In this document: positions 1-50,524 of the stretch, in pieces | Layout of the letters: every line of letters starts with the position of its first letter | Numbering within the stretch: the stretch's first letter is position 1 | NCBI GenBank assembly: GCA_019745975.1 | Contig: JAIESQ010000005.1 | Location: 1-50,524, forward strand | Source: Pirellulales bacterium | GTDB lineage: Bacteria; Planctomycetota; Planctomycetia; Pirellulales; JAEUIK01 | Direction of reading: 5' to 3' | DNA length: 50,524 nucleotides | Program-made: the position numbers and the translations under genes | The notes under the pieces: generated by a model | Told to the model about the DNA's origin: nothing | Seen by the model: the letters and a program-made list of their open reading frames with translations, nothing else | The model's database searches: none

Positions 1-186
1 CATGGTGAACGAGCAAGTGCCATGATCAGTACCTTTCAACTGACAAGAACAACCAGGCTTTGCCTGGCACACCGGATAACACGGATAAACGTTGCTGCAT
101 TGCAGCCGCGAATTGTGTTCCACTGAAATTCAATCCATGACATCCGCGTAATCCGCGGTGACTAATCTCCCTCGCTCCGTAGTTCT
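1..186. other. Intergenic segment with partial repeat arms
   Basis: No gene is visible here. Two similar stretches, around 72-91 (ccggataacacggataaacg) and 142-160 (catccgcgtaatccgcggt), resemble the short 'ATCCGCG-type' intergenic repeats found between planctomycete genes. The segment lies 3' of the PTPS gene, so it may include its transcript end, but I see no clear hairpin plus T-run. Confidence 0.35.
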
Positions 187-594
187 TCACTTCGTCGGCC
201 GGTAGGTCGCGAAGCAGTTGGGCGTCTCCCACAAGTTGCATTCGACCACGGGGAAGCCTTGCCCGGCCGCGAACTCATAGATCAGCTTGGCGATGTTCTC
301 GGCCGTCGGGTTGTCGTCGATCAAGAACAGCGGTTCGCCGAGCTTCTCGAGCATCGGCACGGCCGGATCGCGCCGGCACAAGATCATGCGGTGATCGAGC
401 TGGTCGTCGATCCAGCGGCTGACCACCCGCTTGATGTCCGAAAAGTCCATCACCATGCCGCGGTCGTCGAGCGACTCGGCCTCGATGGCGATCACGGCCC
501 GGCCGTTGTGCCCGTGCAAGTAACGGCACTTGCCGTCGTAGTTGAGCAGGCGATGGCCGTAGCAGAAGTCGATCTGGCGGGTGACGCGGAACAT
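187..594 (-). CDS. 6-pyruvoyl tetrahydropterin synthase / QueD family protein
   Basis: This 135-residue protein belongs to the PTPS/QueD family, which acts on 7,8-dihydroneopterin triphosphate. The zinc site is visible as His14 and the HGH pair His27/His29. The catalytic Cys23 sits four residues before His27, giving the CxxxHGH pattern of QueD-type members. The conserved DFSDIK segment and the C-terminal WETPNC segment, with the substrate-binding glutamate, are present, so the enzyme looks complete. I chose the ATG at 594 because the family alignment begins at MFRVTRQI; the frame remains open upstream but that extension is not conserved. Its substrate is made by FolE, encoded at 7962-8615. 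Whether it serves queuosine (6-carboxytetrahydropterin) or another pterin route cannot be settled, because no queC or queE is nearby. Confidence 0.93.
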   Translation of the reverse strand: MFRVTRQIDFCYGHRLLNYDGKCRYLHGHNGRAVIAIEAESLDDRGMVMDFSDIKRVVSRWIDDQLDHRMILCRRDPAVPMLEKLGEPLFLIDDNPTAENIAKLIYEFAAGQGFPVVECNLWETPNCFATYRPTK

Positions 595-724
595 GCAAAG
601 TTTCCACAAGATTATGACGGCGCAAAACCCCAGCAAGCCAGTTGATCCGCTTCATTTGCAATGCGGCGCGGTATAAACTCTCGCTCAGCGGCGAACGGGC
701 GGCCGGGCTAGCACTGGGGGTTTC

Positions 725-1252
725 ATGGCGCGAACAGGCACAACTAAGGACAGCTACACGGGCAGTGGCGGCCAAACGGCTGTGATGAGCGAACTTCTGG
801 CACGAGAGTGCAACGCCGCGATACCGGTCGTAGATATTGGCACGGACGTGTTCGCGTTTCGTGATAGTCGCGAGGACGTGGCTCGCATCCAGGTCAAGAC
901 CGCCCACGCAAGATCGTACAAGCGCGAGCATGGTTTCACCGCGAAATTCAACATACCGATCAAACAGCTCAATCGCGCCGATCCGCTGCCCCTATACTAT
1001 GCGCTTGCCGTTCGCCTGCGGAGTGAATGGACATGTTTCGTGGTGATTGGTCGCGTGAACTTGCAACAACTATGGAATCAAGGGCTCGGTTCCGAAACTG
1101 CGGAGGAGTTGCACCTGCACCTTCAATTCCGTCCGAATGACAGCGGCCATGAGCCTCGTCTCCGCGCGCAGTGCGGAGAGGTCGATCTGACGGAATTCAT
1201 CAACGCCTGGGAGAGCTTGCCACCACTGAGAGCATTGCCGGAACTTCCCTAA
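725..1252 (+). CDS. PD-(D/E)XK endonuclease-like protein
   Basis: This 175-residue protein has the layout of small PD-(D/E)XK nuclease-fold proteins (the group-I-intron/PDDEXK_5-like type). A helix carries Glu23, a strand carries Asp37 and Asp41 (VDIGTDVFAF), and then comes the QVKT motif with Gln56 and Lys58. That order of Glu, Asp and Q-x-K matches the metal-binding core of the fold. The rest is mixed and I recognise no second domain. The ATG at 725 follows a G-rich stretch at 715-720. The gene converges with the next one and the two coding ends overlap by four bases. The substrate is unknown; a stand-alone restriction-like or DNA-repair nuclease is possible. The fold assignment rests on motifs only. 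Confidence 0.6.
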   Translation: MARTGTTKDSYTGSGGQTAVMSELLARECNAAIPVVDIGTDVFAFRDSREDVARIQVKTAHARSYKREHGFTAKFNIPIKQLNRADPLPLYYALAVRLRSEWTCFVVIGRVNLQQLWNQGLGSETAEELHLHLQFRPNDSGHEPRLRAQCGEVDLTEFINAWESLPPLRALPELP

Positions 1253-1821
1253 GCTTGAATGAGATCGCCAGGGCGGACGAACACGAGCGTTCTATTGGTG
1301 TCGTCCTCAATAAGTGCGTAACCCAGCTTTTCAAGTTCCGGCAACGTCAATCCGGTAAGGGTGGGCACAATCTCTCGTGCCAGGGTTTCAATGCTGCCGT
1401 GGGTCGTCAAAAAATCGTTCCAAGTCTCAAAGTTAATCGAGATGGTCGTCTTTGCCGTTCCATTGACGTGGGGCAATGCCGACTGAATCATGGCACGGCT
1501 CAATGGATGTAGCCCAAAAACCAATCCAGTAGCGCGCATGCCAACCTGAATGATGATCGGTCCCAACGGACCTTCTGACGGCGGGGCGGCGACTTCGAGC
1601 ACAATCCAGGAATCGTCGCGAGTGCGCTTTATTAGCTCATCCGCGAAGGCCTGTGCTTGCTCCCGAGCATTCCAAACGTATAACCAACGACGGCTCGTTC
1701 CAGGTTCCGGCGCTCTAGGCAGCTTGCCAAGATCGACCCCCTGCTGTCGTAACAGTCGGGCATAGGCCTCAAACTCGGCGTCCTTTGTTCCGCAATCGCT
1801 ACGAGAAACGGTAAAAGCCAT
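1249..1821 (-). CDS. Hypothetical protein, about 190 residues
   Basis: I do not recognise this family. The ATG at 1821 is preferred because the upstream open frame (to 1911) has atypical, cysteine-rich composition. The protein is soluble, with no signal peptide or membrane segment. Its N-terminal third contains the polar SRRWLYVWNAREQAQAFADEL stretch, and a central part reads IVLEVAAPPSEGPLGPIIIQVG. It is convergent with the PD-(D/E)XK-like gene and shares the last four coding bases with it, so the two transcripts must run through each other's ends. Base composition is slightly less GC-rich than nearby genes. Function unknown. Confidence 0.6.
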   Translation of the reverse strand: MAFTVSRSDCGTKDAEFEAYARLLRQQGVDLGKLPRAPEPGTSRRWLYVWNAREQAQAFADELIKRTRDDSWIVLEVAAPPSEGPLGPIIIQVGMRATGLVFGLHPLSRAMIQSALPHVNGTAKTTISINFETWNDFLTTHGSIETLAREIVPTLTGLTLPELEKLGYALIEDDTNRTLVFVRPGDLIQA

Positions 1822-1916
1822 TGACTGTCTCCGGCAAGACTTTCTGCTAATGCAAATTATAGCGTCTTGTAGGAGGAAGTCTCTGGCCACTCCGACCTGG
1901 ACATCATGCACCAGTC

Positions 1917-3263
1917 CTAAATCAGCTCCTCGATCACGCGGCGCTCCTCGAGCACATAGCGTGGCCGGCCGGCCAAGTCGTTGAACGTTTGCCCAGTATC
2001 GATCCCCAAGTGGCGGTAGACCGTGGCCAACACGTTCTCGGGGCGGTAGGGGCTCTCGGCTGGCACTTCTCCCTTGCTGTTCGACGCCCCGACGATCTGC
2101 CCGACCTTCAGTCCGCCGCCGGCCATCATCACGCTCATCACCGATCCCCAGTGATCGCGTCCCTTGTTCTTGTTGAAGCGCGGCGTGCGGCCGAATTCGC
2201 CCATCGCCACGAGCATCACCTGGCGATCGAGGCCGCGCTCGTAGAGATCGTCGAGTATCGCCGCCACGGCCTGGTCGAAATCGGCGGCGCGCGGGCGCAG
2301 CTTCTTGGCCAGGTCGTTGTGATCGTCCCAGCCGCCGACGCGCACGGTGACAAACGCCACGCCCGCCTCGACGAGCCGCCGCGCCAACAGCAGGCTCTGG
2401 CCAGTCGAGTTGCGGCCATAGCGGTCGCGGCTGCGGGGATCTTCGCGATCGATGTCGAACGCTTGCCGCGCCCGCTTGCCGGTCACCAGCTCAAAAGCCT
2501 GCTCCGAAAACTGATCGACGGCGGCCGTGTGTCCCTTGCGATCGACCAGCGCGTCGACATCGCGGCGCGAGCGATCGAGCGCGGTGAGCAGGTGTCGGCG
2601 GTCGTCGAGCCGCTGGAGCGACAACCCTTTGACCAGCGACAAGTTGTTGACTTCGAACTTCGGCTTGCCGGGATCGGCGACGGTCTCGAACGGATTGAAT
2701 CCGGGGCCGAGATAGGCCGCCGTCCCCGCGCGCATCGAGCGCGGGATCGCCACGTAGGCGGGCACTCCCGGGCGGTTGGCGCCGTGCACCAGCGCGGTAA
2801 TGCTCCCGGCCGAAGGCATTTCGTTTTCGCGATTCTGGCGATCGCGCAGGTAGTAGCCTGTCTGCGTCAGGTGGGCCGACGTTTCGTGCGACGACGAATC
2901 GTGCCGAATCGAGCGGATCACGGCCAGTCGATCGGCGAGCTGGGCTTGCCGCGGCAATGTCTCGCAGAACCGCACACCCGGAAGTGACGTGGCGATGCTG
3001 CGCAGCGGTCCGCGATACTCGGCCGGCGCCTCCGGTTTGGGGTCGTAGGTTTCGAAGTGCGAGGGGCCGCCGGCCATTTCGATATAGATCACGCTGGCCG
3101 CGCGGCGCTTAGGTTGGCCGCCGGTCCCTTCGGCGGCGCTGGCCTGCAAGCGCAGTAAGTCGGCGAGCGTGAGCCCACCGAGGGCCAGAGTGCCGGCCGA
3201 CAGAAAGTTGCGCCGCGAAACGCGATCGCAGTAAGCGTGACCACGACCAAAGACCCGAAGCAT
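1917..3263 (-). CDS. DUF1501 domain-containing exported protein (solitary)
   Basis: This 448-residue protein belongs to the DUF1501 family, which has a sulfatase/alkaline-phosphatase-like fold and is greatly expanded in planctomycetes. The N-terminus carries a twin-arginine signal (SRRNFL, then a hydrophobic stretch LSAGTLALGGLTLADLL). Family landmarks are the IYIEMAGGPSHFETYDPKP segment, VGGWDDHND, GEFGRTPRFN and GRDHWGS. Unlike the other two DUF1501 proteins here, it stands alone with no PSCyt1/DUF1553 partner. The late family motif 'xHDLxATLL' is replaced by RPENVLATVY, so it belongs to a different subgroup. The ATG at 3263 has a perfect AAGGAGG ribosome-binding site five bases upstream. 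The biochemical reaction of the family is not established. Confidence 0.92.
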   Translation of the reverse strand: MLRVFGRGHAYCDRVSRRNFLSAGTLALGGLTLADLLRLQASAAEGTGGQPKRRAASVIYIEMAGGPSHFETYDPKPEAPAEYRGPLRSIATSLPGVRFCETLPRQAQLADRLAVIRSIRHDSSSHETSAHLTQTGYYLRDRQNRENEMPSAGSITALVHGANRPGVPAYVAIPRSMRAGTAAYLGPGFNPFETVADPGKPKFEVNNLSLVKGLSLQRLDDRRHLLTALDRSRRDVDALVDRKGHTAAVDQFSEQAFELVTGKRARQAFDIDREDPRSRDRYGRNSTGQSLLLARRLVEAGVAFVTVRVGGWDDHNDLAKKLRPRAADFDQAVAAILDDLYERGLDRQVMLVAMGEFGRTPRFNKNKGRDHWGSVMSVMMAGGGLKVGQIVGASNSKGEVPAESPYRPENVLATVYRHLGIDTGQTFNDLAGRPRYVLEERRVIEELI

Positions 3264-3268
3264 GGCTG

Positions 3269-3275
3269 CCTCCTT
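3269..3275 (-). promoter_or_regulatory. Strong ribosome-binding site for the solitary DUF1501 gene
   Basis: On the minus strand this reads AAGGAGG, fully complementary to the 16S rRNA tail, with a five-base spacer to the ATG ending at 3263. It fixes the start codon. Confidence 0.8.
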
Positions 3276-3478
3276 GGCGGTTCGCTTGAGGGCAAGTCGA
3301 CCGCGAGCACGCGCTCGTGTGGCGGCCAGTCGCGTCGCAAGCCCTTTCTAGCGAAGCCGTTTGACACCTCAGTTTAGGGCAGCCGCGAAGCGCGGGTCAA
3401 ACCCGGTTGGCCGCGGCGACGAGTCGCTCCACCCCTCCAGGAGAACCTGCAATGTCTCAAATGCGAGGGGGACACGTA

Positions 3479-3669
3479 CGAATGGCATCAAGTTAGTACT
3501 AAGTCGATTCGCCACAGGGCTGAAGCAGTGCTGTAGCAGCACGCTTGCATCAGACCGCTGTCGCGATGATTCTCGGGTTTCGCGCGCGGACATGGTTCGA
3601 CGAATCTGCTATCGCAGCAATGCTTAACGAAACTGTGCACAGTATTTGCGCTTAACTTGATGCCATTCG
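3479..3669. repeat. 17-base perfect inverted repeat enclosing several hairpins
   Basis: The arms CGAATGGCATCAAGTTA at 3479-3495 and its exact reverse complement at 3653-3669 enclose 157 bases. Inside are further self-complementary elements: TGCTG-ta-(G)CAGCA near 3528-3541, CTGC-tatc-GCAG at about 3606-3618, and the perfect 12-base palindrome ACTGTGCACAGT at 3632-3643. No open frame with coding character spans it. It lies in the 597-base divergent gap between the DUF1501 and DUF1805 genes and is AT-richer than the flanking genes. It could be a structured RNA, an operator region or a non-autonomous mobile element. Confidence 0.75.
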
Positions 3670-3744
3670 GGACACGTACATGTTTTCGGCCAACGTGAGT
3701 TGGCTACGAATGACTTTGGCGAGCCGAAAAATGTACCAGTCCCC
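3669..3744. repeat. Imperfect palindrome built from two copies of the GTACATTTTTCGGC repeat
   Basis: The left arm (3669-3690) reads GGGAC..GTACAT-g-TTTTCGGC and the right arm (3723-3744) is its near reverse complement. About 19 bases pair, with a two-base internal loop and one bulged G, around a loop of some 32 bases. The arm sequence GGACTGGTACATTTTTCGGC also occurs near the window end at 49632 and 49881, so this is a dispersed repeat family. The element abuts the 17-base inverted repeat on its left. Confidence 0.7.
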
Positions 3745-3860
3745 GACTTGCAGTTCTCCTCTCGCCCCTGCACGCTTGTTTTCGGCTCCCGCCAGGACTA
3801 TCAAACAATGGCGCCGCCAGGGGAGTTCCGGCTCCCCACACTTTGCAAAAGGCCACACCG
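3745..3860. other. 5' flank of the DUF1805 gene
   Basis: This is the remainder of the 597-base gap. It contains a short GGGGAG run at about 3819-3824, but I see no convincing promoter hexamers or start-proximal Shine-Dalgarno. The first part of the gap (3276-3478) likewise shows no gene. Confidence 0.3.
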
Positions 3861-4196
3861 ATGAACGAATTGCCCCAAGCCAACCAGCGGATTATCGAGA
3901 CCCCCTACGGGCGAGCCCTTGGCAACAGCTTTCGCTGGAAAGGGGGGCAGTACTGCGCGATCCACACACTGCGCGGGCTGGTCGGGTGCGGCATCTACGA
4001 CGTGCGGATCGCCGGCGAGTTTGGTCAGGCCGTGGCGATCGCGCGGGGCACGCCCCAGAAACCGCTCTGCGAGCCCGAAGACTTGTTCAACGCCAAGATT
4101 GTCGAAGTCAGCAAGCCGGCCGAGGCCCTCGGTATTCAGCCCGGCATGACGGGGCTCGAGGCCGTGCATAAACTGCTACAGGCCGAGACGAGCTGA
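3861..4196 (+). CDS. DUF1805 domain-containing protein (YunC-like)
   Basis: This 111-residue protein matches the small DUF1805/YunC family over its whole length. The visible landmarks are the sequence around RWKGGQYCAIHTLRGLVGCGIYDV, the FGQAVAIARG strand, EDLFNAKIVEVSKPA and the C-terminal GIQPGMTGLEAV. The family forms small soluble single-domain proteins whose biochemical role is unknown. I chose the ATG at 3861 (MNELPQ) because the upstream in-frame ATG at 3843 adds only six non-conserved residues. It is followed after 25 bases by a small membrane-protein gene on the same strand, so the two may be co-transcribed. Confidence 0.85.
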   Translation: MNELPQANQRIIETPYGRALGNSFRWKGGQYCAIHTLRGLVGCGIYDVRIAGEFGQAVAIARGTPQKPLCEPEDLFNAKIVEVSKPAEALGIQPGMTGLEAVHKLLQAETS

Positions 4197-4221
4197 CGCG
4201 CGGCCAACTCCGGGAGGCACG

Positions 4222-4491
4222 ATGCTTTGGCGCGAGATATTCCGAGAGGTATTTGGCCTGACGATTCGACTGGTGGGTCTCGTCTGGGTCTTTAGTGGCG
4301 TCAGATACCTGGTCGGGATCTTCAATCCGGACCACGAGTGGAACCCGACCGTCCACCTAGCCGCCGCGTTCATTCTCTTGGTAGCTGGGCTGTTCGGGAT
4401 CTTCAAGGCGGAGTGGATTGTCAACCGCTCGTATCGTCGAATTCGGCCAGAATCGACAGACCAGTTTTCCGGGAACAGACCTGAAAGTTAA
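4222..4491 (+). CDS. Small membrane protein, hypothetical
   Basis: This 89-residue protein has two predicted membrane segments. The first is at about residues 13-33 (LTIRLVGLVWVFSGVRYLVG) and the second at about 45-63 (LAAAFILLVAGLFGIFKAEW), with a charged C-terminal tail. A GGGAGG Shine-Dalgarno at 4211-4216 precedes the ATG. It lies 25 bases downstream of the DUF1805 gene. I do not recognise the family. Confidence 0.7.
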   Translation: MLWREIFREVFGLTIRLVGLVWVFSGVRYLVGIFNPDHEWNPTVHLAAAFILLVAGLFGIFKAEWIVNRSYRRIRPESTDQFSGNRPES

Positions 4492-4608
4492 AACCACTGG
4501 CGCGAGGATCGTTGTCGAATCGTTCTTCACAGTCGTTGGCCACTCCGACTTCGGTCGGCTATGCTCAGGCGCGGCAATCCATTCGATCTTCGCTAGACCG
4601 CTACGCTC

Positions 4609-5412
4609 GTGCCTTTGCACCCTAGCTCCGCTGCCCGTCCCGCGGCCGCTCAAGCGGCACGATCAATCCGCGCCGGCTGCGACATCGGCTTCGTCTTCGC
4701 GTTGGGGATCGAGTCGGGCTTCTTCGAAGACCGATTGACCGCGAGCACCATGCTGCACGGCGCGGGGGGCCGCGTGCGCGTCGGCCAGCTCGGCGGGCAT
4801 CGTGTCGCACTGGTGCGCACAGGCATGGGGCAAGCGGCTGCACGCCGCGGTGCCGAGCATTTGCTCGCGGGACATCAGCCGCGATTGATCATTTCGGCCG
4901 GCTTCTCTGGAGCATTGCATCCTGAGTTGCGTCGCGGCGATCTGGTGCTGGCCGATCGCGTGGGGCTGGCGTCGGGCGAACGTCTGGTAGTCGACTTGCG
5001 CTACCAACAGCCGGCCGATGCCCAACCGTGCGTGCATGTCGGCGGCATCGTGACGGTCGACCAATTGATTTGCCGGCCCGAGGACAAGCTCGCGCTGGGC
5101 CGCGCACACGAGGCACTGGCGGTCGACATGGAAACCTGGGCCGTGGCCGACGCCTGCCGTGCGGCCAAGGTGCCGTTCCTGGCGGTGCGCGTGATCAGCG
5201 ACGCGGCGGACGAGCCGCTGCCAGCATTCTTGGACGCAATGGCACGTCGTAGAGGATTTGCCGGTAAAACAGGGGCGGTGCTTGGGGCGCTTTGGCGGCG
5301 TCCCGGCAGTTTGCGTGAGATGGTCCGCCTGCGGTCGGAAGGACTGGTTCAAGCCGACCGACTGGCGCGGTTCCTGGTCACGCTTGTCGGACAAATCTCC
5401 CCCGCTGCTTGA
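4609..5412 (+). CDS. Nucleoside phosphorylase superfamily protein (MTAN / hopanoid-associated phosphorylase type)
   Basis: This 267-residue protein belongs to the PNP/UDP phosphorylase superfamily. After an unconserved N-terminus the fold begins at about residue 28 (IGFVFALGIESGFF). The phosphate/ribose-site strand (RLIISAGFSGALHPELRRGDLVLAD) follows. The diagnostic VDMETWAVADAC segment with its substrate-binding Met-Glu pair comes next, then VRVISDAAD with the catalytic-position aspartate. A C-terminal helical extension (about residues 210-267) resembles that of the hopanoid-associated phosphorylases, but no hopanoid genes are nearby. The GTG at 4609 is the only reasonable early start, although a later start cannot be excluded because the first 25 residues look non-native. 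The likely reaction is cleavage of a purine nucleoside or S-adenosylhomocysteine/methylthioadenosine; the exact substrate is open. Confidence 0.82.
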   Translation: MPLHPSSAARPAAAQAARSIRAGCDIGFVFALGIESGFFEDRLTASTMLHGAGGRVRVGQLGGHRVALVRTGMGQAAARRGAEHLLAGHQPRLIISAGFSGALHPELRRGDLVLADRVGLASGERLVVDLRYQQPADAQPCVHVGGIVTVDQLICRPEDKLALGRAHEALAVDMETWAVADACRAAKVPFLAVRVISDAADEPLPAFLDAMARRRGFAGKTGAVLGALWRRPGSLREMVRLRSEGLVQADRLARFLVTLVGQISPAA

Positions 5413-5548
5413 GCCGAGTTTGGAAAAAAGCTACGTTCGACTAAGCGACGGCGCGAAGAAGTAGCGATTGTTCGACCCTCACCGCCAATCGAACAAGGCG
5501 CCGCTGCCCCCCATCGGCGGCAGTCAAAACACTCGGGATGGTGCTGCA

Positions 5549-6046
5549 ATGAACAGGCTGCTTATGTTGACGTGCGTGCTCGTGGCAACCACTTGCGCGG
5601 TGACGCCGAGTGCGATGGCTTGGCCGGATGCAGTGGTCGCGCCGGTTGAGGTCTACTCGACGACCTATGCGCCCTACTGGACGTACTATCGCAGCACGGC
5701 GCCGGTGGTGTACGAGACACCCGCGACGACCGCTTATTATGCACCGACGACGACGTACTACGCGCCGAGCACCACGACTTACTACGCGCCGGCCACGACT
5801 ACTTATTACGCGCCGAGCACCACGACCTACTATGCGCCAGCGACGACCACCTATTACGCGACAAGCGTGCCGACGACGACGTACTACGCGCCGGTGACCA
5901 GCTACTACGCCGCGCCGACGGTTAGCTACTACACGCCAACCGTCAGCTACTACACGCCGGTGACGTCCTATTATGCGACGCCGGTCTACTCGACCTACTA
6001 CGCGCCGGCCTTGTACTACGTGCCGCGCCGCTGGTGGCGCTGGTAA
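5549..6046 (+). CDS. Secreted tyrosine-rich repeat protein
   Basis: This 165-residue protein begins with a Sec signal peptide (MNRLLMLTCVLVATTCAVTPSAMA, cleavage expected after AMA). The remainder is almost entirely a low-complexity repeat: thirteen YY pairs spaced seven to ten residues apart, mostly in units of the form TTTYYAP(A/S). It ends in the basic-aromatic tail PRRWWRW. There is no cysteine and little charge in the mature part. Such a sequence could be a cell-surface, matrix or adhesive protein in which tyrosines are cross-linked, but nothing in the sequence proves this. The ATG at 5549 is chosen because the signal peptide starts there. A hairpin with a following T-rich stretch ends the transcript just downstream. 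Confidence 0.8.
   Translation: MNRLLMLTCVLVATTCAVTPSAMAWPDAVVAPVEVYSTTYAPYWTYYRSTAPVVYETPATTAYYAPTTTYYAPSTTTYYAPATTTYYAPSTTTYYAPATTTYYATSVPTTTYYAPVTSYYAAPTVSYYTPTVSYYTPVTSYYATPVYSTYYAPALYYVPRRWWRW
5733..6015 (+). repeat. Tandem coding repeat, unit about 21-24 bases
   Basis: Within the tyrosine-rich gene, units encoding (T/S)YYAP(A/S/T)TT recur about twelve times. The first six are nearly regular at 24 bases; the later ones vary at 21-30 bases and have drifted (YYTPTVS, YYTPVTS). Synonymous changes between units show the array is not freshly duplicated. Confidence 0.85.
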
Positions 6047-6076
6047 CCTGCCCGTTTTCGAGTCGACGTGATGCCG

Positions 6077-6117
6077 CGAGCCGTGTCTTGGTCACCTGGT
6101 GACGAGGGCGCGGCTCG
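6077..6117 (+). terminator. Probable intrinsic terminator of the tyrosine-repeat gene
   Basis: CGAGCCG at 6077-6083 pairs with CGGCTCG at 6111-6117. An inner GTCAC/GTGAC stem extends the structure, and it is followed by the T-rich tgttgtttct. It lies 31 bases after the stop codon. Confidence 0.5.
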
Positions 6118-6271
6118 TGTTGTTTCTGGGGGCCAATCGGCACGAAAAACCGAGAGCGGGCAGCATCTTTCGGCCCTGACACGATAGAATTGTTTGAAAG
6201 GTTCCAGAGCAACCACAATCCTGCCTGGCAGCGATGGCAGACGAGCCTTGGCGAGGTTCAGGAGTTTGCGC

Positions 6272-6526
6272 ATGACAGAAGATGAAGTCTTGCAGAGGAT
6301 TACAGTCGACCCAGCCATCTTTGGTGGCAAGCCCATCATTCGCGGACTGCGTTTCGCTGTCGAGCACATGTTGGGTCTGTTGGCGGCCGGGGATACGCCC
6401 GAAAAAGTCCTCACCGAATATCCGTTTTTGGAAGCAGCCGACATTCAAGCTTGTCTGGCGTATGCGCATCGTTCCATGGCGGGCGAGCAAGTACATGAGC
6501 GAATTGCGGGAGCGAAGGCCTCGTGA
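6272..6526 (+). CDS. DUF433 domain-containing antitoxin
   Basis: This 84-residue protein is a typical DUF433 antitoxin: the opening ITVDPAIFGGKPIIRGLRFAVEHMLGLLAAG is the helix-turn-helix-like core, followed by TPEKVLTEYPFLEAADIQACLAYA. DUF433 proteins normally neutralise and repress a DUF5615 PIN-like toxin encoded immediately downstream. Here a GTG start overlaps the antitoxin stop as GTGA (6523-6526), which is the usual arrangement, but the toxin frame is destroyed. The antitoxin itself is full length, so it may be kept as an anti-addiction factor or be a recent relic. The ATG at 6272 marks the conserved start. Confidence 0.9.
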   Translation: MTEDEVLQRITVDPAIFGGKPIIRGLRFAVEHMLGLLAAGDTPEKVLTEYPFLEAADIQACLAYAHRSMAGEQVHERIAGAKAS

Positions 6527-6622
6527 AGTTCTTGCTCGACGTTTGTGTTTCGTCTCGACCTGAAGGGACAGGTGATTGTGACGGCAACGCGCGGCCGCAT
6601 TCGCATTCGGCGACATCCATAG
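6523..6622 (+). pseudogene. Internally deleted DUF5615 PIN-like toxin
   Basis: The frame starting at GTG 6523 reads VKFLLDVCVSSRP, the characteristic N-terminus of DUF5615 toxins including the first catalytic aspartate. In a different frame, from 6557, the sequence reads DLKGQVIVTATRGRIRIRRHP followed by TAG. This resembles the usual C-terminal end (L..G.lvvv...riRiR.lP) of the same family. The middle of the protein, roughly 75-80 residues with the remaining active-site acids, is missing and the two ends are out of frame. The toxin is therefore inactive. The identification is by motif memory rather than by database search. Confidence 0.65.
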
Positions 6623-6684
6623 CACTGCTCACCCGCAATTATCGATTTCGGATATTCATTGGCGTCGCTTAGGCATGGTGAACC

Positions 6685-7086
6685 ATGTCAGCCGCTCCGT
6701 ACAACCCCCTGTATCTGCAAGGCATTGATTACTTCAATGCCTGCGACTTCTTCGAAAGCCACGAGGTCTGGGAAGAACTTTGGAGCGAGGAGTTCGGTCC
6801 GTCGCGGCGCTTTTACCAGGGCTTGATTCAGGCGGCGGTCGCCCTGCACCATTTTGGCAACGGCAACATTCGCGGGGCGCGCAAACTGAACGTCGGTTGT
6901 CGGGCGTATCTCGACGACTACCGTCCCAAACACCAAGGGCTCGATCTCGAACAGTTTCTGGGCCAACTCGACCGCTGCTTTGCCGGCGTGATGCAGTCGA
7001 CCGATGAGTTTCCCCAGCTTGAGATCGACGCAGAATTGATTCCCGAAATCCACCTCGACCCGCCGCCTTCCGGGCCGGACGATTAA
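6685..7086 (+). CDS. DUF309 domain-containing protein
   Basis: This 133-residue all-helical protein carries the DUF309 signature: GIDYFNACDFFESHEVWEELW near the N-terminus, then FYQGLIQAAVALHHFGNGNIRGARKL and YL..Y. The family's conserved histidines and glutamates (ESHEVWE) suggest a metal- or ligand-binding helical bundle, but its reaction is unknown. The ATG at 6685 directly precedes the family start. It is followed 39 bases later by the LON-domain gene on the same strand, so the two may be co-transcribed. Confidence 0.88.
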   Translation: MSAAPYNPLYLQGIDYFNACDFFESHEVWEELWSEEFGPSRRFYQGLIQAAVALHHFGNGNIRGARKLNVGCRAYLDDYRPKHQGLDLEQFLGQLDRCFAGVMQSTDEFPQLEIDAELIPEIHLDPPPSGPDD

Positions 7087-7125
7087 TTGGCAGCTCGCGT
7101 TAACCCTGTCTGGTGATCGTGCGCC

Positions 7126-7833
7126 ATGTCTGAATTCGAAATCATGAGTTTCGACGCCAGCACGTTCACTGGACGCGTGCGGTTGTTTCCCTTGCCAAAC
7201 CTGGTGCTCTTTCCGCACGTCCTGCAGCCGCTACACATCTTCGAGCCGCGCTATCGCCAAATGCTCGAAGAAGCGGTGGCCGCCGATCGCTTGATTGCCA
7301 TGGCGCTGTTGGCGCCCGGTTGGGAACCGCTGTACGACGAGCGGCCACCTTTGCATCCGGTGGCGTGTCTGGGGCGCGTCGCCACGTACCATCGACTGGC
7401 CGACGGCCGCTATAACCTGCTGCTGCAAGGTTTGAAGCGCGTGGCCTTGGTGCGCGAATTGCCGCCGACCAAGTTGTTTCGAGAAGCCGAAGTGCAAGTT
7501 TGCGAGGACAACTATCCACTCGAAGCGACGGCGCAGCGCCCCGCCTTGCAGCGCGACTTGTTGCAGGCGTTTCGTCACGCGCTACCCCGGCTCCCCGAGG
7601 GCATGGATCAGCTCGAGCACCTTCTGCGTGCCGACGTTTCGCTCGGCATGTTGACCGATCTGGCCGCGTATACGTTGGAGTTGCCGCTCGACATCAAACA
7701 GCGCCTGTTGGCCGAGCCGAATGTCGATTGCCGCGCTCAGACGCTGCTGGCCGAACTACGGTCACTCCCCGCGGCGTCGGGCGAATCGTCCGCGGGACGG
7801 GCGAAATTTCCCCCCGATTTCAGTTGCAATTAG
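7126..7833 (+). CDS. LON peptidase substrate-binding domain protein
   Basis: This 235-residue protein is a stand-alone Lon N-terminal (substrate-binding) domain without AAA+ ATPase or protease parts. The opening strands are typical (RLFPLPNLVLFPHVLQPLHIFEPRYRQML), followed by GRVATYHRLADGRYNLLLQGLKRV and a C-terminal helical part that recognises substrates in the full-length protease. Stand-alone members are widespread and uncharacterised; an adaptor or substrate-binding role is inferred. It lies upstream of folE on the same strand, 128 bases away. Confidence 0.88.
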   Translation: MSEFEIMSFDASTFTGRVRLFPLPNLVLFPHVLQPLHIFEPRYRQMLEEAVAADRLIAMALLAPGWEPLYDERPPLHPVACLGRVATYHRLADGRYNLLLQGLKRVALVRELPPTKLFREAEVQVCEDNYPLEATAQRPALQRDLLQAFRHALPRLPEGMDQLEHLLRADVSLGMLTDLAAYTLELPLDIKQRLLAEPNVDCRAQTLLAELRSLPAASGESSAGRAKFPPDFSCN

Positions 7834-7961
7834 CCCCTTTGCGGCGCCGCGCGGCGGGTGCCCCCCACCTGTCACCATGCCGTTTTGGGGTTATCTTGTA
7901 GATACGCGTGGCGGCGATTTTGATTTTTGCTCCGCCCGCTCGTCTCAAGGTCTCCCCGCAT

Positions 7962-8615
7962 ATGTCAAATACCCGTACCTCCGGCAGCGTCGTCAACGGT
8001 TCGCTCGCCGACGAACTGGAACCCGCCATCGGCACGCACGCGCCCACGGTTGATCAGCCACGGATCGCCCGCGCGGTGCGGGAGATCCTCGCGGCGGTCG
8101 GCGAAGACCCAGACCGCGAGGGGCTGCGGGAAACGCCCGCCCGCGTCGCTCGCATGTACAGCGAGCTGTTTTCCGGATTGCACGAAGATCCACGGCTGCA
8201 CCTGCAAAAGTTCTTTACCGAAAAGTACGACGAGATCGTGCTGGTCCGCGATATCAGCTTCAATAGCACCTGCGAGCACCACTTGCTCCCTTTCATGGGG
8301 ACGGCCCACATTGGTTACGTTCCCAACGGCCGCGTGGTGGGGTTGAGCAAGCTGGCTCGCGTCGTTGAGGTCGTTTCGCGCAGGCCGCAAGTGCAGGAGC
8401 GGATGACCGAGCAGATCGCCGACTTGCTCGAGCAAGAGCTGGCCGTCAAGGGCGTGGCCGTCGTGCTCGAAGCCACGCACACCTGCATGACGATTCGCGG
8501 CATCCGCAAGCCGGGCAGTCTCTGCGTGACGTCGGCGATGCGCGGCATCTTCCGCTCGAATCTGTCGAGCCGCTCCGAAGTCATGACGCTAATCTACGGC
8601 CAGACGACGCGCTAG
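7962..8615 (+). CDS. folE: GTP cyclohydrolase I
   Basis: This 217-residue enzyme converts GTP to 7,8-dihydroneopterin triphosphate, the first step of folate, biopterin and queuosine synthesis. The catalytic core is intact: [15 protein letters not shown]-type zinc/substrate motif (here [14 protein letters not shown]), [17 protein letters not shown], the [14 protein letters not shown] helix, and [15 protein letters not shown] with the third zinc ligand. The N-terminal 50 residues are variable. I chose the ATG at 7962 (MSNTRTSG), since the upstream GTG at 7908 adds non-conserved residues. Together with the PTPS/QueD-like gene at 187-594 it supplies a two-step pterin route, although the two are not in one operon. 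Confidence 0.97.
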
Positions 8616-8635
8616 CGCCGGGAAGCAATCGAAAC

Positions 8636-9472
8636 TTGATTCTGCTCGCCGACTTTTGTTTGCGGTTAGCTTGCGGGCTTCCCCTGGCCATGGCCCGTGT
8701 TTCGCCGCGAGAGGTGCCGAGCGGGTTCTTCCGCGTCCATCTGTATGTCGTGCTTGGGTTGTCGTTGCTAGCGGCGCTGACTTCGTGGCAGCTCGGTTAC
8801 ACTGCGACGGCCATCGCATCGGCGGCCGCCGCGGTGCTAAGTTTCGTTGGCGCCGCGCTGTGGTTATACGAAAAGCCGCGCCCAGGTCGCTTCGTGCTGA
8901 TCTGGATTGGCGTGATCGCATTCTTCGCAGGCTCGCGATTGATGATCAGCGCCGGCAACGCGGCCACGGCAGCAACGAGCGCCACGAGTTCCATCTCAGG
9001 AAGACCGGTAACGAGTGGCGCTGCCAGCACGCAGATCACCGCGAGACCCGGTGGATTCTTCCTCCACGAGCTCGACCTGGCGGTTGGTAGTCTTCTCTTA
9101 GGCACCACGTTGGCCGCGATGCTTTTGGGCCATTGGTATCTCAATACACCCACGATGAAACTGGCCCCGCTCGAAAGCCTGATCACCGCGATGCTCGTCT
9201 GTATTGTCGCGCGGGGGGCGCTGGCGCTCCTGGGGCTGGTGCTGGTGACCACCCAGGGAGATGAATTGGGAGGCCCCGCGATTTTGTTCCTGGGGCTGCG
9301 CTGGTTGGCCGGCATCGCCGGCACCTTGATCGTCGCGGTCATGGCGCGGCAAACGCTGAAAATCCCCAATACTCAGGCGGCCACAGGCTTGTTGTATGTG
9401 GCGGTAACTACGGTGTTTCTTGGTGAGCTGACCGCCCGCCTGCTCTCGAACCAGACCTCCTACCCGTTATAA
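8636..9472 (+). CDS. Polytopic membrane protein, hypothetical
   Basis: This 278-residue protein has about six hydrophobic segments (roughly residues 30-50, 55-75, 87-104, 149-168, 178-203, 216-238 and a last one near 250-268). A low-complexity Ala/Thr/Ser loop lies around residues 108-130. A TTG at 8636 is used as start, 20 bases after the folE stop; ATG codons follow at 8690 (MARVSP). I recognise no family. The close spacing to folE and to the next gene suggests one transcription unit. Confidence 0.65.
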   Translation: MILLADFCLRLACGLPLAMARVSPREVPSGFFRVHLYVVLGLSLLAALTSWQLGYTATAIASAAAAVLSFVGAALWLYEKPRPGRFVLIWIGVIAFFAGSRLMISAGNAATAATSATSSISGRPVTSGAASTQITARPGGFFLHELDLAVGSLLLGTTLAAMLLGHWYLNTPTMKLAPLESLITAMLVCIVARGALALLGLVLVTTQGDELGGPAILFLGLRWLAGIAGTLIVAVMARQTLKIPNTQAATGLLYVAVTTVFLGELTARLLSNQTSYPL

Positions 9473-9480
9473 TTCCAGAT

Positions 9481-9954
9481 ATGCAAGTTACGTATGCGTG
9501 TCCGCACTGCGAACGGACGGTGAGCGTCGGCGCGGTCGATGGTCATAGCGCGGTGGTTTGCCCCGCGTGCGCGGCCGGTATCGATCCGCCTGCCGATGCG
9601 ATGTCGGGCGATCGGCTTGAGCGTTGCCTGATCTGTCCGAGCCGCGACTTGTTCGTGCGGAAGGATTTTCCACAACGGCTGGGCGTGGCGATCGTGGTCG
9701 TCGGATTCGTGCTCAGCATCGTTGCCTATTATTTCTATTGGATCGCCACGTCGTTCGGCATTTTGTTTGCCACGGCCCTCATCGACGTATTGTTGTACTT
9801 GGGCGTCGGCAACGTGTTGATGTGCTACCGTTGTGGCGCCCAGTATCGGGGATTGCCGCGCCTCGATGAGTACGGCGCGTTCGAACTGGAGACGCACGAG
9901 CGCTATCGGCAACAGGCGGCGCGGTTGGCCGACCGTCGACCGACGGCTCCGTGA
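9481..9954 (+). CDS. Zinc-ribbon membrane protein, hypothetical
   Basis: This 157-residue protein begins with a CxxC...CxxC zinc ribbon (CPHCERTVSV...VVCPACAAG) and then has further cysteines at CLICPS. Two adjacent membrane segments at about 68-90 and 93-113 follow, and another CxxC pair (CYRCGAQYRG) that probably completes a second metal site. It begins only eight bases after the preceding membrane-protein gene, so they are probably co-expressed. No family is recognised. A TATAAT at 9468-9473 overlaps the upstream stop, but I do not trust it as a promoter. Confidence 0.72.
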   Translation: MQVTYACPHCERTVSVGAVDGHSAVVCPACAAGIDPPADAMSGDRLERCLICPSRDLFVRKDFPQRLGVAIVVVGFVLSIVAYYFYWIATSFGILFATALIDVLLYLGVGNVLMCYRCGAQYRGLPRLDEYGAFELETHERYRQQAARLADRRPTAP

Positions 9955-10071
9955 GCCGCCGCGTGCCGCCGTTCATGAGCGGGCAGTTGCGCCGATCCGC
10001 CGCGGCTTGGCACAGCGAGCATCACCAGCCGTCCTGCGACAGCCGAGCATCGAGTTGCAATCATGGTGTCG

Positions 10072-10491
10072 CTAATTCGGAACCAGGTTGAAGGCCTTGC
10101 CGCCGTCGCCTCGAAACACCGTGAAATCGCGGCGGTCGAGCGTAAAGACCGTCGCGATGCCCTCGCGCTCGGCGAGATAAAGTAACGAGACATCGGCCAA
10201 TTGTGGCCGCAGACTCGCGTACTTTCGTAGACATGACACCATCCAGTCGGGAGCGTGTTCGTCGAATGCCGGGCACACAATCACACCGCCGCTCAGCAGC
10301 TGCAACAATCGTTCGACGCCCTCCGGTGCGCGGCGCAGCAGCCATGCAGCTTCGGCCAGCACGAGCCAGGTCGTGAGCATGGGCAGACGCAATGTTTGAG
10401 CGGTCGTGGTGCAAGATACGTGCGCTGCATCCGCGTCGCTCAGCAGAGCAACGAGGGGGCCGGCGTCGACCAACACGCGTTCAGTCGTCAC
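10072..10491 (-). CDS. VapC-type PIN-domain toxin
   Basis: This 139-residue PIN-domain protein has the four acidic active-site residues expected for a VapC-like RNase: Asp9 (LVDAGPLVALL), Glu47 (VLAEAAWLL), Asp100 (LADVSLLYLA) and Asp119 (TLDRRDF). The length and the C-terminal TVFTLDRRDFTVFR strand are typical. Such toxins cleave tRNA or rRNA. The ATG at 10491 overlaps the preceding antitoxin gene by 11 bases, the normal arrangement for translational coupling. Confidence 0.92.
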   Translation of the reverse strand: MTTERVLVDAGPLVALLSDADAAHVSCTTTAQTLRLPMLTTWLVLAEAAWLLRRAPEGVERLLQLLSGGVIVCPAFDEHAPDWMVSCLRKYASLRPQLADVSLLYLAEREGIATVFTLDRRDFTVFRGDGGKAFNLVPN

Positions 10492-10750
10492 GCTCGCCGA
10501 AGCCCTCCATGTACTTCGGATTCGTGCTCAAGTCTGGTGGCGCGCCCTTGATGCTCCCGAGCAGTCCAAGTCTCACCAGCGCTTCATAGACCGATTCCAC
10601 GTTGGCGACTTGCGGGCGATTGTTATGATCCAAGAGCGACAGCGCCTCGGCCAAGACTTCATTCCATGCCCGACCCGTCTGGTCGGCAAGGCGAGCCAAC
10701 TGCACGCGCTGCTCTGGCGTCAGAATGATCTGGTCGGGCGATGTACTCAT
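10481..10750 (-). CDS. Antitoxin partner of the VapC-type toxin
   Basis: This 89-residue protein lies directly upstream of, and overlaps, the PIN toxin gene. The N-terminal half (IILTPEQRVQLARLADQTGRAWNEVLAEAL) looks like a short DNA-binding strand-helix-helix unit, and the acidic, flexible C-terminus (PDLSTNPKYMEGFGERDD) would bind the toxin. It belongs to no antitoxin family I can name with confidence; the assignment rests mainly on position, size and overlap. Autorepression of the pair is expected but no operator is identified. Confidence 0.75.
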   Translation of the reverse strand: MSTSPDQIILTPEQRVQLARLADQTGRAWNEVLAEALSLLDHNNRPQVANVESVYEALVRLGLLGSIKGAPPDLSTNPKYMEGFGERDD

Positions 10751-10759
10751 GCAAGTATT

Positions 10760-10876
10760 CTACCGTAAATTGGCGGGTGCCAGCAGTGCCGAATAGACGA
10801 TCTGCCGGTACGCGAAGGTCTCGCTGGCGTGGTTGCTCCACCAGTGGCCCGGACACCTGGCCGCTATCCGCGGCAT
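10760..10876 (-). pseudogene. Possible gene fragment, 38 codons
   Basis: An ATG-initiated frame on the minus strand reads MPRIAARCPGHWWSNHASET and continues to FAYRQIVYSALLAPANLR. The codon third positions are GC-rich and the aromatic-rich peptide looks protein-like. It could be the C-terminal remnant of a lost gene, a small protein, or chance. It lies upstream of the antitoxin and would run into it. Confidence 0.2.
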
Positions 10877-10955
10877 AGAATTAGGCTGCCTGCATCACAT
10901 GCTTGACGCGCCAAGCCAGATAGCACGCCGATCCTTGGTCAATTGATCACTCAAA

Positions 10956-13900
10956 ATGGACGAAGTTCGACAGCGCATTCAAGACGACCTGCGCGGCCTG
11001 CTTGAAGGGACCGTCCAAGCTGACGACGTCACGCTACAGCTCTACGCGACCGACGCCAGCATCTATCAAATCCGGCCGTTGGCGGTCATCTGTCCGCGGT
11101 CGGTGGCCGACGTGGTGGCCGTGGTCGGTTACGCCGGCGACAACCAACTGCCGATTCACGCCCGCGGCGCCGGCACTGGGCTGGCGGGCGAGTCGTTGGG
11201 GCCCGGGCTGGTCCTCGACTTCTCGCGGTTCATGCGCCGCCTGGTGAGCGTCGACGATACGAGCGTGCGCGTGCAGCCGGGCCTGGTACTCGAACGCCTC
11301 AATCAACAGCTCCGCGCCCAGGAGCGCTGTTTCGGCCCCGATCCGGCGATGAGCCACGTTACGACCATGGGGAGTGTGATCGCGATCGATGCCGCCGGCA
11401 GCCATTGGCTGCGCTGGGGCTCGGCGCGCCGCCATATCCGCAGCTTGCAGGTCGTGCTGGCCGACGGCTCGTTGCTCGAAGTCGGGCGCGAGCCGGTCGA
11501 CGTCGAAATCAGCGGCGGGGCCAGCGCCCGCAAACGCGCGCTAGTCGCCGACTTGAGCGACGTGCTCGCGCGCCATGCCGATCAGATCAAGCGCCAGCCG
11601 ACTCGCAGCCTCGTCAATCGCTCGGGCTACGCGCTGGGGGGTGTGCTGGCCGACGGGCAGCTCGATGTCGCCAAGCTGCTGTGCGGTTCCGAGGGAACCC
11701 TCGCTCTGGTGACCGAGGCCACGCTCGATATTCAGCCGCTCGCGCGGCAGCGTGGCGTCGCCCTGTTGTTCTTCGATCGCCTGGAAGCAGCGGCACGGGC
11801 CGTGAGCGAAATCGTGCCGCTGGGCCCCAGCGCGTGCGACCTGATGGATCGCCGGCACTTGTCGCTGGCCCGCGAGCACGAGCCACGTTTTGAAAAGCTG
11901 ATTCCTGGTAACGCCGAAGCCGTGCTGATCGTCGAACAGCAGGCCGACACGGCGGCTGAGGTCCGCGACGGACTGCGACGCATGATCGATCAAACGCGGC
12001 GCCGGCGCTTGGCGTTCGACGCGCGTCAGGCCTTCGACCGCGACGACGTCGAGCTCTTCTGGCAACTAGCGCATCGCGTGGTGCCAACGCTCTATCGTTT
12101 GCGCGGCTCGTCGCGCGCGGTCCCTTTCGTCGAGGACATCGCCGTTCCGCCCGATGCCTTGCCAGGCTTCCTCACCGAAATGCAGAACGTGCTCAAGCGG
12201 CACCTGGTCACGGCTTCGCTGTATGGGCATGCCGGGCACGGGCAGTTGCACTTGCGCCCGTTTCTCGATCTGGCCGATCCGGCCAGCCTCGTCACGATGC
12301 GCCACCTGGCAAGCGACTTGTACGACTCGGTCTTGGCAGTCGGCGGCACGATCAGCGGCGAGCACGGCACTGGGCTGAGCCGCACCAGCTTTGTCCGCCG
12401 GCAGTACGGCGAACTGTGCGAGGTGTTTACTGAAATCAAACGAGTCTTCGACCCGCGCAATCTGCTCAATCCCGGCAAGGTGATTGGCGACGATCCCGAA
12501 TTGCTGACCAAGAACCTGCGGCCGCTGCCGATGTCGAGCGCGGTGGTCGCAGTGCCGCCGGTCGAAGCTCCGGGGACGGTCCCAACTGCCGTCGAACTGG
12601 CGACCGATCTCGTGACGGCCGCTCCTGCCGCACCACGCGTGGTCGAATTGCAATTGGCCTGGAACATCGAGCAACTCGGCGAAGTCGCCGGCGCCTGCAA
12701 CGGCTGCGGTTCGTGCCGGTCGCAGGCCCCCGAGGTGCGGATGTGTCCGATCTTTCGCTACGCCCCCGCCGAAGAAGCCTCGCCGCGTGCCAAGGCGAAC
12801 CTGCTGCGCGGCGTGATCAGTGGGCAACTGCCAGCCGACACGCTGGCAACCCACGAAGCCAAGGCCGTAGCCGATCTCTGCGTCCACTGCCATCAGTGCC
12901 GGCTGGAATGCCCGGCCAACGTCGATATCCCGCGCCTGATGCTCGAGGCGAAAGCTTCGTTCGTCGCTACGCATGGGCTGCAATTTCGCGACTGGGTCTT
13001 TGCGCGGATCGATGCCGTTAGCGCGCTGGGGCACCGCTTCGCGCCGCTCGTCAATCGGCTGGTCGGCAATCGCCAGGCGCGCTGGCTCGCCGAGCGGCTG
13101 CTGGGCATCGCCCGCGCGCGCAAAGTGCCTCGCTTCGCCAGGCAGACGTTTCTCCAGCGCGCGCGTCGCCGCGGGCTGACGCGCCCCACGCGACGAACCG
13201 GTCCCAAGGTGCTGTACTTCGTCGATACCTACGCCAACTATCACGATCCGCAACTGGCCGATGCCCTGGTTGCGGTGTTCGAGCACAACACCGTGGCGGT
13301 CTACGTCCATCCCGAGCAGCGTGCCAGCGGCATGTCGTTGATCGCCGCCGGCGCCCTCGAACAAGCGCGTGACCTGGCGACCCATCATGTTCGCTTGCTG
13401 GCCGAAGCCGTCCGCCAGGGTTTCAGCATCGTGGCGACCGAGCCGGCCGCGGCATTGGCACTCACTTGGGAATACCCGGCGCTATTGAACGACGAAGATT
13501 CGCGGCTCGTGGCCGACAACACCAGCGAGGCCTGCGCATTTCTCGCCGGCTTGCATCGCCAGGGCAAGCTCGCCCTCGACCTGGCGCCGGTGAACGCCAG
13601 TGTCGGCTACCACCAGCCCTGTCACTTGCGGGCGCTGGGGGTCGGCACTCCCGGCGAAAGCCTGCTCAGGCTCATTCCGGCGCTGCGCTTACAACGCATC
13701 GACAAAGGTTGCTCAGGCATGGCGGGCACCTTCGGCTTGCGGCAAGAGAATTTCCGCAACAGCCTCCGAGCCGGCATCGGCCTGATCAGTGCCGTGCGCG
13801 ACCGCGCGATCCAGGTCGGAACCACCGAGTGCAGCGCCTGCAAATTGCAGATGGAACAGGGGACGAGCAAGCCCACGATCCACCCGCTGAAACTACTGGC

Positions 13901-13973
13901 ATTGTCCTACGGGCTGATGCCCGAGGTGGCCACGCTCTTGTCGCGGCGCAGCGGCGAGTTGGTCGTAACTTAG
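10956..13973 (+). CDS. FAD-linked oxidase / Fe-S / cysteine-rich domain fusion dehydrogenase
   Basis: This 1005-residue protein fuses three units. Residues about 20-215 are an FAD-binding PCMH domain (ATDASIYQIRPLAVICPRS, HARGAGTGLAGESLG). Residues about 260-515 form the FAD-oxidase C-terminal domain, with the ASLYGHAGHGQLHLRPF and GTISGEHGTGLSR signatures of glycolate/D-lactate dehydrogenases. Two 4Fe-4S motifs follow: Cys581/584/587 with a later CP, and Cys642/645/648/652. The C-terminal third has CCG-type cysteine clusters (GYHQPCH with Cys889, then GCSGMAG). The architecture is that of quinone- or cytochrome-linked 2-hydroxy-acid dehydrogenases. The exact substrate (D-lactate, glycolate, D-2-hydroxyglutarate) cannot be read from sequence. 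No transporter or regulator is adjacent. Confidence 0.92.
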   Translation: MDEVRQRIQDDLRGLLEGTVQADDVTLQLYATDASIYQIRPLAVICPRSVADVVAVVGYAGDNQLPIHARGAGTGLAGESLGPGLVLDFSRFMRRLVSVDDTSVRVQPGLVLERLNQQLRAQERCFGPDPAMSHVTTMGSVIAIDAAGSHWLRWGSARRHIRSLQVVLADGSLLEVGREPVDVEISGGASARKRALVADLSDVLARHADQIKRQPTRSLVNRSGYALGGVLADGQLDVAKLLCGSEGTLALVTEATLDIQPLARQRGVALLFFDRLEAAARAVSEIVPLGPSACDLMDRRHLSLAREHEPRFEKLIPGNAEAVLIVEQQADTAAEVRDGLRRMIDQTRRRRLAFDARQAFDRDDVELFWQLAHRVVPTLYRLRGSSRAVPFVEDIAVPPDALPGFLTEMQNVLKRHLVTASLYGHAGHGQLHLRPFLDLADPASLVTMRHLASDLYDSVLAVGGTISGEHGTGLSRTSFVRRQYGELCEVFTEIKRVFDPRNLLNPGKVIGDDPELLTKNLRPLPMSSAVVAVPPVEAPGTVPTAVELATDLVTAAPAAPRVVELQLAWNIEQLGEVAGACNGCGSCRSQAPEVRMCPIFRYAPAEEASPRAKANLLRGVISGQLPADTLATHEAKAVADLCVHCHQCRLECPANVDIPRLMLEAKASFVATHGLQFRDWVFARIDAVSALGHRFAPLVNRLVGNRQARWLAERLLGIARARKVPRFARQTFLQRARRRGLTRPTRRTGPKVLYFVDTYANYHDPQLADALVAVFEHNTVAVYVHPEQRASGMSLIAAGALEQARDLATHHVRLLAEAVRQGFSIVATEPAAALALTWEYPALLNDEDSRLVADNTSEACAFLAGLHRQGKLALDLAPVNASVGYHQPCHLRALGVGTPGESLLRLIPALRLQRIDKGCSGMAGTFGLRQENFRNSLRAGIGLISAVRDRAIQVGTTECSACKLQMEQGTSKPTIHPLKLLALSYGLMPEVATLLSRRSGELVVT

Positions 13974-14021
13974 GCGCTTAGACACTGTTAGTCAGGGGCT
14001 CAGACCCCGGAATTCGCCAAG

Positions 14022-14267
14022 ATGATCGTCACCGTCAAACTATTTGCCCTGGCGCGCGAGCTGGCTGGTCGCGACGAGCTCGAACTGGAAGTGGCCGATG
14101 ACGCGACGATCGCCGATCTGCGCCGGGCGCTAGCAACCAGCCACCCGCGCTTGAGCACCGTGCTCGCACACGCCCACTTCGCCGTCGACTCGCAATATGC
14201 CACCGACTGCACGCCGATCCATGCCAACAGCGAGTTGGCGCTCATCCCGCCCGTCAGCGGCGGGTGA
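14022..14267 (+). CDS. moaD: Molybdopterin synthase sulfur carrier subunit
   Basis: This 81-residue ubiquitin-fold protein has the expected start (MIVTVKLFALARELAGRDELELEV), the conserved NSELALIPPVSGG end and the mandatory C-terminal Gly-Gly that is thiocarboxylated. MoaD delivers sulfur to the molybdopterin precursor. The MoaE partner and the activating enzyme MoeB are not in this window, so it is an isolated member of the pathway, although a MOSC-domain protein is encoded at 47794-48630. The gene begins 48 bases after the dehydrogenase; a GACCCCGGAATTCGC repeat fragment sits between them. Confidence 0.9.
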   Translation: MIVTVKLFALARELAGRDELELEVADDATIADLRRALATSHPRLSTVLAHAHFAVDSQYATDCTPIHANSELALIPPVSGG

Positions 14268-14277
14268 GTATCAAGTC

Positions 14278-14303
14278 GTTAGCTGCGGAGCTTGCTCCGC
14301 GTG
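14278..14303. repeat. Hairpin between the convergent moaD and aldehyde dehydrogenase genes
   Basis: GTTAGCTGCGGAGCTTGCTCCGC folds into a GCGGAG/CTCCGC stem and is a half-copy of the GTTAGCCGCGG repeat seen at 25740-25852. It fills the 39-base convergent gap, so it may act as a bidirectional transcript end, although it has no T-run. Confidence 0.6.
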
Positions 14304-14306
14304 TCG

Positions 14307-15779
14307 TCAATTCAAGCTCACCGTGACCGTCTTCGTCTCGGTGTAGGCGTCGAGCCCTTTCTCGCCCAGCTCGCGACCCATGCCCGACATCTTGAAGCCG
14401 CCGAACGGCGCGGCCGCGTCGAATACGTCGTAGCAGTTGATCCACACGGTGCCGGCCTTGATCGCGGCGGCCAGGCGATGGGCCTTGGCGATGTCGCGCG
14501 TCCAGACGGCGGCCGCCAGCCCATACGTGGTGTTGTTCGCGCGCCGCACGATCTCGTCGACGTCCTTGAACCGCAGCACCGAGAGCACCGGGCCAAAGAT
14601 CTCGTCCTTGGCGATCGCCATCTCGTCGCGCACCTCGCCGAACAACGTCGGCTCGATGAAGTAGCCGCGGTCGCCGTGGCGCTTGCCGCCGGTGAGGCAC
14701 TTCGCCCCCTCCTTCTTGCCGCGGTCGATGTAGCCCATGATCTTGTCGAACTGGGCCTGATCGACTTGTGGGCCTTGCTCGGTCGCCGGGTCGAGCGGAT
14801 CGCCGAGCTTGCGCGCCTTGTTCATGCCCACCAGTTTGTCGACAAATTTGTCGTGGACCTTGTCCTCGATGAACAGCCGGCTGCCGGCGCAGCAGCATTG
14901 ACCTTGGTTGAAGTACAGCCCAAAGTGCGCACCCATCGCGGCGGCGTCGAGATCGGCGTCGGCGAAGACGACGTTAGGGCTCTTGCCGCCGAGCTCGAAG
15001 GTGAGCCGCTTCAGGGTCGGCGCGGCGTCTTGCATGATGATCTGCGCCGTACGGTACTCGCCCGTGAACGCGATCTTGTCGACGCCGGGATGTTTGACCA
15101 ATGCGGCGCCGGCCGTCGGTCCGTAGCCGGGGACGATGTTAATCACGCCATCGGGGATGCCGGCTTTTTGAGCCAGCCGCGCCATTCGCAGGCAAGTAAG
15201 CGGCGTTTGCTCGGCCGGCTTCATGACGATCGTGCAACCGGCGGCTAGTGCCGGGCCCCACTTCCAGGCGACCATCAGCATCGGGAAGTTCCAGGGGATG
15301 ATCTGGCCGGCGACGCCAACCGGCTCGCGCCGCGTGTAGGTGAAGTACTCGCCGCGCACCGGAATCGTCTGCCCATGAATCTTGTCGGCAAAGCCGGCAT
15401 AGTAGCGCAAGCAGTCGATCACCAGTGGCAAATCGGCGGCGCGGCTGTCGCGGATCGGCTTGCCGTTGTCGAGCGTTTCGAGCGCGGCCAGTTCGTTGAG
15501 CTCTTCTTCGATCAGATCGGCGAGTTTGTAGAGCAAACGACCGCGCTCGCGCGCGTCCATCCGCCCCCAGGGGCCTTGCTCGAGCGCATGCCGAGCAGCC
15601 TTGACCGCCAGATCGATGTCGGCCGCGTCCCCTTCGGCAACTTGGGCAATCACTTCTTCTGTCGCCGGGTTAATCGTCTCAAAGGTCTTGCCGCTGACGG
15701 CCGGCGTCCAACGACCCCCGATCAAGCACTCGGTCTGGTGAATGCGCGGCAGTTTGGTCGATTCGACGAGCGTGGCCAT
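14307..15779 (-). CDS. Aldehyde dehydrogenase (class 1/2 type)
   Basis: This 490-residue enzyme is a full-length NAD(P)-dependent aldehyde dehydrogenase. The catalytic cysteine lies in [14 protein letters not shown] (around residue 296), the general base in FELGGKSPN, and the NAD-binding region contains [22 protein letters not shown] and [11 protein letters not shown]. The CCC triplet around the catalytic cysteine is typical of retinal/betaine-type class 1/2 members. The ATG at 15779 matches the family start; the open frame upstream is not conserved. The gene converges on moaD and has no partner that reveals a substrate. Confidence 0.95.
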
Positions 15780-16066
15780 GGCGTTCTCCCTCCGCAAAGA
15801 AATCACGAGTCGCGATTGCCGCGCCCGTGTGCCGGTGATCCCCCGAAATGTGGCTGTTAGCGTCGCGCTACCAAGGGGATTGGGCGTGATCGGTCCCTCG
15901 GGTGGCGCGCCAGAAATTCTATCGCGACGGGCCGGAAGTGGCCAGCAATCTCCGTGCGTCGGTTCCCCAGCAATAAATGCTTTAGTAGTTACGCCGGCCA
16001 TGTTAATCTTGGACCATCGCGGGGCCGACTAATCGTTGCACCGACCGGGACCCAACCCGAGTTTCA

Positions 16067-17737
16067 TTGGCGATGCGCGAGCGACCCACGATCTTCCAAG
16101 CCACGTCCATGGCGGTAATAGCTGTCGTCACGGCTCTGTTATGTCGCGTGGCGGTCGCGCCATGGCTGGGCGATCGCTTGCCGTTCATGACGTTCCTTCC
16201 CGTGGCGTTTGTGTTGGCGTACCGGGGTGGAATCCAGCCGACGTCCATCTTCGCGATCTTAAGCATCCCGCCACTCGTGTTTTATCTCCTACCGCCTTCG
16301 AATTCGTTCGCCATCGAGCTTTCCGAGCATCGATTCGGGCTGGCGATATACGTGGTAATCGTGCTGGCGACGGGCTGGCTCGGCGAGCAGATGCACACGG
16401 CCCAATGGCGACTGGAGCAAGCCCGAGAGCAGGCCGTTGCCGATCGCGAACGTCTGCGCGTGACGCTGGCCAGTATCGGCGACGCTGTGATCGTCACCGA
16501 TGCGCTGGGGCGCGTCGTATCGCTCAACGCCGTTGCGGAGGAGTTGACCGGCTGGCAAGCCGTTTCCGGCCTTCACCGCAGGCTCGAAGAGATCTTTCGG
16601 ATCGTCAATGAGGAGACGCGCGCCCCGGTCGAGAATCCCTGCGCAATCGTTGTGGCGACGGGCAAGGCAGTTGTCCCGGCCAACCACACACTCTTAATAT
16701 CGCGCGACGGCACCGAGCGCCCGATCGACGACAGTGCCGCGCCGATCAAGGATGCCGACGGCAAGCTCTTGGGCGTGGTGATCGTGTTCCGCGACGTTTC
16801 GCGGCAGCGCGCGGCCATCAAGGCCCTCGTTCGTAGCGAGCGAGACCTGGCCGACTTTTTCGAGAACGCTGCCGTTGGCCTGCATTGGGTTGACCCCGAG
16901 GGCACCATTGTGCGCGCCAATCGCGCCGACTACGAACTGCTGGGCCATACCGAGGAGACGTACGTCGGCCGCAAGATTTGGGAATTCCATGCCGACCGCT
17001 CGGACATCAATGAGATGCTAAAGCGGCTCAAATCGGGCGAAACGCTTACCAATTACGAGGCCGCGCTCCGCCACCGCGACGGTTCGCTGCGCCACGTGTT
17101 GATCACGTCGAACGTCCTCTGGGACAACGGCCGCTTCGTTCATAGTCGCTGTTTTACTCGCGACAACACGGCGCGCAAACGCGCCGAGGAAGGGCTGAGC
17201 TTCCTGGTCGAAGCCACGACCACCTTGGCCGCGATCGTCGACCGCGACAGTGCACTGCGACGAGCGGCGCGGATCACGGTCCCGTATTTGGCCGATTACT
17301 CGGTGCTGACGATGATTGGCCGCGAGAGGCAAATCGAATTCGAGGCATACGCGCACCGCGACCCCGCGCGCGAGGAGCGCCTGACTTCGCTGTTGAGCCG
17401 GTTTCCGCTGAACTGGAACTCCCCGTCGCTCGTCGTCGCCGCGCTCGACACCGGCCAGTCACAGTTCGTTCCCGAACTGGGGCCCGCGCAGTTGAGCTCG
17501 CTCGTATGGTCCGACGAGCAGATGGTGGTCGTCGCAGCGCTGCAGCCGCGCTCCGCGATTGTCGTCCCGCTGGTGATTCGCGAGCGGGTAATCGGCGCGC
17601 TGAGTCTGGTCATGGCCGAATCGTTGCGCACCTATACGACGCAAGACCTCAAGCTCGCCGAGGAGTTCGCTCGCCGGGTTGCCACGGCGCTCGACAACGC
17701 CCAACTTGTGGCGTCGCTGCAAGCGAACAATCGCTAG
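16067..17737 (+). CDS. DUF4118-PAS-PAS-GAF sensor protein lacking its kinase domain
   Basis: This 556-residue protein has the input half of a hybrid-type sensor kinase. Four membrane segments of a DUF4118 domain occupy about residues 12-110, with MTFLPVAFVLAYRGG typical of it. A linker helix leads to a PAS domain (about 130-255; ASIGDAVIVTDALGRVVSLN), a second PAS domain (about 268-385; AAVGLHWVDPEGTIVRAN) and a GAF domain (about 395-545). The frame then ends in TAG TAA where a HisKA domain would normally begin. The codons after the double stop still read D-E-S-L-A-L-L-A, similar to the KDEFLAxLAHELRNP start of HisKA domains. No histidine kinase or ATPase domain follows, so signal output must be absent or through another protein. 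Confidence 0.85.
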   Translation: MAMRERPTIFQATSMAVIAVVTALLCRVAVAPWLGDRLPFMTFLPVAFVLAYRGGIQPTSIFAILSIPPLVFYLLPPSNSFAIELSEHRFGLAIYVVIVLATGWLGEQMHTAQWRLEQAREQAVADRERLRVTLASIGDAVIVTDALGRVVSLNAVAEELTGWQAVSGLHRRLEEIFRIVNEETRAPVENPCAIVVATGKAVVPANHTLLISRDGTERPIDDSAAPIKDADGKLLGVVIVFRDVSRQRAAIKALVRSERDLADFFENAAVGLHWVDPEGTIVRANRADYELLGHTEETYVGRKIWEFHADRSDINEMLKRLKSGETLTNYEAALRHRDGSLRHVLITSNVLWDNGRFVHSRCFTRDNTARKRAEEGLSFLVEATTTLAAIVDRDSALRRAARITVPYLADYSVLTMIGRERQIEFEAYAHRDPAREERLTSLLSRFPLNWNSPSLVVAALDTGQSQFVPELGPAQLSSLVWSDEQMVVVAALQPRSAIVVPLVIRERVIGALSLVMAESLRTYTTQDLKLAEEFARRVATALDNAQLVASLQANNR

Positions 17738-17790
17738 TAAGACGAATCGCTGGCGTTGCTCGCCACATCCACCGCTGCCGAGGAGTTCAT
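17738..17790 (+). pseudogene. Remnant of the lost HisKA domain
   Basis: Directly behind the double stop, in the same frame, the sequence reads DESLALLATST, resembling the (K)DEFLALLAHEL start of a histidine kinase dimerisation domain. Similarity ends after about eight residues. The remaining stretch to 17930 holds no gene. Confidence 0.4.
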
Positions 17791-17930
17791 GGGACGATGT
17801 CCCCGAAAGTCGGCAGCTAGCAGCCCCGCTGGCGTTGTCCGTTGGCGCGATTGATCTTGTCGCGTCGGCGGCGTGTCTGCTATCAGTACGCCCCCAGCCG
17901 AATGCCCCACCACCGTGCAAAAGGAAGCGC

Positions 17931-18872
17931 ATGCGCACCCGCTATATCGCCTCGTGGCTGCCCAACATCGTCACGTTGCTCGTTGTCGCGATGGGCGTTT
18001 TCGCCGCGGCGCCGATCGCCGCGCAGCAGGTCGTGCCGGCCACGGGCGCGCAGCCCGCTCCGCAACCGGTCGCGCAACCTGGCGCGGTGCCTTATGCCCC
18101 TGTACCGCCCGCGCCGCAGTTTCAGTTTCAGTCGCGCGAGTCGATCATCGTCGGCAAGGCGACGGAAGTGCTGCGCGCCTTCTCGGGGCTCACCATGCGG
18201 CAGATTCCCCCCGCCATGCTCAGCGACGCCCAGGCGGTGATTGTCGTGCCTGAGCTGATCAAGGCCGGCTTCATCATCGGTGGTCGGCACGGCCGCGGCG
18301 TGCTGTTGGTGCGCGATCAGAATCGGCAATGGGGCAACCCGCTCTTTCTGACAATCACCGGTGGCAGCGTCGGTTGGCAAGCCGGCGTACAATCGACCGA
18401 CATCGTGCTGGTGTTCCGCACGCGCAAGGGGCTCGACAGCATGTTGCGCGGCGAGGCCTTTACCTTGGGGGCCGACGCCGGCGTCGCGATCGGGCCTGTC
18501 GGCCGTCGAGCGGAAGCCGCCACGAACGCGCGGCTGGGCGCCGAGATCTATTCCTACTCGCGCAGCCGCGGCCTGTTCGCCGGCGTTTCGGTCGAAGGCT
18601 CGGAGGTGCGCATCGACGTGGCCGGTAGCGCCGGCTTCTATGGCCTGCCGATCGGCTCGCCCGACACGATCCTGCAAGGCAGCTACCAGCGCACTCCGGA
18701 GGCCGCCTTGCAGTTGCGCTCGATGCTGACGCAAGCCTCGACGCCGCCGCAGCCCGCTGGTCAAGCGGGCCAGGTGCTGCAAGATGGCCAGGCGCCGCCG
18801 CTGGTGCCGATCAACCCGCCGCCCGCCGGCACGCCGGCCGTGGTGCCAGGTCCCGCGCCCGGCGGGCAGTGA
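17931..18872 (+). CDS. Exported SYLF (Ysc84-like) lipid-binding domain protein
   Basis: This 313-residue protein starts with a signal peptide (basic MRTRYIASWLPN, hydrophobic IVTLLVVAMGVFAAAPIAAQ). A Pro/Ala/Gln linker follows to about residue 62. The SYLF domain spans about 70-255: IPPAMLSDAQAVIVVPELIKAGFIIGGRHGRGVLLVRD, then ITGGSVGWQAGVQSTDIVLVFRT and FTLGADAGVAIGPVGRRAEA are its hallmark strands. The C-terminal 60 residues are Pro/Gln/Gly-rich and probably disordered. SYLF domains bind phosphoinositides in eukaryotes; in bacteria they are exported and their role is unknown. The ATG at 17931 is chosen for its signal peptide. Confidence 0.92.
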   Translation: MRTRYIASWLPNIVTLLVVAMGVFAAAPIAAQQVVPATGAQPAPQPVAQPGAVPYAPVPPAPQFQFQSRESIIVGKATEVLRAFSGLTMRQIPPAMLSDAQAVIVVPELIKAGFIIGGRHGRGVLLVRDQNRQWGNPLFLTITGGSVGWQAGVQSTDIVLVFRTRKGLDSMLRGEAFTLGADAGVAIGPVGRRAEAATNARLGAEIYSYSRSRGLFAGVSVEGSEVRIDVAGSAGFYGLPIGSPDTILQGSYQRTPEAALQLRSMLTQASTPPQPAGQAGQVLQDGQAPPLVPINPPPAGTPAVVPGPAPGGQ

Positions 18873-18920
18873 ACGTTGCAGAGTGCGGGAAATGCACCGG
18901 CGCGCTCTTTGATACGCCGT

Positions 18921-18948
18921 CGGGTGCCACTGGCTCTGCCCAGTGGTA
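18921..18948. repeat. CACTGG-type hairpin repeat, copy 1
   Basis: CGGGTGCCACTGGCTCTGCCCAGTGG is a small hairpin related to GGTGCCACTGCTGGCTTGCCCAGCAGTG at 48654-48681 and GGGTGCCACTGCCGGCTTGTCCAGCAG near 50195-50220. Here it forms the left end of the nested inverted-repeat element. Confidence 0.65.
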
Positions 18949-19100
18949 CCTACACAAATCCGCTAGCAGGCTGCAATTCACCGTGGCACGGGCTTCCAGC
19001 CCGTGAAGGAACCACGGCCAGGATGGCCGTGCCACGTCGACTTGTACGGCGTTTTTCCTTGCTAGCAAAGATGTGTAGATACCAATGGGCTCTGCCAGTG
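18928..19100. repeat. Nested inverted-repeat element (173 bases)
   Basis: The first about 43 bases, starting CACTGGCTCTGCCCAG, match the reverse complement of the last 44 at about 80 percent, including GGTA.CTACACA and GCTAGCA blocks. Between these arms sits a second, independent hairpin element (18982-19036). The layout is that of a short non-autonomous mobile element or composite palindromic repeat. It lies in a 486-base gap (18873-19358) that has no gene. Confidence 0.7.
18982..19036. repeat. CGTGGCACGGGC / GCCGTGCCACG palindromic repeat, copy 1
   Basis: CGTGGCACGGGCTTCCAGCC begins a hairpin (ACGGGCTtccAGCCCGT) and the closing half contains CACGGCCAGGATGGCCGTG; the two ends CGTGGCACG and CGTGCCACG pair with each other. 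The same halves occur at 29234-29299 around a different loop. Confidence 0.8.
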
Positions 19101-19123
19101 TTCTTTGGCGCCGCAAAGCCATG

Positions 19124-19150
19124 GTTAGCCGCGGGACTTGTCCCGCTCGA
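19124..19150. repeat. GTTAGCCGCGGGA half-repeat
   Basis: GTTAGCCGCGGGACTTGTCC folds as a CGGGAC/GTCCCG hairpin and matches one arm of the element at 25740-25852. The stretch 19151-19358 after it shows no gene; a TATAAA at 19271-19276 is a weak promoter candidate for the next gene. Confidence 0.6.
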
Positions 19151-19358
19151 CTCGTTCGACAATGCTCACGACAGGTGAGCTCGCCTAAGTCCGCGCACTA
19201 GCTGGTCCGGCGTACTTGTCGTTTGAGCAGTTCTTGCTCGCGCCATTTCGTCGTTCGCAAACGACCCTGCTATAAAGAATGGCGCCGTTTGCGCCGTGTT
19301 CCCTTTCAGTGGACGCGCGTTTTACTGCTCACTGCTTCTTTGCGGCGGAGCAATCTCA

Positions 19359-19871
19359 ATGACCAAGAGTCTAGCTTGTCGCGCCGCGGCGTTGATCGCT
19401 CTGTTGCACGGATTCGCAACCCTGGGTGCGGCGCAGGAGGACAGCGCTTCGCCCACGCCCGAGCAAATGTTGCGCATCACGGCGGCGCGATTGGCGATCG
19501 ATCGCATGATCGAACTCGAACGCAAGTTCGACCCGGCCTGCGCGGACATCTATCTCGATGATGCCCAGATCACCATTGTGCGCCGTTATCGCGATGGCGA
19601 GACTCGCCAGTTCAAGACGTCAGGCGAGAAAATCAAACAGGCCACGAAAGCCGCGATGCCAGCGGCGCGCTTGCGCGGCGATGTTTCGGAGTACACCGAG
19701 CTCGAATCCGAAATCACCAAGGATGGAGTGCGCATCAAAGTCAAGCGCTTCGCCAAGTTAAAAAACGCCACGACTCGCATCCAGTGGCAGTTGATGCCGG
19801 ACGAAGACGGTCACTGGCGCATCCAAGAAGAACGCGTCGAATTGTCTGGACTGCCGAAGTCGGGGAAGTGA
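19359..19871 (+). CDS. Small exported protein, hypothetical
   Basis: This 170-residue protein has a signal peptide (MTKSLACRAAALIALLHGFATLGAAQ). The mature part begins with a helix rich in Arg/Glu (MLRITAARLAIDRMIELERKF) and continues with alternating strands (ITIVRRYRDGE, VRIKVKRFAKL, RIQWQLMPDEDGHWRI). The pattern of helix plus curved sheet with a closing WRI strand resembles NTF2-like domains, but this is only a structural guess. The ATG at 19359 is favoured by the signal peptide. No operon partner. Confidence 0.7.
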   Translation: MTKSLACRAAALIALLHGFATLGAAQEDSASPTPEQMLRITAARLAIDRMIELERKFDPACADIYLDDAQITIVRRYRDGETRQFKTSGEKIKQATKAAMPAARLRGDVSEYTELESEITKDGVRIKVKRFAKLKNATTRIQWQLMPDEDGHWRIQEERVELSGLPKSGK

Positions 19872-19948
19872 GCTCGCGGTATCGCGCGGTCCTCGTTAGC
19901 CGCTGCTCACCCGGCTCACTAAGCCGTCGGGGAAGCGAAAGTGGCTGC

Positions 19949-21409
19949 TCACCCCAGCAGCCGCAGCTCCGGCTTCGCGCCGCTCACCACCACGTCGGTC
20001 AGGCTGTCGTCCCGGCCGTCGTTCGGGTAGGTCAACCGCTGGTGATCGAGACCCAGCGAATACAACAGCGTCGCGTGCAGATCGTGTACGCTCACCACGT
20101 CGTCGACCGCCTTGTAGCCGAACTCGTCGGTCGCCCCGTGGACGTAGCCCGGGCGGAACCCACCCCCGGCCAGCCAACATGAAAAACCCTGCCCATTGTG
20201 GTCGCGCCCGTCGGGCCCCTGTGAAATCGGCAGACGGCCGAACTCGCCGGTCCACCACACGACGGTCGAGTCCAGCAGACCGCGCCGCTTCAAGTCGCGC
20301 ACCAGGGCCGCGCTCGGCTGATCGATGCCGCCGGCCACGTTCTGCAACTGCCGGGCGTTGTTCTTGTGCGTGTCCCATGGCTGGCCGCTGAGAATGATCT
20401 CGACGTAGCGCACACCGCGCTCCACCAGCCGGCGGGCGAGCAGGCAGCGCCGGCCGTACTCTTCCGTCTCCGGCCGATCGAGCCCGTACAGCTTGCGCGT
20501 CTCCTCGCTTTCGTCGGCGAAGTCGAGCACCTCGGGCACGGCCGTTTGCATCCGCGCGGCCATCTCGAAGTTGGCGATGCGGGCCGACAGCTCGGTGTTC
20601 TCCGGGTAGCGCTCGCGGTGCAGCCCGTTCAGGCGATCGAGAAACTCGAGCTGCCCGCGCCGCGCAGCCTGACCGACCCCCTCGGGCGTACGCACGTTGA
20701 GCACCGGCGACGGCCCCGCGCGAAACGGCGTGCCCTGATGCTCGGCCGGCAGAAACCCGCTCGACCAGTTCCGCACGCCGTCGATCGGCAGCCCGCCGGG
20801 ATCGGCCAACACCACGTACGCCGGCAGGTTTTCGGTTTCGGCCCCCAGGGCGTACGACAACCAGGCCCCGCACGACGGGCGGCCCAACTGATTCTTGCCG
20901 TTGTGAATCAGCCGCAGCCCGGCCTCGTGATCGACGGTGAACGTGTGCATCGAGCGGATCAGCGTGATCTCGTCGGCGATGCCGGCCGTGTACGGGATCG
21001 CTTCGCTCAGCTCAATGCCCGAGTGCCCGTTGGGCGAAAACTTGAAAGGCGACGCCAGCAGATTGCCTGCCTGGCTGACGAAGTGCACGTCGAGCTTGCC
21101 GGGATGCGGTTGCCCGTTCAAGCGCGTGAGCTCAGGCTTGGGATCGAACAGATCCATCTGGCTCGGGCCGCCGAACTGGAACAAGCAGATGACCGCCTTG
21201 GCCTTCGGCTCTGGTTGGCCGGGCGCGATGGCCACGCGGGCCGCGTCGCCAGGCAAGGGGTGGCGCGCCGCGGAGCCCGACGCGTGGGCCGCCCGAGCAC
21301 TGCCGGCTTGCTCGCGCGCCAACAGCGACGCCAACGCCAGCCCGCCGACGCAGCCGGCCGAACGGTTCAGGAATGCACGGCGATTGAAGGCCGAGGGATC
21401 AACGTTCAT
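19949..21409 (-). CDS. DUF1501 protein, partner of the PSCyt1-DUF1553 protein
   Basis: This 486-residue exported protein has a twin-arginine signal (FNRRAFLNRSAGCVGGLALASLLA). Family motifs are complete: LFQFGGPSQMDLFDPKPEL, MHTFTVDHEAGLRLIHNGK, TGEFGRLPISQGPDGRDHNGQGF, CWLAGGGFRPGYVHGATDE and the late VHDLHATLLYSLGLDHQRLTY. The histidines and aspartates in these motifs suggest a metal site like that of sulfatases, but the activity is not established. It lies 175 bases downstream of the 881-residue PSCyt1-DUF1553 gene in the same direction; such pairs are conserved in planctomycetes. Confidence 0.95.
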   Translation of the reverse strand: MNVDPSAFNRRAFLNRSAGCVGGLALASLLAREQAGSARAAHASGSAARHPLPGDAARVAIAPGQPEPKAKAVICLFQFGGPSQMDLFDPKPELTRLNGQPHPGKLDVHFVSQAGNLLASPFKFSPNGHSGIELSEAIPYTAGIADEITLIRSMHTFTVDHEAGLRLIHNGKNQLGRPSCGAWLSYALGAETENLPAYVVLADPGGLPIDGVRNWSSGFLPAEHQGTPFRAGPSPVLNVRTPEGVGQAARRGQLEFLDRLNGLHRERYPENTELSARIANFEMAARMQTAVPEVLDFADESEETRKLYGLDRPETEEYGRRCLLARRLVERGVRYVEIILSGQPWDTHKNNARQLQNVAGGIDQPSAALVRDLKRRGLLDSTVVWWTGEFGRLPISQGPDGRDHNGQGFSCWLAGGGFRPGYVHGATDEFGYKAVDDVVSVHDLHATLLYSLGLDHQRLTYPNDGRDDSLTDVVVSGAKPELRLLG

Positions 21410-21427
21410 GCGTCTTAAAACTCCGCG

Positions 21428-21557
21428 TGGGTGGCCCTGACCCAGTCAGGGTGCTGCAGGCACAAGAGGTTTGATGTGAAATCGCGATTGTACGAAACGC
21501 AGCGCAACACAAATCCCTCTTGTCGCTGCGCGACACGGACGGGGTCCGTGCCACCCA
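21428..21557. repeat. Complex inverted repeat between the paired genes
   Basis: The ends TGGGTGGC (21428-21435) and its partner gTGCCACCCA (to 21557) are complementary. Inside are CCCTGA/TCAGGG (21435-21451), GCAGCG/CGCTGC (about 21500-21528) and CACGGAC/GTCCGTG (21534-21550) stems. This fills most of the 175-base gap between the DUF1553 and DUF1501 genes and would form a strong structure in their common transcript. Confidence 0.7.
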
Positions 21558-21584
21558 AATTCCCCCCCTCGAACACCCTACCAA

Positions 21585-24230
21585 TCACTCCACGTACAAG
21601 AACCCGTTGCTGGCCAGCAGCATCTGACAAAAATCGCGCCAGGCAAATGCGGCCGCGTCGACCTGATCTTTTTGCTTCCGCTCAGCATTCTCCGCTTCGT
21701 AGCGCGCCTGCTGCTCCGCGATAAACTGCTCGGCCGCCGCGCGTTCCTCGCTACGAGGCCCCCGTCCATACGTCAGCAAGAATGCCCTGGAAACTCGATC
21801 GGCTGCGTTGTCTCCCACTTCGCACTTGAGCCGCACGGCCATCGCCGCCGCCCGCTCTACGACAAACTCGGCGTTCAGCAAGCTCAGCGACTGCAACACC
21901 ACGGTCGACGAATCGCGCCGTGGGCAGTTGGTGACCATGCCTGGCGCGTCGAACACTTCCAGCATGCTGAGCACCTGTGTGCGCCGCTGCTGCAAGTACA
22001 AGCTGCGCCGCGCGGCGCCGGCATCCTTGCCGTCGACCACCACGTTGCCGTCGGGCAAGCGCTTCATCGCCACGTAAGATCCGAACAGCTCGGCGTTCAA
22101 TTCGCCGCTGGCCGACAGCATGGCGTCGCGCAAGGCATCGGCATCGAGCCGCCGCAAGGGATAGCGCCACAGCAGTTGATTATCGGGATCGGTCGCTAAC
22201 GCCGCGGCCCCCGCGTCGCCGGCCGCTGCGCTCGTTTGTCGATAAACGCCCGACGTGACGATCAAGCGGTGCAACCGCTTCAGGCTCCAACCATCGGCCA
22301 CGAAGCGCGTCGCCAAATAATCCAACAGCTCCGGATGCGTTGGCTCGGCTCCCGTATAACCGAAGTTCTCGGCCGTGGCGACAATCCCCCGCCCAAAGTG
22401 CTGCTGCCAGATGCGATTGACCGTCACGCGCGTCACCAGCGGATGATCGGGCGCGGTGAACCAGCGAGCCAGCGCCATCCGCCGGCCGGTGGCGAACACT
22501 TCGTCACTGGGCGCCGCGGGCGCATACTGCCGCTCGGGCGAACAGACAAATGCCGGCACGCCGGGCGGAACTTCATCCCCCAACTGGTGATAATCGCCAC
22601 GCACGAACAAGTGATGGGCCGGCGGCTCGCGATGCACGTCGACCAGCACCGAGATCTGCTCGAGCGGGGCCGGCCGCTCGGCTTCAAGCTGCTTCTTTCG
22701 CTCCGCAGTATCGCTCTTGAGCCGCCCGAACTCGGGGAACCGCTCGCCTAACTGCTTGTCGACGTCCAGCGCCTTGTCGTGCTGCTTGAGTAGCTCCTGC
22801 TCGGCCTCGTTGCGATCGGCCTCGGGCTTGTCGAGCGCGGCGAACACGGCCGCCCGCGCGGCTTCGTCGAGATCGGCCAACCGCTCAGTTTGCAGCGTGC
22901 GCCGCAATGGCACGGCGGCCGCCTCGAGGCTGGCATCGAGCGCGGAGATTTCGGCGTCGAGCTTCGCGTTGGCGGCGGAGTGCGCCTCGCGCTCGGCCCG
23001 CGTGCCGATCGTCACCCGCCGTTCGGCCGCCTTGACCCATTGGGCCGGATCGTACGCCGGCAGTAGCACGGCCTGCAGCGCGTAGTAGTCGCGCTGCGTG
23101 ACCGGCTCGAACTTGTGGTCGTGACAGCGGGCGCAGTGCACGGTCAGCCCCAGCAAGGCCGCGCCCCAAATCTGTACGGTCCCCTCGATCACCGTCATGC
23201 GATCGATCAATAGCTCGTCGGGGTTGCCATCGCTCGAATCGGTCCCATCCTGCGCGTTGCGCAAAAAGTGCGTCGCCGCGTACAGATCGACTTGCTCGGG
23301 CAGCACGTCGCCATCGGGGCGGTAGCCGGCCAGTTCGTCGCCGGCGAATTGCTCGATCAAAAACTCGTTGAACGGCTTGTCGGCGTTGTGGGCCCGAATT
23401 ACGTAGTCGCGGTACCGATACGCGAGCGGGCGATCGGTGTCGGCGTTGAAGTAGCCGTTCGAGTCGGCATAGCCTGCCGCGTCGAGCCAATGTTTGCCCC
23501 AGCGTTCACCATAGTGCGGGCTAGCCAGATAATGCTCGACCAAACGCTCGTAGGCATCGTCGCTCGGATCGGCCAAGAATGCCGCGATTTCGTCGACCGT
23601 CGGCGGCAATCCCACCAGGTCGAAGCTCAACCGGCGAACGAGCGTCAGCCGATCGGCCTGCGGGCCCAGCGACAGCCCGCGGGCTTCAAGCGTCGCCTGC
23701 ACGAAGCGATCGATGTCGGTCCGCACCCGCGTGGCATCGCGCACCTCGGGCACGGCGGGTCGCACCGGCGGCCGGAACGCCCAATGATCCTGCCCGTCCC
23801 CCGCCAGGCCGGCCGTCGCGGCGTCGGGCAAGCCGTGCGCGCCGTCGGCGATCCAGCGGCGCAGCACTTCACGCTCAGTGTCGGCCAGCGGTTGCTCCGG
23901 CGGCATCTCCTCGTCGTGAATCTTCTGCCAGAGGATGCTGTCGTCGGGCTGACCGGCCGAAACGATCCGCCCGCTCTCGCCGCCGCGCACCACCCCCAGC
24001 GGCGTCTCCAGATTCAGCTTGCCGGCGCGTTTTTTGGAATTGTGGCACTCGAAACAGCGGGCCCGCAGGATCGGCAGCACGTGCTCGCTGAAGGGATCGG
24101 CGGCGGCCGCCGAATTCGCAGGGCCGGCGTCAGATGGTGAATCGGCCGCGCGCGATTGCTGCGCAAGACTCATCGCGACGAGCAATAGAGTCGCGAACAC
24201 CCATCGATTCGCAGGAAGAATCGAAACCAC
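21585..24230 (-). CDS. PSCyt1-DUF1549-DUF1553 exported protein
   Basis: This protein of about 881 residues starts with a signal peptide (VVSILPANRWVFATLLLVAMSLAQQSRA). A planctomycete cytochrome-type PSCyt1 domain follows, with the CxxCH heme motif CFECH at residues 59-63 and the MPPEQPL segment containing the potential axial Met. DUF1549 comes next (VRRLSFDLVGLPPTVDEIAAFLAD; YGERWGKHWLDAAGYADSNGY), with a second CxxCH (CARCHDHKFEP) in mid-protein. A coiled, Glu/Lys/Ala-rich linker leads into the C-terminal DUF1553 (LARWFTAPDHPLVTRVTVNRIWQQHFGRGIV; RRDSSTVVLQSLSLLNAEFV). I chose the GTG at 24230 because the signal peptide begins there; the open frame extends to 24365 but through repeat DNA. 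The activity is unknown; heme-binding is inferred from the motifs. Confidence 0.93.
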   Translation of the reverse strand: MVSILPANRWVFATLLLVAMSLAQQSRAADSPSDAGPANSAAAADPFSEHVLPILRARCFECHNSKKRAGKLNLETPLGVVRGGESGRIVSAGQPDDSILWQKIHDEEMPPEQPLADTEREVLRRWIADGAHGLPDAATAGLAGDGQDHWAFRPPVRPAVPEVRDATRVRTDIDRFVQATLEARGLSLGPQADRLTLVRRLSFDLVGLPPTVDEIAAFLADPSDDAYERLVEHYLASPHYGERWGKHWLDAAGYADSNGYFNADTDRPLAYRYRDYVIRAHNADKPFNEFLIEQFAGDELAGYRPDGDVLPEQVDLYAATHFLRNAQDGTDSSDGNPDELLIDRMTVIEGTVQIWGAALLGLTVHCARCHDHKFEPVTQRDYYALQAVLLPAYDPAQWVKAAERRVTIGTRAEREAHSAANAKLDAEISALDASLEAAAVPLRRTLQTERLADLDEAARAAVFAALDKPEADRNEAEQELLKQHDKALDVDKQLGERFPEFGRLKSDTAERKKQLEAERPAPLEQISVLVDVHREPPAHHLFVRGDYHQLGDEVPPGVPAFVCSPERQYAPAAPSDEVFATGRRMALARWFTAPDHPLVTRVTVNRIWQQHFGRGIVATAENFGYTGAEPTHPELLDYLATRFVADGWSLKRLHRLIVTSGVYRQTSAAAGDAGAAALATDPDNQLLWRYPLRRLDADALRDAMLSASGELNAELFGSYVAMKRLPDGNVVVDGKDAGAARRSLYLQQRRTQVLSMLEVFDAPGMVTNCPRRDSSTVVLQSLSLLNAEFVVERAAAMAVRLKCEVGDNAADRVSRAFLLTYGRGPRSEERAAAEQFIAEQQARYEAENAERKQKDQVDAAAFAWRDFCQMLLASNGFLYVE

Positions 24231-24376
24231 TTCGCTACCTGCCGAGAGCCGCCAGCAATGCCCAAACAGCCAGCTTGCAGGATAACGTAAACGCGCCCTC
24301 GGAGCCACGTTTTGCCGGGCTGCCGAGGGGCTCCGTGGCCACGGATAGAAGGGCCTTTGAGCCACAGGGAATTTGA

Positions 24377-24517
24377 GCCACCGAGGACACAGAGCTCACA
24401 GAGGAAAGCAAAATGGATTATCGAGATCGCCCTGCTAGGATTGGGGCGGACAAGTTCAGCAGCACTCTCTTACCCTCCTCCCCTGTACTCCTCCGTGTCC
24501 TCTGTGCCCTCTGTGGC
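24377..24517. repeat. GAGGACACAGAG-type inverted repeat
   Basis: The arms GCCACCGAGGACACAGAGCT (24377-24404 overall) and the reverse-complement-like CCTCCGTGTCCTCTGTGCCC (24490-24517 overall) match at about 80 percent over 28 bases around 85 bases of unrelated sequence. Further GTGGCTA/CTCTGTGG pieces follow to 24556. The same GGACACAGAGG-type sequence reappears at about 50390-50430. The 334-base gap 24231-24564 holds no gene. Confidence 0.7.
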
Positions 24518-24564
24518 AAACTGTCTTCTCGCCGCTCTCTGTGGCTAGGCAACATTCTCCGTGG

Positions 24565-25686
24565 CTACGTCCCCGATTCGGCCACCAGGTGTCGGCGGAC
24601 AAACTCCTCGTCGAGCGTCACGCCCAGCCCTGGCCCGTCGGGCACGCTGATATACCCGTCGACGGCCTGCAACCGCTCGTGCGTCAACTCGTGCCGCAGC
24701 GGTGAGTCCTCGACGCAATCCTCAAACAAGAACGCGTCGCGACAGGTCGACAGCCAGTGCAGGCTCGCCGCCACGGTCAGTGGGCTCGTGTAGCAGTGAT
24801 TGCAAAGCCGAGCACCGATCTCTTCGACTCGCGCGCGGATGTACGCCGCGTCGGTGAAGCCGCAGCGCGACAGATCGACCTGATAGACATCGAGCGCGCG
24901 GCGATCGATCAAAGGGCGAAACGCTTCGCGCCCGCATTCCCCTTCGCCCGCCGCGATCGGCACCGGCGAGCGATCGCGCAACCAGCGGTAGCTCTCGACA
25001 TCGTCCTGCCGCAGCGGCTCTTCGAGCCATTCGATGTCGTAATCGGCAAAGGCCTTGGCCCGGCGCAGCGCGGTCCGCGCGTCCCACACGCAGCCGGCGT
25101 CGACGAGTAGCGTGGCGTCGCCGGCCCCCAATCGTCCGCCGCGCACCAGGTCGAGATCGACTTCGGCGCTCGTGCCCATCGGTTCCCAGCCGAGCTTGAC
25201 GGCGCGATAGCCCGCCTCGACCCAGCGCCGGGCGATATCGTGCGTCTCGTGGCCGTCGCGGCCGAACAAGATCGAAGCGTACGCCTTGAACCGCTCGTGC
25301 TGCTTGCCGCCGAGCAGCCGGTGAATCGGCTGGCCAAACGCCTTGCCCTTGAGGTCCCACAGCGCCATGTCAACGGCGCTCATCGCCGCGATGGTCACCG
25401 ACGTGCGGCCGAAGTACATCGTGCGGCGGAGCATCTTCCGCCAGAGCCGCTCGGTTTCGAGCGCCTGCTCGCCGATGAGAATCTCGCGCAGCCCACAGGC
25501 GATGTTGTGGCTGAACGGCGCGTCGACAATCGCTTTGACCACCTCGGGCGAAGCGTCGGCCTCGCCGATGCCTTCAAGACCTTCGTCGGTGCGTACGCGC
25601 ACGAGCACGGCGTCCTGGCTCGAGGCGGTTTTGGCCGAAACCGATTTGAGCCGCAGAATCTGGCAAACAACGTGGGTGATTTTCAT
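24565..25686 (-). CDS. Enolase-superfamily protein (mandelate racemase / muconate-lactonizing type)
   Basis: This 373-residue protein has an N-terminal capping domain (about 1-125) and the barrel. The metal ligands are Asp196 (LLVDAG), Glu222 (WLEEP) and Glu248 (AAGEGE). The acid/base dyad Asp271 and His297 is present, and Lys164 stands at the start of the usual KxK motif. The second lysine of that motif is replaced by Gly166, so a racemase reaction is unlikely. Dehydration of a sugar acid is the best guess within the family. I chose the ATG at 25686 (MKITHVV). Gene neighbours (DUF1080, DUF1553/DUF1501 pairs) fit carbohydrate catabolism. It has no close operon partner: a large repeat separates it from the DUF1080 gene. 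Confidence 0.9.
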   Translation of the reverse strand: MKITHVVCQILRLKSVSAKTASSQDAVLVRVRTDEGLEGIGEADASPEVVKAIVDAPFSHNIACGLREILIGEQALETERLWRKMLRRTMYFGRTSVTIAAMSAVDMALWDLKGKAFGQPIHRLLGGKQHERFKAYASILFGRDGHETHDIARRWVEAGYRAVKLGWEPMGTSAEVDLDLVRGGRLGAGDATLLVDAGCVWDARTALRRAKAFADYDIEWLEEPLRQDDVESYRWLRDRSPVPIAAGEGECGREAFRPLIDRRALDVYQVDLSRCGFTDAAYIRARVEEIGARLCNHCYTSPLTVAASLHWLSTCRDAFLFEDCVEDSPLRHELTHERLQAVDGYISVPDGPGLGVTLDEEFVRRHLVAESGT

Positions 25687-25739
25687 GCGCTTTCTGTTGT
25701 TTCCGAATATGGACTCGAGAGCCGGCACAAACGAAGCAT

Positions 25740-25852
25740 GTTAGCCGCGGAGCTTGCTCCGCGCGCTAGCTGGTGCGACGATGTTTCAAGTGCCGTCGGA
25801 GCGCGAAGTAGCGTCGAGCACGCTAGCGCGCGGGATAAATCCCGCGGCTAAC
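25740..25852. repeat. Near-perfect 30-base terminal inverted repeat element
   Basis: The left arm GTTAGCCGCGGAGCTTGCTC continues to ...CGCGCTAGC. The right arm is GCTAGCGCGCGGGATAAATC continuing to CCCGCGGCTAAC. They match at all but about six central bases and each forms its own small hairpin. The 52-base core between them carries no frame. Half copies occur at 14278, 19124, 49679 and 50029. Confidence 0.8.
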
Positions 25853-25882
25853 AAGTCGACGACCTCATGAGTGCCTGGCCGG

Positions 25883-26560
25883 CTACTTCTTCAGCGGCTC
25901 GAGCTCGATGTTGCGGAACTCGATCGGCGCCCCTTCCGATTGCAGCAGGATGCGGCCGCGCGTTAGTTCCGACTTCGTGCCGACGTTCACCAGTTGCCCG
26001 TTGACCACCAGCTTGATCGTGTCGCCGTCGCAGGTGATCTCGTACTGGTTCCATTCACCGAGCGGTTTCTCGACCGCCTTGTCGGTCTTCATACGGTAGT
26101 AGTGCCGACCGCTCGGTTTGTCGAAGCGGGCTTCGTCGATCGTGAGCTTCGCGCCGCCGACGAGCCAGAAATCCCCCGCCGCGCCCGACTGCAACTGCGC
26201 CTCGACCCCCTTGGGCCAGATCTCATCGGGCCCGACGACGTGCACGAACACGCCGCTATTGCCCGGTTTGCCGGGGAAGCGCCACTGCAACCGCAGCACG
26301 TAGTTGTCGTATTCCCCTTCGGTGAGCAGGTAGCCGATCGGGATCCCTTCGCAGTGGATCACGCCGTCGCTGACCTTCCAGATCTTGTCGGCGGCGTCGG
26401 CCGCTTCGCCCGGCTTGACGAACTTCTTCCAGCCGCTGAGGTCCTTGCCGTTGAAGAGCGAGACCTTCTCGGCAGCCGTGGCCCAGTTCGCTGCTACGGT
26501 AGTTAGCGCCGCGGCGACCAGCGCCAACGTCGCGATCTTGGTCGTGTGAGTGACGATCAT
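25883..26560 (-). CDS. Exported DUF1080 protein (3-keto-disaccharide hydrolase family)
   Basis: This 225-residue protein has a signal peptide ([30 protein letters not shown]) and then a single DUF1080 concanavalin-like domain. The hallmark start [15 protein letters not shown] is present, with later [41 protein letters not shown] and [23 protein letters not shown] strands. Characterised members bind or hydrolyse 3-keto-glycosides. The ATG at 26560 is preferred because it begins the signal peptide. The gene is divergent from dapA across 293 bases that contain no gene. Confidence 0.93.
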
Positions 26561-26853
26561 GGTGCGATTGCTCCCGGGTTGGTTGTGTGTGGGATGGCGG
26601 ACTGAGCGGGTCGCGGCTCCGACGGGCGGATCACTTGTGGCAGTGGACGCCTGAAGTTTCTCCGCCGCGGCTGCATGGTAATGGGCCCATCGGCGCGCTT
26701 CAACCAGGGGGCATGGTGGACCGCTTGGCGTGGTTTGGACTCTCCTGGCCGGCGGCGGTAAGATGCTCGCAGCGAATGATACGACGCAGCATCGGAAGCC
26801 AAGCCGCGTCGCCGCACCCTTGCCCCATACAACCCGCCAGGAAATTCCCGCCG

Positions 26854-27741
26854 ATGAAGACTCGTGGCGAAGCATTCGCCGGACTGTCGGTCGCCATCAC
26901 CACGCCGTTCAAGAATGGCGAAGTCGACTACGACACCCTCAAGGCCCAGGTGCAGTTTCAGATCGACGCCGGCACGCACTGCCTGTGCCCCGTCGGCACG
27001 ACGGGGGAAAGCCCCACGCTCTCGCACGAAGAGCACGAACGGGTGATCGCCACGGTGGTCGAAGCCGCGGCCGGTCGCATCAAGGTCATGCCAGGCACCG
27101 GCTCAAACAGCACGGCCGAGGCGTTGCGGCTCACGCGTTGGGCCGCCAAGGCCGGGGCCGACGCCGCGCTCGTCGTCGCTCCCTATTACAACAAGCCGAC
27201 ACAAGAAGGTTTCTACCTGCACTTCAAGGCGCTGGCCGAAGCGGTTGATATCCCCATCTGCGTCTACAACATCCCCGGCCGCACCGGCAAGAACATCGAG
27301 CCCGAAACCATCGCCCGCATGGCCGAGTGCCAGAACATCACGATGGTCAAGGAAGCGACCGGCTCAATGGATCAGGCCTCGCAAACGATGGCCCTGACCG
27401 ATCTGACGATCCTCTCCGGCGACGACAGCATCACGTTGCCCTTGTTGGCGATTGGCGGGCGGGGGGTGATCTCGGTCGTGGGCAACATTGTGCCGCGCGA
27501 TATGCTCGCGCTGCTGAACGCATTCGAGAGCGGCAAGCTCACCGAGGCCCAGGCGCACCATCGCAAGCTGTTCCCGCTCTGTCGCGATATGCTGGGGCTG
27601 GCCACCAATCCCATTCCGATCAAGGCGGCGATGAAGCTGTTGCGGCGCGACACGGGCGAGCTGCGGATGCCAATGACGCCCCTCTCGGCAGCCGAGGAAA
27701 CCAAGTTGCGCCGTACCCTGACCGAGTATGGGCTGCTGTAG
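26854..27741 (+). CDS. dapA: 4-hydroxy-tetrahydrodipicolinate synthase
   Basis: This 295-residue enzyme condenses pyruvate with aspartate semialdehyde in lysine and diaminopimelate synthesis. It aligns with E. coli DapA along its whole length. The catalytic Lys166 lies in MVKEATG, Tyr138 in VYNIPGRTG, the TTGES motif at 49-53 is present, and Arg143, which binds the aspartate-semialdehyde carboxylate, is conserved. That arginine separates DapA from the related sugar-acid aldolases. The ending [23 protein letters not shown] is typical. The ATG at 26854 follows AGGAA at 26839-26843. A strong hairpin follows the stop. Confidence 0.96.
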
Positions 27742-27753
27742 CGCGCTGTGAAG

Positions 27754-27831
27754 AAAAAAGGGGACTGGCTCCGGGCAGATTGGCGCCGAAGCCTGTAAAC
27801 TGGCCTTCGCCCGGTGCCTGTCCCCCTTTTT
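27754..27831 (+). terminator. Large hairpin with T-run after dapA
   Basis: AAAAAAGGGGACTGGCTCC (with CGGGC to 27776) pairs with GCCCGGTGCCTGTCCCCCTT (27809-27831), including an inner GAAGCC/GGCCTTC stem; the outer part ends in a T-run on the plus strand and, symmetrically, on the minus strand. It would terminate transcription from dapA. Its GGGGAC...GTCCCC arms resemble the GGGACTGTCCC pieces of the repeat cluster at the window end. Confidence 0.65.
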
Positions 27832-27848
27832 GCTGCGAGGAGCTGGCC

Positions 27849-29213
27849 ATGTCGAATATCGATCGAACGAATCGAGTCACTCGTCGCGACTGGCTCCGTG
27901 AGTCGGGCGTTTTGATCGCCGCGTCAGGCCTCGCCGGCAGTTGGTTGGCCGCGCCGTCGCGCTCTCTCCGGGCCGCCGAGCCTGCCGCCCGCCCCAAAGT
28001 CGCCGCGGTGCTCACCGAGTTCACTTATCGCAGCCACGCGCACGTGATCCTCGAGAACTTCCTTAAGCCGTACCTGTTCAACGGCCAATGGACCGATCCG
28101 GGCATGGACGTGGTCGCCATGTACGTCGACCAGTTCCCCGCAGATCGCGACATGGCCCGCGCCGTCTCCAAGGAATTCAACGTGCCGATCTTTGGCACGA
28201 TCGGCGAGGCCCTCTGCGTCGGCGGCAAGGAGTTGGCCGTCGACGCCGTGCTGTCGATCGGCGAGCATGGCGACTACCCGCACAACGAAAAAGGGCAGCA
28301 CGAGTACCCGCGCAAGCGATTCTTTGACGAGATCGTGGCCGTCTACGAGCGTTCGGGCCGCGGCGTTCCCACGTTCAACGACAAACACCTGTCGTATCGC
28401 TGGGACTGGGCGAAGGAGATGTACGATACGGCCGCGCGGCTCAAGTTTCCGCTGATGGCCGGCAGTTCGGTCCCGCTGGCCCAGCGCTGGCCGAAGTTCG
28501 AGCTCGCCCCCAACACCAAACTCAAAACCGCCGTCTCGATCCATGGCGGCGGCGTCGAGTCGTACGATTTCCACGGGCTGGAAGTATTGCAGTCGATCGT
28601 CGAAGCCCGCGCCGGCGGCGAAACCGGCGTCAAAAGCGTGCAATTCCTCGAAGGCGAGAAGCTGTGGCGCGCCGCCGACGAAGGGCGTTGGAACGTCGCG
28701 GTGGCCGAAGCCGCCATGCAGGCCGAACTCGGTCCCGGCCAGCCGCCGCTGAAAAAGATCATCGAACGCCTGATGGGCAACCCCAACGCGATCCACGGCC
28801 TGTTGGTCGACTATCGCGATGGCTTTTCTGGCACGATGCTCGCTGTCGGCGGGCGGAATCGCTGGTGCCTGGGCGTATTACCCGAAGGGGCCGATGAGCC
28901 GCAAGCCACCACGTTTTACGTCGGCCCGTGGGAGAATCGCAATCTGTTCAAGGCCCTCTCGCACGCCATTCAGACGTGCTTCCGCGAACAGCGCGCGCCA
29001 TACCCCGTCGAGCGCACGCTGCTGGTAACCGGAGCGCTCGACGCGCTCATGCAGTCGCGCTACGAAGGAGGCACCGTGCAGCAGACGCCGCAACTGGCCA
29101 TCGCCTACCAGCCGCGCGACTACCGCGCCATGCGCGAGATGGGGGCGAGCTGGCGCCTCATCACCGAAGGCATGCCTGAGCCTCCGGGCATCGATCCTGG
29201 CGGGCGGGCGTAG
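27849..29213 (+). CDS. Tat-exported protein of unknown family
   Basis: This 454-residue protein has a twin-arginine signal (VTRRDWLRESGVLIAASGLAGSWLAAPSRSLRAAEP). The mature part looks like a complete globular enzyme: a Rossmann-like opening (KVAAVLTEFTYRSHAHVILENFLKPYLF), a DVVAMYVDQFP strand, GTIGEALCVGGKELAVDAVLSIGEHGDYP, FNDKHLSYRWDWAKEMYDTA, and SIHGGGVESYDFHGLEVLQS. The Gly-Glu-His-Gly and His/Asp-rich loops could bind metal or sugar. I cannot name a family; distant resemblance to Gfo/Idh/MocA-type oxidoreductases is not supported by a clear GxGxxG. The ATG at 27849 has a GAGGAG seven bases upstream. Its neighbours are dapA and an exported protein facing it. Confidence 0.8.
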   Translation: MSNIDRTNRVTRRDWLRESGVLIAASGLAGSWLAAPSRSLRAAEPAARPKVAAVLTEFTYRSHAHVILENFLKPYLFNGQWTDPGMDVVAMYVDQFPADRDMARAVSKEFNVPIFGTIGEALCVGGKELAVDAVLSIGEHGDYPHNEKGQHEYPRKRFFDEIVAVYERSGRGVPTFNDKHLSYRWDWAKEMYDTAARLKFPLMAGSSVPLAQRWPKFELAPNTKLKTAVSIHGGGVESYDFHGLEVLQSIVEARAGGETGVKSVQFLEGEKLWRAADEGRWNVAVAEAAMQAELGPGQPPLKKIIERLMGNPNAIHGLLVDYRDGFSGTMLAVGGRNRWCLGVLPEGADEPQATTFYVGPWENRNLFKALSHAIQTCFREQRAPYPVERTLLVTGALDALMQSRYEGGTVQQTPQLAIAYQPRDYRAMREMGASWRLITEGMPEPPGIDPGGRA

Positions 29214-29233
29214 ACGCGGGCAGGAGCAATCAT

Positions 29234-29299
29234 CGTGGCACGGGCTTCCAGCCCGTGAGTGTAAGAACTCAGCAGCACGGCCAGGATGGCCGTGCCACG
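29234..29299. repeat. CGTGGCACGGGC / GCCGTGCCACG palindromic repeat, copy 2
   Basis: This repeats the two halves seen at 18982-19036, here separated by a longer loop. It lies in the convergent gap between the Tat-exported gene and the 226-residue exported protein, a plausible place for a transcript end. Confidence 0.8.
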
Positions 29300-29319
29300 G
29301 TCGTGTCGTTTCTAGGCGC

Positions 29320-30000
29320 TCACTTCGCCGCGTCGAGCGCCTTCTTCAGCTCCTCGCGTTCTTCGTGCACCTCCGCGCCTACCTTCAAGGCATCACGCAC
29401 CGCCCCAACGGCTCCTTCGAGTAACTTGCGGGCGAATTCTTCGGCGCTGCGCAACACGGCCGCGGCCCGATCGGAAGTTTCCAGCCCGGCCCAGGCGTAG
29501 GCGTGGTCGATGTCGCGGGCCGCGGCGCGCAAATGAAACGCCGCGTGGTTCGCGTCGTCGTTTTTCAGGAACTCGACCGCGCGCGTGGAGTTATGCGCCG
29601 CCAGCGCTTCGTATGCCCTGGCAAAGATGCGATCGAGTGTGCGCGCCGAACGTACCTTGCCGGCCTTGGCCTCGGAGGCCAGCACCTCGAGCTCGAAGAT
29701 CGAGCCCTGCAGCGCTTTCTTAGCTTCCCCCTCGCTCATCGCAGCGGCCAGTTTCAACATCGCGGCGGCTTTGCGGATGTCGGCGGCCGCGGCCTCGTTT
29801 TCCTTCTGCAAATAATGCAGCCGGGCCTGCAAGAAGTGGCGATCGGGCTCGTCGGCCAGTTGGTACCAGATGTCCTCTTCGACAAGCAGCCAGCCCTCGG
29901 GCACCTTGGGCGATTCGGGAGCCTTGGTGTCGGCGCCCCGGGCCGAAATGGCGAAGGCCGATAGCAACGTCAGCAACGGCAACCAGATTCTTAGCGACAT
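29320..30000 (-). CDS. Exported helical protein, hypothetical
   Basis: This 226-residue protein starts with a signal peptide (MSLRIWLPLLTLLSAFAISARG). The mature part is almost entirely amphipathic helix, rich in Ala, Glu, Lys and Arg: YLQKENEAAAADIRKAAAMLKLAAA, FELEVLASEAKAGKVRSARTLD, AAFHLRAAARDIDHAYAWAGLE, EREELKKALDAAK. It resembles helical-repeat or bundle proteins, possibly with TPR-like pairs, but I recognise no family. The ATG at 30000 is chosen for the signal peptide. Confidence 0.75.
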   Translation of the reverse strand: MSLRIWLPLLTLLSAFAISARGADTKAPESPKVPEGWLLVEEDIWYQLADEPDRHFLQARLHYLQKENEAAAADIRKAAAMLKLAAAMSEGEAKKALQGSIFELEVLASEAKAGKVRSARTLDRIFARAYEALAAHNSTRAVEFLKNDDANHAAFHLRAAARDIDHAYAWAGLETSDRAAAVLRSAEEFARKLLEGAVGAVRDALKVGAEVHEEREELKKALDAAK

Positions 30001-30151
30001 ACGTCCCCCCAGATTGTCGAGACGCGGATCCGTCAACAAGTGTGTCGAGGCAAAACCTCCAACGTGAGGCTTCTTCTGTCGCATGCTAGGACTGGTCGAG
30101 AGGCCTGTCAAACTCGCAGTGGGATATCGGCCTTGGTCGCGTGGGCGCGTG

Positions 30152-30175
30152 TTTTGTCGGCAACTTCCGGCAAAA
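30152..30175 (-). terminator. Possible hairpin downstream of the second DUF1501 gene
   Basis: On the plus strand TTTTGTCGG-caactt-CCGGCAAAA forms a nine-base stem (one G-T pair) 62 bases beyond the DUF1501 stop. T and A runs are in the stem, not clearly after it, so terminator function is tentative. The rest of 30001-30236 holds no gene. Confidence 0.35.
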
Positions 30176-30236
30176 TCCAACAACCTTGAGTTGCCGCCAC
30201 GACAGAAGATTGATCCGACGAAAAAGCCGCGATCTT

Positions 30237-31721
30237 TCAGGCGAGGAGCTCGCGAATCACCTCGCCGCGGACATCGGTCAAACGGAAATCGCGCCCCTGA
30301 AAGCGATACGTCAGCCGCGTGTGATCCAGGCCCAGCAAGTGCAGGATCGTCGCTTGCAGATCGTGCGGGTGCACCGGCTTCTCAACGGGGGCCCAACCCA
30401 GCTCATCGGTCGCGCCGTAGGTCAGGCCGCGCTTGAGCCCGCCTCCGCACATGAACATCGAATTCGAGAAGGGATGATGATCGCGCCCCAGGAACTTGCC
30501 ATCCTTGGTGCGCCCTTCGCGAAATGGCGTACGGCCGAACTCGCCCGTCCACACCACGAGGGTCTCGTCGAGCATCCCGCGTTGCTTGAGATCGCGCACG
30601 AGCGCGGCGACGGGCCGATCCATCGTCTCGCAACGCTTCACTAGCCCTGTCTCGATTTCCTCGACCGCGTTGGTGCCGTGGAAGTCCCAACCCCAATCGA
30701 ACAACTGCACGAACCGCACGCCGCGCTCCACCAGTCGCCGCGCCAGCAGGCAGTTGTTCGCGAAGCTCGGCGCTCCCGGCTGCGCGCCATAATCGGCCAG
30801 CACGTGTGCCGGCTCCTGGCTGATGTCCATCGTCTCGGGCACCACCGACTGCATGCGGTAGGCCATTTCGTATTGGGCGATACGCGTGATGGTTTCGGGC
30901 TGACCGAGCCGCTCGGCTTCGAGCTGGTTGAGCTCGGCCAACGCGTCGAGGCTCGCGCGGCGCAGCGCGCGGTCCATGCCAGCCGGATCGGAAAGATACA
31001 AGACGGGATCGCCCCCCGTGCGGCATTGCACCCCCTGATAGACCGATGGTAGGAAGCCACTCCCCCAGGCGACTTTGCCGGCGCTGGGGAGCGAGCGGCC
31101 CGACACAAAGACGATGTACCCTGGCAGGTCGCGGTTCTCCGAGCCAAGTCCGAACGTGACCCACGAGCCGAGCGACGCGCGCCCTTGCGCGCGGGGAAAG
31201 CCGGTGTACAGCAAAAGCTCGGCAGGGCCATGATTGAACTGCTCGGTCCACACCGAATTGACGATCGCCAGCTCGTCGGCGATCGCCGCCAAATTCGGCA
31301 GCGCCTGCGAAAACCAGGCTCCGCTGGCGCCATGCTGCGCGAACTTCTGCCGCGTGCCCAGCAGCTTGGGCGTGCCGCTGGTGAAGGCGAACTGCTTCCC
31401 CTTCGTGAGCGATTCGGGGCAGTCCTCACCATCGCGGCGCACCAGCTCCGGCTTGTAGTCGAGCAAATCGAGGTGAGGCGGTCCGCCCGACATCGACAAA
31501 AAGATCACATTCTTGGCGCGTGCCGCGAAGTGCCCCGGCTTCGGCAAGAACGGGTCGGCGACCGGATCGGCCGGATGCGCCGACGGGCTGGCCGTGGTGC
31601 CCGCCAAAGTGGATTCGCCGTCGAGCATCGCTAGCGCCATGCTCCCCAGCCCCAGCGCCGAGTCGCGCAAAAAATGCCGCCGCGTGCGCCCCGTCAACAG
31701 TTCGACTTGCAAGGGATGCAT
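30237..31721 (-). CDS. DUF1501 protein, partner of the second PSCyt1-DUF1553 protein
   Basis: This 494-residue protein has a twin-arginine signal after a short leader (GRTRRHFLRDSALGLGSMALAML). Motifs are complete: NVIFLSMSGGPPHLDLLDYKPEL, SVWTEQFNHGPAELLLYTGF, LFDWGWDFHG, VWTGEFGRTPF, GRDHHPFSNS, MCGGGLKRGLTYGATDELGW and VHPHDLQATILHLLGLDHTRLTY. It is closer in motif set to the DUF1501 protein at 19949 than to the solitary one. The ATG at 31721 lies eight bases beyond the stop of the upstream DUF1553 gene, so the two are certainly co-transcribed. The open frame extends further upstream but overlaps that gene and is not used. Confidence 0.95.
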   Translation of the reverse strand: MHPLQVELLTGRTRRHFLRDSALGLGSMALAMLDGESTLAGTTASPSAHPADPVADPFLPKPGHFAARAKNVIFLSMSGGPPHLDLLDYKPELVRRDGEDCPESLTKGKQFAFTSGTPKLLGTRQKFAQHGASGAWFSQALPNLAAIADELAIVNSVWTEQFNHGPAELLLYTGFPRAQGRASLGSWVTFGLGSENRDLPGYIVFVSGRSLPSAGKVAWGSGFLPSVYQGVQCRTGGDPVLYLSDPAGMDRALRRASLDALAELNQLEAERLGQPETITRIAQYEMAYRMQSVVPETMDISQEPAHVLADYGAQPGAPSFANNCLLARRLVERGVRFVQLFDWGWDFHGTNAVEEIETGLVKRCETMDRPVAALVRDLKQRGMLDETLVVWTGEFGRTPFREGRTKDGKFLGRDHHPFSNSMFMCGGGLKRGLTYGATDELGWAPVEKPVHPHDLQATILHLLGLDHTRLTYRFQGRDFRLTDVRGEVIRELLA

Positions 31722-31729
31722 CGCGCGGC

Positions 31730-34237
31730 TCACGGCTTGGTCAAGGTTTCGTCGAGATTCAACACCACGTTGGCGGCGACCGTCCAGGCGGCTGCCTCGA
31801 CTTCGCTCAGGCCCGCAGGCAAGGGACCGAGTGGATTCGTGGCCAGCGCCGAGGCCTTCGCCGCATCGCCGGCCAGCGCCGCTCGCGCTTGGGTGATGAG
31901 CGCCACCAAGCGCTCGATCTCTTGAGGCGTGCCGGGCCGGGCGACGCTTAGCAAACGCATGCGCTCGGCGCGGGCGGCATCGTCGGCCGTGACTTCGGCG
32001 AGCACGCGCCGCGCCAAAGCCTGTGCGCATTCGACGAAGACGGGGTCGTTCAACGTCACCAGCGCCTGGAGCGGCGTATTCGTCCGCATGCGCCGCAGCG
32101 AACAAACATTGCGCTCCGGGGCGTCGAACGCCACCAGTGAGGGATAGGGCAGATTGCGCCGCCAGCGCGTGTAGATCGCGCGCCGGTGTCGATCGTCCCC
32201 TTCGCTTGGCTTCCAATCGGTGCTGCTGCCGAAGGCCGCCGCCAGGCCGAACTCAGGCTGCGGCGGCTGCACGGGTGGGCCGTACATCTTAGCGCTGAGC
32301 AGCCCTGAAATCGCCAGCGCCTGATCGCGCACCATTTCGGCCGAAAGCCGCGTGCGCGGCCCGCGCGCCAGCAGCCGATTGTGCGGATCGCGCGCCGCCA
32401 GCTCCGGGCTGACCTGCGACGATTGCCGATACGCAGCCGACGTCACCAGCAGCTTCAACAAGCGCTTGGTGTCCCAACCACGCTCGCGATATTCGACTGC
32501 CAGCCAGTCGAGCAACTCGGGGTGCGACGGCGGATCGCCTTGCGAGCCGAACTCTTCGGCCGTTTCGACGATGCCGACGCCCCACAGCTCCTGCCACAAC
32601 CGATTGACGGCCACGCGGGCCGTGAGCGGGTTCTCAACGTCGATCAGCCAACGGGCGAGGCCTAGCCGGTCCAGCTTTCCGTCCGTCGGCGCGGGATGAA
32701 ACGTTGCTGGCACGCCGGGCGTCACCGCCTCGCCAGGGCTGAGGTGTTCGCCGCGAATGTAGATAAAGCTAGGGCGCGGTGTCCCTTCGCGCAGGATCGG
32801 CACCGTCGTCGCCACCTGGTCGTAGCGCTCCTTGGCCGCGCGAAGTCGCCCATCGGCCGCTTTCCACGCCTCCGACAATCCGCGATGATACTCAGCGAGC
32901 TGATCCTTCTGTTTGCCGTTGCGCGCTTCGGCGGCGACCGCCAAGATTTCGGCGATTTCCTTGGGGAGCTTGTCGTAACCGGCCGCCGTCTTTTCCCACT
33001 CCGGCTGCGCCTTATCACGCTCGCGCGTCAGCTCGTCGTACGCCGTTTGAGCCGCCGCCAGATCGGGCTGGGCCGCGGCAAATTCACTTTCGCCTCCGAC
33101 GACCGCCGTCGCCAAAGTCGGCTCGTCGGTGTTGAAGTCGTCGGTGTTGTTGAAAATCGAGAACACCTGGTAATACTCGCGCTGGCTCAACGGGTCGTAC
33201 TTGTGGCTGTGGCACTGCGCGCAGGCCATTGTAGTTCCCATCCAAACCGCGAAAGTCGTGTTCACGCGATCGACGACCGCCGCGTGTCGGAATTCTTCGA
33301 GATTGACGCCACCCTCGGTGTTGAGCTGCGTGTTGCGATGAAAGCCCGTCGCCAGAATCTGCGCCGGCCCGGCGTCGGGCAACAGATCGCCCGCCAACTG
33401 CTCGATCGTGAACCGGTCGTACGGCATGTTGTCATTCAATGCTTGAATGACCCAGTCGCGCCACCGCCAGATGGTGCGCGGACCGTCGGGCGCGTATCCC
33501 TGTGAATCGGCGTAGCGTGCGAGGTCGAGCCATAGTGCCCCCCACCGCTCGCCGTATGCCGACGAAGCCAGCAGTCGATCGACAACCTGTTCGTAGGCGT
33601 CGGGCCGATTGTCGCTTTGAAACGCCGCGACTTCCTCGGGTGTCGGCGGCAGCCCGATCAGGTCGAGCGTCACGCGGCGCAGCAAGGTGGACCGATCGGC
33701 CGCGGGCGACGGGCGCAATCCCTCGACCTCGAGCCGCGCGAGGACAAAGTGATCGATGGCTCCGGCCGGCCAGGCAGCGTCGTTCACCTGGGGAAGCGCG
33801 GGTCGCACCGGTTTGACGTACGCCCAATGCTTGGCGTAGGGAGCGCCGGCCGTGATCCAGCTTTGCAGGGTTTCGACTTCGGCGGCCGTGAGCTGCTTGC
33901 CCGTCTCCGCCGGAGGCATCGCGCTGTCGGGATCGGTCGACGTGATCCGCGCGATCAACTGGCTGCCGGCTAGATCGCCGGGAACAATCGCTCGCTGGCC
34001 GCTTTCGAGTTGCGACGTCGCCGCCGCGGCCTCATCGAGCCGCAAGCCGGCCTGCCGCACTGCGTCGTCGGCGCCGTGACATGCGAAGCAATCGCGGGCC
34101 AGGATCGGGCGCACGTCGCGCAAGTAGTCGACCGCCGGTCGCTCGGCGGCGACAGTGGCCGGCTCAACCAACAGCACCGCGACCAGCCCAGCGGTCGAGG
34201 CCATACCCCACGCGATCATTCGCTGCCAGCAGCGCAC
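31730..34237 (-). CDS. PSCyt1-DUF1549-DUF1553 exported protein, second copy
   Basis: This protein of about 835 residues has a signal peptide ([31 protein letters not shown]). PSCyt1 has its CxxCH heme motif CFACH at residues 50-54, with the later [11 protein letters not shown]1549 ([42 protein letters not shown]) includes a second CxxCH ([11 protein letters not shown]). A charged coiled linker and DUF1553 ([52 protein letters not shown]) complete it. The GTG at 34237 is chosen because it adds positive charge before the hydrophobic core; ATG 34219 is an alternative. It is followed by its DUF1501 partner after eight bases. Only parts resemble the other copy, so this is an old duplication. Confidence 0.93.
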
Positions 34238-34430
34238 GCTAGAAACTCCGGGGGCGGCAACCGTGGTGGAGAGAGGACCAGGCGAGTCGTCGCCCGGCGA
34301 ACCTTTCAAGGTCCTGCTCGGCCGAGCAACTCGCCTGTCAGAATACCTTCCCGCGTGCGGCGGGGACAAGCAGCCGAACTTCGGCCGCAATTCGTGGGCG
34401 TCGAATGCGCCGAGGGGAACGCGACGAGAT
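34238..34430. other. Gap between the DUF1553 gene and the glycosyltransferase gene
   Basis: No gene or clear repeat. Both flanking genes run on the minus strand, so this holds the promoter of the DUF1553-DUF1501 operon, but I cannot pick convincing hexamers. Confidence 0.3.
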
Positions 34431-35888
34431 CTACCGCGTTAACGAGCCCACGGCGCTTCGCTCAACACACGCGGCCTTGGCCGAAAGATGCGGTAGCAAG
34501 AGGTGTCGGTGCTGGCTCGGCGCGCCTGCTGCGCCGACCTGCGTCGCCCTCTCGCGCCAGCCGTAGAAGAAGAACCAGCCCAGGTAGACAACGACCCCCA
34601 AGGGAAGAATTGCCTTGGCCCCCGGCGCAAACTGCGTCAACGAGCGCTCGATCCCGCCCGAGCCAATCACAAAGCACCCCATCGCCAACCAGGCCAGCCA
34701 CCGACCGCGCCCGGTGTGCCAACTCTCGACCAGTGCCAACGCCAAGGCTGGCGCGAGCAGCCCGTAGGTATTACGTTCGCTCGCCGGGCCGAACAGAAGC
34801 TGCCACGCGGGCCAGAGCGCGACCGCCGCCAGCACCACGCGCGCCGCGGGCGCGCCGGTCAATCGCTTCCACAAACAACCCGCCAGCACTCCGCCGGCCG
34901 CCGCTAATTGCAGCACCTGAAACGCGCGCGGTTCGGGCGTGCCGACCGCCTCCCAAATCGTCCAGGCATCGCGAAACGCCGACCACCGTGCCTGACAGGG
35001 GCCCATCAAAAGCTCGCCGAACTCTTGATACTGTCGGAAAACGTACGCCGGACCCTGCGTCGCGAAGGGAACTACCGCCAGCACCACCATGCACACCAGC
35101 CAGCGCCACGCCAACTGCCGGGGCCAGCACGCCACTAGCACCAGCGCCGCCGCGATCGGCCAGATCTTGATGTACACGGGTAGCGCCAAGCAAAGCGCGG
35201 CGCGCCACCAGGCTCCGCGCAAAACGAGCGAACCTGCCAAGAGCACCAGGGCCAACAACATGGCGTTCGATTGCGCCGCCCAAAAGCCGCGAATCGATAG
35301 CACGAGCGCAACCATCAACAGCGCCGCCTCGCGACGTCGCGTCCACAAGCTCCCGAGCATGTCGCGGGCGAACAAGCGCAGCGCCGCGTACAGCATCCAC
35401 ACGTTGGCCAGTGTCCACAGCGAGCCGCCGATCGCCCGCGGCAGCACGGCCATCGGCGTCAGCGCCACGGCGAATGTCGGCGTGTAACGATAGCCTGTTG
35501 TGATGGCATCGGCGACGTACATCGACTCGCCGCGCCACCAGTTGATCGACGCCTGATCGAAGAAGGTATACACGGTGTGCCGATCGGGGCTGACGAACGT
35601 CTTGATCGTCACGACCACCGAAAAGACCAGCCACAAGCGCAGCGTCAGGTGAAACCACTCGCGCGACTGAGGATCGATCAGTTCGCGCCGCGCGATCGCC
35701 ACATGATGCGCCAGAAACTCTCGGACCGTGCGGCGCGTCGAAGCGGTTAGACGCTGCTGCAAAATCAGCGCCGAACCAGCGTCGGGCGCCACGGTGCCTT
35801 CGTCTCGCCGTGCCGTATCGAACTTCGCCTTGCTAGGCAAGCCAGCAGTGGAACCCAATCCAGGTCTTGAAACTACTTCAACTGACAT
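34431..35888 (-). CDS. GT87-type (DUF2029) polyprenol-linked glycosyltransferase
   Basis: This 485-residue polytopic protein has about ten hydrophobic segments. It shows the pattern of the GT87/DUF2029 family: the acidic first loop (FDQASINWWRGESMY), GYRYTPTFAVALTPMAVLPRAIG, then AAQSNAMLLALVLLAGSLVLRGAWWRAALCLALPVYIKIWP, where the QxN and K-x-x-P residues are conserved. Such enzymes use polyprenyl-phosphate sugars on the outer face of the membrane. The N-terminal 75 residues and the C-terminal tail after about 450 are soluble and variable. It lies 17 bases after the GT39 gene in the same direction, so they form an operon. Confidence 0.85.
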   Translation of the reverse strand: MSVEVVSRPGLGSTAGLPSKAKFDTARRDEGTVAPDAGSALILQQRLTASTRRTVREFLAHHVAIARRELIDPQSREWFHLTLRLWLVFSVVVTIKTFVSPDRHTVYTFFDQASINWWRGESMYVADAITTGYRYTPTFAVALTPMAVLPRAIGGSLWTLANVWMLYAALRLFARDMLGSLWTRRREAALLMVALVLSIRGFWAAQSNAMLLALVLLAGSLVLRGAWWRAALCLALPVYIKIWPIAAALVLVACWPRQLAWRWLVCMVVLAVVPFATQGPAYVFRQYQEFGELLMGPCQARWSAFRDAWTIWEAVGTPEPRAFQVLQLAAAGGVLAGCLWKRLTGAPAARVVLAAVALWPAWQLLFGPASERNTYGLLAPALALALVESWHTGRGRWLAWLAMGCFVIGSGGIERSLTQFAPGAKAILPLGVVVYLGWFFFYGWRERATQVGAAGAPSQHRHLLLPHLSAKAACVERSAVGSLTR

Positions 35889-35905
35889 CGGTTCACCCGC
35901 CCCTG

Positions 35906-37729
35906 CTAGTGTTGCCCGATCGGCGTCGCCGGCGCAGTTGCGCCGCGCGCGGCTTGTTCCGTAATCCGGCGGCCGACAACGACGCCGGCCGTCGCGGGCT
36001 TGCGATCGGCATGCCGACCACAAGGGATGACCGCCACGACCTCGCAAGCAAAGGGCATGTCGGGCAGGCCAGCGCCGGCCCAGGCTTCGTTGACGCAGAA
36101 GTAGGTCCAGTCGCCGGAAACTGTCTCGGCGCTGGCCGGCTCCGGCACGAGCGGGACAGTACGCGGATAGTGGTAGGCGAACTGCACCTGCAAGAGATCG
36201 CGATCTTCGAAGGCCACGAGTCGCGCTCCGGTCGGCAGTGTGCTCTGCAGCCGCGCGACCACGCCAGCCGTGTCGACCTGTCGACGGACGTAGTTGTTCA
36301 GCACGGCGCCGCGCCAAGCCACGATCGCCACGGCGGCGATCGAGAGCACGCCGGCATACGCGCCGAAGCGAAATCCCTGCCGCGCCGCCAACCAGCAGAC
36401 GACCGCCGCCACCACAGTGCAGCACAGGAACATCGCGGCAAACTCCGGCGTTTGCACGAGGTAGTTCTTGATCGACCCGCCGCGCAGCGAAAAGCCAAGC
36501 ACCACCACGCCCAGTACCGGCGCCAGCACCACCGCGCCGAGCAAGTAGCGCCGCCAGGCATACTGCCAGAAGAGTGCTGGTCGCTGCACGCTGCATTGCG
36601 CGACGACCGCGCCGGCCAGCACGGTCAGGCAAGGGTAGAGCGGCATGTAGTAGCGACCTCGCGCGCCCGGCACCAGCCAGCACGACGGAAACGTCACCGC
36701 GATCGCCACCCAAGCAAATACCACCAGCGGCCGCGCCCGCCCCAACGACTGCCACAGCCCGCGATGGATGTACGCCAACAAGAGCAGCGACCAAGGGCAC
36801 GTGCAGATGATCACCTCGACCGGATAGATCGCCAGGTGCTCGAAGATCGTCGACCAGCGGGTGTCTTCGAAGCGCATGGCCACATCCCCCTGATAGATGT
36901 GTCGCGTCGCGTCCCACCCCACCGACATCGTATAGGGGATCTGCCAGGCGGCGACGATGCCCGCCGCGACGGTGATCCCCAGCACGTGCCAGCGCGTGAA
37001 GGCAAATCGCCAGTCGCGCGCCACCAGCAGATAGGCGCCAATCGCCGCGCCGAAGTACACCGGCGCCTGCGGGCCTTTCGTGAGCGTGCCCAACCCCACG
37101 AGCGTATACGCGACGCACCAGGTCATTGCCGGATGCCAGCGCCCCGCGTAGCCAGCAATCCACAGCAACAGCGACCCGCTGACGAACAAAGTAAATAGCG
37201 TTTCGGTCTCGGCGAGTTGGCCGAGCTCGAGCACCTGAATCATCGTGATGTAGCTGATCGCGGCCGCCAGTGCCCCGATGTTGGCGAAAAACTGCCGTGA
37301 CACCCCGTACAGCACGAGCGCCGTGGCCAGCACCGCCAACACGCCCGGGAGCCGCACCGAAATGTTGTTGAAGCCGCCGGCCAGCTTCGCCGAGATGGCG
37401 ATCAGCCAGTTCTGCAGCGGCGGCCGGCTGAGGAACAGCGTCCCTTGCTGCCGCGGCACGATCCAATCGCCCGTCTCGATCATTTCGCGCGCCACGGTCG
37501 CGCGGCGCGGTTCCTCGCCGCGGATCGTCAGGTCGCTTATTCGCCAAACATGCGCCGCGAGCACCGCGGCGACGATCAGGACCAGATCGACCAGCGTTGT
37601 CGCGCGCGGACCAAGCCAGCGCGAATCGCTGCTCGAGGCCGTTGTCGGAGGCGGTAGCGGAGCAGTCCACGGCCGACTTTGGCCGCGGCGTATCCTCATA
37701 CGAGTGCTAGCACCCTGAAGCGCATCCAT
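35906..37729 (-). CDS. GT39/ArnT-type glycosyltransferase
   Basis: This 607-residue membrane protein matches the ArnT/PMT-like family of polyprenol-dependent glycosyltransferases. The first loop carries the signature DLTIRGEEPRRATVAREMIETGDWIVPRQQG with the catalytic acidic pair position and FLSRPPLQNWLIAISAKL. About eleven membrane segments follow (VLAVLATALVLYGV, LLVARDWRFAF, PCLTVLAGAVVAQC and others), with a periplasmic C-terminal domain. I chose the ATG at 37729 (MDALQG); ATG 37699 is an alternative. The acceptor is unknown: lipid A is one option, another surface glycan or protein is equally likely. It is divergent from another GT87 gene across 167 bases. Confidence 0.9.
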   Translation of the reverse strand: MDALQGASTRMRIRRGQSRPWTAPLPPPTTASSSDSRWLGPRATTLVDLVLIVAAVLAAHVWRISDLTIRGEEPRRATVAREMIETGDWIVPRQQGTLFLSRPPLQNWLIAISAKLAGGFNNISVRLPGVLAVLATALVLYGVSRQFFANIGALAAAISYITMIQVLELGQLAETETLFTLFVSGSLLLWIAGYAGRWHPAMTWCVAYTLVGLGTLTKGPQAPVYFGAAIGAYLLVARDWRFAFTRWHVLGITVAAGIVAAWQIPYTMSVGWDATRHIYQGDVAMRFEDTRWSTIFEHLAIYPVEVIICTCPWSLLLLAYIHRGLWQSLGRARPLVVFAWVAIAVTFPSCWLVPGARGRYYMPLYPCLTVLAGAVVAQCSVQRPALFWQYAWRRYLLGAVVLAPVLGVVVLGFSLRGGSIKNYLVQTPEFAAMFLCCTVVAAVVCWLAARQGFRFGAYAGVLSIAAVAIVAWRGAVLNNYVRRQVDTAGVVARLQSTLPTGARLVAFEDRDLLQVQFAYHYPRTVPLVPEPASAETVSGDWTYFCVNEAWAGAGLPDMPFACEVVAVIPCGRHADRKPATAGVVVGRRITEQAARGATAPATPIGQH

Positions 37730-37896
37730 GCGTTTCGATCCGCCTGCTGTGAGGGAATCTCGGCGGTGGTAGCCAATCCATGGCCCACGAGGGGCCGCAA
37801 GTTTAGGTCGCCTTGGCAAGAGCGACAAGACGAGCTTGATCGCGCCGCGAGCCCTCGGCTATCGTCCGGCTCCACTGTTGTGCCTGGATCACGCGC

Positions 37897-39285
37897 ATGC
37901 CTCGCGAACTCGACCCCAACCTGACCACCCTGCCGCTGCGCCCGCGCGCCGACTGGCTCCTGTGGACCCGACAGCACGTCCTGCTGCTGGCCGCCATCGT
38001 GTTCTTCACGCTCTACTCGGGCACGGTCCTGCGCCGCGGGCGGACCAATCTGTGGTTCGACTGCTACGCTCGCGCCGCCAGTCGGATGATGAACCGCGAG
38101 CCGATCCATCACGTCGAACGCGACGCCTACGCCTATCCTCCCTTCATGGCGCTGGCGAGCGTTCCGCTGGCGCAACTGCCGGGTCTGTCATCGCTAGTTG
38201 CTTACTACGCTTTGAATGCGGCGGCCGGTTGTTGCGCGATCGCGATCGCCTGGCGGCTGGCTGGCGCGCCGTCGCTCGTGGCCCTGCCGCGCCGCTGGTG
38301 GCTGGTGCTGGCCGCGGGGTTGGTGCTCGGCTTTCGCTATCTGTTGGCGCCGCTGGATAACGTCCAGCCTGACCTCATTCTGGCGACACTCGTGATGGCC
38401 GGCGTCTGGCAGCTCTGGAACGGTCGAGACTTGCGCGCCGCGTGGTTGCTCGGCACGGCCACCGCCATGAAGTGCACGCCGCTGTTATTCGCGCCCTATC
38501 TCGTGTGGCGCGGTCGGCCGCGCGCGGCGCTGGTGCTGGTGCTGGTTGCCGCGGGCTTGAACTTGCTCCCCGACCTTTTGTTTCCACAAACCTCCGGCCG
38601 CTCGTATGTGACCGACTGGCGCGAAACGTTTCTCGGCGGCGTCGCCCATAGCGCGCCGGGAGATTGGCACAGTGACCTGGTATTGAATCAATCGCTGGGC
38701 GGCCTCGTGCAGCGCTATTATCGCTGGGGGTCGGCGACCAATTGGCGCGAGCTCGCGGCGACCCAAGCCCCTCTCGACGCGGCCACCGCGCGGCGCCTGC
38801 AACTCGCGGTGCTATCGATTGGCGCCGTACTGGTGGCGCTTTCGGCATGGTTTGGCGGCCGACCGCTGCGCCGCGCCGCGACACTCCCGCCGCACGCCTC
38901 CGCTCACGTGGCGTGGAGCCAACTGCGCACTCCAATCGAGGCCAGCGCGATCGTCGTGCTGATGCTGCTCTTGAGCCCGATGAGCGGCAAAGCTCATTAC
39001 GCGGTGCTCTTTTTGCCGATCTTCCTGATCTGTCGCTTGCATGCCGAACAACGGGGCTGGGCGGTCCGCGCGTTGGCCATCGCGCTCTGGCTGACCGGTC
39101 CGCTCATGGCTAAGGACCTGCTCGGCAAGACGCTGGGAGATCTCTTCCTGGCCTGGGGCGTGACCACCTGGTTCGCGATCTTCTGCTGGCTGGGGATGGG
39201 GCTGGCGATCGTGCGTTGCCAGCGTGATGAACAGGCTGAAAGCGCTGCGGCCGCTGGATCGCCTGTCGCCGCACGCGCCGCGTAG
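37897..39285 (+). CDS. GT87-type (DUF2029) glycosyltransferase, second
   Basis: This 462-residue polytopic protein has the same family pattern as the enzyme at 34431: WFDCYARAASRMMNREPIHH, AYAYPPFMALASVPLAQLP, PLDNVQPDLILATLVMAGVWQLWNG and ATAMKCTPLLFAPYLVWRGRPRAA, with ten or so membrane segments. The two GT87 proteins share motifs but not close similarity, so they are old paralogs. It is transcribed divergently from the GT39-GT87 operon, suggesting shared control of one surface-glycan step. The ATG at 37897 is the natural start. Confidence 0.87.
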   Translation: MPRELDPNLTTLPLRPRADWLLWTRQHVLLLAAIVFFTLYSGTVLRRGRTNLWFDCYARAASRMMNREPIHHVERDAYAYPPFMALASVPLAQLPGLSSLVAYYALNAAAGCCAIAIAWRLAGAPSLVALPRRWWLVLAAGLVLGFRYLLAPLDNVQPDLILATLVMAGVWQLWNGRDLRAAWLLGTATAMKCTPLLFAPYLVWRGRPRAALVLVLVAAGLNLLPDLLFPQTSGRSYVTDWRETFLGGVAHSAPGDWHSDLVLNQSLGGLVQRYYRWGSATNWRELAATQAPLDAATARRLQLAVLSIGAVLVALSAWFGGRPLRRAATLPPHASAHVAWSQLRTPIEASAIVVLMLLLSPMSGKAHYAVLFLPIFLICRLHAEQRGWAVRALAIALWLTGPLMAKDLLGKTLGDLFLAWGVTTWFAIFCWLGMGLAIVRCQRDEQAESAAAAGSPVAARAA

Positions 39286-39444
39286 CGAACACCATGCCCT
39301 AGCGCGCTCGCCGATTCCCAATCACTCTCATAAGGCTCGACGCGCGAGCGACTTGGTCTGTTTTTCGTGCCCCTTGGCAATCTTGGGTGCGCGATTTGCG
39401 GTTACCACTCCGCTGGGCCGACGCTGGCACTTCTGGTGCCAAGT

Positions 39445-39480
39445 GGCCCCGCCGGCCGGGCGGTGCGTATAATGCTGGCG
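39445..39480 (+). promoter_or_regulatory. Candidate -10 box before the UVR-motif gene
   Basis: A perfect TATAAT sits at 39468-39473, 80 bases before the ATG at 39553. The -35 region (about 39445) is only weakly matched, so the call is tentative. The remainder of the 267-base gap 39286-39552 holds no gene. Confidence 0.35.
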
Positions 39481-39552
39481 GGCAACCGCACACCCGACTC
39501 CCGTGATTCGCCTCGAGCTCGCTCATCCCTGCACGGTGTGCAAAGCAAATCG

Positions 39553-40305
39553 ATGGCCAGACGCGCAAAGCAGAAAGATATCGACCACGTCCTGCGGTCC
39601 TGGGACTACGACCCAGGCGAGATCAGCGTGCGGCTGGTCGCAGCCGCCGGCGGCCGCGAAGTGCTGCAGATGCGCGTCGACATGGGCATCTTGCAGCTCG
39701 AAACCGAGCATCGCCCCGACGGCTGGCGTCCCAGCGGCTGCGAGTCGTACTTCGACTACCTGGTGGGCTTGACCATCCACGAGGGAGACAGTTTCGAACT
39801 CGACGAAGACCAGTGTGCCGAGGCCGATCGCGAGCTGGCCCAGTTCTATCATCGGCGGATCTGCTGGCTGGCCTTGCGCGAATACCGCCGGGCAATGCGC
39901 GACGCCGACCACAACCTGGCGTTCATGGATTTTCTGCGACAGATTTCGCCGAACCAGGAGTGGCTCGCCTCGCACGAGCAGTATCGGCCCTTCGTGCTCT
40001 TTCATCGCACGCAGGCTGGCGCCCTGGCCGCCCTCGAAGAGTCGTCGCCCGAGCAGGCGGTCGAGGAAGTCAACCTCGGCCTCAACCGGCTGAAGATCTT
40101 CTTCGAGGAGCACGACGCGGCCGAGTCGTACGACGACGACGAGATGGTGCGCCGCCTGATCGAGCTCCGCGAGACGCTCCGCGAGCACTACGCCGTCGGC
40201 TCCACGCTCAAAGAAAAGCTGGCCGACGCGATCGCCGCCGAGAAGTATGAGCTCGCCGCCCAGTTGCGCGACGCGATCGCCCAGCGCAACAATCGCTCAG
40301 CGTAA
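39553..40305 (+). CDS. UVR-motif (UvrB/UvrC) domain protein
   Basis: This 250-residue soluble protein ends in a UVR-type motif (LKEKLADAIAAEKYELAAQLRDAI), the short helical hairpin that mediates UvrB-UvrC contacts and also occurs in McsA/ClpC-like proteins. The N-terminal 200 residues are acidic and helical (WDYDPGEISVRLV, LQLETEHRPDGWRP, RRICWLALREYRRAMRDADHNLAFMDFL). I do not recognise another domain. Such proteins are common in planctomycetes and may be adaptors in stress response or repair. The ATG at 39553 (MARRAKQKDI) is preferred over in-frame upstream starts because the extension is not protein-like. Confidence 0.8.
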   Translation: MARRAKQKDIDHVLRSWDYDPGEISVRLVAAAGGREVLQMRVDMGILQLETEHRPDGWRPSGCESYFDYLVGLTIHEGDSFELDEDQCAEADRELAQFYHRRICWLALREYRRAMRDADHNLAFMDFLRQISPNQEWLASHEQYRPFVLFHRTQAGALAALEESSPEQAVEEVNLGLNRLKIFFEEHDAAESYDDDEMVRRLIELRETLREHYAVGSTLKEKLADAIAAEKYELAAQLRDAIAQRNNRSA

Positions 40306-40398
40306 GGCGAAGTCGTTACGGACTTCGATTCGGCGGAGATTACAGCCACCTTCACTTGGGCGTGTGAAGCGACTGTCGCACGTCCGATGCGAGGTGAA

Positions 40399-40629
40399 TC
40401 ATCGCCCCAGTAATCGAAGAAACTCGTCAACCGTCAGGTCAGCTTCCGCGAGGATCTGACTGAGGGTTCCTCGACGGATCTGCTTGTGATCTGGGACTAT
40501 CACCCTGGCATAGGGATGATCGCGACGAAGCACGATGTGACTGCCGCGCTGACGACGAAAGACGAAACCCGCCCGCTCCAAGGCCGCTCGCACATCGCGG
40601 CCGGACACGTCGGTTGGGAGCTTCGTCAT
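40399..40629 (-). CDS. hicA: HicA-family mRNA interferase toxin
   Basis: This 76-residue double-stranded-RNA-binding fold protein has the HicA pattern: ALERAGFVFRRQRGSHIVLRRD with the catalytic-position histidine in GSH, then VIVPDHKQIRRGTLSQILAEADLTVDEFLRLL. HicA cleaves mRNA in a translation-independent way. The gene follows its hicB antitoxin by 15 bases, with the antitoxin first. Confidence 0.95.
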   Translation of the reverse strand: MTKLPTDVSGRDVRAALERAGFVFRRQRGSHIVLRRDHPYARVIVPDHKQIRRGTLSQILAEADLTVDEFLRLLGR

Positions 40630-40644
40630 GAATAAGATCCGTGG

Positions 40645-40860
40645 CTAGATTGCTTCAATCTCGACGAACTCCTTGCCGGCTTCACTCGGAACGGGGTCCC
40701 CTGCGTCGCGGCAATCCTGCACATAGAGCTCCGCTGCCTCACGGATGTTGGCAAGCGCCTCGCTGCGCGTTGTGCCTTGGCTCACGCACCCCGGAAGCGC
40801 CGGGACGAAAACGACGTAGCCCCCATCGGACTCTTGCTCCAAAACAGCGGTGAATCGCAT
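40645..40860 (-). CDS. hicB: HicB-family antitoxin
   Basis: This 71-residue protein is the partial RNase-H-like HicB domain: MRFTAVLEQESDGGYVVFVPALPGCVSQGTTRSEALANIREAAELYV. No separate DNA-binding domain is attached, so repression of the operon would need the complex with HicA. The ATG at 40860 has an excellent GAGGAGG Shine-Dalgarno seven bases upstream. Confidence 0.94.
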   Translation of the reverse strand: MRFTAVLEQESDGGYVVFVPALPGCVSQGTTRSEALANIREAAELYVQDCRDAGDPVPSEAGKEFVEIEAI

Positions 40861-40867
40861 CGATAAA

Positions 40868-40894
40868 CCTCCTCACCAGGTCTGTTTTATTCTA
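40868..40894 (-). promoter_or_regulatory. Ribosome-binding site and candidate -10 of hicBA
   Basis: On the minus strand GAGGAGG (40868-40874) precedes the hicB ATG, and TAGAAT (40889-40894) is a good -10 match 29 bases from the start. No clear -35 is seen at the expected spacing. Confidence 0.45.
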
Positions 40895-40927
40895 GCTGCG
40901 CTCGCGGTTGCCTTGCATCTCTTGGCC

Positions 40928-42766
40928 TCACCGGCGGCCGTCCAAGAAAACCATCAAGAGCGCCAGGTCTGCCGGCGTGATCCCGCTGATCCGCCCGGCT
41001 TGCGCCACGCTGCGGGGTCGGATGCGCGTGAGCTTCTCGCGCGCTTCGGCCCGCAGTTGCCCGATGCCGGCGAAGTCGAACCCATCAGGAATGCGGCGCT
41101 CGGCCAAGCGCTCGTGCCGCGCGACGTCGGCCGCCTGGCGCGCGATGTAGCCCGAGTATTTGCAGTCGTTGGTGACTTGTTCGGCGACATCGGACGCAAC
41201 GCTGGCCAGTTCCGGAGCGAGAGCGACAATCTCGCGCCACTCGGTTTCTGGCCGGCGCAAGATGCGCTCCAGCGGTGTCTGCTCGTGGCGGCGCTGGGCC
41301 AGGTGCGCGGCGACTCGCTCAATCTCCGCGGCCTTCGCGCTGTAACTTTGCCAGCGACTGGCATCGACCAGGCCACGCTCGTGAGCTAGCGGGGTCAGCC
41401 GGCGATCGGCGTTGTCGTGTCGAAGCAGCAGCCGGTACTCGGCCCGACTGGTGAACATCCGATACGGCTCGTCGACCCCGCGCGTCACGAGGTCATCGAT
41501 CAAAACGCCGATGTACGCTTCGTGCCGATCGAGCACCAGCGGCAGCTCGGATTTCAACTTTAGCGCCGCGTTGGCGCCGGCCAGCAGCCCTTGCGCGGCC
41601 GCCTCTTCGTAGCCAGTCGTGCCGTTCAACTGACCAGCGAAGTACAGCCCGGCGACGCGCTTGGTTTCGAGCGTGGCGAACAACTGCTCGGGCGGAGCGA
41701 AATCGTACTCGACCGCGTAGCCGTAGCGCATGATCTCGGCGCGCTCCAGCCCGGGCACCAGGCGGAGCATGGCGTCTTGCACGTCGCGTGGCAGGCTCGT
41801 CGAGACGCCGTTGACGTACAACTCGCGGGTGTGCCGCCCCTCGGGCTCGAGAAACAACTGGTGCGACTCCTTGTCGGCGAAGCGCACCACCTTGTCTTCG
41901 ATCGAGGGGCAGTAACGTGGACCACTGGAGCGAATCTGTCCGCTGTACATTGGCGCGCGGTGCAAATTGGCGCGAATCAACTCGTGGACAGCCTCGCTGG
42001 TGTGCGTGATCCAGCAGGGAAGCTGCGGCGACTCGATTCGCTCGGTGAGAAACGAAAACGGCCGCGGGTCGTCGTCGCCGCGCTGCAGTTCGAGACGATC
42101 GTAGTCGACCGTGCGGCCGTTCAGTCGTGGCGGCGTGCCGGTTTTGAATCGCTGCAGCTCGAAGCCGAGGCGCGAGAGTGCGCCGCTGATGCCGGCCGTG
42201 GTCCCTTCGCCGGCTCGCCCGCCGGGCGTGCGCGCCTCACCCGTGTGCATGAGCGCTTGCAGAAATGTCCCCGTCGTGAGCACGACCGCCCGCGCGCGAT
42301 ACTCGGCGTCGCCGCGCACGCGCACGCCGACGACGCGCCCCGAACGGCAGTGCTCGTCGGGCTCGCAAGGTTCGACCAGCAATTCCTCGACGACTTCCTG
42401 CCGTAGCGACAGGTTGGGTTGCTCTTCGACCAGTCGTTTGACTTCTTGCTGGTAGGCCCGCTTGTCGGCCTGGGCCCGCGGGCTGTGCATGGCCGGGCCC
42501 TTGCTGCGATTGAGCATGCGGAACTGAATGCCCGTCGCGTCGATCACGCGGGCCATGAGCCCGCCGAGGGCGTCAATTTCGCGGACGATCTGCCCCTTGG
42601 CCACTCCGCCGATGGCCGGGTTGCAGCTCATCTGGCCGACGGTGTCGCAGCTTGTGGTCAGTAGCGCCGTGCGTGCGCCCAAGCGCGCTGCGGCCGCGGC
42701 GGCTTCGGTCCCGGCGTGGCCGGCGCCGACCACGATCACATCAAAGTCGTAAGCAGAAGCGGACAT
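40928..42766 (-). CDS. mnmG: tRNA uridine 5-carboxymethylaminomethyl modification enzyme
   Basis: This 612-residue flavoprotein matches MnmG/GidA throughout. The FAD-binding [12 protein letters not shown] motif lies at 11-22, then [73 protein letters not shown], the [20 protein letters not shown] segment and the C-terminal helical domain ending [17 protein letters not shown]. With MnmE it modifies the wobble uridine of several tRNAs. It is complete. The gene begins 11 bases after the HHxxxDG acyltransferase gene and is probably co-transcribed with it; mnmE is not in the window. Confidence 0.98.
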
Positions 42767-42777
42767 ACGCCGCTATT

Positions 42778-44226
42778 TTAGTCGTTCGCTTGCGCGGAGA
42801 CGACCGGGGAAGCTTGCGACTCGCGCGAGTTAGCGACCTCCGAGGCTGCATCATCAGCACGAACAAGCTTGCCTGCCGCGGCCGTTTCGAGCAGTTGCTC
42901 GATCGTCACCTGCATGAGCGCTTCGGCCGCGGAAGGCGAGAAGTGGTGCCGATCGTAGTTCTGAATGACCGACAACCGCCCGTCGTAGAACAGGCAGGTC
43001 AGGCTGGTGTGCGTGTGGGGACGCACCGGCGGAGCCGATTCGATCGCTTCGAGCACCAGGTCGCCCGCCACCAGCCGGCCGTCGCGCCAGGGGTTCGGCG
43101 TTTCGACCAGCACGCGCCCCAGATTGCTCAACACGCTCGTGGCGTAGCAGCGGCTGCCTGAGGACATGAACTCGATCCCGCCCGGAATCCAGCCAAAGAA
43201 CGTGATGCAGCGGATGAACGCCAGCCCGAAGCGAAAGTACTGCAAAAAGCGCGTTTCGAGCCGGATCGTGGTCAACAGCAGCCGCGGATTCTTGTAGAGC
43301 GTGAGATTGCGATCGAGATTGACCATTGCCACGATGTTGGCCGCCGGCGTTTGCTCGTCGCCGGCCACGCGCAGGCTGACCGGCATCATGATCCGCAGGT
43401 TGCCGCCGCCGGCGCGCGGGTCGTTCATGGCGTTCCAACGGCTCATCGCGCGAAACAACTCGCACAAGAGCACGTCGTTCATCGTGGCGCCGGCCGCCTT
43501 GGCCACGTCGCGCAGGCGGTGCGATGTCTCGACGTCGAACTTATGGGCTGGGTAATCGAGCAACGTCAGCCCGTCGTCGCTGCCCGGCGCCGGACGTTCA
43601 GTGGTCTGTAGCGCCCTCGGCCGCACGAGCATGAACATCGCCAGGCCGACGACTGCTCCCCAAATCTCAGCCGGCAGCCGCAGCAATACTTTCCACCACG
43701 TGAGTCCGTACTTGGCGCGGCGCGCGAGCGCCGAACTATCCAAGGGCTGTAGTGGCGGATGCTCCCCTGGCACAACCGCGCGGTGATAGCAGGCCAGCAC
43801 GTCCTCGATGAAGCGGTACGCCCCCAGCCCATCGCAGCAGGAGTGATGAAACTGAAACCGCATCTCGGTGCGCTCATTTCCGTCGCGATCGGCGCCGGTG
43901 CGCACCCAGATGCGCAGTCCGTTCGCCCGGCGCAGATCGATCTGTTCCGAGCCCGGAAATCGCAGCGGCGCGCCCAGCGGCGCCACATCGAGATACGGCC
44001 GCGGATCGGAAGACGCGACCCAGGTGAACCGCGACGGTCGGTCCCCTTCCAACCGGGATCGCAATAGCGGATGCCGCTCGACCGCCTGGAGCACCGCCCG
44101 CTCGAACGCCGGCGCGTCGAACCGGCCGGCGAACTTCAACCGGATCGTGAACGTCATGGGGTGGCTCGCGCGATCGTCGCGGAGCATGTAACGCTCGAAC
44201 GGCGAAAAACGCAGCGGCAACGGCAT
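42778..44226 (-). CDS. HHxxxDG acyltransferase (condensation / wax-ester-synthase-like)
   Basis: This 482-residue protein carries the condensation-superfamily active site HHSCCDG at 127-133, a proper HHxxxDG motif. The N-terminal half (RFSPFERYMLRDDRASHPMTFTIRLKF, AVLQAVERHPLLRSRL) is the acyltransferase fold start seen in wax-ester synthases and condensation domains. The second half contains TMNDVLLCELFRAMSRWN and NLRIMMPVSLR...NIVAMVNLDR, as in diacylglycerol/wax-ester acyltransferases. It should transfer an acyl group to an alcohol or amine; the substrate is unknown. I chose the ATG at 44226 (MPLPLRFS). It lies just upstream of mnmG in the same direction, which is functionally unexpected. 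Confidence 0.8.
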   Translation of the reverse strand: MPLPLRFSPFERYMLRDDRASHPMTFTIRLKFAGRFDAPAFERAVLQAVERHPLLRSRLEGDRPSRFTWVASSDPRPYLDVAPLGAPLRFPGSEQIDLRRANGLRIWVRTGADRDGNERTEMRFQFHHSCCDGLGAYRFIEDVLACYHRAVVPGEHPPLQPLDSSALARRAKYGLTWWKVLLRLPAEIWGAVVGLAMFMLVRPRALQTTERPAPGSDDGLTLLDYPAHKFDVETSHRLRDVAKAAGATMNDVLLCELFRAMSRWNAMNDPRAGGGNLRIMMPVSLRVAGDEQTPAANIVAMVNLDRNLTLYKNPRLLLTTIRLETRFLQYFRFGLAFIRCITFFGWIPGGIEFMSSGSRCYATSVLSNLGRVLVETPNPWRDGRLVAGDLVLEAIESAPPVRPHTHTSLTCLFYDGRLSVIQNYDRHHFSPSAAEALMQVTIEQLLETAAAGKLVRADDAASEVANSRESQASPVVSAQAND

Positions 44227-44339
44227 GACGATTCTCGACTTCTGACGCCGATTAAACGGCGCGGCGAATCGGATCACAGTCCCCAACCGCGTGATACGAT
44301 TCTTCGGGCGGCCAGGGCCGCCGATACACCCGATTTCGC

Positions 44340-44345
44340 GGAGGA
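44340..44345 (+). promoter_or_regulatory. Ribosome-binding site selecting a GTG start
   Basis: GGAGGA lies eight bases before the GTG at 44354. This favours that start over ATG 44387 for the cyclase gene. Confidence 0.65.
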
Positions 44346-44353
44346 CCGAGACC

Positions 44354-45223
44354 GTGTCATCCCAGGCGCGTTGTAGTTTAGCAGTTATGTCGATGTTCGC
44401 GATTGGGGCGGCGCTGGCCTCCGGCGGGGTCGCTTTGTTTGTCGCCCGACCGGCCGCCGCGGCGGACCCGGAGAAACCGGCCGCGGTCCCCACGCTCGAC
44501 GACCTGGCCGCCGGCCGCGTCCGCATCATTGACCTCAGCTATCCGCTCAATTCCAAGGCCGCCTACTGGCCCGGCGACAACTACAAGCCCTTCGATCTGC
44601 GCACCATCGCCACCTTGGAGCGCGACGGCGTGCTCTCGAAGGCCTTCTCCACGCCCGAGCACTTGGGCACGCATCTCGACGCGCCCAGCCACTTCGAGCG
44701 CGATGGTGTGAGCGTCGATCGGCTCGACCCGCGCGACTTGTTCGCGTCCGGCGTGGTGATCGACGTGACCGGGGCCGTGGCGATGTCGGCCGACTATCGC
44801 CTGACGAAAGCCGACATCGAGCGCTGGGAAGCCGAACTAGGCGAAATCCCGCGCCGCACAATCGTGCTATTGCGCACCGGTTGGGGGCGTTTCTGGAACG
44901 AGCCGATGCGCTATCAAAACCACGATCTGCAAGGACGGATGCACTTCCCGGGTTTCTCGGCCGAAGCGGTCGAGTTTTTGCTCAAGGAGCGCCAGGTGCG
45001 CGGCGTCGGGCTCGACACGATGAGCGTCGACTATGGGCTGTCTCGCGACTTTGTCGTGCATCACGTGCTGGCCAAAGCGGGCGCGTTCGGGCTGGAGAAT
45101 GTCGCCAAGCTTGACGAGCTGCCGGCACGCGGCTTTTGGCTCAGCGTGGCGCCGATCAAGATCGAGACGGGCACGGGCGGCCCCGCGCGGGTGTTTGCGC
45201 TGCTGCCGAAGCGAGCTCCCTAG
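44354..45223 (+). CDS. Exported cyclase-family (kynurenine-formamidase-like) metal hydrolase
   Basis: This 289-residue protein has a signal peptide (SLAVMSMFAIGAALASGGVALFVARPAAA) and then a cyclase/KynB-type domain. The metal motif HLGTHLDAPSHF spans His103, His107, Asp109 and His113, the family signature. Earlier are IIDLSYPLNSKAAYWPGD and later GVGLDTMSVDYGLSRDFVVHHVLAKAGAFGLENVA with the conserved His-His. Relatives hydrolyse N-formylkynurenine or isatin and similar amides; the export signal makes cytoplasmic tryptophan catabolism unlikely. The GTG at 44354 is used because of the strong Shine-Dalgarno. It is divergent from the acyltransferase gene. Confidence 0.9.
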   Translation: MSSQARCSLAVMSMFAIGAALASGGVALFVARPAAAADPEKPAAVPTLDDLAAGRVRIIDLSYPLNSKAAYWPGDNYKPFDLRTIATLERDGVLSKAFSTPEHLGTHLDAPSHFERDGVSVDRLDPRDLFASGVVIDVTGAVAMSADYRLTKADIERWEAELGEIPRRTIVLLRTGWGRFWNEPMRYQNHDLQGRMHFPGFSAEAVEFLLKERQVRGVGLDTMSVDYGLSRDFVVHHVLAKAGAFGLENVAKLDELPARGFWLSVAPIKIETGTGGPARVFALLPKRAP

Positions 45224-45289
45224 ATTGGCAATACAATGGAATAGCCGCTTGGACTGGCGTCCCGTCGAATTCCTAATTAGCATCCGCCG

Positions 45290-45526
45290 ATGAGCCGTCG
45301 GGACAAATTGATCGAACAGATGCGGAATTCACCGGGCGAGATCCGATTTGGATCGGTTGCAGCGCTTTTATCCCATGAGGGATTCGTCGTATTCAATAAG
45401 CGCGGGAGCCACCGCACGTATCATCATAAAGATGGTCGTGTGCTGACGATTGTCGTTCCGCACGGGAGCCGTAAAACGTGCCATCCCAGCGATATTCAAA
45501 AACTCCTGAAAGTGCTTGCCCTATGA
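45290..45526 (+). CDS. HicA-type toxin, second system
   Basis: This 78-residue protein has a HicA-like layout: SPGEIRFGSVAALLSHEGFVVFNKRGSHRTYHH with the GSH histidine, then LTIVVPHGSRKTCHPSDIQKLLKVL. It differs from the first HicA in order of genes (toxin first here) and in having the longer N-terminal SPGEIRFGSV segment. Its stop overlaps the antitoxin ATG (ATGA), so the pair is translationally coupled. Confidence 0.85.
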   Translation: MSRRDKLIEQMRNSPGEIRFGSVAALLSHEGFVVFNKRGSHRTYHHKDGRVLTIVVPHGSRKTCHPSDIQKLLKVLAL

Positions 45527-45759
45527 TGCCCACTCTGCACGAGTACCGCGGATACGTCTTTAAGATCGAGTACCTTGCGGACGACCCCGCGTACGGAGTC
45601 GACTTTCCAGACTTTCCAGAGATCATTACCAGCGGCGCGACATTGGCCGACGCCTTCGCGGGCGCTTGCGAAGCGCTCGACTTACATCTGGAGAGCTTGC
45701 AGAAACTAGGCGTGGCTCCGCCGGCCGCGAAGCACGCCCTCGTTCTACAACCTAACTAA
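45523..45759 (+). CDS. HicB-type antitoxin, second system
   Basis: This 78-residue protein has the HicB pattern (LHEYRGYVFKIEYLADDPAYGVDFPDFPEIITSGATLADAFAGACEALDLHLESL). It starts at ATG 45523 or 45526; the overlap with the toxin stop favours 45523. It carries no extra DNA-binding domain. Confidence 0.85.
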   Translation: MMPTLHEYRGYVFKIEYLADDPAYGVDFPDFPEIITSGATLADAFAGACEALDLHLESLQKLGVAPPAAKHALVLQPN

Positions 45760-45787
45760 TCGCTGCCGGCGACAGTCTTTCGCTCAG

Positions 45788-47008
45788 TCACGTTGGCTGG
45801 ATGCTTGAAGCGTCCACCGGCTCGAACAGCGCCACACTGGCCGTAAAGCCGTGCAGAAAGTTCTTGCCGCCCACGGGGCCCGCCTCACCTTGCGCGAAGA
45901 AGCCGGCGACCGGCACGTCCCCCAATGCACTCTGTAGCGCCCCGGCGTCGTGATGTGGCGTCTCGAACAATCGCGTGCCGCGCCCGTTGCACGTGAACAA
46001 CAGCGCCCCGCGCGACTGGGGCGGAGCATCCGCGGTTGGCGCCGCGGCCAACAGTTCGCGCAAGTCTTCGTCGGCCGAGGCCGCGTCGCGCAGATGAAAC
46101 TGCACTGTCTGACCCACGCGGACGAAGTCGCCGATCGCAATCGCGCCGGTCGACGTATCGACCCCGAGCACGTTGCGCACCAGAAAGTCGCCTCGCGCGA
46201 ACGACTCCTGATACTCGTTGATCACCGAGCCCACATGCAGCCCACTACGGGCGAGCTGCTGCTCCTCGGGCGACAGCGTCTGGAAGATCTCGGCCAGTTG
46301 CTTGAGGGCCGGCTGTCCGCTGAGCTCGTAGATCACGTTGCGCTCGGCCTTGGTGACGACGAAGTGCCGCCCGATCGGCCGGCAACCTTGCGAGACAATC
46401 GAGCGCAAGCGAACGGCGCCCTGCAGCCAGATGGCCAGCGCGCCACTATCGAACATCTGGTCATCGAGGAACAGGCGATTCTGGCCGGCCGTCCAGCCGC
46501 CGCTCGCCATGCCGCCCATCACTGGCACGCCGGGCTGATCTTCATTCAAGCGCTCCAGCAGCAGTTCGGCCGGAAAGCTGAATGGCTCCCCCAGGAGCAG
46601 CATGCCGCTCGACTCGGGCCAGCGCGCCGGCAGCCGATCCGACCAACCGACGATTGTTCCCCCCTCGGGCGTTTGTTCGAGCTCGAGGTGCATTGGCACC
46701 AGCTCGACGCCGGGCAACCGTGCCAACCAGAGCGCCAGCGCCGGTTCCCCTTCGACTTCGCGCGCGCCGCCGACGATCGACTCGCCGGTGCAGCCGGCCA
46801 GGAGCGCGGCGCCGGTGCGGCGCTTGATCTCGGCGCCGAGCCCCGCTAGCGCGTCGCCATACTGCGGCGAGATGAACGCGAGCGCCAGATCGGCGGGTTC
46901 GCCGACGCCCAGACCTTCGAGGGCCACGCGGCACGCTTCGGCCGTCGCCGCCGACAAATCGGGGCGCGTCGATAGCGCCGCCGCGAACTTCGCTTCTGCG
47001 GCGCTCAT
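45788..47008 (-). CDS. FIST N/C domain sensory protein
   Basis: This 406-residue cytoplasmic protein has a FIST_N domain at about residues 30-230 (ALAFISPQYGDALAGLGAEIKRRTGAALLAGCTGESIVGG) and FIST_C at about 240-390 (HVGSVINEYQESFARGDFLVRNVLG, GDFVRVGQTVQFHLRDA, GALLFTCNGRGTRLFE, VAGFFAQGEAGPVGGKNFLHGFTASVALF). FIST domains are predicted to bind small ligands such as amino acids and usually sit next to signalling domains; here they stand alone. The ATG at 47008 fits the start. The gene follows the SCP2 gene in the same direction after 187 bases of repeat DNA. Confidence 0.92.
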   Translation of the reverse strand: MSAAEAKFAAALSTRPDLSAATAEACRVALEGLGVGEPADLALAFISPQYGDALAGLGAEIKRRTGAALLAGCTGESIVGGAREVEGEPALALWLARLPGVELVPMHLELEQTPEGGTIVGWSDRLPARWPESSGMLLLGEPFSFPAELLLERLNEDQPGVPVMGGMASGGWTAGQNRLFLDDQMFDSGALAIWLQGAVRLRSIVSQGCRPIGRHFVVTKAERNVIYELSGQPALKQLAEIFQTLSPEEQQLARSGLHVGSVINEYQESFARGDFLVRNVLGVDTSTGAIAIGDFVRVGQTVQFHLRDAASADEDLRELLAAAPTADAPPQSRGALLFTCNGRGTRLFETPHHDAGALQSALGDVPVAGFFAQGEAGPVGGKNFLHGFTASVALFEPVDASSIQPT

Positions 47009-47116
47009 GGCGAGTTGGCCTCGGTTCGTCTACGGATGAGGGCACAAGGCCACGGGCCCGACGTCGGCGCAGCAGCCGACGCGCGCGGTCACCTTGGCGG
47101 CACGTTGAAGTACTCT

Positions 47117-47178
47117 GTAGGCGGGGTCTGCGACCCCGGAATTCGCGGAGAATCTCCGGCCTCAAAGAGGCCGGCTAC
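47117..47178. repeat. Three tandem hairpins closed by an outer stem
   Basis: GTAG...CTAC closes a 62-base unit that contains GGGGTC-tgc-GACCCC, CGGAGA-a-TCTCCG and GGCCTC-aaa-GAGGCC in direct succession. Folded, it is a cloverleaf-like cruciform. The GACCCCGGAATTCGC piece recurs at about 14004-14018, just before moaD. It sits between the SCP2 and FIST genes. Confidence 0.8.
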
Positions 47179-47195
47179 ATTTCGTCCATCGGTAC

Positions 47196-47522
47196 TCAGG
47201 CCTTGATGATGTTCTGCAACTTCATCACGTCGCCGATGTTGCCCGACACCTTCAACTGGCCGAGCGTGAAGGCCGTCATCGGATTAACGGTGCCCGAGAT
47301 AATCCCCATCCAGGTGGCGTCGCTCGTGGTGATCGTGGCCGAAGCTTTGTCGGCGGTGCCCTGGGTGACTTCGCACTTGCCGTCGCCGATGTTGACGGTG
47401 AAGTTCCCCCCCTTGTCGCCCGAGATATTGAACTGGATGATCGTCTTCCAGTCGCCGGCGGTCGCCGAGTTGAAGCGATTGGGAAGCTCGTCGAAGATTT
47501 GCTTGCAGTTCTCGATGTTCAT
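47196..47522 (-). CDS. SCP2 sterol-binding domain protein
   Basis: This 108-residue protein is a stand-alone SCP2 domain. It shows ELPNRFNSATAGDWKTIIQFNISGDKGGNFTVNIGDGKCEVTQGTADKASATITTSDATWMGIISGTVNPMTAFTLGQLKVSGNIGDVMKL, whose core residues match the family lipid-carrier fold. Such proteins bind sterol-like or acyl lipids. The start at ATG 47522 follows GGGAG on the minus strand; the open frame extends upstream without family similarity. A short CCCCC-aa-GGGGG hairpin lies in its leader at about 47545-47556. Confidence 0.92.
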   Translation of the reverse strand: MNIENCKQIFDELPNRFNSATAGDWKTIIQFNISGDKGGNFTVNIGDGKCEVTQGTADKASATITTSDATWMGIISGTVNPMTAFTLGQLKVSGNIGDVMKLQNIIKA

Positions 47523-47793
47523 AAGTTCGATTCTCCCAGCGAGCCCCCCAAGGGGGCACATCCCCAGCGTTAACCCCATACAACTCGCCACACGCGTCGC
47601 GCCGACGCGCGGCAAGGATCGGTCAGTCTAATCGCTCGAATATGGGGCCGACAATCGGGTACCCTCGAACTTCCCCGTAAGTCCACCGAACCCGCCGCCA
47701 GCGGAGCGCCAATAGTCAAAGCCGAGAGTCCGGCCGCGCGCCCCCGATCGTGGCGCCCACCTGATTTGTCACGCCGTTCTTGGAATTTCCGCC

Positions 47794-48630
47794 TTGGTCG
47801 CGAACCTCACCACCCAGCACCGCCCCGGCCAACCGACGAGCGAACCTGCGGATACCCGCCCCCGGCTGGCGCGGATCATCATCTATCCCCTCAAGTCGCT
47901 CGACGGTCAACCGGTCGACAAGGCCCGGCTCATCGCGCCCGGCGCGCTCGAGTTCGATCGACGCTGGGCAATTACCGACGCCGCGGGCCGGTTCTTAAGC
48001 GGCAAACGCACTCCGCTCGTGCACGCGTTGCGGTTGAAGTTCGATCCCCAGGCAGTCGCCTTCGAGCTGTCGGCCGGCGACGGTCCCCAGCACACGTTCC
48101 TTTGGCCGCGCCACCGGTTCGACCTCGAACACTGGCTCGCGGCGCATTTTGGCGAGCCGGTGCACGTGCGCGAGCACGAGCGCGGCGGCCTGCCCGACGA
48201 TACCGACTTGCCCGGCCCCACGCTGATCAGCACCGCGAGCCTGGTTGAAGTGGCAAGCTGGTTTGGCCTGACACTCGACGACACGCGGCGGCGATTCCGC
48301 GCCAATCTGGAAATCGACGGCGTGCCCGCCTTTTGGGAAGATCGGCTCGTCGGCGAAGTGGGCCAGGGGGTCCGCTTCACCATTGGCGTCGTGCAACTCG
48401 TGGGCTGCAATCCCTGCCAGCGCTGCATCGTCCCCTCGCGCGATCAACGGACGAGCGAAGCAATCGGCGGCTTCCAGCGCGAGTTTGCCCGCCGCCGCGA
48501 AGCGACGCTCCCCGCCTGGGCGCCGCGCGGGCGGTTCAATCATTTTTATCGGCTCGCCGTCAACACCACGGTGCCCGAGACAAGCTGGCAAGCCACGCTC
48601 AGCGTGGGCGACGAAGTACGAATTGAGTAA
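47794..48630 (+). CDS. MOSC-domain protein
   Basis: This 278-residue protein has an N-terminal MOSC_N beta-barrel (ARIIIYPLKSLDGQPVDKARLIAPGALEFDRRWAITDAAG) and a C-terminal MOSC domain (RFRANLEIDGVPAFWEDRLVGEV; LVGCNPCQRCIVPSRD with the conserved cysteine). MOSC proteins act in sulfur or molybdenum transfer, such as mARC-type reduction of N-hydroxylated compounds. The TTG at 47794 is used because no ATG or GTG occurs in a suitable place before the conserved start. It lies in the same direction as the DUF3891 gene 142 bases later. The only other molybdenum-pathway gene is moaD. Confidence 0.88.
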   Translation: MVANLTTQHRPGQPTSEPADTRPRLARIIIYPLKSLDGQPVDKARLIAPGALEFDRRWAITDAAGRFLSGKRTPLVHALRLKFDPQAVAFELSAGDGPQHTFLWPRHRFDLEHWLAAHFGEPVHVREHERGGLPDDTDLPGPTLISTASLVEVASWFGLTLDDTRRRFRANLEIDGVPAFWEDRLVGEVGQGVRFTIGVVQLVGCNPCQRCIVPSRDQRTSEAIGGFQREFARRREATLPAWAPRGRFNHFYRLAVNTTVPETSWQATLSVGDEVRIE

Positions 48631-48653
48631 TCGCAGTTTTCAAGCTTGGTTCG

Positions 48654-48681
48654 GGTGCCACTGCTGGCTTGCCCAGCAGTG
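48654..48681. repeat. CACTGCTGG hairpin repeat, copy 2
   Basis: GGTGCCACTGCTGGCTTGCC continues to CAGCAGTG, a hairpin with a CACTGCTGG/CCAGCAGTG stem. It lies between the MOSC and DUF3891 genes and belongs to the family seen at 18921 and 50195. Confidence 0.7.
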
Positions 48682-48772
48682 AGTTGCTCGACACGGCTTC
48701 TTGTTGTGGCACACGAGCCGGCCCAATTTCGGTTTTGAATCGGCTTCTACGATAAGAGTAAGGAACCACGAG

Positions 48773-49594
48773 GTGATCCGACGCGATGCCACTGGCGCCG
48801 ACGGCAAGCCGGCGTGGATTCTGATCTCACAAGTCGAGCACGCCCGGGTCTCGGCCGAAGTCGCCCAGCATTGGGGCGCCGGCGGCGTGCTGCCGCTCGA
48901 ACCGCGCGACGAGCTACTCACCACGATCGCGCATCACGACGACGGCTGGGCCGCTTGGGAAGAGCGCCCTAGCATCGACCCCGCGCACGGTCGCCCCTAC
49001 GACTTCATGGAGATGCCGCTTGAAGAGGCGCTGCCGATCTGGGATCGCTCGATCGCCGTCGCCCAGCGCCTGGCCGGGCCGCTGGGGGGCTGGCTCGTGG
49101 CCAGCCACTTCTGTGTGTTGCTGCGGCGCGGCCGCGATGCGCACCCTCACCCGGCCGTTTACGTCGAACGCGCGGATGCCTGGCTTGCCGCCGACGACGA
49201 GCATCGCGCCCGTTGGCTGGCCGAGTGGCAGCGACGGAATCCCGCGCGACACACCGCCGAACTGGCCGATCGCGGTCTGGCACAACTCCAGATGTTCGAC
49301 GCCCTGAGTCTGTGGTTTTGCTGCGCCGATCGCGAAACGCCCAAGCGGCTGGCGACTCCCGCGGGGCCCAGTATCGTGCTCTCGCCAGCCGCAGGGCGGG
49401 CCGTCGCTCCGCAGTCCGCGGCGGGCGACACTGGCCAGACGATCCGGGTTGCTCCCTGGCCGTTCACCGTGCCGGCGGTAGAACTCTCGGCCAGTGGGCG
49501 GCTCGTGCCGGCCGATCGCTTCGCCGACGCGTCGGCGCTGGCCGCCGCGCCGTCACAGCTCGTGCGGCTCGCGTGGGTTTTGCAGCCGAGCTAA
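48773..49594 (+). CDS. DUF3891 family protein
   Basis: This 273-residue protein matches DUF3891: WILISQVEHARVSAEVAQHWG, then the metal-type motif TIAHHDDGWAAWEERPSID, RPYDFMEMPLEEALPIWDRSI and a C-terminal domain (QTIRVAPWPFTVPAVELSASGRLVP). The His-His-Asp-Asp cluster suggests an HD-like metal-dependent activity, but the family is uncharacterised. I chose the GTG at 48773 because AAGGA lies nine bases upstream and the family alignment begins with VIRRD. The frame remains open further upstream. Confidence 0.85.
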   Translation: MIRRDATGADGKPAWILISQVEHARVSAEVAQHWGAGGVLPLEPRDELLTTIAHHDDGWAAWEERPSIDPAHGRPYDFMEMPLEEALPIWDRSIAVAQRLAGPLGGWLVASHFCVLLRRGRDAHPHPAVYVERADAWLAADDEHRARWLAEWQRRNPARHTAELADRGLAQLQMFDALSLWFCCADRETPKRLATPAGPSIVLSPAAGRAVAPQSAAGDTGQTIRVAPWPFTVPAVELSASGRLVPADRFADASALAAAPSQLVRLAWVLQPS

Positions 49595-49631
49595 TGGCGC
49601 AAGGCGGTGTGCTTCACGCAGCGGGCGCCGC

Positions 49632-49675
49632 GGACTGGTGCATTTTTCGGCGTGCGACGTGCCAAGGGACTGTCC
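49632..49675. repeat. GGACTGGTGCATTTTTCGGC repeat, copy A
   Basis: This reads ggactggtgcatttttcggc followed by gtgcgacgtgccaagggactgtccc. It matches copy B at 49881 over about 40 bases and the inverted copies at 3669-3744 over about 20. Confidence 0.75.
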
Positions 49676-49766
49676 CGTGTTAGCCGCGCACGCGGCGAAA
49701 TCGCTTAGCCGTGGGTGAAACCCACGGAACCGTGTCCCAATCGAATCCTCAAGCCGCGCAGCGGCG
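49666..49766. repeat. 101-base repeat, copy 1
   Basis: GGGACTGTCCCGTGTTAGCC continues with a CCGTGGGTgaaACCCACGG hairpin and ends in AAGCCGCGCAGCGGCG. It matches 50016-50116 at about 80 percent, with differences mostly in loops. Confidence 0.7.
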
Positions 49767-49880
49767 ACATCGTGTTGAGGGCTTTCCCGTTTTCGGTGTC
49801 ATCCGGGTGTGCCACTGCTTGGTAGTCGGCCGTTCGTGCGTTGCCTCGGCACATGCGATCCGCCGACGAACAAGCAGTGC

Positions 49881-49925
49881 GGACTGGTACATTTTTCGGC
49901 GTGCGACGTGCCTGGGGACTGTCCC
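49881..49925. repeat. GGACTGGTACATTTTTCGGC repeat, copy B
   Basis: Second copy of the repeat at 49632, ending in GTGCCTGGGGACTGTCCCC, a small palindrome. Confidence 0.75.
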
Positions 49926-50015
49926 CTTATTCGGTGCTCGACTTCGCGATAGCTAACCGGCGTCGCCCGAATACAGGGGACTGTCCCCCTCCGCCCCTCG
50001 CGCGACATCACGCCG

Positions 50016-50116
50016 GGGACTGTCCCGTCTTAGCCGCGCATGCGGCGCAATGCGCACAGCCGTGGGTGCAACCCACGGAACCGTGTCGCGAGCGAACTCT
50101 CAAGCCGCGCCGCAGC
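50016..50116. repeat. 101-base repeat, copy 2
   Basis: Starts GGGACTGTCCCGTCTTAGCC and carries the same CCGTGGGTgcaACCCACGG hairpin and AAGCCGCGC end as copy 1. Confidence 0.7.
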
Positions 50117-50243
50117 GCAAAGTACCAGCCCGAAGCGCAGCGAGGGATTTCTACCTTTGGACTCTGGCCTCGCGCCTCTGGCCTGTTCCTTGCGGGTGCC
50201 ACTGCCGGCTTGTCCAGCAGCGCTCTAATATTCACTCACGCGG

Positions 50244-50320
50244 AGCATTTGTAGGGTGCGTGCAACGCACCAACTCTCGCGCGCAGCATCTGGTGTGCTT
50301 CGCACACCCTACAAGACTGT
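50244..50320. repeat. 77-base repeat, copy 1
   Basis: AGCATTTGTAGGGTGCGTGC continues to ...CGCACACCCTACAAGACTGT. TGTAGGGTG and CACCCTACA at the ends form an outer stem, with inner GCGTGC-a-ACGCAC and GTGTGC-tt-CGCACAC hairpins. It is identical to 50448-50524. Confidence 0.9.
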
Positions 50321-50447
50321 CTTGCCCAACGGCGCTAAGAAGACGGCGAAGTTTCTGATCCGCAGAAGACACCGAAGTACGCAGAAGAATTCCTCCGCAT
50401 CTTCTGTGTCATTCTGTGCTCTCTGTGGATGTATTGCCGGGTGGCCC

Positions 50448-50524
50448 AGCATTTGTAGGGTGCGTGCAACGCACCAACTCTCGCGCGCAGCATCTGGTGT
50501 GCTTCGCACACCCTACAAGACTGT
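50448..50524. repeat. 77-base repeat, copy 2 (ends with the window)
   Basis: Identical over all 77 bases to 50244-50320. Because it reaches the window edge, it may continue. Confidence 0.9.

Follow-up and report, generated by a model that had tools for sequence, protein, structure and literature searches.

The stretch of DNA analysed here (50,524 nucleotides from a Pirellulales bacterium, referred to as the window) contains, between two divergent genes, an exact 17-base inverted repeat at positions 3479 to 3495 and 3653 to 3669, and the question raised by this locus is whether the repeat closes a structured or regulatory RNA or marks the ends of a mobile element. The neighboring genes encode a DUF1501 protein (PF07394; 1917 to 3263, reverse strand) and a DUF1805 protein (PF08827; 3843 to 4196, forward strand, with a true start that may be the ATG at 3861). 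DUF1501 proteins are associated with planctomycetes, and the presence of this neighbor fits that origin. The repeat, with its 157-base spacer, was as exact as originally predicted and was the sole perfect, nonoverlapping inverted repeat of at least 15 bases with close arms in the window, the others listed being more than 5 kb apart; a search with the 16-base arm, allowing up to 3 mismatches, returned 2 window matches against 0.15 expected. Directly outside the arms lies a perfect 11-base direct repeat, GGGACACGTAC, at 3469 to 3479 and 3669 to 3679, which is absent from the original prediction. The C and the G that pair outermost in the 17-base arm (3479/3669) both belong to this direct repeat, and therefore the true terminal inverted repeat is 16 bp, GAATGGCATCAAGTTA, placed at 3480 to 3495 on the forward strand and at 3653 to 3668 on the reverse strand. 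Inverted ends bordered by a direct repeat are what a transposable element and its target-site duplication look like, and the inverted repeat is almost certainly the end pair of a 189-bp MITE, a nonautonomous IS4-type element, occupying window positions 3480 to 3668 on the forward strand. Reading frames across the element were short or interrupted, with no gene-length frame inside, in agreement with the prediction that no coding frame spans the region; a count of the longest open frames across joined sites was discarded, as long frames arise by chance at high GC.

The window's own genome (G000; 6.98 Mb in 204 contigs) was searched with positions 3469 to 3679 as the query. Ten full copies of the MITE were found, each exactly 189 bp in length; nine were identical, and the copy on contig C173 differed at one base. 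Perfect 11-bp duplications flanked all ten copies, with eight different duplication sequences over the ten sites: GGGACACGTAC, GGGACAGGTAC (two sites), GGGACAGGTCC, GGGACAGGGAC, GGGACAGTCCC, GGGACTGTCCC (two sites), GGGACGGAGAT, and CCCCCTCTGGT. The original prediction had described the 17-base repeat as seen only once in the window and had proposed that many genomic copies of the arm would support a mobile element; the genome-wide search returned 22 exact arms, or 11 pairs, which correspond to the ten MITEs and to one 1,717-bp element on contig C116. Allowing 2 mismatches added two further matches, compared to 1 for a reversed control pattern. The element is thus noncoding, short (within the range of about 70 to 300 bp for MITEs), and multicopy, with 16-bp ends identical to those of an insertion sequence (IS), and its ten copies with target duplications bear out the option of a nonautonomous element. 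The near-identity of the copies points to recent spread. No full copy was present outside the window's genome among the 97 genomes searched (own included). The six genomes of the same family that were searched, all from other genera, also lacked the element, so that no orthologous empty site was seen and the empty sites considered below are paralogous. Plasmid and phage sequences gave no match to the element. Weak matches of 24, 25, and 37 bases in three other genomes (E values of 0.001 to 0.006) were taken as chance. The same was true of two contig matches to a partial arm plus GGGAC, which had no second arm within 120 to 250 bases on either side and came from a contig collection that may leave out records near the window's genome. 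Some pairs turned up by the free search for ends were likewise due to chance and were set aside.

The C116 element (C116:6346-8062) was the only element found in the genome, besides the MITEs, with the MITE's ends, and it carries a 421-amino-acid transposase open reading frame. The transposase belongs to the IS4 family (NF033592; E value, 1.3e-51; 175.7 bits against a cutoff of 115; PF01609), and the complete YREK motif characteristic of subgroup IS4 is present in it (Y-RL-R-WTI-E-TCFGHL-K; YRLRWTIETCFGHLK). On visual inspection, GAATGGCATCAAGTTA agreed with the end pattern -AATR--------WTW---- that De Palmenaer et al. (2008; PMC2266710) give for that subgroup in their Table 1. Against the 10-to-13-bp range of direct repeats tabulated there, the duplications were 11 bp at all ten MITEs and at 19 places among relatives, and the flanks of the C116 IS were unequal (GGGACGGGGCA and GGGACAGGTAC), which suggests recombination between two inserted copies. 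An uninterrupted transposase gene in an element of 1,400 to 1,650 bp, as in that subgroup, was not found at C116; three IS measured in relatives were 1,503 to 1,511 bp. Since the C116 copy is oversized and its gene is interrupted, we refer to the mobilizer as IS4 type without counting this copy among the subgroup's intact members.

The interruption lies near the start of the gene and consists of a 195-bp insert that has inverted ends of 23 bp and is flanked by a duplication of 9 bp. Upstream of the insert is a stretch similar to the N terminus of a relative's transposase in genome G032 (34.6% over 52 positions; E value, 7e-4), the rest of the gene lies downstream, and the 421-residue frame stays open there. 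Loss of transposase function through the insert is likely but not certain. The insert itself represents a second MITE family, with three identical full copies, each with its own perfect 9-bp duplication (L053:2363-2557, which is C116:7662-7856 within the IS4-type transposase gene; C201:114024-114218; and C52:4183-4377) and, on C85, a single partial match (83% over about 63 bases). At an E value of 1e-5, the only other match to the transposase in the genome covered 26 residues at the beginning of contig C62, and because the only long match lies in the interrupted gene, the genome contains no clearly intact mobilizer. At the same edge (C62:2-79), about 77 bases of IS transposase sequence are joined to other sequence, either an assembly edge or the remains of a second copy. 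The right-end interiors of the MITE and the C116 IS aligned with a score of 21, compared to a maximum of 13 in 500 shuffles, and the MITE against the whole IS interior gave a score reached by 5 of 500 shuffles; the left-end interior of the MITE showed no similarity to the C116 IS (61 of 500 shuffles scored as high). These alignments point to a related IS as the probable ancestor of the MITE, without clearly indicating the C116 copy itself.

The ten insertions were strongly biased in their targets. Nine of the ten duplications begin with GGGAC in the orientation of the element (chance, about 1.6e-21 with assumed base frequencies of 0.32 and 0.18), and of these nine, the six that are nonpalindromic share one reading direction. 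A long REP-type hairpin, GGGGACAGGTACATGTTTTCGG...CCGAAAAATGTACCAGTCCCC or a close variant of it, harbors five copies (C156, C193, C114, C170, and C181), which without exception occupy the arm reading ATGTTTT and enter it at one and the same base, and three copies (C48, C204, and C163) lie in GGGACWGTCCC palindromes. The remaining two are outside REPs, where the C173 site shares GGGAC only and the C201 site is unrelated. Most copies are thus in REPs (8 of 10) and the register is the same in the five long REPs, as for a REP-targeting element such as ISRm22. With a generous 204 sites of 21 bp, at least 8 of 10 copies would fall in REP arms or palindromes by chance with a probability of about 9e-25. 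The long REP arm had 148 matches in the genome at up to 3 mismatches compared to 0 for the control, and GGGACWGTCCC palindromes numbered 56 compared to 3, with the inserted sites included in both counts. Within the window, two long REP arms and four GGGACTGTCCC palindromes are clustered near its end (49630 to 50026) without a MITE. The duplications at the ten sites were self-complementary at 28 of 50 pairs compared to 13.1 expected, a figure dominated by one REP family.

At the window locus, the MITE lies in one arm of such a REP. When the element and one duplication were removed from the five long-REP copies, the joined flanks read as the intact REPs of uninterrupted sites; for comparison, 19 uninterrupted sites were handpicked from the listed arm matches, and the ATGTTTT arm was present under the pattern used in 16 of them, with variants in the other three. 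The abutting 19-pair hairpin of the original prediction proved real, with positions 3669 to 3745 folding (as DNA) at a z score of -4.45, and its dispersed family is the REP type counted above. As the joined flanks read as REPs, this hairpin is the remainder of the target REP. The left duplication (3469 to 3479) falls in the left fragment of the interrupted hairpin (3468 to 3479), the outer end of one arm, and the right duplication (3669 to 3679) directly precedes the rest (3680 to 3744), all on the forward strand; the assignment rests on the REP arm matches, the joined flanks, and the fold. Mobility had been favored for the adjacent hairpin alone; instead, the inverted repeat itself bounds the mobile element.

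Related elements elsewhere in the order were examined for the same behavior. Transposase matches with E values of 1e-40 or better were found in 27 of 196 genomes of the order (own included), and the YREK pattern, with Y or F first, was present at 23 of 28 scanned loci of relatives. Fifty loci, including the window genome's own IS and some that cover the same place, were examined for target statistics. A perfect 11-of-11 duplication was found at 20 loci, and since L140 is the same place as L103, these amount to 19 distinct places, all with GAATG[GC]CA-type ends; loci with 8 to 10 of 11 positions matching (L089, L094, L141, L149, L154, and L155) and loci without a matched pair were left out of the count. 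The relatives' duplications were self-complementary at 51 of 95 pairs compared to 25.4 expected, and none of 20,000 shuffles of their own letters was as high. By eye, a REP-type context was recognized at 3 of the 19 sites, one in G032 and two in G077, which speaks against a preference for REPs throughout the family. The G032 IS, with 58% transposase identity, also occupies a REP of this kind (ATGTTTTCGGCC...GCCGAAAAATGGACCAGACCCC); its register and its orientation relative to the transposase match those in the window's genome, but it lies in the other arm. Of the five sites of one IS type in G077, two consist of GGGTCTGACCC hairpins; this palindrome has 27 occurrences in that genome compared to 4 control matches. 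The other three sites are nonpalindromic (GGGTCAGGTCT, GGGGCGGGGGT, and GCATCTGGCTC). In G106, the target of the four readable copies of one IS type (L145, L146, L149, and L150) is GMGTTTCACKC, and all four face the same way with respect to their gene, L149 having unequal flanks; this motif occurs 59 times in the genome compared to 15 control matches, about 4-fold, with the insertions' own duplications included. Another G106 locus, L092, is an IS with other ends, sited at GTTGATGCAAC. The REP arm has a patchy distribution across the order: at up to 2 mismatches it was matched in 19 of 146 genomes (own included) and in none of the six other genomes of the same family. A genome from another family of the order, G072, contains the very high number of 299 related REP arms at up to 2 mismatches.

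The presence of five copies in the same arm of the same REP type would also be expected if the element had hitchhiked, through homologous recombination or the copying of a larger REP unit whole, and had not chosen its target. However, the flanking REPs differ between copies in loop and outer sequence, the ten sites carry eight different duplications, three further copies are in palindromes of another type, and the related IS of G032 uses the same register. We therefore consider hitchhiking very unlikely and favor insertion into chosen targets.

The original prediction had also allowed for a structured RNA, and we considered a structured noncoding or cis-regulatory RNA between the two genes, with the arms closing a multibranched fold. 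The whole 189-bp element does fold at a z score of -4.08. However, the 157-base spacer alone gave a z score of -0.03 and was equaled or exceeded in stability by 90 of 200 shuffles, so that the stability of the whole is due to the end repeats; of the hairpins predicted in the spacer, the palindrome ACTGTGCACAGT is present (3632 to 3643, forward strand), with no sign of function found, but together they amount to no more than chance. Moreover, a search of the whole window against Rfam at gathering cutoffs gave no match, the region from 3264 to 3860 contained no terminator-like site and one promoter-like match, outside the element, and the same 189 bp recur at nine further sites, where the duplications vary from site to site. 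The copies hardly differ from one another and are too alike for a covariation test. An RNA is accordingly highly improbable, and what resembled one is explained as a plain insertion of the MITE.

Finally, the idea that the 189-bp element belongs to the REPIN-type repeats and owes its movement to the genome's RAYT (Y1) transposases, not to an IS4 transposase, finds 15 Y1_Tnp matches in the genome (14 over the family cutoff) and about 200 REP arms and palindromes but fails, to the point of having almost no probability, on the 16-bp ends, which an IS4-type IS shares exactly, the 11-bp duplications at all ten copies, and a length of 189 bp where a REP proper is a RAYT-moved palindrome of 20 to 40 bp. 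REP/RAYT movement is not expected to duplicate its target, which counts against it further. A RAYT origin may fit the host REP and not the inserted element.

For the MITE, the shared ends suggest that its 16-bp terminal repeats would be recognized by a DDE transposase of IS4 type acting in trans. This enzyme would cut the element out and join it across an 11-bp staggered cut, a putative cut-and-paste reaction that would leave the 11-bp duplication. It would appear to prefer targets that start with GGGAC and are often palindromic, namely the arms of REP hairpins and GGGACWGTCCC palindromes. REP arrays are thought to be made by RAYT transposases. We tentatively suggest, with somewhat less than even confidence, that IS4-type transposases across the order recognize short GC-rich palindromes, always with the same register and orientation, and that REP arrays may offer intergenic landing sites to another, unrelated mobile lineage along with its MITEs. 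If so, two mobile systems are layered here, and the mobilizer has itself been hit by a third. Ten clean insertions of a near-identical element in a base-level register constitute a compact natural record of how an IS4-type element picks its targets, and since used and unused REP arms differ by few bases, target choice is directly testable. The locus is also a warning that composites of REP and MITE can pass for regulatory RNA folds.

MITEs are commonplace. In size (70 to 300 bp), terminal repeats (15 to 30 bp), noncoding content, and likeness to an IS, the window element resembles the bacterial MITEs described in PMC3733652. Its ends and 11-bp duplications fit the end pattern and 10-to-13-bp repeats given for IS4 subgroup IS4 by De Palmenaer et al. 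(2008; PMC2266710), where a "spectacular apparent insertion specificity" is noted for some members; unlike those elements, it has no transposase, and a word search of that paper found no instance of "MITE". As in the REP/RAYT system of PMC2817692 and PMC3116915, the host hairpin is a palindrome dispersed through a genome that encodes Y1 transposases; the 189-bp element is not itself a REP. Entry of IS elements into REPs has been reported for five IS families, including IS4, by Tobes and Pareja (2006; PMC1525189), whose account of ISRm22 of Sinorhizobium meliloti, an IS4-family element with nine copies in REPs, provides a close parallel. The REP target of ISRm22 is likewise palindromic with GC pairs at the ends of the duplication, but ISRm22 is an autonomous IS, uses another REP family, and has another host; it has been placed in subgroup IS4Sa (PMC2266710). 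Narrow searches of the open-access literature found no REP-guided MITE insertion, from which absence in print does not follow. With a REP-targeting IS4-family element already known in ISRm22, the MITE here is a largely expected kind of mobile DNA; what it adds are ten clean, REP-guided insertions of a MITE of IS4 type.
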